IMG/VR virus record: IMGVR_UViG_3300017917_001406 | Location: 1 to 26,363 of that record | Reading direction: 5' to 3' (one strand) | DNA: 26,363 nt | DNA from: a virus | Shown: positions 1 to 26,363 of the stretch, one piece after another | Position numbering within the stretch: position 1 is the first letter of the stretch | Layout of the letters: every line of letters begins with the position of its first letter | Translations under genes and position numbers: made by a program | Notes under the pieces: generated by a model | Seen by the model: only the letters and a program-made list of their open reading frames with translations | What the model was told of the DNA's origin: nothing | Database searches by the model: none

Positions 1-678
1 AGGAACATGTCCAAGATATCCTATTTCACCACTGACTGTTCTACCAACCTCTAGATATGCATTTCCAGTAGCCTGCAAATCTGTATAAACTTTTTCCATT
101 GTTTTTTGAAAACTATCTTCATCATTAAGGTTTTCTAACCAGTCACGTAGTTCTAATTTCATTCTTTCAATACGATTACGTGCTCTATCTACAGCTGCTG
201 GATCATCACTATTTTCAAACTTTAAGAGTGTTCTATCTGTAATATCAAAACGGTATCCAAGACCAACAACATTTTCTACCTTGGCATCAATTGCAGCATG
301 GTTTGCAAAAGATGTATCATAATAACTTGCTAATTCATAAAGATTATATGGTGGTGTAATTGCATCAAAAATTCCATAGCCATTGTGATATACAGTTCCT
401 GGATTAATCTGTTTTGATTCTGCATCTTTACCTGATGGAATAGCATTTGCACTATCTAAATATGGTTTATCATCTTGATTTGCTGCATAAACCTTAGATA
501 CATTACGAACTGTTCTACGTTTGAAGTTATTGCTTAATCCTGAAAGCGTCTTAAGATCATCCCAGGACTTGTTAAATGGATCTTGTTCTTTAAATATATT
601 TCTTTCTTCTGGTTGTGTATTTAAAGAGGCTTGAATATAATCAAAATCTCTAGTCAATTTCGTAAGCCGTCCTTCCAT
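1..678 (-). CDS. Phage portal protein, N-terminal 226 residues (cut by window edge)
   Basis: The frame is open from an ATG at 678 to the left edge, so the C-terminal part lies outside the window. Portal proteins form the dodecameric ring at one capsid vertex through which DNA enters and leaves and to which the tail attaches. Residues 113-144 (LYELASYYDTSFANHAAIDAK, with V-x-G-L-G-Y after it) and 204-226 (TGNAYLEVGR, then GEIGYLGHVP) match the pattern of PBSX-type portals. The ATG at 678 overlaps the end of the upstream gene by 29 bp, with a weak AAGAAC before it. A TTG at 657 is an alternative start. The fit rests on recalled family motifs, not on a search. Confidence 0.82.
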   Translation of the reverse strand, partial: MEGRLTKLTRDFDYIQASLNTQPEERNIFKEQDPFNKSWDDLKTLSGLSNNFKRRTVRNVSKVYAANQDDKPYLDSANAIPSGKDAESKQINPGTVYHNGYGIFDAITPPYNLYELASYYDTSFANHAAIDAKVENVVGLGYRFDITDRTLLKFENSDDPAAVDRARNRIERMKLELRDWLENLNDEDSFQKTMEKVYTDLQATGNAYLEVGRTVSGEIGYLGHVP

Positions 679-1054
679 ATGTTCTTAATGTTTTTTGTGC
701 AGCATCAATTGCACCTAAGTCATTTAAAGATGGAATTAAACCTTGTTTCATACGATCTACCTGCTCTGAATATTCTTCATCAGTAACTCTTGTTAATCCT
801 GGAACAAATATGCACTGACCATCTCCAGCATCTCCATAATACATTGCAGCATTTTTTAGTTCTGCAATTTTTGTAATATCTCCACGAACGGCAGGAATAT
901 TTAAAACATTTCCTTCTCCATCAGTAAACCACTTTCCATTGGCTTTTTTATAAACATATAGCCCCCAGTTATATTTTTTTTCAATTACCTGTCTGCGTAC
1001 ATTTTTTACCACAGGTTCGCCAGTTTTTGGATCTATTAATGGATTCATATCCAT
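650..1054 (-). CDS. Conserved-looking phage protein of unknown function upstream of portal
   Basis: This encodes 134 residues with no signal peptide, membrane segment or cysteine cluster that I can see. It is mixed charged and globular-looking; residues 40-90 contain a GDAGDGQ stretch and the C-terminal third looks helical. I do not recognise the family. It lies between the minor tail gene (12 bp upstream) and the portal gene (29-bp overlap), so a virion or head-tail role is plausible but only by position. The start is uncertain: ATG 1054 has TATAAT (1071-1066) 11 nt upstream, while a second ATG at 1048 has TATACT (1061-1056) 7 nt upstream, the leaderless spacing seen elsewhere in this window. 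No Shine-Dalgarno sequence is visible for either. Confidence 0.75.
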   Translation of the reverse strand: MDMNPLIDPKTGEPVVKNVRRQVIEKKYNWGLYVYKKANGKWFTDGEGNVLNIPAVRGDITKIAELKNAAMYYGDAGDGQCIFVPGLTRVTDEEYSEQVDRMKQGLIPSLNDLGAIDAAQKTLRTYGRTAYEID

Positions 1055-1066
1055 AAGTATACCAGA

Positions 1067-4000
1067 TTATACTGGTGTGACAGTAAACCTTTGCCAAGTA
1101 GCTTCAGTATATATCTTTATTTTATCAGAATCTATACTAACCGACTCAGAATCATCAATAATTATTTTATTAGTTCCAGTATATGTTTTATATATATCAG
1201 AGGTATTAACACCATAAATATCAGTAATAGCAACAACCAAAACCTCATTCCATCTAGCATTATTTTTCCAGTATAACCACTCTAACTCTTCAAATGGTGT
1301 TTCTTTAACTTGTAGCCATGGTCTAGTGGTTCTACTTTGTACCTGTTGTAAATTATCAGCCCTATAGTAGGCAATATTGTTGTATACCATTGGACCTGTT
1401 AAATTAATAGAACCAATAAATGATGAAAAATCTAAAGAACTAGCGAAGTTAATACCTATACTTGACCATTGACCATTAGTTAAAACTGGTTCTCTTACTA
1501 ATAACCCATCAACATAATATCCTACTCCATTAAAAGGTAAGCCAGTTGATCGAGATATTGCAAATATTCTTGCACGATTTCCATCATTAGAGTTAGCAAC
1601 CATATAAAATTCTATTGTATCTTCTATATGTTCTATTTCAAATATCTTAACATGTTCTCCAGGAAACTTATTTTTATCATATCTTAACCAAATTTGCATT
1701 GCACTAACTTTATAATTTTTTGCTACTTCTTTATTAATTGGTAAAGATATTCCTCTATCTAAAAATAAATCAAATTCTCCACGAACTTCTATTCCAGAGT
1801 ATTTTGTTAAATATAAGTAAGGTGTGCTTCCTTTGTATATACTAAATGGATTTTTGCTTTTATAGTCATAATAGAATCCAGATTTTTTATATGGATAAAC
1901 TGGAACTCCAAACCTAGTCCCAATAGAATTAAAAGAATTTTCACTAAGTGCTTGAGATGAAAATTCCATATTTTTAATTCCAATTGCTTTTGATAATATT
2001 CCACGAACTGCAAACTCAATACTATATACCATTGCAATTTTATTGAAATCAATACTTTTACTAGGATAAATTAACATATTATTAACTACTTCAAATCTTT
2101 TAGCATACCAGTCACTATAAAGAGACAAATCAAGAACTTTTTCTTCGTTTGCTAATACAGTTGATGTAAAGTCTTCATCTAGCAAATTAGATCCATTTTC
2201 TATATATTGAAATGTTAAAAATGTTTTTACTGGTAAAGACGCTGTATCGTATTCAAAATATTTATCAGCTTTTTGCTCCATGTCTTGATAATTGTCCCAA
2301 CCAGTTAAAAGATTATTACTAAGCTGAGAATATTGTTTAGATATGGGATTTGAATACTCATATTGAAGAGATTCAACTGTTTTACCAGATACCGTGACTG
2401 GAGTGCCGTAGTTCCAAGAGTATGTTAATTCTTTTTCTAGTGCATATGATGGTGCTGGATTGGCAATATTGAATTGAATAAAGTCAAGATCATAATACGA
2501 GTTATCCAAACTATTTTTTACATATTTAGCAAAATATGATAATGGTAAATAGTCTTGCCAATAACCTGCAACTGCTATATCAAAATAAAACCTACTATAT
2601 TCTTGTTCTGCAAATAATGTATAACTTGCAATTTTATCAATTAAATCATTAACTAAGTCTTGTTCTAAAATACCAGTGGTACTAAATAAATCTGATATAT
2701 ATGAAATATTTTTATCTGTACATAATGAAATATTATACGTTTTTCCAGTATATGTGTAGTTACCAGAATTATCTCCTAAAGAATACATTTTTAATATATT
2801 TTGATTACCAAAAAATGTAGCAATATTTCCACCGTAATAATCTATTAATTTTTTAATATTGATACCAACTGTAAACATATTTGTTGGAAAAGTTAAAATC
2901 TCTTCATGTATTACTTCTGATATACCGTTAAAATATAATGAATATTCTATGACTGATTGTTTTTTAATAATATTGAATGAATTACTGTTTGATGGATTAT
3001 AAATTTTAAATAATATCTGATCGTCTATATTTGATGATTCTTTAAATATTCCATATATTCCAGATGTTGGGGATGTTAAAAAGTTAAATCTATTAAAGTT
3101 TAAATAACAGTTTTTATCATTCCAAGACACGTTTGGTCTAAATGTAAAATATTTATAATCTTCATTTTGAATAGACTCATTATCAGAATATAAATTATCT
3201 AATAGTTTATCCTCTAAAAATATTTCTGGAAGCTGATATTGTGGTGTTGTTAAAAATAAAGATGTTGTTCTTAAATTATCAAAAGTGCCCTGATCCCATT
3301 TACCAAATGATGGGTACGAATAGTTAACGCTATAATTAGCAAATGGATAATCAATAAAAGCAGAGACTCCTCCATATGCTGTATTAATATCTTCTGGAGA
3401 TGCTACTGCTTGTCCATATATAAATCTACGTTTTGCAACTACGTTAGATATTGAATATGGATAAATTGCAATACAATCTATTTCCATTGGAGAAACATCA
3501 GTGTATGAATAAAATCCAAGCCAATCTTGATCTTTGTTTAACTCATCTGTTTTTGCTGGTAAACTAATTGTAGATGCATCAAAAGTAAATTGACCAACCT
3601 CTTCTCCATTTATTAACATACTTGCAGAATTATTTATAATACGAATATTAATAAGCATTGGTCTAAACCATTCTCCAACAAAATGAGAAATATTATTTTC
3701 GCCAATAACAAATATTAAAAATCCAGAATCTACATATAATCCATCAGCTGATTCTATTGGACCAAATATTCTTTTAGGTTCATAGGTATCAGAATTTACT
3801 CTTAACCAAAATTCTATTGTATAATCTTTATATCTACCCTCTTCATTTAAAAATCCTTTTCCTGGAATTATTAAAGATGGTTTATTATTATTTGGATAAA
3901 TAGTTGTAATGTTTCTTGCACCAAAAACCATTGGTATAGAATTATTTACTGCTTTTAAAGATCCATCATCTATAATATAATATCCAGAAAATTCTTCAAT

Positions 4001-4684
4001 TCCATATGCTTGTGCCTCAATTCCATAAGAAAATTCACTTTTAATACTTGCAGGAATTATAACTTTATTAAGACCTAATGATATGGCATTAAAATTTTCA
4101 TTCCATTGACCAAGTGATATTCCATTAATATGGAACTTATAATCTTCAGATGTTGCTCCACCATCTGAATAAAAGATTTTAATTACTAATCTTAAGTCAG
4201 TATTTTCATCTGGTATTTCAAATGTTTCTGAAAGATGTTGCCATTTATCATATATCTGTGTATAGAATGTTTTTAAATTTTGTACAACTAATGAAGTTGT
4301 TGTATCTGTATACTCATATCCTATTGATACCGACTGAATATATGGACTATATGAATAAAAATATGTTCCAATACAAAATGTTTTTAATGATTGGTTAAGT
4401 GATGTAAAATTTAAAATATTATCACTTATGAGAACTATTTCTGCTGTATCCCCAATTGGCACACTACCTTTAATTTCAGTAAGTATGCTATCTTCAAATG
4501 GCTGACCTATATTTGCAGGTACTCCAGAAATAGAATCAACATTTGTTGTAGACCAACTTGTAGTAATATCTCTTTGATTTTCAGATATAAGACTAAGGTA
4601 ATCTAATTGATCATCTAATGCCCATAAAACAGAGGGATGTTCTGCAAATATTTTTTCTGCATATAAATTTGATGGGTTAGACAT
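1067..4684 (-). CDS. Very large minor tail protein with LamG-like domains
   Basis: This encodes 1205 residues, rich in Asn, Tyr, Ser and Ile. Residues 287-410 look like a LamG/concanavalin-type jelly roll (DYTIEFWLRV, then GFLIFVIGE, then a 'SMLINGEEVGQF' strand pair and a WLGFYSYTD segment). Residues roughly 1000-1110 look like a second, more diverged copy (KVSAMQIWLRYDK ... YYVDGLLVREP). Such domains bind carbohydrate and are frequent in minor tail proteins of actinobacterial phages, where an N-terminus like NLYAEKIFAEHP-x-x-LWALDD also occurs. The likely role is a tail-tip or baseplate-associated surface protein. The start has AAGGAG 6 nt upstream and a TGCTATAAT box at 4710-4702, so it can be transcribed separately from the RNR gene 27 bp away. 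Its own stop codon lies inside the TATAAT before the next gene. Confidence 0.72.
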   Translation of the reverse strand: MSNPSNLYAEKIFAEHPSVLWALDDQLDYLSLISENQRDITTSWSTTNVDSISGVPANIGQPFEDSILTEIKGSVPIGDTAEIVLISDNILNFTSLNQSLKTFCIGTYFYSYSPYIQSVSIGYEYTDTTTSLVVQNLKTFYTQIYDKWQHLSETFEIPDENTDLRLVIKIFYSDGGATSEDYKFHINGISLGQWNENFNAISLGLNKVIIPASIKSEFSYGIEAQAYGIEEFSGYYIIDDGSLKAVNNSIPMVFGARNITTIYPNNNKPSLIIPGKGFLNEEGRYKDYTIEFWLRVNSDTYEPKRIFGPIESADGLYVDSGFLIFVIGENNISHFVGEWFRPMLINIRIINNSASMLINGEEVGQFTFDASTISLPAKTDELNKDQDWLGFYSYTDVSPMEIDCIAIYPYSISNVVAKRRFIYGQAVASPEDINTAYGGVSAFIDYPFANYSVNYSYPSFGKWDQGTFDNLRTTSLFLTTPQYQLPEIFLEDKLLDNLYSDNESIQNEDYKYFTFRPNVSWNDKNCYLNFNRFNFLTSPTSGIYGIFKESSNIDDQILFKIYNPSNSNSFNIIKKQSVIEYSLYFNGISEVIHEEILTFPTNMFTVGINIKKLIDYYGGNIATFFGNQNILKMYSLGDNSGNYTYTGKTYNISLCTDKNISYISDLFSTTGILEQDLVNDLIDKIASYTLFAEQEYSRFYFDIAVAGYWQDYLPLSYFAKYVKNSLDNSYYDLDFIQFNIANPAPSYALEKELTYSWNYGTPVTVSGKTVESLQYEYSNPISKQYSQLSNNLLTGWDNYQDMEQKADKYFEYDTASLPVKTFLTFQYIENGSNLLDEDFTSTVLANEEKVLDLSLYSDWYAKRFEVVNNMLIYPSKSIDFNKIAMVYSIEFAVRGILSKAIGIKNMEFSSQALSENSFNSIGTRFGVPVYPYKKSGFYYDYKSKNPFSIYKGSTPYLYLTKYSGIEVRGEFDLFLDRGISLPINKEVAKNYKVSAMQIWLRYDKNKFPGEHVKIFEIEHIEDTIEFYMVANSNDGNRARIFAISRSTGLPFNGVGYYVDGLLVREPVLTNGQWSSIGINFASSLDFSSFIGSINLTGPMVYNNIAYYRADNLQQVQSRTTRPWLQVKETPFEELEWLYWKNNARWNEVLVVAITDIYGVNTSDIYKTYTGTNKIIIDDSESVSIDSDKIKIYTEATWQRFTVTPV

Positions 4685-4701
4685 ATTTCTCCTTACCCTA
4701 T

Positions 4702-4710
4702 ATTATAGCA
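4702..4710 (-). promoter_or_regulatory. Extended -10 promoter (TGCTATAAT) of the minor tail gene
   Basis: TGCTATAAT reads leftwards in the 27-bp gap after the RNR stop codon. The expected transcript start near 4695 leaves a leader of about 10 nt that contains only the AAGGAG ribosome-binding site. No good -35 element is visible, as expected for an extended -10 promoter. Confidence 0.6.
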
Positions 4711-4711
4711 G

Positions 4712-6748
4712 TTAAGATATTTTTATTTCACATACATCTGTTGTACAGTAGGCTTCTCCTGCTGCCTCTAGATTTCCTACCCCATCATAAATAGCAGACC
4801 AATTAATCTTTTTAATCTTGCCTAAATATGACTCATATTCTTCTTTTGTAATTTGAGTATACGGTTGTTGTGGATATACTTCATTTCCCATTGGCAAGAA
4901 TGATACAGCCTTTAGTTGACCCTCATACATATGAAGTGCTGGAGCAATATGATTTGTTTCTTTTTCTTTATCAAAAGATAGGGTAACAGAAACACCATTA
5001 TCAGACCAATACTTTTGAGTAGTAGCAGCAAGACCAATCTTCTCAAATAATGTTACATCCTTTTCAGAACGCTTATGTGTTGTTGACATTGGAAAATATA
5101 CGACACTTGTATTATCAGATTGAATGTCTTTTTCAATATGATACCCTGCTGCTCTAAATAAATGCATCATTGGATCTGTTTCTCCAAAACGAATTGCACG
5201 TAAATAATATTTTCCACCTGGTGTCCAGTGAACTCCTGGAGATGCACCTGAAAGAAGTGATACTGATCCAGATGGTTTTACTGTTGTAACACGTACTGAT
5301 TCACGAACACAAAGCCACTCAGAATATGAATGATCATATTTGCGAATAGTTTGATATCCCTCGTCCATCCACTCACGAGTTGTTGGAAGACCGTGCATAT
5401 CTGCAAATGATGCAATACCAGTAAGGGATGTTCCGATACGACGATTACGTTGCATAATACCGTTTGTAATTTGCCAATGCGTAGGCATTAAAGTAACAGT
5501 TTTACCATATAAATATGCAAACTTTAATGTACGTAAGAAATCCTCTTTAGATTCATGGCGATTAAGGTGAACTTCAACAAGAGTGCAAAGCTCATATGAC
5601 TCTAAAGGCTGCTCTGCACATGGATTGAAGCCCATAACACGAGTATCTTTATAATCTGGTGCATCTGCAAGACGACCATAATTACGAGCCACATCTAGCC
5701 AAATAAATCCTGGTTCTCCATTACTTGCAATAAGATCAACATAGTTTTCATATTTTGTTCCTACTTCAGCAGCAATAGAATTATTACTCATCCATGCCCA
5801 ACCAGAATTTTCTCCTGTTGGATCATAGTTATTTCTTTCTGGAAATACTTCCCAGTTTTTTAAATTAATAAAATCATTATCTTCTGGCTTGCCAAGTGCA
5901 AGGGTAGCAGAACGACGAACATTTCCTGCAACAACACAAGTACCAATAAGATTAACAATATCTACAATTGCACGAGAATCAAAAATTTCTCCTGCACGAC
6001 CACCAATTACTTGGCGAATACGCTCATGTAATTTAATTAATGGTGCTGGTCCTGATGCAGTACCGCCAAAACCCTTAATGGGTGCTCCAAGAGGACGAAT
6101 TAAATCATAATTAAATTCTTGAATATTTTGGTTTGGTCTCAAAAATGAATTAATTAATAATCTAACTGATTCAACCCATCCTTCACGAGTATCTGGAATT
6201 TCATAAGTAGATACTGGTTCAGTCGGAGCATAAATAATCATACCCTTTTCATTTCCTAGAGTATCAAATCCTACTCCTACCCCAAGCATTAAAGCATCCA
6301 TTACCCATGCAAAAAGGGCTCCAGGATCGTTTCTATCAATGTCCCTAGTAGAAACCATGGCACAGTTCTGCAAAGAGGCTGAGTTGCGCTTTTCCATTGT
6401 CATAGGGGTACCAAAAGCCCATAGTCCACGTCCTGGTGGTGTCCACTTAAGGTTAAACATACGATCAAAGGCTTCTTGAGCAGATTTCTGAGCTTTATTA
6501 TCATTCCATGGAAGACGATTTTCTTTAGCATGGTTCTTTTGAACAGAATACATACCTTCGATTACACGACGGCATACTTCATAAAATCTTTCTTTTGTCC
6601 CATCCTCTTTGACACGAGAATATGTGCGAATAAATGTAACTTCACCAAGAGAATTTCCACCTGCATCTACAAATCCAAAAGGTGGCTCAATATCCTTATA
6701 TTTTGCTACAAAATCATCTAAAAGACGAAAAGAAAAAAAATCTGACAT
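4712..6748 (-). CDS. nrdJ: Adenosylcobalamin-dependent (class II) ribonucleotide reductase, monomeric RTPR type
   Basis: This enzyme would reduce ribonucleotides, probably triphosphates, to deoxyribonucleotides using a B12-generated radical, supplying dNTPs for phage replication in the cytoplasm. In its 678 residues I see the expected catalytic cysteines: C129 (SLQNCAMVST), C377 with E379 in NPCAEQPLES (thiyl-radical site) and C388 in YELCTLVE. C129 and C388 would be the reducible pair. A C-terminal pair C668/C673 (CTTDVC) can shuttle electrons from thioredoxin. These correspond to C119, C408, C419 and C731/C736 of the Lactobacillus leichmannii enzyme, which is about 739 aa, so this one is rather short. 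It lies between tail genes rather than in a replication cluster. GGAAGG lies about 12 nt before the ATG. Two promoters and a palindrome lie upstream. Confidence 0.93.
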   Translation of the reverse strand: MSDFFSFRLLDDFVAKYKDIEPPFGFVDAGGNSLGEVTFIRTYSRVKEDGTKERFYEVCRRVIEGMYSVQKNHAKENRLPWNDNKAQKSAQEAFDRMFNLKWTPPGRGLWAFGTPMTMEKRNSASLQNCAMVSTRDIDRNDPGALFAWVMDALMLGVGVGFDTLGNEKGMIIYAPTEPVSTYEIPDTREGWVESVRLLINSFLRPNQNIQEFNYDLIRPLGAPIKGFGGTASGPAPLIKLHERIRQVIGGRAGEIFDSRAIVDIVNLIGTCVVAGNVRRSATLALGKPEDNDFINLKNWEVFPERNNYDPTGENSGWAWMSNNSIAAEVGTKYENYVDLIASNGEPGFIWLDVARNYGRLADAPDYKDTRVMGFNPCAEQPLESYELCTLVEVHLNRHESKEDFLRTLKFAYLYGKTVTLMPTHWQITNGIMQRNRRIGTSLTGIASFADMHGLPTTREWMDEGYQTIRKYDHSYSEWLCVRESVRVTTVKPSGSVSLLSGASPGVHWTPGGKYYLRAIRFGETDPMMHLFRAAGYHIEKDIQSDNTSVVYFPMSTTHKRSEKDVTLFEKIGLAATTQKYWSDNGVSVTLSFDKEKETNHIAPALHMYEGQLKAVSFLPMGNEVYPQQPYTQITKEEYESYLGKIKKINWSAIYDGVGNLEAAGEAYCTTDVCEIKIS

Positions 6749-6775
6749 TTAAAATTAAAACCTTCCACTAAAAAT

Positions 6776-6818
6776 ATTATGACAACTTTACAAATTGTAA
6801 AGTACTCTTAGTATAGCA
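6776..6818 (-). promoter_or_regulatory. RNR control region: two extended -10 promoters around a perfect 19-bp palindrome
   Basis: Leftward elements are TGCTATACT (6818-6810) and TGTCATAAT (6784-6776). Between them, at 6785-6803, lies the perfect palindrome ACTTTACAA-A-TTGTAAAGT (9-bp arms, one central base). It touches the TG of the second box and covers the expected transcript start of the first, so one bound repressor could block both promoters. The sequence is not the NrdR box I know. The operator role is inferred from position and symmetry. Confidence 0.6.
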
Positions 6819-6824
6819 TAGAAT

Positions 6825-6861
6825 TTAAAATAAGAAAACTCCTATATTTCAAGGAGTTTTC
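6825..6861 (-). terminator. Rho-independent terminator after the 909-aa fibre gene
   Basis: GAAAACTCCT (6834-6843) pairs perfectly over 10 bp with AGGAGTTTTC (6852-6861), with an 8-nt loop. Read leftwards, the hairpin is followed by a T-rich tail (TTATTTTA). It separates fibre transcription from the independently promoted RNR gene. Confidence 0.7.
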
Positions 6862-6866
6862 AAATG

Positions 6867-6900
6867 CTTAACCTAAAGTTAAGGTTGAGTACTTTTGTTT
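6867..6900 (+). terminator. Second hairpin with T-rich flank, plus-strand terminator-like
   Basis: CTTAACCT (6867-6874) and AGGTTGAG (6882-6889) form an 8-bp stem with one wobble and a 7-nt loop. Read rightwards it is followed by TACTTTTGTTTTT. It would stop rightward transcription running antisense into the fibre gene. There is no plus-strand gene nearby, so it may only support the leftward terminator next to it. Confidence 0.35.
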
Positions 6901-9630
6901 TTACAAAGCACCCATCATTAATAGACTTAATTCATCAATCAAGCTTCCTGGACCATTTACTGCTGAAAGATTAATATCTCCAGATGCTGTTACTGTTCCA
7001 GTTAGTGTTGGTGCTGTTAATGTAAGACCAGCAATTGTTGTTACCGTTGCACCAGATGCGATTGATGTTGAACCAAGTGTTGGGGCAGAGTATCCAGACA
7101 CAGTACCCCATGAAAGAGTTCCTGAGCCATCAGTTGTAAGATATTTTCCAGAATTTCCTGTTTGTGTTGGAAGAAGTGCTGCTGCTGCAGTTGATGCAGT
7201 TGTTGCACCTGTACCACCATTTGCAATTGGAAGAGTGCCAGTTACACCTGTTGTAAGTGGCAATCCAGTTGCATTAGTAAGTGTACCAGAGGATGGTGTT
7301 CCAAGGGCTCCACCTGAAGTAAGTAGTGTTGCAGATGTTGGAATTGTAGTTCCATTAATAGATGTTGCAGTAGCAACTCCAAGTACTGGTGTTACAAGAG
7401 TTGGAGATGTAGCAAATACAAGTGCTCCAGATCCAGTTTCATCAGAAATAACGCTTGCAAGTTCAGAAGATGTTGTTGATGCAAGTGCAGATAATTTATC
7501 TGTAGTTACAACGAGAGTTTTGCTTGTAGGAATTGTTGTTGAATTAATTGTTGTAATTCCTGCAAGGGTAGTTGAAGATGAACCAAGTGAAATTGCTGTT
7601 GTACCAACTGTTACTGAAGAGTTAGCAAGTTTAGCATTAGCAATTGAACCTGCAAGCATTGTATTTGTAACTGTGCCTGTATCTGTTGTATAGACACCAT
7701 TTGTAACAGTACCAGCATTACCAGATACATTACCTGTAACATTTCCAGTTAAATTACCAGTAAATGTACCAGCAATTGCACCTGTTCCAGTAATTGTTGG
7801 AGAGGTTAAAGTTTTATTAGTTAATGTTTGAGCAGTATTTAAATCTACTGTAGTTCCTGTATTAATACTAAAAGTATTACCAGTTAGTGTTAATCCATTA
7901 CCTGCTAAATATGTACCAGCGCCTGAGAATTGAGTAAATGCGATATCATCTGATCCAATTGTAGTGATTGCATTTGTTTGTACCCATCCAGTCTTTCCAT
8001 TTACTGTACCAGATTCTACAAATATAAAATCACCAGCATCTACTTCTGGAGTTGAGTCATAGTCTGTTGCACGAACTGCTGCACCGCTTGCTTGAACAAC
8101 ATAAACACCATTATCTGCTGCTGTATTTTGATTCTTTACAAGAACACGATTACCAGTTGCAAGAGTTACTCCATCAAGAGTGTCTCCATTTTCAAGTGCG
8201 TTATTAAGGTTTACATTTCCAGTTGTTGCTGCTTTTACAGAAGCATGTACGTTTAATCCTGCGGTTGCAGCATCAACATAAGCCTTTGTAGCAGCATCTG
8301 TATCTGCAGATGGATCTGCAAGATTTGTAATCTTTTGACTATTCATTGAGAATGAGCCAGTTGGTGCTGCTAAATCAGTTACCTTTGAAGTTCTAACTTG
8401 TGTATCAAAATCTGAAATTGTGCTTGCTGTTTGTGTGCCAGTATGGTTTGCACGAGCAAGTGGATCTGTAGCAAGTTTGCTCAATGCAATTGCAGCAGAA
8501 GAATTAATATCTGCATTTACAATTGTTCCATCGGCAATCATTCCTGAAGTAACTGTTCCTGTTGGAAGAGTTACTGTACCTGTAAATGTTGGTGAAGCAA
8601 GTGGAGCCTTAAGATCTAATGCTGACTGTGTAGCAGTAGAAATTGGCTTATTAGCATCTGATGTATTATCAACATTTCCAAGCCCTACATCTCCTTTAAC
8701 AAGACCAGATGGGGATGTTATTGTTTTATTTGTAAGAGTTTGAGTTCCATCTGTTGTTACCAACTTAGATGTATCTGCAATTCCATGAATATTTGTTGTA
8801 TCTAATTCATGTGAAGAAAGTGCATTTGCTGCATTTGTTGCAGCAGTTGATGCTGAACCATATGCATCATATGTATTAGCTGTTACTGAAATTGCACCTG
8901 TTGAATCATTATATGAAAGACCTGTTCCAAGATTATTTCCAATAGCATCTTGTGCTCTTTCATCTGTAAAATACTTATTTGTTGTACCCTCTGCAAGATT
9001 GTCTGTTGTTGAATCTGCTACTCCATTTTCGGCAGTAATTGTTAAGCCAGACCCATTACCAGTAATCGTAATATTTGTTAGAGTTGCATTTGTTAAAAGT
9101 GATGCTGCATCTGTTTTTGCACGAGCAGTTGTATAATAAAGATTTGAAGATCCCTCTGCTAAGTCATCTGTATCATGTGATGGGAATGGATCTGCAACTG
9201 TAATTGGGGTCCAGTTTGCATTTGTGCTTGCTGGTGTAGCACTTAAAACATATGTTTGTCCATTATCAGACTGAATTGCAATATCGCCAACTTCTACCAC
9301 AAGAGCTAAACGAGCTGCTTGGTTAGCTACAGCATGAACAGTTACCTGTGCAAGATCTGGAATTTGGGAGGTTTCAAGTTTTCCAGAAGCATTAAGGGTG
9401 GCAACACCGTTAGCAACAGCAAGAAGAGCAGTTTCTACATAATCTCCAAGAGTAGTTCCTAGTGCATTTTCATCAATAAAATAATCTAGATCTGCCCAGT
9501 GATTGATACCGTCACCAATTTTAAACTTATTGGTATCTGACTCAAATCCAATTTCTCCAGCGTTTAGGATTGGATTTGCACTCGTCCACTGTGAAGCAGT
9601 TCCTCTGCGTTGCTGCATTCTAATTGCCAT
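6901..9630 (-). CDS. Long tail fibre with Mtd-type N-terminal domain
   Basis: This encodes 909 residues. Residues 1-51 (QQRRGTASQW ... GEIGFESDTNKFKIGDG) match the Mtd_N-type attachment domain found at the N-terminus of many phage fibres. Then follow low-complexity Thr/Ala/Gly/Asn fibre modules: D-D-L-A-E-G-x-x-N-x-Y-[YF]-T repeats near 154-171 and 210-225, GLGNVDNTSDANKPIS near 316-331, a globular module near 459-580 (NRVLVKNQ ... DNGVYVV ... GWVQT ... FTQFSGAG), and near 800 the common fibre motif ALGTPSSGTLTNATGLP. The C-terminus ends ELSLLMMGAL. It is probably a trimeric receptor-binding or side fibre. The start has AGGAGG and a TGATATAAT box 28 nt upstream. No C-lec variable region or reverse transcriptase is nearby, so it is not a diversity-generating system as far as the window shows. 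Confidence 0.85.
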   Translation of the reverse strand: MAIRMQQRRGTASQWTSANPILNAGEIGFESDTNKFKIGDGINHWADLDYFIDENALGTTLGDYVETALLAVANGVATLNASGKLETSQIPDLAQVTVHAVANQAARLALVVEVGDIAIQSDNGQTYVLSATPASTNANWTPITVADPFPSHDTDDLAEGSSNLYYTTARAKTDAASLLTNATLTNITITGNGSGLTITAENGVADSTTDNLAEGTTNKYFTDERAQDAIGNNLGTGLSYNDSTGAISVTANTYDAYGSASTAATNAANALSSHELDTTNIHGIADTSKLVTTDGTQTLTNKTITSPSGLVKGDVGLGNVDNTSDANKPISTATQSALDLKAPLASPTFTGTVTLPTGTVTSGMIADGTIVNADINSSAAIALSKLATDPLARANHTGTQTASTISDFDTQVRTSKVTDLAAPTGSFSMNSQKITNLADPSADTDAATKAYVDAATAGLNVHASVKAATTGNVNLNNALENGDTLDGVTLATGNRVLVKNQNTAADNGVYVVQASGAAVRATDYDSTPEVDAGDFIFVESGTVNGKTGWVQTNAITTIGSDDIAFTQFSGAGTYLAGNGLTLTGNTFSINTGTTVDLNTAQTLTNKTLTSPTITGTGAIAGTFTGNLTGNVTGNVSGNAGTVTNGVYTTDTGTVTNTMLAGSIANAKLANSSVTVGTTAISLGSSSTTLAGITTINSTTIPTSKTLVVTTDKLSALASTTSSELASVISDETGSGALVFATSPTLVTPVLGVATATSINGTTIPTSATLLTSGGALGTPSSGTLTNATGLPLTTGVTGTLPIANGGTGATTASTAAAALLPTQTGNSGKYLTTDGSGTLSWGTVSGYSAPTLGSTSIASGATVTTIAGLTLTAPTLTGTVTASGDINLSAVNGPGSLIDELSLLMMGAL

Positions 9631-9658
9631 TAGTTCCTCCTATGACATTTCTTATTGT

Positions 9659-9667
9659 ATTATATCA
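9659..9667 (-). promoter_or_regulatory. Extended -10 promoter (TGATATAAT) of the 909-aa fibre gene
   Basis: The box lies in the 42-bp gap after the 152-aa fibre gene. The leader would be about 20 nt and contains AGGAGG 5 nt before the ATG. Confidence 0.6.
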
Positions 9668-9672
9668 GATAA

Positions 9673-10131
9673 TTAATTAAAATTATCTACTGCTATTCCA
9701 CCATCCCACGTAGCTTCAAAGACATTTTGATTATATGCACCAGCATCAACATAGTCACCAGCTTCATTATAATATCCTGCGTCTTTAAAAATACTTACTA
9801 CTAATCCAGTTCCATCAATTGCAGTATCATGAATATGTTGTGGAAGATCTAGAGTGTCATTATACATTGCTATAGAATTCCAAGCGGAATTAATATAAAC
9901 ATATAAATGTTCACTTATATTATCAAACCATAGCTGACCCTCTGTTGCTGGATCAGGGAATGTATTTCCACTGGGTACTGCAAAACTTTGAATTGCATTA
10001 TCTACATACTGTTTTGTTGCAGCATGATCTGCTAATGTAGGAGTGGCAACAGTGACAGTTCCTCCAAATGTACCGCCGTTTGTTACGACAAGACCATTCT
10101 TTACTTTGAAGTCTTTATCAACTGTTGCCAT
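9673..10131 (-). CDS. Short tail fibre-like protein
   Basis: This encodes 152 residues. The first 14 (MATVDKDFKVKNGL) are nearly the same as those of the 802-aa fibre encoded just upstream, pointing to a shared attachment peptide. Residues 31-45 carry the A-x-x-x-x-A-A-T-K-x-Y-V-D-N motif frequent in fibre shafts, and residues 57-90 the motif PDPATEGQLWFD ... LYVYINSAW, also frequent in phage fibres. The C-terminal part is Asp/Ala/Asn-rich. It follows the 802-aa gene after 17 bp with a weak AGGAA-type site and no TATAAT of its own, so it is probably co-transcribed with it. Confidence 0.78.
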   Translation of the reverse strand: MATVDKDFKVKNGLVVTNGGTFGGTVTVATPTLADHAATKQYVDNAIQSFAVPSGNTFPDPATEGQLWFDNISEHLYVYINSAWNSIAMYNDTLDLPQHIHDTAIDGTGLVVSIFKDAGYYNEAGDYVDAGAYNQNVFEATWDGGIAVDNFN

Positions 10132-10148
10132 TTCCTATTCCTAATCTA

Positions 10149-12557
10149 CTATGCTAGTAATGTACCAACAACAGTAACATCTGTATTATTATTAACAGTT
10201 GTTACAAGAAGTCTAACATTTGAGCCATTAATATCTGCTGAAACATCAACAAGATTTCCGTTGGTTCCAACCATTGCATATTCAGTAATTGCAATATTGT
10301 TAGAAGCATCAAGAGTTACAAGAACTTCTGATATTTCTGTATGAGAAGATGTTTGACCCTTTACTAAGAACTTAGCAGAACGATAGTCTGCATGTGCAAA
10401 CTGATATGCTGTTACAGTGCTTGCTGTTGCAACTGCAGTCTGTGCAGCAATCTGTGTAGCTACAGAATTAATATCAATTTCTGTAAAGTTTGGAACTACA
10501 CCTTCAAGCGCATCTACTGCACGTTGATTTGTGAAGTATAAATTATTTGTTCCTTCATCAAGATCATCAGTTGTGGAATCAGCGACACCATTTTCTGCTG
10601 TTACTGTAAGTTGACGAGTGTTTTCATCATAAGAAATTGAGATATTTGACTGAGTTGAATTCTCAAGTAAATATCCTGCTGCATCCTTAGCACGATTATC
10701 TGTGAAGTAGTGATTATTTACACCTTCAGCAAGATCATCAGTTGTAGAGTCAGCAACTCCGTTTTCAGCAGTAATAATTAACTGTCCAGACACTTCACTG
10801 ATTGAAATATTAGTTTGAGTTGAACCAGTCAATACATTTCTTACACGCTGATCTGTGTAATACTTATTTGTTGTACCCTCAGAAATGTCATTTGTATCAA
10901 GTGTTACGCTTGAACCAAGTGCTGTTGAGTAACCATTAACAGTGATTGAATCATTAACTAATGATGCATTAGCAATATTAGATAAAGTATTATTTCCACC
11001 ATCAATTGACTTATTTGTTAGGGTCTGAGAATCAGATGTTCCTACAACGTCTCCAGCTACTCCATGAACTCCAGATGTAAGATTATTATGATCTCCAACT
11101 AAATCTGATGCAGTTCCTGCAGCATCATACCATGTGTCTACAGTTGTACGATCAACTGAAACTTCAAGACCATCTACTGTAATACCATTTCCTGCAACAA
11201 TAGACCCTGATCCTGAGAACTGAACCCAATCTTGTGCTGTAAAATCAGTTAAATAGTGGTTAGCCTGTACCCATGAAGTTTGACCATAAGTAGTTCCTTC
11301 CATTACAAATACTGCAGCACCAACAAGTTCTCCAAATGCATCTGCATCATCTGCACGAACAAGTGTATAAACTCCAGCTGATTCGGTGTATGTATAAATA
11401 CCATTTTCTGAATCTACTGACTGGTTTGTTAAAAGAATTCTATATCCAACATCTGAAGTTGTTAAAGCAGCATGACCATCAATAACAAGTGTACCTGTTG
11501 ATCCAGTCATATTCTTATCTGAATTTGCAAGAAGATTTACTGCTGTCTTCCAGTCAAGACCAGAAACTGCATTATCTACATACGAATTGGTTGCAATTGT
11601 ATTACCTGCAGAAACTGAACCAATATATGCTCCACCATCTGGATTAAGAACAATGTCTCCACCGTTGCTTGTTACTGTAAGATCATTTGATGATGTTAAA
11701 TTAAGAGCATATCCTGAAGTGATTGTCATATCTCCAGTAGTATTATTTACATCAATATGATTTGCTGTTCCTCCAGCCCCGCCTCCAGATTGGAAGTTGG
11801 TTTGACCCAAGAAAGTTTTATTAGAAAGTGATTGTGTATCTGATGTACCAACTACTGAGCCAGTTACTCCATGAACTCCTGAAGAAGCATTTGTATGATT
11901 ATCAAGATTATCTTGAACATCAGCTGCTGCTCCATTTGCATCATACCAAGTATCCACTGTAGTGCGGTCAATTGCAATTTCTGTTGCATCTATATGTAGA
12001 CCACCAGCAGACTTCAGATCTGCAGAGAATTCACCAGTTGCTGAATTATAATCTAATCCATCACCAGCTGAAACAGAGTCACGAGCACGTTGTTCTGTAA
12101 AATATTTATTTGTTGTACCCTCATCTAAATCATCAGTTGTTGAGTCTGTTACGCCATTTTCAGCGGTAATGTGAAGAACTCCACCAATTTCTGTAATAGA
12201 GATATTGGTTTGTGTAGATCCTGTAAGAACATTCTTAACACGACCATCTGTGTAATATTTATTTGTTGTTCCTTCTGCTAAATCATCAGTATCATGATTT
12301 GAAAGGCTTGAAACTGTACCAGTTACATCACCAGTAAGATCAGCTGTGATTGTTCCTGCTGCAAAATTACCTGAGCCATCACGTTTTACAACTGTATCTG
12401 GTGTATTTGTAGAGGTTGCTTGACCTCCAATAAGATCCACAATAAAATCTTGTGAGTCTTGTGATTCTGTAAGAATGTTATAGTTGTTGATGGTACCTGT
12501 TGTGCCTTCAACAATCAGACCATTCTTTACCTTAAAGTCTTTGTTGACTGTTGCCAT
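10149..12557 (-). CDS. Long repeat-rich tail fibre
   Basis: This encodes 802 residues. The N-terminus is MATVNKDFKVKNGL. Five copies of the fibre repeat D-x-[LI]-x-E-G-x-N-x-Y-[YF]-T-x-x-R lie near residues 91-107, 143-158, 557-572, 607-622 and 665-680, several preceded by ITAENGV-x-DSTT. A globular module near 333-460 (YRILLTNQS ... NGIYTY ... SWVQANH ... WVQFSGSG) is homologous to that of the 909-aa fibre. A direct duplication, DRTTVDTWYDA, occurs near 197 and 469. The C-terminal domain (about 715-802: DYRSAKFLV ... ITEYAMVGT ... VRLLVT) is shared with the 148-aa protein encoded just upstream. It is probably a trimeric adhesin. AAGGAG lies 5 nt before the ATG. Confidence 0.83.
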   Translation of the reverse strand: MATVNKDFKVKNGLIVEGTTGTINNYNILTESQDSQDFIVDLIGGQATSTNTPDTVVKRDGSGNFAAGTITADLTGDVTGTVSSLSNHDTDDLAEGTTNKYYTDGRVKNVLTGSTQTNISITEIGGVLHITAENGVTDSTTDDLDEGTTNKYFTEQRARDSVSAGDGLDYNSATGEFSADLKSAGGLHIDATEIAIDRTTVDTWYDANGAAADVQDNLDNHTNASSGVHGVTGSVVGTSDTQSLSNKTFLGQTNFQSGGGAGGTANHIDVNNTTGDMTITSGYALNLTSSNDLTVTSNGGDIVLNPDGGAYIGSVSAGNTIATNSYVDNAVSGLDWKTAVNLLANSDKNMTGSTGTLVIDGHAALTTSDVGYRILLTNQSVDSENGIYTYTESAGVYTLVRADDADAFGELVGAAVFVMEGTTYGQTSWVQANHYLTDFTAQDWVQFSGSGSIVAGNGITVDGLEVSVDRTTVDTWYDAAGTASDLVGDHNNLTSGVHGVAGDVVGTSDSQTLTNKSIDGGNNTLSNIANASLVNDSITVNGYSTALGSSVTLDTNDISEGTTNKYYTDQRVRNVLTGSTQTNISISEVSGQLIITAENGVADSTTDDLAEGVNNHYFTDNRAKDAAGYLLENSTQSNISISYDENTRQLTVTAENGVADSTTDDLDEGTNNLYFTNQRAVDALEGVVPNFTEIDINSVATQIAAQTAVATASTVTAYQFAHADYRSAKFLVKGQTSSHTEISEVLVTLDASNNIAITEYAMVGTNGNLVDVSADINGSNVRLLVTTVNNNTDVTVVGTLLA

Positions 12558-12570
12558 TTTATCTCCTTAG

Positions 12571-13017
12571 TTAAGCCTTAAGACCAATACGTGCATAACG
12601 TACGGTTATAGGTGTTATACCCACTGCTGGAGTTACAGTTAGATTAACTGTACTTCCTACCTTAGAGACACTAACGGTGCCAATATTCCCATCATTGTCT
12701 ATTGTTCCATACTCAGAGACATTTACATTTGTACCGTCCACAAGTATAGTCAATTCTGTTGCATAGTATTTATTATCTCCGCCTGATGTTTTAGCAATAG
12801 AAACTAAATATTTAACCATTCTCCATGCTGTTGCATCAAAGTTATCAATTACAGTTGCGTTTTCAATTCCTGTAATTGTATTTTCGTTATTACCTGCTGA
12901 ACCAAGGTCTGTAGCCTGACCTGCAGCGGTATCAATTAAATCTTCATAATCTTCCTGAGTAGGACGATCACCAGTCTGAAACTTAGTCTTTACGGTAGGA
13001 ATTGATATACGAGCCAT
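12571..13017 (-). CDS. Small virion/fibre protein sharing the C-terminal domain of the 802-aa fibre
   Basis: This encodes 148 residues. Residues 12-35 (KFQTGDRPTQEDYEDLIDTAA) form an N-terminal segment common in phage tail proteins. Residues about 62-148 repeat the fibre C-terminal domain: W-R-M-V-K-Y-L-V, then Y-A-T-E-L-T-I-L-V-D-G-T, V-S-E-Y-G-T-I, and V-N-L-T-V-T-P. It may be a tip or cap of the same fibre, or a duplicated adhesin head. I chose ATG 13017 rather than the longer TTG at 13023 because TGATATAAT ends exactly 6 nt before that ATG, the leaderless spacing. The stop is followed after 13 bp by the AAGGAG of the 802-aa fibre. Confidence 0.78.
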   Translation of the reverse strand: MARISIPTVKTKFQTGDRPTQEDYEDLIDTAAGQATDLGSAGNNENTITGIENATVIDNFDATAWRMVKYLVSIAKTSGGDNKYYATELTILVDGTNVNVSEYGTIDNDGNIGTVSVSKVGSTVNLTVTPAVGITPITVRYARIGLKA

Positions 13018-13023
13018 GATCAA

Positions 13024-13032
13024 ATTATATCA
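13024..13032 (-). promoter_or_regulatory. Leaderless promoter (TGATATAAT, 6 nt before ATG 13017)
   Basis: The box lies in the 23-bp gap after the 74-aa gene. Six bases separate TATAAT from the ATG, so the transcript would begin at or next to the start codon. Confidence 0.65.
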
Positions 13033-13040
13033 TGAATTTC

Positions 13041-13265
13041 TTACAAAATATAGTTGGAAAAACCAATGATCTGTAATGGAATTGGAGGAACATTATTTGG
13101 TCCTACTGCTGGAACCTGTATTGCTGTAAATCTAACTCTAAATGGCAAAACTTCTTCTATAAGCGATATTCTTTTGCTACCAGTAAATTTAGTAATAGCA
13201 TAGTTTTCACTTTCTATTTTTTTTGTTTTTACTGGTTGTTTATCAAATAATGTTACAGTTGCCAT
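13041..13265 (-). CDS. Small phage protein of unknown function (74 aa)
   Basis: This encodes 74 residues: a basic N-terminal third (KQPVKTKKIES), a central β-rich stretch and a Pro-rich C-terminus (VGPNNVPPIPLQIIGFSNYIL). I cannot assign a function. Its ATG overlaps the stop of the upstream KGDT-type gene by one base (TAATG), so the two are probably translationally coupled. Its place in the fibre block suggests a virion component. Confidence 0.72.
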   Translation of the reverse strand: MATVTLFDKQPVKTKKIESENYAITKFTGSKRISLIEEVLPFRVRFTAIQVPAVGPNNVPPIPLQIIGFSNYIL

Positions 13266-13681
13266 TATGCAGTTACATCCTCAAGGACTGTTAATTTTCC
13301 TTGAGCAACAGTCCAAACAATTTCATCTTGTGGTAAAGATAATTCAATGTCAAAAATATCATTTGTTTGTAATGTTGATGTTTGTTCTGCAGTTAAAAAT
13401 ACAGTAAATTCTCCTGGACCATCATCTTCGTCAGCTGCTGGAGTAATAGAATATAAAAGATCTGCGGTATCAGTTATTTCACCTGGAATAACTGGGTTAG
13501 TTGTTGGTCTTTTAATTTCCATTTGAATTGTCCAGTCAGGAATATTTAATGGTTGACGAGCATCATCTGTTACATAAACTCTAAATGAAGCAGTATCACC
13601 TTTAACAAATGTCCAATTTACAAATGGAGGTTTTTCTCCAATATCATATGTTCCTGATCCAGAACCTCTATATGTTGCCAT
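13265..13681 (-). CDS. Ig-like/baseplate-type protein with K-G-D-T motif (paralogue family, copy 1)
   Basis: This encodes 138 residues. The pattern is WTFVKGDTASF-R-V-Y-V near residue 20, DWTIQMEIKRP in the middle, and a C-terminal strand ending WTVAQGKLTVLEDVTA. The same plan (W/Y-x-x-[KR]-G-D-T start, G-x-I/L-x-V-x-x-D/N-V end) occurs in the proteins encoded at 19872-20225 and 21071-21466. It resembles the β-sandwich N-terminal domains of baseplate upper proteins, an inference from pattern only. I chose ATG 13681, which overlaps the preceding stop by one base (TAATG), over a longer TTG- or GTG-type extension inside the upstream gene, because its MAT start matches the siblings. Confidence 0.75.
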   Translation of the reverse strand: MATYRGSGSGTYDIGEKPPFVNWTFVKGDTASFRVYVTDDARQPLNIPDWTIQMEIKRPTTNPVIPGEITDTADLLYSITPAADEDDGPGEFTVFLTAEQTSTLQTNDIFDIELSLPQDEIVWTVAQGKLTVLEDVTA

Positions 13682-14196
13682 TACATTAAACCTGCTTTCA
13701 ATGCTCCCCAAGTACCGTTTCCGACTGCTCCAGTAAATATCATTTTACCAGTTGATGCATTTGATGTTAAAACAATTCCAACTACTGCACCGCCAGATGT
13801 TGGTTTTATATTTGTTAATCCTCCACCAGATGCAACATATATTCTATCACCAACGGTATATGAAGATGTATTAAAATCATTTAAAACACCTGCAACTAAT
13901 ATATTTCCATCTGATCCATCTGTAATATTTGTAGTTGCTAATCCAGCAACTGGAAAAGTATTTAAATCATCATTATCACATTTTTCAATTGTTGGTTTTG
14001 TATCAAATCCAGAAATATATACTGGAGTTCCTTTTGTTATTGTTTCACCACTATTATTTCTTACTTCTGCATCTTGAATTGCAATTGTTAATAAAACTGA
14101 GTCAACTTGCTCTGCTAATGCTTGCATATCTCCATGTACATTTACTGGATCACTAGCCAATGGATAAGGTAAATCGAAATTTGTTGTTTCTGCCAT
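13681..14196 (-). CDS. Tail/fibre-associated structural protein
   Basis: This encodes 171 residues. The N-terminal third is helical (MAETTNFDLPYPLASDPVNV, then a Q-A-L-A-E-Q-V-D coiled-coil-like stretch). Residues about 46-165 match a fibre module common in phages: VRNNSGETITKGTPVYISG, then VAGLATTNI, VAGVLNDFNTS, VGDRIYVAS and GAVVGIVLT. It is likely a virion protein of the fibre or baseplate. The start is set by TGATATAAT (14214-14206) 9 nt upstream, with no ribosome-binding site. It is the first gene of the left fibre block, divergent from the endolysin gene, and its stop is coupled to the next gene through TAATG. Confidence 0.75.
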   Translation of the reverse strand: MAETTNFDLPYPLASDPVNVHGDMQALAEQVDSVLLTIAIQDAEVRNNSGETITKGTPVYISGFDTKPTIEKCDNDDLNTFPVAGLATTNITDGSDGNILVAGVLNDFNTSSYTVGDRIYVASGGGLTNIKPTSGGAVVGIVLTSNASTGKMIFTGAVGNGTWGALKAGLM

Positions 14197-14205
14197 GATT
14201 AATAT

Positions 14206-14214
14206 ATTATATCA
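14206..14214 (-). promoter_or_regulatory. Promoter (TGATATAAT) of the left fibre block
   Basis: TATAAT ends 9 nt before ATG 14196, so the leader would be 0-3 nt. A shifted box TATATT (14206-14201) would fit leaderless spacing less well. It is divergent from the endolysin promoter, with the two -10 boxes about 35 bp apart. Confidence 0.55.
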
Positions 14215-14224
14215 CTAAACCAAC

Positions 14225-14268
14225 TTGACTCACCAGTAATATTTATGTTATACTAGTGCTATAGCACT
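14225..14268 (+). promoter_or_regulatory. Endolysin promoter with 14-bp palindrome on the start site
   Basis: TTGACT (14225-14230), an 18-bp spacer and TGT-TATACT (14246-14254) form the clearest full promoter in the window. The perfect palindrome AGTGCTATAGCACT (14255-14268) begins right after the -10 box and spans the expected start site. An imperfect copy (GGTGCTATATGCA, about 14275-14287) follows. It could be a repressor operator or a 5' hairpin. Confidence 0.62.
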
Positions 14269-14303
14269 GTTATGGTGCTATATGCATTTTAGGAGGAAAA
14301 AAC

Positions 14304-14858
14304 TTGACAAACAATAAAATGCTGGTAGGGGTAATTGGTAGTGCATTCGTTTTAGTATCAATTTTAGGTGCTATACCGTCTCATGCTACTAATAATAATT
14401 TATCTAAACAGACTGCGGTCTCTATTGCCACCCCAAAGGTGGCTTTTCTGCTATCTAAGGATAAAAATAAAAAAATACTTACTAAGTATGAAAATGCGAC
14501 AAGTTTGACTGACAGCCAGTTGGTTGAATTACTTAAGGCGGTAGGGTTCAAAGGAAATGGTCTTAAAATGGCTTGGGCTATTGCTAAGGCTGAATCCAAT
14601 GGTCGTCCATTTGCTTTTAATGGAAACACCAAAACTGGAGATTCCTCATATGGTATCTTTCAGATTAATATGATCGGTACTTTAGGTCCAGATAGACGAG
14701 ATAAGTTAAATCTTGATTTAAATGCTGAATTATTTAGCCCAGTCAAAAATGCACAAGCTGTGTTTTACATGACTGATGGCGGTACTGACTGGAGCTCTTG
14801 GAGTTCTTATAAAACAGGTGCTGTTCATAAATGGTTAAAAAAATTTCCTAATAAATAA
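14304..14858 (+). CDS. Exported endolysin: lysozyme/SLT-like muralytic enzyme
   Basis: This encodes 184 residues. An N-terminal signal sequence (KML then VGVIGSAFVLVSILGA, probable cleavage after SHA near residue 28) implies Sec export. The C-terminal domain (about 72-184) looks like a lysozyme/lytic transglycosylase: AWAIAKAESNG with E97 as the probable catalytic acid, GDSSYGIFQINMIG (112-125), K-N-A-Q-A-V and W-S-S-W-S-S-Y near 163-169. It would cut peptidoglycan at the end of infection. The start is TTG 14304, set by AGGAGG 7 nt before it. It is the only plus-strand gene between 0 and 24 kb and has its own promoter and terminator, which suggests separate timing. A virion-associated muralytic role is the alternative. 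Confidence 0.85.
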   Translation: MTNNKMLVGVIGSAFVLVSILGAIPSHATNNNLSKQTAVSIATPKVAFLLSKDKNKKILTKYENATSLTDSQLVELLKAVGFKGNGLKMAWAIAKAESNGRPFAFNGNTKTGDSSYGIFQINMIGTLGPDRRDKLNLDLNAELFSPVKNAQAVFYMTDGGTDWSSWSSYKTGAVHKWLKKFPNK

Positions 14859-14869
14859 AGATATTTTTT

Positions 14870-14899
14870 ATACCCCCTGAAATATGGGGGTATTTTTTT
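14870..14899 (+). terminator. Rho-independent terminator of the endolysin gene
   Basis: ATACCCCC (14870-14877) pairs perfectly with GGGGGTAT (14886-14893), with an 8-nt loop, followed by seven T. The T-run overlaps the stop codon of the convergent minus-strand gene. Confidence 0.9.
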
Positions 14900-15428
14900 A
14901 TTCATACTGTTTTAAATGTTGTTCAGCCTTTTTTCTTAACTCTTCATATAATCCATATTCAAATCTTTCTTCATTGATAAATCTCATAAAAGGACAAAAT
15001 ATTCTAGCTTGTTGCATACACTCTATATGAAATGGAAATAAGTCTGAAAATACTCTTGGTCCACTATCTAGTTTTGGTTGTATTTTATAATTTTCTTCAC
15101 CAATCCATCTTACACATATTTCTTTTTTTTCAATAATGGTAGCACAGTATGGACATATATTATTTTTATATATAAAATGTTCATTTTCTATTATTAAGTT
15201 AAATGCAATTAGTCCTTCTTCTTTAAAAACTGGTCTAGACTGAAATGGTACTGGAACCTGTTTATGAAGATAAAAATTTTTTACTAATGGTAACTTACTG
15301 TCATATCTTTTATAAAATTTTTCAGGAACTAAATATGATGGTCTAGGCAAACCAATAAATTTTTTTAAAGATTCATTCCAAAAAAAATTTTTTTTAAAAT
15401 ATTTTTGTTTATTCTTTAAATGCTTCAT
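14898..15428 (-). CDS. Unknown protein with C-x2-C/H-x2-C metal-binding motif
   Basis: This encodes 176 residues with a strongly basic, aromatic N-terminus. Cys/His pairs C92-x2-C95 (CPYC) and H134-x2-C137 (HIEC), with C105 and C145 beside them, suggest a treble-clef-like zinc site. A conserved-looking segment, GPRVFSDLFPFHIEC, separates them. There are no HNH catalytic residues that I can identify, so I do not call it a nuclease. The ATG overlaps the end of the 87-aa gene by 20 bp. It is the last gene of the right-hand leftward run and converges with the endolysin. Confidence 0.72.
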   Translation of the reverse strand: MKHLKNKQKYFKKNFFWNESLKKFIGLPRPSYLVPEKFYKRYDSKLPLVKNFYLHKQVPVPFQSRPVFKEEGLIAFNLIIENEHFIYKNNICPYCATIIEKKEICVRWIGEENYKIQPKLDSGPRVFSDLFPFHIECMQQARIFCPFMRFINEERFEYGLYEELRKKAEQHLKQYE

Positions 15429-15672
15429 CTATTAATTCTATACCTTTAGGCTTTTTTATATCTGGCGCATCATAGTCTAAAATCATTTCGCCAGATCCGT
15501 CATCCACCCAATAAAGTTCATTAACAACATGTGGTGGACAAAAAGCAAAACCTTTTTCCTGATTAAAAAATACATAATCTCCAGGTTCTACTCTAACTGG
15601 TTTTCCTACAAGCCTGCATCCAAACCACTTTGTTCCAAACTGATCTATAAAAATTTTATTATCTTGATTCAT
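15409..15672 (-). CDS. Small unknown protein (87 aa)
   Basis: This encodes 87 residues, acidic at the C-terminus, with a central segment GDYVFFNQEKGFAFCPPHVV and two cysteines (C19, C45). I do not recognise the family. I chose ATG 15672 because it overlaps the upstream stop as ATGA, with AAGGA about 10 nt before it. A TTG 21 bp further upstream is possible but lies inside the neighbour. It sits in a four-gene unit with the two PDWYKK paralogues and the zinc-motif gene. Confidence 0.7.
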   Translation of the reverse strand: MNQDNKIFIDQFGTKWFGCRLVGKPVRVEPGDYVFFNQEKGFAFCPPHVVNELYWVDDGSGEMILDYDAPDIKKPKGIELIDEAFKE

Positions 15673-16370
15673 GTAAAATTTTTCCTTTTCCAATAGTTGT
15701 TTTTATAATATCCAAATGCATGATTTTTAATTTTATTTAATAATATGTTTCCATTTTTTTTAATATCATCATTTTTTATTAATTTCCAAGAATTATTTTT
15801 AAAAGGAATTATTTGTGCTATTGGCGTACCTGCTGGAATTATTCCAGTGAAGTCCTTGCTAATAAAAAAAGGAATACTTCCTGGATATAAAATAAAATCT
15901 TCATCTACAATTCCAGACATAGTAAAAAATGGCAAGTCAAACCTATTTAATGGATGAGTTACAAGAAAACTATAGCCTTTAGGAACTTTAATATAATGTT
16001 TTGTTTTCCATGTATAGTGATCTGGTCTACATCCAATTGGTATTGGTAACTCTTTGTTTGTATCTATTGCTCTCTTTTCTACATATGTTTGAGAATAATC
16101 ATTCCAAGTAATTATAGCTTGATCATCAGATTGTGATACTGCAATATCCACTGCCAGTGGAATAATATAACCAGTAGTAAAAGAATCTGAAAATGGTGAG
16201 CACATTTTAAAACTCATTGGAGCTGGTAAAGATATTGGATCTAAATTAGTATTTAAAAATCTTTTAGTTTTTTTATACCAATCTGGAATAAATTTTTTGC
16301 TTAATTCAATATCTGGATAATGATCTTCAGAAACTGCATATTCTATAATTTTATTTTTTTTTATAAACAT
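15669..16370 (-). CDS. PDWYKK-motif phage protein, copy A
   Basis: This encodes 233 residues. Conserved blocks are PDWYKKTKRF (29-38), KMCSPF-x-D-x-x-TTGYII (55-70), a central Pro/Trp-rich stretch, KGYSFLVTHPLNR (131-143), SGIVDEDF (152-159) and IPAGTPIAQIIPF (178-190). The next gene upstream encodes a paralogue with the same blocks in the same order. The G-T-P-I-A-Q motif recalls the end of dUTPase-like β-barrels, but no dUTPase active site is visible, so I do not assign that function. I believe this is a phage-associated family of unknown function (perhaps the one named DUF6065, unsure). The start ATG overlaps the upstream stop by one base (TAATG). Confidence 0.75.
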   Translation of the reverse strand: MFIKKNKIIEYAVSEDHYPDIELSKKFIPDWYKKTKRFLNTNLDPISLPAPMSFKMCSPFSDSFTTGYIIPLAVDIAVSQSDDQAIITWNDYSQTYVEKRAIDTNKELPIPIGCRPDHYTWKTKHYIKVPKGYSFLVTHPLNRFDLPFFTMSGIVDEDFILYPGSIPFFISKDFTGIIPAGTPIAQIIPFKNNSWKLIKNDDIKKNGNILLNKIKNHAFGYYKNNYWKRKNFT

Positions 16371-17071
16371 TATTTATATTCTTTTCTATTCCAAAATATA
16401 TTTTTATATCTATCAAAAAATCTACTATTTAATTTTTTATTTATAGATGTTATTTTTTGTAAATCATTGTCACTGCCAATAGAATGTTTCCATATATCTC
16501 TTTTTATAGGTATGATCTGTGCTATGGGAGTACCTGCTGGAATTACACCTTCAAAATTAACATCTTTCAAAACAAAAGGAAAATTTACTGGTGAAAAATA
16601 ATTATCAGTATCAACTACACCCTCTAAAATTGTAAAATATTGATTTGTAGAATGAACTGGATTAATAAACAGTGTTGAATATCCAGATGGAGTTTTTATT
16701 CCCCAAGGATTAATCCATTTAGGAAATGGATGCTGGTTCATACTTGGATGATATGGTGCTTGAGTTGTACTATGAAACTCTATTGGATTTAAAGATAAAT
16801 CACTTGGTCTATACAAATGATTACCTATAGGATCTTTTGATACCAATACATCACAATATGTTGAAATTATATACCCTGAAGTTAATGCATCAAAAACTGG
16901 AATACATTTTTTAATTGTAGCGGTTGTGCTAAACTCTAATGTAACTTCTTTTTTTCCACCAATATATGAGTTTGTTTTTTTATACCAATCTGGTAAAAAT
17001 ACAGAAGATGGTTTTGGATAAAAAGAATCGGATATGTCAATAGTCTTAGTAAATACTATACTCTTTGACAT
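16370..17071 (-). CDS. PDWYKK-motif phage protein, copy B
   Basis: This encodes 233 residues and is a paralogue of the next gene: PDWYKKTNSY (27-36), KKCIPVFDALTSGYII (54-69), NPWGIKTPSGYSTLFINPVH (121-140), GVVDTDNYF (151-159) and IPAGTPIAQIIPIK (177-190), followed by an aromatic basic tail like that of copy A (FWNRKEYK vs YWKRKNFT). The two copies have diverged strongly outside these blocks, which argues for an old duplication with different partners or ligands. ATG 17071 is chosen, though TTG 17077 with GGGAG 7 nt upstream is nearly as good. Confidence 0.75.
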   Translation of the reverse strand: MSKSIVFTKTIDISDSFYPKPSSVFLPDWYKKTNSYIGGKKEVTLEFSTTATIKKCIPVFDALTSGYIISTYCDVLVSKDPIGNHLYRPSDLSLNPIEFHSTTQAPYHPSMNQHPFPKWINPWGIKTPSGYSTLFINPVHSTNQYFTILEGVVDTDNYFSPVNFPFVLKDVNFEGVIPAGTPIAQIIPIKRDIWKHSIGSDNDLQKITSINKKLNSRFFDRYKNIFWNRKEYK

Positions 17072-17103
17072 ACCCAATTCCCAACTCCCACTTAGTAAAG
17101 ATA

Positions 17104-17541
17104 TTATTCTTGTGGAATATCTACATTATTAGACTGTGCTGGAAGAGCTTCACTTGTTGTTACAAGTAATCCATCTATCTCTACTGTATCAACTGGTTGA
17201 ATTGTTTGAACAGCTTCTCCAACAAAACCTGGAGCAATAAATTCAGATCCATTCCATTTCCAAAGAATTTTTACATCTGAATTATTGATAATTGGACCTT
17301 TTGCATCAGACAAGAAATATGTTTTTTCAATTCCAATAACTGTATTATCATTATCTTCATCTAAAATTGCATATTTAATTACTGGAGCATCAACAAAATT
17401 GCCATTAACTAGTTTTTTTGTTAAAACAGAATCGTCCGCATATTCTACTTGATGAACATTATCTCCTGGAATATCTTCCTCGGTAGAAGAAGAGTGCCAA
17501 GCAAAGACAACATCATCTTTTACATGTACAAAATATTTCAT
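17104..17541 (-). CDS. Unknown phage protein, probably virion- or fibre-associated (145 aa)
   Basis: This encodes 145 residues, acidic, with alternating short strands (MKYFVHVKDDVVFAW, KYAILDEDNDNTVIGIEKTY, VKILWKWNGSEFIAPGF) and a Pro/Asn-rich tail. The style resembles small fibre or fibre-chaperone proteins, but I cannot name a family. AGAGGA lies about 8 nt before the ATG. It follows the 185-aa Gly/Ser-rich gene after 19 bp with no TATAAT box, so it is probably in the same transcript as the 105-aa and 185-aa genes. Confidence 0.7.
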   Translation of the reverse strand: MKYFVHVKDDVVFAWHSSSTEEDIPGDNVHQVEYADDSVLTKKLVNGNFVDAPVIKYAILDEDNDNTVIGIEKTYFLSDAKGPIINNSDVKILWKWNGSEFIAPGFVGEAVQTIQPVDTVEIDGLLVTTSEALPAQSNNVDIPQE

Positions 17542-17560
17542 TTTTTATTTTCCTCTTCTC

Positions 17561-18118
17561 TTAAAAATATTCTATTACTTCATATCTGCATGGACCAGTA
17601 GCATAAATTGTTGTTGCATTAACAAGATATGCTCCATTTACAGCAGATGTTAAATTTGTTGAACCGCCTGTAATATTGGCAGCATTCATAGCAACATTCA
17701 TTGCATTCATACCAATATTCATTGCATTTACGTTAAAGCTTTGGTTAGCACTTGCTCCCGCAAAAGGACCAAATGATTCACCATAACGTGGTAGGAATGA
17801 ATAGTTACCACCTACACGTGTGGTTACACCATTTCCACCCTGTACTGTTGAACTTCCCATAAATATAGACAAGCTACCAGATCCGCTTTGTGCTGACGTT
17901 GAACCATTTGCACCAGATGTGCTTCCATTAACTGCATTTACAACACCAGTTGCTGCAACTGATCCAGAAGCCCCTGTTGAAAATGAATTTACAACAGTTT
18001 TTGTTGTATCTACAGATGTAATTGTAATGTTACCTGCAGATGCTGCAGATCCTCGTTGAAGAGATTTAATTACTGCAGATAGTCCAGATGATGCAGCAGG
18101 AATTTGTGCAATACCCAT
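17561..18118 (-). CDS. Gly/Ser/Asn-rich appendage protein with Met-Asn repeats
   Basis: This encodes 185 residues. Residues 1-45 contain a β-type motif (ITITSVDTTKTVVNS) seen in phage surface proteins. Residues 48-105 are Gly/Ser/Ala/Val/Asn low complexity. Residues 130-147 carry M-N repeats (NAMNIGMNAMNVAMN), and the C-terminus (TGPCRYEVIEYF) is ordered-looking. The periodic A-M-N/V-A-M-N stretch could be a solenoid or a fibre shaft. The ATG lies one base after the upstream stop, with GAGGTG inside that gene's end as ribosome-binding site. This fits co-translation with the two 'LYTVP' genes. Confidence 0.72.
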   Translation of the reverse strand: MGIAQIPAASSGLSAVIKSLQRGSAASAGNITITSVDTTKTVVNSFSTGASGSVAATGVVNAVNGSTSGANGSTSAQSGSGSLSIFMGSSTVQGGNGVTTRVGGNYSFLPRYGESFGPFAGASANQSFNVNAMNIGMNAMNVAMNAANITGGSTNLTSAVNGAYLVNATTIYATGPCRYEVIEYF

Positions 18119-18119
18119 T

Positions 18120-18437
18120 TTATGACACCTCTATTCCACTGATATGGAAATTAATTGTTGTTGCAGATGCTCCACCAGTAATTAACTGACCTGCGGTAAG
18201 AACTTGCTTAAGGTCAATATATACTGTTGCATTTGCTGCAATTGCTGTTGTTGTATGTAGTGCAACTTGAGATCCTGATGGACCAAGTGCAAGGGTAAAA
18301 GTTCCAGCTGAACCAGCAGTATTTGTAACTGCTATATTTGTAACTACCGTAGTAGTTGATGCTGGTACTGTATAAAGCGTTGTAGTAGTGGTTGTTGACG
18401 CTGCAGTACGAGCTAATACTTTTGTTGCTGTAGCCAT
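18120..18437 (-). CDS. Small virion protein of the 'LYTVP' type, copy A
   Basis: This encodes 105 residues. It matches copy B (encoded immediately upstream) over its whole length: LYTVPASTTTVVTNIAVTNT, then an 18-residue variable strand region, IDLKQVLTA-x-x-x-I-T-G, and a C-terminus F-H-I-S-G-I-E. This single-domain β-sandwich pattern is common among phage tail or head decoration proteins, where the 'Y-T-V-P' strand opens the fold. It is probably multimeric on the virion. A TGTTATAAT box 24 nt upstream and AGGAGG give it its own promoter and ribosome-binding site. Confidence 0.78.
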   Translation of the reverse strand: MATATKVLARTAASTTTTTTLYTVPASTTTVVTNIAVTNTAGSAGTFTLALGPSGSQVALHTTTAIAANATVYIDLKQVLTAGQLITGGASATTINFHISGIEVS

Positions 18438-18461
18438 TATTTACTACCTCCTATTAAGTAT

Positions 18462-18470
18462 ATTATAACA
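18462..18470 (-). promoter_or_regulatory. Extended -10 promoter (TGTTATAAT) of the 105-aa gene
   Basis: The box sits in the 39-bp gap between the two paralogous 'LYTVP' genes, followed by AGGAGG, so each paralogue has a separate promoter. Confidence 0.58.
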
Positions 18471-18476
18471 TATTTA

Positions 18477-18779
18477 TTATGCTATTTCAGCACCAGAAAT
18501 GTGATATTTAAGACCAGATGTTGTAGCAAATCCAGTAATTGTTTTTGTTGCTGTTAAAACTTGCTTTAAATCTATAACAAGAGTTGTGTATTGATTAACT
18601 GAAACATTAGAAAATAGTTCTATACCATCTAATAAAATATCAAAACTTATAGATGATCCAGTAGTATTTGCCACAGAGATATTAGTTATTACTGATGTTG
18701 TGGAAGACGGAACAGTATAAAGTGTTGTACTAGAAGTTCCAAATGCACCTCTTGCAAGAGCTTTTAGTGTTGTTGGCAT
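18477..18779 (-). CDS. Small virion protein of the 'LYTVP' type, copy B
   Basis: This encodes 100 residues and is the paralogue of the 105-aa neighbour: LYTVPSSTTSVITNISVANT, DILLDGIELF in the middle where copy A has a Gly/Ser-rich strand, IDLKQVLTATKTITG, and Y-H-I-S-G-A-E-I-A at the end. The tandem, separately promoted copies suggest differing doses or alternative subunits of one virion structure. GGAG lies 7 nt before the ATG, and TATAAT (18808-18803, preceded by CG rather than TG) lies 23 nt upstream. Confidence 0.78.
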   Translation of the reverse strand: MPTTLKALARGAFGTSSTTLYTVPSSTTSVITNISVANTTGSSISFDILLDGIELFSNVSVNQYTTLVIDLKQVLTATKTITGFATTSGLKYHISGAEIA

Positions 18780-18802
18780 TATTTTTCTCCAATCAAAATA
18801 CT

Positions 18803-18808
18803 ATTATA
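18803..18808 (-). promoter_or_regulatory. -10 box TATAAT of the 100-aa gene
   Basis: TATAAT lies in a 36-bp gap and is followed by a short leader with GGAG. The usual TG of the extended form is replaced by CG here, so confidence is lower. Confidence 0.45.
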
Positions 18809-18815
18809 TCGCATA

Positions 18816-19283
18816 TTACATTGCTCCTATTAAAACTAATAGTTCATTTGCAACATCAACTAATGTATTATTATTAATAGATATTGTTTTATTTGTTAAA
18901 GTCACAGAGTTTGATGGTCCAACAGAAGGTGCTGCCCACTTAACTCCTAAAGTTTGAGCAGTATCAACTGTTAAAACAAAATTATTGCTTCCTAAAGAAA
19001 GATTATCAACATTTTCTGCAGATACACCAACAATTAAATCTCCTTTAGCAGTAATTATTCCTCTTGAAACGCTACCTGCTGGATCAAGACCATCTATTTG
19101 ATCTTGTAAATCATTAAGAGTATATGCAATTGATGGACTAACTAATTGTGTAACATCTGTATTTGCAACATCATAGTTTTCTGAACCATAATGATATAGT
19201 CTAAATGCCGCCTGTATATCGGCGGTATTTGCTAAAGCTGGAATCTTTGTTGAGTATAAAGATCCAATTGATTCAGAAGCCAT
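18816..19283 (-). CDS. Fibre-type virion protein (155 aa)
   Basis: This encodes 155 residues. The N-terminal half has IPALANTADIQAAFRLYHYG, an attachment-type motif frequent in actinophage fibres. The middle (RGIITAKGDLIVGVSAENVDNL, V-L-T-V-D-T-A-Q-T-L-G-V-K-W-A) is the classical 'KGDLIVG...LPVG' fibre repeat. The C-terminus (SVTLTNKTISINNNT, then ELLVLIGAM) resembles that of the 909-aa fibre (TLTNKT repeats and ELSLLMMGAL). It may share a fibre tip or assembly signal with it. GGAAGGTGA precedes the ATG. Confidence 0.78.
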   Translation of the reverse strand: MASESIGSLYSTKIPALANTADIQAAFRLYHYGSENYDVANTDVTQLVSPSIAYTLNDLQDQIDGLDPAGSVSRGIITAKGDLIVGVSAENVDNLSLGSNNFVLTVDTAQTLGVKWAAPSVGPSNSVTLTNKTISINNNTLVDVANELLVLIGAM

Positions 19284-19301
19284 ATTTTATCACCTTCCGT
19301 A

Positions 19302-19310
19302 ATTATATCA
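19302..19310 (-). promoter_or_regulatory. Extended -10 promoter (TGATATAAT) overlapping the upstream stop codon
   Basis: The box contains the last codons of the 189-aa gene (ATG ATA TAA), so the stop codon is part of the promoter. The leader of about 11 nt carries GGAAGG. Confidence 0.58.
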
Positions 19311-19872
19311 TGACCGATATAAGAGTATGTATTGGATAATCCCCATCTAGTGGGCTCCAACTGGTTCCATCAAATTCAACAGCATTTAGATTAATTACTA
19401 ACTTACTTTGGTCACCAACTAGTGGTGGTATTGTCATTGAGCAAGATACTGGATTAGTATTTACTATTTGATACTGTACATTAAAATTAGATGCTGTAAA
19501 TGGTGTGTTTGAAGCAGTTGCTATATTTGATATCAATATTTCTAAAGATGCTTCTCCTGCATCAAAATTAACTGTATTTATTTTTGAATATAATGGAGGA
19601 TTCATTCGTATAATCTTTACCCATAAATTTCCACCTGGTTTTGACTGGTATTGATATAAATATGCATAATCTAATCCAGGAGCTGCATTAATATATAAAT
19701 CATTGAGTTCAATGTCTTGATTTGTTAATACTCCAGGATCGTTTGGATTTCCTATACCAAAATATATTTGGCTACCTCTTTGTCCTTCTGGACCAATATC
19801 TACTAAAAGCTCTACAATTTCTGGAGAACCTAAAACTGTTAAATCATCATTAGATAGTAAAATATCTGGCAT
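19303..19872 (-). CDS. Virion protein with short collagen-like G-P-E-G-Q-R-G segment
   Basis: This encodes 189 residues. After an acidic N-terminus comes VDIGPEGQRGSQIYFGIGNP (about 24-43), a pattern found near the start of actinophage minor tail proteins. The rest is β-rich (LYINAAPGLDYAYLYQY, GNLWVKIIRM, LEILISNI, VQYQIVNTNP, FDGTSWSPLDGDY). It is probably a subunit of a tail-tip or appendage. The ATG overlaps the stop of the 117-aa gene by one base (TAATG), so expression is coupled to that promoter at 20241-20249. Confidence 0.75.
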   Translation of the reverse strand: MPDILLSNDDLTVLGSPEIVELLVDIGPEGQRGSQIYFGIGNPNDPGVLTNQDIELNDLYINAAPGLDYAYLYQYQSKPGGNLWVKIIRMNPPLYSKINTVNFDAGEASLEILISNIATASNTPFTASNFNVQYQIVNTNPVSCSMTIPPLVGDQSKLVINLNAVEFDGTSWSPLDGDYPIHTLISVMI

Positions 19873-20225
19873 TAAATTGCTCCAGTCACATCATCTGTAA
19901 CTGTTATATTTCCAGTTAAAAGTGTATAAACAATACCTGCGCCATTATCTATCTGAACATCATAAACATATGTAGTTCCAGCAGCAAGATTTCTTCCTTG
20001 CTCTGCTTCAATTGTACATGTAACAATATCTTGTCCAGTATCTACTGTTGCAGTTGCAGAATATTGAGTTGCTCCAGCACCTCTTTTATTTGCAATTGTA
20101 AATAATGCATTTCCTATATAGTTATCTAGTGCAAAAGTACCACCATTTGCTATTTTGGGGCGTATAACAAATTGATACGTATCACCACGGTAATAGTTAA
20201 AATTATAAGTTCCTGGAAAAGCCAT
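19872..20225 (-). CDS. Ig-like/baseplate-type protein with R-G-D-T motif (paralogue family, copy 2)
   Basis: This encodes 117 residues: NYYRGDTYQFVIRP (10-23), central strands (ALFTIANKRG, VTCTIEAEQG) and a C-terminus YTLLTGNITVTDDVTGAI that matches the sibling ends (G-K-L-T-V-L-E-D-V; G-T-I-C-V-L-G-N-V). The family suggests a small β-sandwich building block of the baseplate or fibre base. It is the first gene of a short unit with the 189-aa gene. AGGAGG lies right before the start. Confidence 0.76.
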   Translation of the reverse strand: MAFPGTYNFNYYRGDTYQFVIRPKIANGGTFALDNYIGNALFTIANKRGAGATQYSATATVDTGQDIVTCTIEAEQGRNLAAGTTYVYDVQIDNGAGIVYTLLTGNITVTDDVTGAI

Positions 20226-20240
20226 TATTCCTCCTGCTTT

Positions 20241-20249
20241 ATTATACCA
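20241..20249 (-). promoter_or_regulatory. Extended -10 promoter (TGGTATAAT) of the 117/189-aa unit
   Basis: The box sits in a 24-bp gap and leads into AGGAGG after only about 5 nt, which gives a leader of roughly 8 nt. Confidence 0.58.
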
Positions 20250-20975
20250 TTATGAGACTGCTATGTGTATTGATTTTACAATCATAGATGCATCATGGTC
20301 GGTTCTTATTTGTGGAATACCGCCAGCTATCTGCATCTCTTTGTCTTCTAAAAATAATGTATGCTGCATTGATAGATCATAGTCAAATTGATATTTTAAA
20401 TTTCCTAGATATGTAGTGGGAGATGTATCTATATTTTTACAAAGAGTTCTAAACCAAACTTCTGTATTATTTGAAAATGTCGACAATTCTATATTATAAC
20501 GTATTGTTATAATTGATCCAATATTTAATGTTTTAAAATTAATTCTTTTGGTTTCTGGATTCCAAAGACCCACAGACTCTTTAGGCAAAAATTTTTCATT
20601 TGTATTTTTGCCCAAAGAATCAACAAAAAAATTAATCCATCCATCTTCACCTTTATTTGCTCCAAGTCTAAAACTTTTATTATTTAAATTATCGTAAAGT
20701 GCCCAACCAATATTTTGTTCTGAAGGTGAAAGAATACTTTTTCCATCTTTGCCATCTTTACCATCTTTGCCAGGATCGCCTTTATCACCTTTAGGACCTT
20801 GTTCTCCTTGTGGTCCTGTATCGCCCTTTTGCCCCCTAGGACCTTGTTCTCCCTGTGGTCCTGGCACAGCAATATACATCTGTGGATCTAAAATTAAGGG
20901 TTGCTCAGGCTCTATATTGTCCGAATATTTTTTTCTTTTGTTAGCGGCAGGTGGAAAGTCCATACTTTTTGCCAT
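20250..20975 (-). CDS. Collagen-like fibre protein A
   Basis: This encodes 241 residues. Residues 1-36 are a polar head with a basic NKRKK patch. Residues 39-80 hold 14 uninterrupted G-x-y triplets, the last four as GKD/GKD/GKD/GKS, predicted to form a collagen triple helix. Residues 81-241 form a β-rich globular domain (GWALYDNLNNKSFRLGANKG, VWFRTLCKN, LKYQFDYDLSMQHTLFLEDKE), probably a trimeric jelly-roll head. Such proteins form thin fibres on phage virions. GGGAAG lies before the ATG, just after the stop of a 28-codon ORF. Confidence 0.82.
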   Translation of the reverse strand: MAKSMDFPPAANKRKKYSDNIEPEQPLILDPQMYIAVPGPQGEQGPRGQKGDTGPQGEQGPKGDKGDPGKDGKDGKDGKSILSPSEQNIGWALYDNLNNKSFRLGANKGEDGWINFFVDSLGKNTNEKFLPKESVGLWNPETKRINFKTLNIGSIITIRYNIELSTFSNNTEVWFRTLCKNIDTSPTTYLGNLKYQFDYDLSMQHTLFLEDKEMQIAGGIPQIRTDHDASMIVKSIHIAVS

Positions 20976-20984
20976 TGGACTTCC

Positions 20985-21071
20985 CTACTTCTTAACCTTA
21001 AATACCTTATCGCCTATTTTTATAATTGGAGGCAGATTTTCTTTTGGTGATGAAACTTTAATAACTGGCAT
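20985..21071 (-). CDS. 28-residue small ORF between adhesin genes
   Basis: The frame ATG 21071 to TAG 20985 encodes MPVIKVSSPKENLPP followed by a basic β-like tail (GDKVFKVKK). Its ATG overlaps the stop of the 131-aa gene by one base (TAATG), the same junction as at four confirmed gene pairs here, and its end carries the GGGAAG of the collagen gene. It fills an otherwise unexplained 95-bp gap. It could be a real peptide or a coupling leader that carries ribosomes to the collagen gene. I do not recognise a family. Confidence 0.55.
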   Translation of the reverse strand: MPVIKVSSPKENLPPIIKIGDKVFKVKK

Positions 21072-21466
21072 TATAAGCTGCCTCTAGGTGAAACATTTCC
21101 TAATACACATATAGTTCCAATAACTGGTGTCCAGACTGTATCTTCTCCAGTATCTGCAATTGTTACTTGTAAATCAAAAGGTAGTTCTGCAACAACAGAT
21201 TTATATAGGCTGCCCCAATTTTCTGTAATAGATCCAGGTACATCAATGGTGACATATCCATTTGAAGGAATTACAGGAAGATCATCTAATACGTTTCCAT
21301 TTGGATCATAAGCAGTAGCAACATAGGACCATGCATCTGTATCAAAATATGTCATTTCATCATCTTCAAAAAATTCTATTTTTAAAGTTGCTGTATCACC
21401 ACGAACTACTGTCCATTGTATATTTGCTGGAGTTGCCCCATGTTTTTCAATTGTTGGTGAACACAT
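21071..21466 (-). CDS. Ig-like/baseplate-type protein with R-G-D-T motif (paralogue family, copy 3)
   Basis: This encodes 131 residues: IQWTVVRGDTATLKIEFFED (17-36), WSYVATAYDPNGNV, a middle VTIDVPGSIT, and WTPVIGTICVLGNVSPRGSL at the end. It is closest in plan to the 138-aa copy (WTFVKGDTASFRV ... WTVAQGKLTVLEDV). It is probably a virion β-sandwich protein at the base of the collagen fibre encoded next. TGGTATAAT ends exactly 6 nt before the ATG, so the transcript is predicted to be leaderless. Confidence 0.76.
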   Translation of the reverse strand: MCSPTIEKHGATPANIQWTVVRGDTATLKIEFFEDDEMTYFDTDAWSYVATAYDPNGNVLDDLPVIPSNGYVTIDVPGSITENWGSLYKSVVAELPFDLQVTIADTGEDTVWTPVIGTICVLGNVSPRGSL

Positions 21467-21472
21467 AATGAG

Positions 21473-21481
21473 ATTATACCA
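21473..21481 (-). promoter_or_regulatory. Leaderless promoter (TGGTATAAT, 6 nt before ATG 21466)
   Basis: It lies just downstream of the hairpin and T-tract at 21484-21542, so it restarts transcription immediately after a terminator-like element. Confidence 0.65.
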
Positions 21482-21483
21482 TG

Positions 21484-21546
21484 AAAAATAAAACTGACAC
21501 TCTAGGGGCAGTGGGGGTGGGTAGAGAGCAACCTAGAGTGCCAGCA
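21484..21546 (-). ncRNA. Candidate small RNA or large-loop terminator, GC-rich hairpin
   Basis: On the minus strand, GGCACTCTAGG (21542-21532) pairs over 11 bp (one G·U) with CCTAGAGTGTC (21506-21496). The 25-nt loop is C-rich (CTACCCACCCCCACTGCC). Two bases later comes TTTTATTTTT (21493-21484). TGTTATAAT lies upstream at 21561-21553, so a transcript of about 60 nt from near 21546 is predicted. The GC content contrasts sharply with the flanks. It may instead be only the terminator of the upstream gene. Confidence 0.5.
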
Positions 21547-21552
21547 CTATGA

Positions 21553-21561
21553 ATTATAACA
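21553..21561 (-). promoter_or_regulatory. Extended -10 box (TGTTATAAT) upstream of the GC-rich hairpin
   Basis: It matches the promoter boxes of protein genes but has no open reading frame behind it; the predicted start is near 21546, directly before the hairpin. Confidence 0.5.
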
Positions 21562-21754
21562 TTAATTTATATAAAAATTAGACAAAAAGTATAAATCAGA
21601 CATTGATATTAAAAGTTATAAAAGAGTTATAAACAAAAAGCGGTATAAAGTTGAAAAAGCCAGAGAACATGTGTATAATTGAAATATATATTAAAGAAAA
21701 GAATATATCTTAATAAATTAAATATTTTTATATATTATATATAGTAAATAATAA
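21559..21754. other. Non-coding, extremely AT-rich stretch
   Basis: About 195 bp between the 75-aa gene and the hairpin promoter. I find no open reading frame with a plausible start on either strand. The part at 21685-21760 is almost pure A/T (TATATATT, TATATATTATATATAG), and a TGTATAATT lies on the plus strand near 21672. It could hold promoters or a melting site; I see no repeats of the iteron kind. Confidence 0.4.
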
Positions 21755-21982
21755 TTATTTATTTGGGTGATCTTTTAAATGGTCAATCATTAAATCAAAC
21801 ATCTTATCCATTTTATCTTCTAGCCGTGTTACCTGATCTTTCATTGAAGATCCACTATTTGGCTTTAATTCGGACATAATTTGTTCTACATATTTTTTCA
21901 CGATCCACCTAGCTCCGACACCAACTATAGCAAGAATTGATAAAACTTCAAGAATTAATGTTATCCAATCATGTGGTGTCAT
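21755..21982 (-). CDS. Small membrane protein with coiled coil, possible holin
   Basis: This encodes 75 residues: one N-terminal membrane segment (about 7-26, ITLILEVLSILAIVGVGARW), a basic boundary (VKKY), then a heptad-like helix (DQVTRLEDKMDKMFDLMIDHL) and a hydrophilic end. Small one-helix proteins of this plan (DUF2746-like) are common near lysis genes of actinobacterial phages and are often proposed as holins, but the endolysin here is 7 kb away on the other strand, so the role is uncertain. TGATATAAT lies 7 nt before the ATG (leaderless). Confidence 0.7.
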   Translation of the reverse strand: MTPHDWITLILEVLSILAIVGVGARWIVKKYVEQIMSELKPNSGSSMKDQVTRLEDKMDKMFDLMIDHLKDHPNK

Positions 21983-21989
21983 GAGATAA

Positions 21990-21998
21990 ATTATATCA
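21990..21998 (-). promoter_or_regulatory. Leaderless promoter (TGATATAAT, 7 nt before ATG 21982)
   Basis: It lies in a 33-bp gap after the collagen-like gene, with no ribosome-binding site between box and ATG. Confidence 0.62.
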
Positions 21999-22015
21999 TT
22001 ATTTGAAACAAAATA

Positions 22016-22660
22016 TTAGCCAACTTGATTTACCGTCAAAATTACAGACGGTATTGATGGATGCCTATTAGCACCAGATCCAGTTCCTGCTTCTGCTTCT
22101 AATTTAATATTAGCATTATCAGTAGACCACATTAATTGATAATAATCATTTGTAGCAGCATTTACAAATATATTCCATGCTGCAACTACATAAGGACTAT
22201 TTGTATTAACAATTACTTTTGTGTTTGTATCTTCTATTGCTGTACCATTTTTAGCAAGCCAAATGTTTACAGTTTGTCCAGATCCACCGCCACCAGTATT
22301 ATGAAATTGTGCAGAAAAAGCAATATTATATTTACCAGCATTTATCATTTTAATTTGTGAACTCGATACAAGTTGAACTGCTGTTTGCCAATCTGTATTA
22401 TTAAAAGTCATTGCCTGAATTGATCCATTTGTACCAGTTTGATCTGCTGTACTAAAATATGATGCAGATGCACCATATCCAGTTACTGCTCCTGGATCTC
22501 CCTTTTCACCTTGTGGTCCAGTTGCTCCAGTGTCGCCTTTAACTCCTTGAGGACCTTGGTCACCTGTATCTCCTTTAGGTCCTTGTTCGCCTTGTATTCC
22601 TTGTGGTCCTTGTGGTCCAGGAATTCCACCACCGTCACCTGGATGTGTAAAACGTGCCAT
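22016..22660 (-). CDS. Collagen-like fibre protein B with C1q/TNF-like head
   Basis: This encodes 214 residues. A short head ([14 protein letters not shown]) is followed by about 14 G-x-y triplets (residues 15-57, for example [19 protein letters not shown]). Residues about 60-214 form a β jelly-roll domain ([77 protein letters not shown]), typical of C1q-like heads on bacterial and phage collagen fibres. It is probably a trimeric surface adhesin. It differs from fibre A in head and globular domain, so the two are not simple duplicates. It starts 1 bp after the upstream stop (TAATATG), so translation is probably coupled. Confidence 0.84.
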
Positions 22661-22661
22661 A

Positions 22662-22943
22662 TTAGTTACCGCTTTCTAAGTTAGTCTTTATAACTGCAAT
22701 TTCAGATTCGTTTGTATCCGAAATAGCATATAAATCATCCCTTCCAGGTAACTCAAATGAAATTGCATGATTAGGACTTATGCGATATCCAAAGTTGGAC
22801 GCACTAACTCCTTCGCCGCCAATATAAACATAAGCGGAAGAATCAATATTTTGAATGGTAATATCCATTCCTGAATGTGTTCCGATAGGTGTCAATGCAA
22901 TAGCTGCGGAATCGGATAAAACAATTTTAGCGTGTTGGGTCAT
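22662..22943 (-). CDS. Small conserved-type virion protein (93 aa)
   Basis: This encodes 93 residues: [19 protein letters not shown], then [23 protein letters not shown] and a C-terminal [12 protein letters not shown]. This strand pattern is common for small proteins next to collagen-like fibres in actinobacterial phages, probably an adaptor or decoration domain. The exact role is unknown. TGTTATAAT ends exactly 6 nt before the ATG with no ribosome-binding site, so a leaderless message for this gene and the coupled collagen gene is predicted. Confidence 0.75.
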
Positions 22944-22949
22944 ATTGGT

Positions 22950-22958
22950 ATTATAACA
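22950..22958 (-). promoter_or_regulatory. Leaderless promoter (TGTTATAAT, 6 nt before ATG 22943)
   Basis: The box lies between the stop codon of the glycosyltransferase gene and the 93-aa gene, in a 15-bp gap that holds nothing else. Confidence 0.65.
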
Positions 22959-23924
22959 CTAAAATATATTGTTTCCAGTAATTAAATCTATATTTGCATA
23001 TTTTTGATATATTTCTACTTCTACTGGATTTTTCATCAAATATAACAAAAAGTTATCTTTTATAGTTTGATCTACATCAATTTTAATATTTTCCTTTTGT
23101 AAAACATCTATAAAATTTTCTCTTTTGCCAATATCATCTGTTATATGTTGGCTATATAAATGATATATATAACATTCAAATCCAGGATATATTAGTGTAA
23201 ATCCATTATTAACTAGGTTTATTGAATGAATTATTTCTTCTTCCCAAAATAGAATGTTTGATTGATCATCCATAAAACTATAGATATTACCTTTTCCAAA
23301 AATAAAGTGTGCACTTATTTTATCTATTTTGCAAAATCCATTTTTTTCTATTTCATCATATATATTGATTTCTTCTTCATATAAAAATTGTTTTGGAGTA
23401 TTTTTCAAATATACATGTTGCCACATTGGAATAGTATCATTTAATACTCTAAATTTTTTTGGAATCCATTCTGTATATCCCAAAGAATTATCATATATAT
23501 TTATACTGTTTTGATTTAAATTATATTCATAACCATATGAACCTGCGTATGCAGTTAAAACTATCTTTTCTCCAATATGAGAAGATATATTTTCAAAACG
23601 ATTAATTAAAAATTTATCCCAATCTTTTTTAAAATATGAATGTGCATCAATTTGTAAGAAAAAGTCTTCTTTTTTATACATAGAAGCAGCAAGCCGTCTG
23701 TGAGAACCAATTCCAAAATCTTCTTTTAGAGTACTATATGTATGTTGAATATTTGGTATATTTTTTATAATACTTTTATAAAAATCATAATTAGATATAA
23801 AAGCAACGCCTATATTTATGTCATTTTCGCCTGACGCTTGAGCAAGGCACGAATTTATAGTTCGTTCAAGCTCAGTATCAACGCCAAGACATGATATTGA
23901 AACATATATAGATTTTTTACCCAC
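22959..23924 (-). CDS. GT60-like (GlcNAc-type) glycosyltransferase
   Basis: This encodes 321 residues from GTG 23924. The N-terminus IYVSISCLGVD-x-E-L-E-R-T-I-N-S-C-L-A-Q-A (6-30) is the opening strand and helix of the GlcNAc family. GIGSHRRLAASMY (71-83) and EDFFLQIDAHSYFKKDWD (86-103) contain the metal/nucleotide-binding D93-A-H motif in its usual setting. FWEEEI ... NNGFTLIYPGFECYIYHLY is the C-terminal acceptor block. Eukaryotic members transfer GlcNAc to hydroxyproline or mucin-type sites. Here the target may be a virion fibre such as the nearby collagen-like proteins, or host wall polymers. The start is GTG because TATAAT (23935-23930) ends 5 nt before it. A TTG at 23930 overlaps the box. 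Confidence 0.8.
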   Translation of the reverse strand: MGKKSIYVSISCLGVDTELERTINSCLAQASGENDINIGVAFISNYDFYKSIIKNIPNIQHTYSTLKEDFGIGSHRRLAASMYKKEDFFLQIDAHSYFKKDWDKFLINRFENISSHIGEKIVLTAYAGSYGYEYNLNQNSINIYDNSLGYTEWIPKKFRVLNDTIPMWQHVYLKNTPKQFLYEEEINIYDEIEKNGFCKIDKISAHFIFGKGNIYSFMDDQSNILFWEEEIIHSINLVNNGFTLIYPGFECYIYHLYSQHITDDIGKRENFIDVLQKENIKIDVDQTIKDNFLLYLMKNPVEVEIYQKYANIDLITGNNIF

Positions 23925-23929
23925 AATCA

Positions 23930-24056
23930 ATTATATACCATTAAATCTCGGGCGCAAAATAGAGTTATCAAACCACCCGATAGACAAACTATGGATAAAA
24001 ATATCCAACATGTCTGGTATTGGATTAATAGCTCTTAATAGGCTATAATAGTTTAT
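23930..24056. promoter_or_regulatory. Divergent promoter region between the glycosyltransferase and the plus-strand accessory operon
   Basis: Leftwards, TATAAT (23935-23930) with TTGCGC (23957-23952) 16 bp upstream serves the glycosyltransferase. Rightwards, TTGGAT (24020-24025), an 18-bp spacer and TATAAT (24044-24049), 7 nt before ATG 24057, serve the accessory genes as a leaderless message. A small hairpin GGATA-AAAA-TATCC (23993-24006) lies between. The GC-rich spot CTCGGGCGC (23947-23955) stands out but has no clear partner. Confidence 0.6.
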
Positions 24057-24257
24057 ATGTCTGATGATGTAAAACCATGGGATTTATTAAACCCAAATGC
24101 ACCTAGATCTGAAGAAGAATTAGCAAAATATCGTTTTGATATTTGTAGTTCTTGTGAGTGGTTTAGAAAAAGCTCTCAAACATGTAAAAAATGTGGATGT
24201 TTTATGAAATTAAAAACAACTTTAAAAAATGCTAAATGTCCAGTAGGTAAATGGTAA
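24057..24257 (+). CDS. Small six-cysteine zinc-binding protein (DUF6171-like)
   Basis: This encodes 66 residues: C30-x2-C33 (CSSC), C43-x2-C46-x-C48 (CKKCGC) and C61 in the terminal CPVGKW, with F-M-K-L-K-T between. This cysteine pattern and the GKW ending are typical of a small zinc-ribbon family widespread in phages and their hosts, of unknown function. It may mediate protein-protein contacts or aid host takeover. The start is set by TATAAT 7 nt upstream (leaderless). Confidence 0.8.
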   Translation: MSDDVKPWDLLNPNAPRSEEELAKYRFDICSSCEWFRKSSQTCKKCGCFMKLKTTLKNAKCPVGKW

Positions 24258-24258
24258 T

Positions 24259-25020
24259 ATGAAAAAAAATGAAATAAATATATATTGGACACCAACTACC
24301 AATACTCTTTTTCCTACTGACTCACATATAAAAGATAGTTCTTTTTTATATCCTAAACCAGAAAGTTTATTAAAATTTATGGCTAAAGATAAAATTAGGG
24401 GTGAAAAGAAAATGTCAATTTTTAATTGTCCAGCGGTAACAAATAAAGCAAAACAAACTATAGTATTTACAAGCCCTATGTCAATGGAATTTTATTATCA
24501 GAATAATGGTACAAATATAGATGTTGAGTATAAAAGCAAAACCTTTATAGATGTTTCTTTAGCAAGAGATCCAGAAATGAAATATGGTGCTTTTTTGTTA
24601 TTACATATGGGATGGTTGTTTTTTGCTGAAGAACCAGTTGAAGCTTTTTTTACCCCGCCATATTTTCATGAACCAAAATATACAAAATATGGATCTGTAA
24701 TACCTGGACAGTTTGATATAGGTCAATGGTTTAGACCATATCAAGCTGAAGTATTAATGTGGAAGAATGAGGGATCTTTTATTTTAGAAGAAGGTGAGCC
24801 ATTGTTTTATATTGAATTTAAAACTGATAAAAAGATTAATCTAAAAAGATTTAACCATACCCCCGAAGTACAAAAATATAGTCAAGCTTGTATAGATAGC
24901 ACTCCAATGTTTGGATTTGGTCAAACAATGTTGGCTAGGTATAATAGATTTAGAAATATTGGAATGAGAGAAAAAGTACTAACAGCTATTAAAAACAATT
25001 TAATAGATGATAATCAATAG
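24259..25020 (+). CDS. Phage protein of unknown function, possible distant PDWYKK-family member
   Basis: This encodes 253 residues. Blocks visible are PAVTNKAKQTIVFTSPMSMEF (54-75), GAFLLLHMGWLFFAEEPVEAFFTPPYF (about 112-138), GQFDIGQWFRPYQAEVLMW (151-169) and EEGEPLFYIEF (178-188). The order 'strand with S-P, L-x-x-H-M/hydrophobic strand, F-F-T, G-x-x, F-x-x-x-x-x-x-EGEPLF' parallels the two PDWYKK proteins (THP, FFTMSG, GSIPF, IPAGTPIAQ), suggesting distant homology, but no PDWYKK motif is present. It starts 1 bp after the previous stop, so it is probably coupled. Function unknown. Confidence 0.7.
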   Translation: MKKNEINIYWTPTTNTLFPTDSHIKDSSFLYPKPESLLKFMAKDKIRGEKKMSIFNCPAVTNKAKQTIVFTSPMSMEFYYQNNGTNIDVEYKSKTFIDVSLARDPEMKYGAFLLLHMGWLFFAEEPVEAFFTPPYFHEPKYTKYGSVIPGQFDIGQWFRPYQAEVLMWKNEGSFILEEGEPLFYIEFKTDKKINLKRFNHTPEVQKYSQACIDSTPMFGFGQTMLARYNRFRNIGMREKVLTAIKNNLIDDNQ

Positions 25021-25028
25021 GAGAAAAT

Positions 25029-25220
25029 ATGGAAATCACAACATCAAAAGAAAATATGATTGAAAAAATACAAAAATATCTAACTGACGATTTTGCAAAA
25101 AATTTAGAAGAAGCTGATCTTGATCAAGATGAAAAAGATGCTAATGTTGTTTTAAGTAGAAAAAAGATTAGAAAAGATGCAGAAAATATAACAGAGCTTG
25201 TATTTAAGGCTTTTGAGTAA
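25029..25220 (+). CDS. Small acidic helical protein, unknown function
   Basis: This encodes 63 residues, highly charged and predicted mostly helical (MIEKIQKYLTDDF, NLEEADLDQDEKDANVV, RKKIRKDAENITELVFKAF). There are no cysteines and no recognisable family. AGGAG lies 4-5 nt before the ATG, the only gene of this plus-strand group with a clear ribosome-binding site. Its TAA directly abuts the stop codon of the convergent zinc-ribbon gene, with no terminator between. Confidence 0.65.
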   Translation: MEITTSKENMIEKIQKYLTDDFAKNLEEADLDQDEKDANVVLSRKKIRKDAENITELVFKAFE

Positions 25221-25415
25221 TTATATATCCCACCAGCCTCTAATAGTACCGCCACAATCTTCACAAATATATTTTAGGTGCTTACCTTCTTCGTAGTGTT
25301 TTTTACGAAGATCTGCCTGAAGCTTAAAATCAGTCTCATGGGTATCTTTTCCACATAATGGGCATGGGTTAGCATTCATATTTTTATATACGTGTTCACA
25401 GTATTTAGTAGGCAT
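25221..25415 (-). CDS. Small zinc-ribbon protein
   Basis: This encodes 64 residues: C18-x2-C21 (CPLCGK) and C51-x2-C54 (CEDCGG) form a zinc-ribbon pair, with a charged helix between and a G-W-W-D-I end. C6 and H8 may add to the site. Small proteins of this kind occur in many actinobacterial phages; the function is unknown. It is the only minus-strand gene right of 24 kb. TGGTATAAT ends 5 nt before the ATG (leaderless) and its promoter is interlocked with that of the Dps gene. Confidence 0.75.
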   Translation of the reverse strand: MPTKYCEHVYKNMNANPCPLCGKDTHETDFKLQADLRKKHYEEGKHLKYICEDCGGTIRGWWDI

Positions 25416-25420
25416 AATTC

Positions 25421-25442
25421 ATTATACCAAAGGTGATATAAT
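25421..25442. promoter_or_regulatory. Interlocked divergent leaderless promoters (zinc-ribbon gene and Dps gene)
   Basis: Leftward TGGTATAAT is at 25429-25421 and rightward TGATATAAT at 25434-25442. The two TATAAT hexamers are only 10 bp apart, with start codons at 25415 and 25449. The -35 area of each lies on the start site of the other, so two polymerases cannot fit at once. Confidence 0.68.
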
Positions 25443-25448
25443 CTAGAT

Positions 25449-25922
25449 ATGGAACAATTAATTCAAATGATCAAGGAGCTTTTAGCCAGTACCGTGGCTT
25501 TAAAATATAAAGCTCAGGGATATCATTGGAATGTTGAAACAGATGATTTTCCACAATACCACGAATTTTTTGGCGAGATCTATGAAGATTATGATAGCGC
25601 TGTAGATCCTTTCGCCGAATGGATTCGTATGGTGGATATTAATTCATATGCTCCATTTAAACTATCTAGATTTGCACAATTATCATTTATTCCAGAAACA
25701 GAAGTCACTGCAGACCATGAAGCTATGGCATCGGATCTTAAAATGTCAAATGATTTAATGATCCCAAGGCTTATTGCTGCTGTAGATCTTGCTAATGCAC
25801 AAAAGCAATATGGATTAGCAAACTTCTTCGCAGATCGCCAAACCATGCATCAAAAATGGTCTTGGCAATTAGGAACATTAGTTCGATCTGATATGGAAGA
25901 AACTCCACAACAAGGCATGTAA
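25449..25922 (+). CDS. dps: Dps-type miniferritin with complete ferroxidase spacing
   Basis: This encodes 157 residues. H26 (YHWNV), H38 (YHEFF), D53 and E57 (VDPFAEWIR) have the same spacing (12, 15, 4) as E. coli Dps H51, H63, D78, E82, which line the inter-subunit iron-oxidising site. The acidic D67 equivalent is not obvious (G42). Dps dodecamers oxidise Fe(II) with peroxide and store iron, and many bind DNA. A phage copy could protect phage or host DNA from oxidative damage late in infection. No long basic N-terminal DNA-binding tail is present. The message is predicted leaderless (TATAAT ends 6 nt before ATG). The HAD phosphatase gene starts 1 bp after its stop. Confidence 0.88.
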   Translation: MEQLIQMIKELLASTVALKYKAQGYHWNVETDDFPQYHEFFGEIYEDYDSAVDPFAEWIRMVDINSYAPFKLSRFAQLSFIPETEVTADHEAMASDLKMSNDLMIPRLIAAVDLANAQKQYGLANFFADRQTMHQKWSWQLGTLVRSDMEETPQQGM

Positions 25923-25923
25923 T

Positions 25924-26292
25924 ATGGCGACTATCGTTGATATAGACGATACGCTATTGCGTAATGGAACACAACCAATTCGTAGAGTAATTGATTATGT
26001 AAATGCTTTGCCAGGATCTATTATTATTGTTACTGGAAGAAACTCATCACAAAGAAAAGAAACTGTTGCAGCATTAAGAGCAGCAGGAGTTAGATACTCT
26101 AGACTTATTATGAATCCAGGATCTTCTGCAGATACCGCCAAATTTAAATATGAAGTTGGAATGAGATTAAAGAGCCAAGTTGATTTAGCTATTGATAATA
26201 ATGAAACAATGAGAGCTGCATATCGTAGAGCAGGAATTAAAACTAAAGATCCAGCTACCCTGCCAGATATGAAGAAGTTCTGGAAAATCTGA
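25924..26292 (+). CDS. HAD-superfamily phosphatase, PNKP-like phosphatase domain
   Basis: This encodes 122 residues, compact for the superfamily. Motif I is D6-I-D8-D9-T10 (nucleophile D6, acid D8), motif II is T37 in VTGRN, a lysine (K73 or K75) follows, and motif IV D91 lies in AIDNNETM. This layout resembles the 3'-phosphatase domain of phage polynucleotide kinases and the stand-alone HADs of actinobacterial phages. Substrate (nucleotide, or 3'-phosphate DNA/RNA end) cannot be told from sequence. It starts as TAA-T-ATG after the Dps gene, so the two are co-transcribed. Confidence 0.83.
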   Translation: MATIVDIDDTLLRNGTQPIRRVIDYVNALPGSIIIVTGRNSSQRKETVAALRAAGVRYSRLIMNPGSSADTAKFKYEVGMRLKSQVDLAIDNNETMRAAYRRAGIKTKDPATLPDMKKFWKI

Positions 26293-26363
26293 AAAATTTT
26301 TTAAATTTCAATTTCACAAAAATCTGAATTTTTTTCTAAGATGTATGATGCATGATTTGAAAA
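26293..26363. other. No gene seen at the right edge
   Basis: The last 71 bases are A/T-rich. The 10-bp word AAAATCTGAA occurs twice in direct order (26284-26293, 26319-26328), each followed by a T-rich run. I find no hairpin strong enough to call a terminator and no start codon with an open frame. Confidence 0.4.

What the first reader, a model, noticed from the sequence alone, without database searches (positions are those of the whole stretch)
22959..23924. Phage-encoded GT60-like glycosyltransferase beside collagen-like fibres
The D-A-H motif and both conserved flanks fit the GlcNAc family, whose characterised members modify hydroxyproline or mucin-type sites. Its neighbours in the same orientation encode two collagen-like proteins. 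Glycosylated phage collagen would be unusual. Host surface modification to block superinfection is the alternative.
Basis: partly seen in the sequence, partly recalled or inferred. Interest (0 to 1): 0.6.

Follow-up and report, generated by a model that had tools for sequence, protein, structure and literature searches.

The report
Phage peptide-glycosyltransferase-like enzyme, acceptor unknown
An environmental tailed phage, probably infecting a freshwater actinobacterium, carries a sugar-transferring enzyme built like the enzymes that put the first sugar on proteins in animals and amoebae; it probably decorates the phage's own tail proteins, but the collagen fibres beside it are not specially linked to it.

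Summary
ORF 22959-23930(-) is a Pfam PF11397 'GlcNAc' (GT60-type) glycosyltransferase (E=3.8e-15). An AlphaFold model from 44 viral homologues (pLDDT 90, pTM 0.91) has a GT-A fold; its best solved matches are the catalytic domains of polypeptide GalNAc-transferases (Z 21, 266 residues). Two collagen-like genes lie downstream on the same strand.

The collagen link is not specific. Across 49 GT clusters collagen genes are no nearer than chance (5 vs 4.1 expected, p=0.40). Two other partners are: a small Cys-rich DUF6171-like protein (24 vs 9.0, p<=5e-4; window 24057-24257, next to the GT) and 2OG-Fe(II) oxygenases (12 vs 5.6, p<=5e-4). Relatives show DUF6171-oxygenase-GT60 gene orders, and one has PF11397 fused to HPAT and O-FucT protein-glycosylation domains. 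The window fragment itself has no oxygenase.

Most likely reading: O-glycosylation of a phage tail or fibre protein, an accessory gene in a variable tail-side slot. Acceptor, sugar and anomericity are untested. Host-surface modification remains a serious rival; DNA glycosylation is unlikely.

The parts
22959..23930 (-). PF11397 (GT60-type) GT-A glycosyltransferase, 323 aa (TTG 23930) or 321 aa (GTG 23924); candidate metal ligands D95, H97, H257 and E231/E232 in TTG numbering; no lectin domain; no hydrophobic stretch
   Evidence: Pfam 3.8e-15; model pLDDT 90.4, pTM 0.91; GalNAc-T catalytic domain Z 21; invariant residues; max 19-residue hydropathy 1.04
24057..24257 (+). Small Cys-rich DUF6171-like protein (phrog_13558), divergent neighbour of the GT and its most recurrent partner in other phages; function unknown, probably a zinc ribbon (inferred from the Cys pattern)
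   Evidence: Pfam PF19668 5.4e-8; PHROG 13558 3.5e-17; within 4 genes of the GT in 24/49 clusters vs 9.0 expected; conserved Cys pattern
22016..22660 (-). Collagen-like fibre protein: 16 Gly-X-Y repeats plus a C-terminal domain; a possible acceptor, not shown
   Evidence: Pfam Collagen 4.5e-7; tail-fibre PHROGs; repeat makeup
20250..20975 (-). Collagen-like fibre protein, 14 Gly-X-Y repeats; backbone gene of this phage lineage
   Evidence: Pfam Collagen 3.1e-8; at least 181 relatives in IMG/VR
22662..22943 (-). 93-aa ORF between the GT and the first collagen-like gene, unknown function
   Evidence: no Pfam hit; homologue in L014
15669..17077 (-). Two tandem DUF6065-like proteins (phrog_7084) in the region near the lysozyme-like gene where relatives carry DUF6171/oxygenase/GT60; they recur beside the GTs of L025, L026 and L027
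   Evidence: PHROG 2.4e-35 and 6.8e-58; DUF6065 only sub-threshold, 0.04-0.05; neighbourhoods
24259..25020 (+). phrog_17480 protein, weakly related to the same DUF6065-like superfamily; co-oriented with the DUF6171-like gene
   Evidence: PHROG 17480 6.2e-22, phrog_7084 0.003

Best explanation
The gene encodes an active, soluble, metal-dependent GT-A glycosyltransferase of the PF11397/GT60 type. It most likely transfers one sugar (HexNAc by analogy) from a UDP-sugar to Ser, Thr or a hydroxylated residue of a protein inside the infected cell, the acceptor most likely being a phage tail or fibre protein. It is an accessory gene in a variable slot at the edge of the tail module. In relatives the slot also holds DUF6171-like, 2OG-Fe(II) oxygenase and radical-SAM genes, so its role is probably to change the exposed surface of the virion (adsorption, protection or stability). 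Shown: ORF, family, predicted fold, conserved active-site residues, linkage. Inferred: activity, sugar, protein acceptor, virion target, benefit.
For: PF11397 above cut-off for the window, and matched by all 44 homologues. Model pLDDT 90.4; polypeptide GalNAc-Ts are best at Z 19-21 over 255-273 residues, the next family at Z 16.9. D95, H97, W104 and D105 are invariant in both sets; H257 is conserved wherever the column is covered. Their order, and the 25-residue E232-H257 spacing, match Glu334 and the Mn ligands Asp224/His226/His359 of GalNAc-T2 (residues from PMC4432651). PF11397 fused to HPAT and O-FucT domains in L098. Linkage to 2OG oxygenases and DUF6171; DUF6171 was not seen in the 80 bacterial loci. 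Tail-side slot. Known GT60 members act on peptides, including hydroxyproline of Skp1 (PMC6939170). No membrane segment.
Against: No acceptor, donor or activity data. A GT-A fold does not fix the acceptor: polysaccharide synthases also match (Z up to 16.9). No oxygenase in the window and no specific link to collagen genes. The same family sits beside carbamoyltransferase genes in a jumbo phage and in L096-type phages, which suggests other roles in some members. Neighbouring genes are suggestive, not proof, of a common pathway. The linkage statistics come from related phages and are not fully independent.
Confidence: 0.5

Rival explanations
1. The enzyme adds a sugar to a host cell-surface polymer (teichoic acid, capsule, glycolipid), altering phage receptors and blocking superinfection.
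For: This is the published default reading for glycosyltransferases in tail-side hypervariable regions of aquatic myophages (PMC7029224). GT-A polysaccharide enzymes are structural matches at Z 15-17. Epimerase genes are mildly enriched near the GT (7 vs 3.7, p=0.03). Bacterial homologues are widespread.
Against: The best fold matches are peptide glycosyltransferases by a clear margin. The recurring partners are 2OG oxygenases and DUF6171, not membrane flippases or lipid-linked enzymes; flippases were not searched for directly. No membrane segment. PF11397 is fused to protein-glycosylation domains in a relative.
Confidence: 0.27
2. It glycosylates hypermodified phage DNA, as TET-associated glycosyltransferases do.
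For: Phage glycosyltransferases commonly act on DNA. L098's PF11397 domain weakly matches TAGT (2e-4).
Against: The window protein gives no TAGT match at E<=1. No TET/JBP in the window. The L025 phage carries a separate TET and TAGT pair elsewhere in its record, so the PF11397 gene is probably not its DNA glycosyltransferase. The associated oxygenases are PF13640 type and match TET/JBP only below cut-off.
Confidence: 0.06
3. It modifies a host protein, for example to inactivate a host enzyme or defence protein during infection.
For: A peptide-glycosyltransferase fold is compatible. A PF11397 relative on a Phyllobacterium plasmid sits near secretion genes and a large calcium-binding protein.
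Against: The recurring tail-side position fits virion proteins better.
Confidence: 0.12
4. The reader's specific model, a sub-case of the best explanation: it glycosylates hydroxyproline or mucin-like sites in the two neighbouring collagen-like fibres.
For: Both collagen genes are nearby on the same strand. L026 has a collagen gene two genes from its GT in the same slot. Mimivirus modifies its own collagen (cited in PMC8968730).
Against: Collagen genes are not enriched near the GT (p=0.40) and are present without it. No oxygenase in the window or in L026's 80-kb record.
Confidence: 0.15

Closest known systems
CAZy GT60 / Pfam PF11397: Dictyostelium and Toxoplasma Gnt1 (Skp1), T. cruzi polypeptide alpha-GlcNAc-transferase
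   Same: Same Pfam family above cut-off; D-x-H motif; in related phages the gene sits beside a 2OG-Fe(II) oxygenase, as prolyl hydroxylase acts before Gnt1 in the Skp1 pathway
   Different: Viral, strongly diverged; acceptor and sugar unknown; no oxygenase in the window fragment
GT27 polypeptide GalNAc-transferases
   Same: Best solved structural match (Z 21, 266 residues); D-x-H and a later Glu and His in the same order as GalNAc-T2's Mn ligands and Glu334
   Different: About 12% identity; no lectin domain; no detectable sequence match to any PDB chain
Mycobacteriophage virion glycosylation (Freeman et al. 2023, as cited in PMC12619734)
   Same: Glycans on the phage's own particle (capsid and tail tube)
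   Different: The enzyme families there were not compared here; target not shown here
Mimivirus bifunctional collagen lysyl hydroxylase/glycosyltransferase (Luther 2011, cited in PMC8968730)
   Same: Viral enzyme for viral collagen; the cellular homologue LH3 appears among the Foldseek matches
   Different: Different family, eukaryotic host, hydroxylysine-linked, single fused protein
Metagenomic phage proteins named 'Glycosyltransferase, GlcNAc' (UniProt A0A6J7X0M8, A0A6J5R1Z4 and others)
   Same: Nearest viral predicted structures (E 4e-25 and 2e-20; the very best match, A0A6J5Q062 at 2e-30, is named only as a GT-A domain protein)
   Different: Only automatic names; no described gene cassette or function found here

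Membership tests
Pfam PF11397 GlcNAc | HMM score above the curated cut-off (21 bits) | tested here: met
   56.6 bits, E=3.8e-15; 44/44 homologues match at E<=0.001
CAZy GT60 | GT-A fold with D-x-H in place of DxD | tested here: met
   Model and fold matches; D and H invariant
CAZy GT60 | Sequence grouping with characterised GT60 enzymes by CAZy's own criteria | not tested
   No CAZy models or characterised GT60 sequences were compared; PF11397 stands in for them
CAZy GT60 | Transfer of alpha-GlcNAc to peptide (Ser/Thr or hydroxyproline) | not testable with these tools
   Needs enzyme assay or glycopeptide mass spectrometry
GT27 polypeptide GalNAc-transferase | C-terminal ricin-type lectin domain, found in most animal members | tested here: not met
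   All 323 residues fit the catalytic domain (GalNAc-T2 132-441); nothing left for a lectin domain
GT27 polypeptide GalNAc-transferase | Detectable sequence homology to GT27 members | tested here: not met
   Profile of 44 homologues finds no PDB chain, GalNAc-Ts included, at E<=10
TET-associated glycosyltransferase (TAGT, PF20691) | TAGT HMM match | tested here: not met
   No match at E<=1
Skp1-type hydroxylation-glycosylation pair | Prolyl-hydroxylase-type 2OG oxygenase gene in the same genome | tested here: inconclusive
   Absent from the 26-kb fragment; present near the GT in L027 and several backbone relatives; rest of this genome unknown

The most novel reading that the evidence does not exclude
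Many uncultivated aquatic phages carry a mobile cassette (DUF6171-like protein, 2OG-Fe(II) oxygenase and/or radical SAM enzyme, PF11397 glycosyltransferase) that hydroxylates and then glycosylates tail-fibre proteins: a phage counterpart of the amoebal Skp1 prolyl-hydroxylation and GlcNAc pathway.
Probability: 0.2. Interest if true: 0.75.

Novelty: new member of a known kind. Interest (0 to 1): 0.45.

Why it matters
Few phages are known to glycosylate their own particles. A widespread PF11397 family (549 of the 599 candidate stretches in one capped IMG/VR scan encode relatives) with the predicted fold of peptide glycosyltransferases, linked to oxygenases at a variable tail-side slot, would give a testable route to post-translational variation of receptor-binding structures in abundant freshwater phages. 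It also names an uncharacterised, recurrent partner gene, DUF6171.

Tried and rejected
Single-sequence AlphaFold was useless (pLDDT 35.5), so the alignment-based model was used. Direct tblastn of the GT against cultured phages found nothing; a plasmid homologue used as a bridge found three jumbo-phage records. The first IMG/VR scan with the single protein found no relative; the alignment scan found over 500. Sequence and profile searches of the PDB found no relative. Collagen-specific linkage was tested and rejected. DNA glycosylation was tested and judged unlikely. D/H conservation in A2 alone would be partly circular, because one retrieval pattern contained the motif; it was re-tested on homologues fetched through other genes. 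The literature search found one paper holding PF11397 (on a brown alga) and none holding DUF6065 or DUF6171; the library lacks many subscription papers, including Freeman 2023 and Pyle 2024.

Full report
What is there. The window is a 26,363-bp linear IMG/VR fragment with long tail-like proteins on the minus strand, a lysozyme-like gene (14304-14858 +) and a class II ribonucleotide reductase. It matches Pfam PF11397 (3.8e-15; cut-off 21 bits, score 56.6) and PHROG 24687 glycosyltransferase. Its GC content is 24.7% against 33.1% for the window, which is compatible with an acquired accessory gene. The collagen-like ORFs 22016-22660 and 20250-20975 are real. The immediate downstream neighbour is a 93-aa ORF; the immediate upstream neighbour, divergent, is the DUF6171-like gene 24057-24257.

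Fold and active site. A model from 44 viral homologues (alignment A2) reaches mean pLDDT 90.4 and pTM 0.91. Foldseek and VIA-align both place polypeptide GalNAc-transferases first (Z 19-21, rmsd 3.4-4.0, 255-273 residues); chondroitin polymerase follows at 16.9, and many other GT-A enzymes at 15-17. The whole protein fits the catalytic domain, so there is no lectin domain. D18, T24, Q93, D95, H97, W104, D105, F211, E231, E232, G243 and H257 are invariant in the 44. Because one retrieval pattern contained the D-x-H motif, I repeated the check on 17 PF11397-type proteins fetched through neighbouring backbone genes: D95, H97, W104, D105 and F211 are 17/17, and H257 is 16/16 where the column is covered. 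In GalNAc-T2 the Mn ligands are Asp224, His226 and His359, and Glu334 contacts the peptide (PMC4432651). The order D-x-H, E, H and the 25-residue E-to-H spacing are the same here, but no superposed coordinates were inspected, so this equivalence is inference.

Distribution. No cultured phage in INPHARED matches directly; Stenotrophomonas phages CM1 and RAS14 and Xanthomonas phage XacN1 match through a plasmid homologue. In bacteria 132 candidate stretches do so. UniProt already holds metagenomic phage proteins named 'Glycosyltransferase, GlcNAc'. In a tree of 49 viral proteins the window protein falls with L025, L026 and L027 (support 100/99), which have DUF6171-like and DUF6065-like neighbours and are at most 35% identical to it.

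Neighbourhood test. In 49 GT clusters (70% identity), I counted partner genes within four genes of the GT and compared them with random genes in the same loci. DUF6171-like: 24 against 9.0 expected, p<=5e-4; nearest copy always upstream of the GT, 23 of 25 on its strand. 2OG-Fe(II) oxygenase: 12 against 5.6, p<=5e-4; this may be an undercount, since the ORF caller missed the L027 copy seen. Epimerase: 7 against 3.7, p=0.03. DUF6065-like: p=0.18. Collagen: 5 against 4.1, p=0.40. In the window's own lineage (156 loci fetched with a tail-module protein and the collagen gene), 88 non-identical loci span the region upstream of the lysozyme-like gene. There GT co-occurs with oxygenase (7 of 11 loci with GT against 7 of 77 without, Fisher 1.3e-4) and with DUF6171 (8/11 against 15/77, 7e-4). 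These loci are related, so the p-values overstate independence; on the GT tree, however, DUF6171 linkage needs about 10 changes (at least 8 forced by supported branches), so it is not one inherited block. 188 of 194 oxygenase hits keep the HxD...H motif. The window itself has two DUF6065-like genes in the region near the lysozyme-like gene and its GT in a second slot, next to the divergent DUF6171 gene; L026 has its GT at the corresponding place. The window has no oxygenase, nor does L026's 80-kb record, so hydroxylation before glycosylation is not established for this subgroup.

Protein acceptor or not. Four lines point to a protein: fold ranking; the known activities of GT60 (Gnt1 of Toxoplasma, on hydroxyproline of Skp1, and the T. 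cruzi polypeptide enzyme; PMC6939170); a 923-aa protein in L098 that joins HPAT (hydroxyproline O-arabinosyltransferase family), O-FucT and PF11397 domains; and linkage to oxygenases. Against DNA as acceptor: no TAGT match, no TET/JBP in the window, and in L025 a separate TET and TAGT pair elsewhere in the record. Host-surface modification is the usual reading for such genes in aquatic myophages (PMC7029224) and cannot be excluded. Virion glycosylation as such is known in mycobacteriophages (Freeman 2023, cited in PMC12619734).

Host. The ribonucleotide reductase is 62% identical to that of Actinomycetia phage DSL-LC01 from Dishui Lake and to Mycobacterium phage Gaia; the lysozyme-like gene matches Streptomyces, Prochlorococcus and Rhodococcus phages. 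An actinobacterial host is likely but not shown.

Verdict. The collagen connection is a neighbourhood coincidence as far as the data go. The more interesting pattern is the recurrent DUF6171 / oxygenase / PF11397 grouping. The single gene is a new member of a known family; the grouping deserves follow-up.

Noticed in passing
L098:6096-8864 (also L101, L102; similar large ORFs in L095, L096): A phage protein of 923 aa joins HPAT, O-FucT and PF11397 domains, followed by a second PF11397 gene: a multi-domain protein-glycosylation enzyme in a phage.
   Followed up: partly
window 15669-17077 and 24259-25020: Three apparently related DUF6065-like proteins of unknown function (phrog_7084, phrog_17480); homologues occur in haloarchaeal tailed viruses HF1/HF2 and others, and are interleaved with 2OG oxygenases in relatives.
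   Followed up: partly
L238, L266, L280 and L237 records: Arrays of five to ten 2OG-Fe(II) oxygenase genes with DUF6065-like genes among them in single phage records.
   Followed up: partly
L025 record (58,047 bp), about 7.8-9.0 kb: Adjacent TET/JBP and TAGT genes, probably a DNA hypermodification pair, in the same phage as a PF11397 gene.
   Followed up: no
L021:6016-7239: A PF11397-type gene on an Azospirillum plasmid lies directly upstream of a contractile tail-like gene cluster (DUF4255, tail sheath, tail proteins).
   Followed up: no
L022:5995-6936: A PF11397-type gene on a Phyllobacterium plasmid lies beside a large calcium-binding protein and type I secretion genes.
   Followed up: no
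L040, L044, L045, L049, L082, L250: A radical SAM/SPASM gene sits between, or next to, the DUF6171-like and PF11397 genes.
   Followed up: partly
window 25449-25922: The ORF looks like a Dps/ferritin-type protein by eye; not searched.
   Followed up: no
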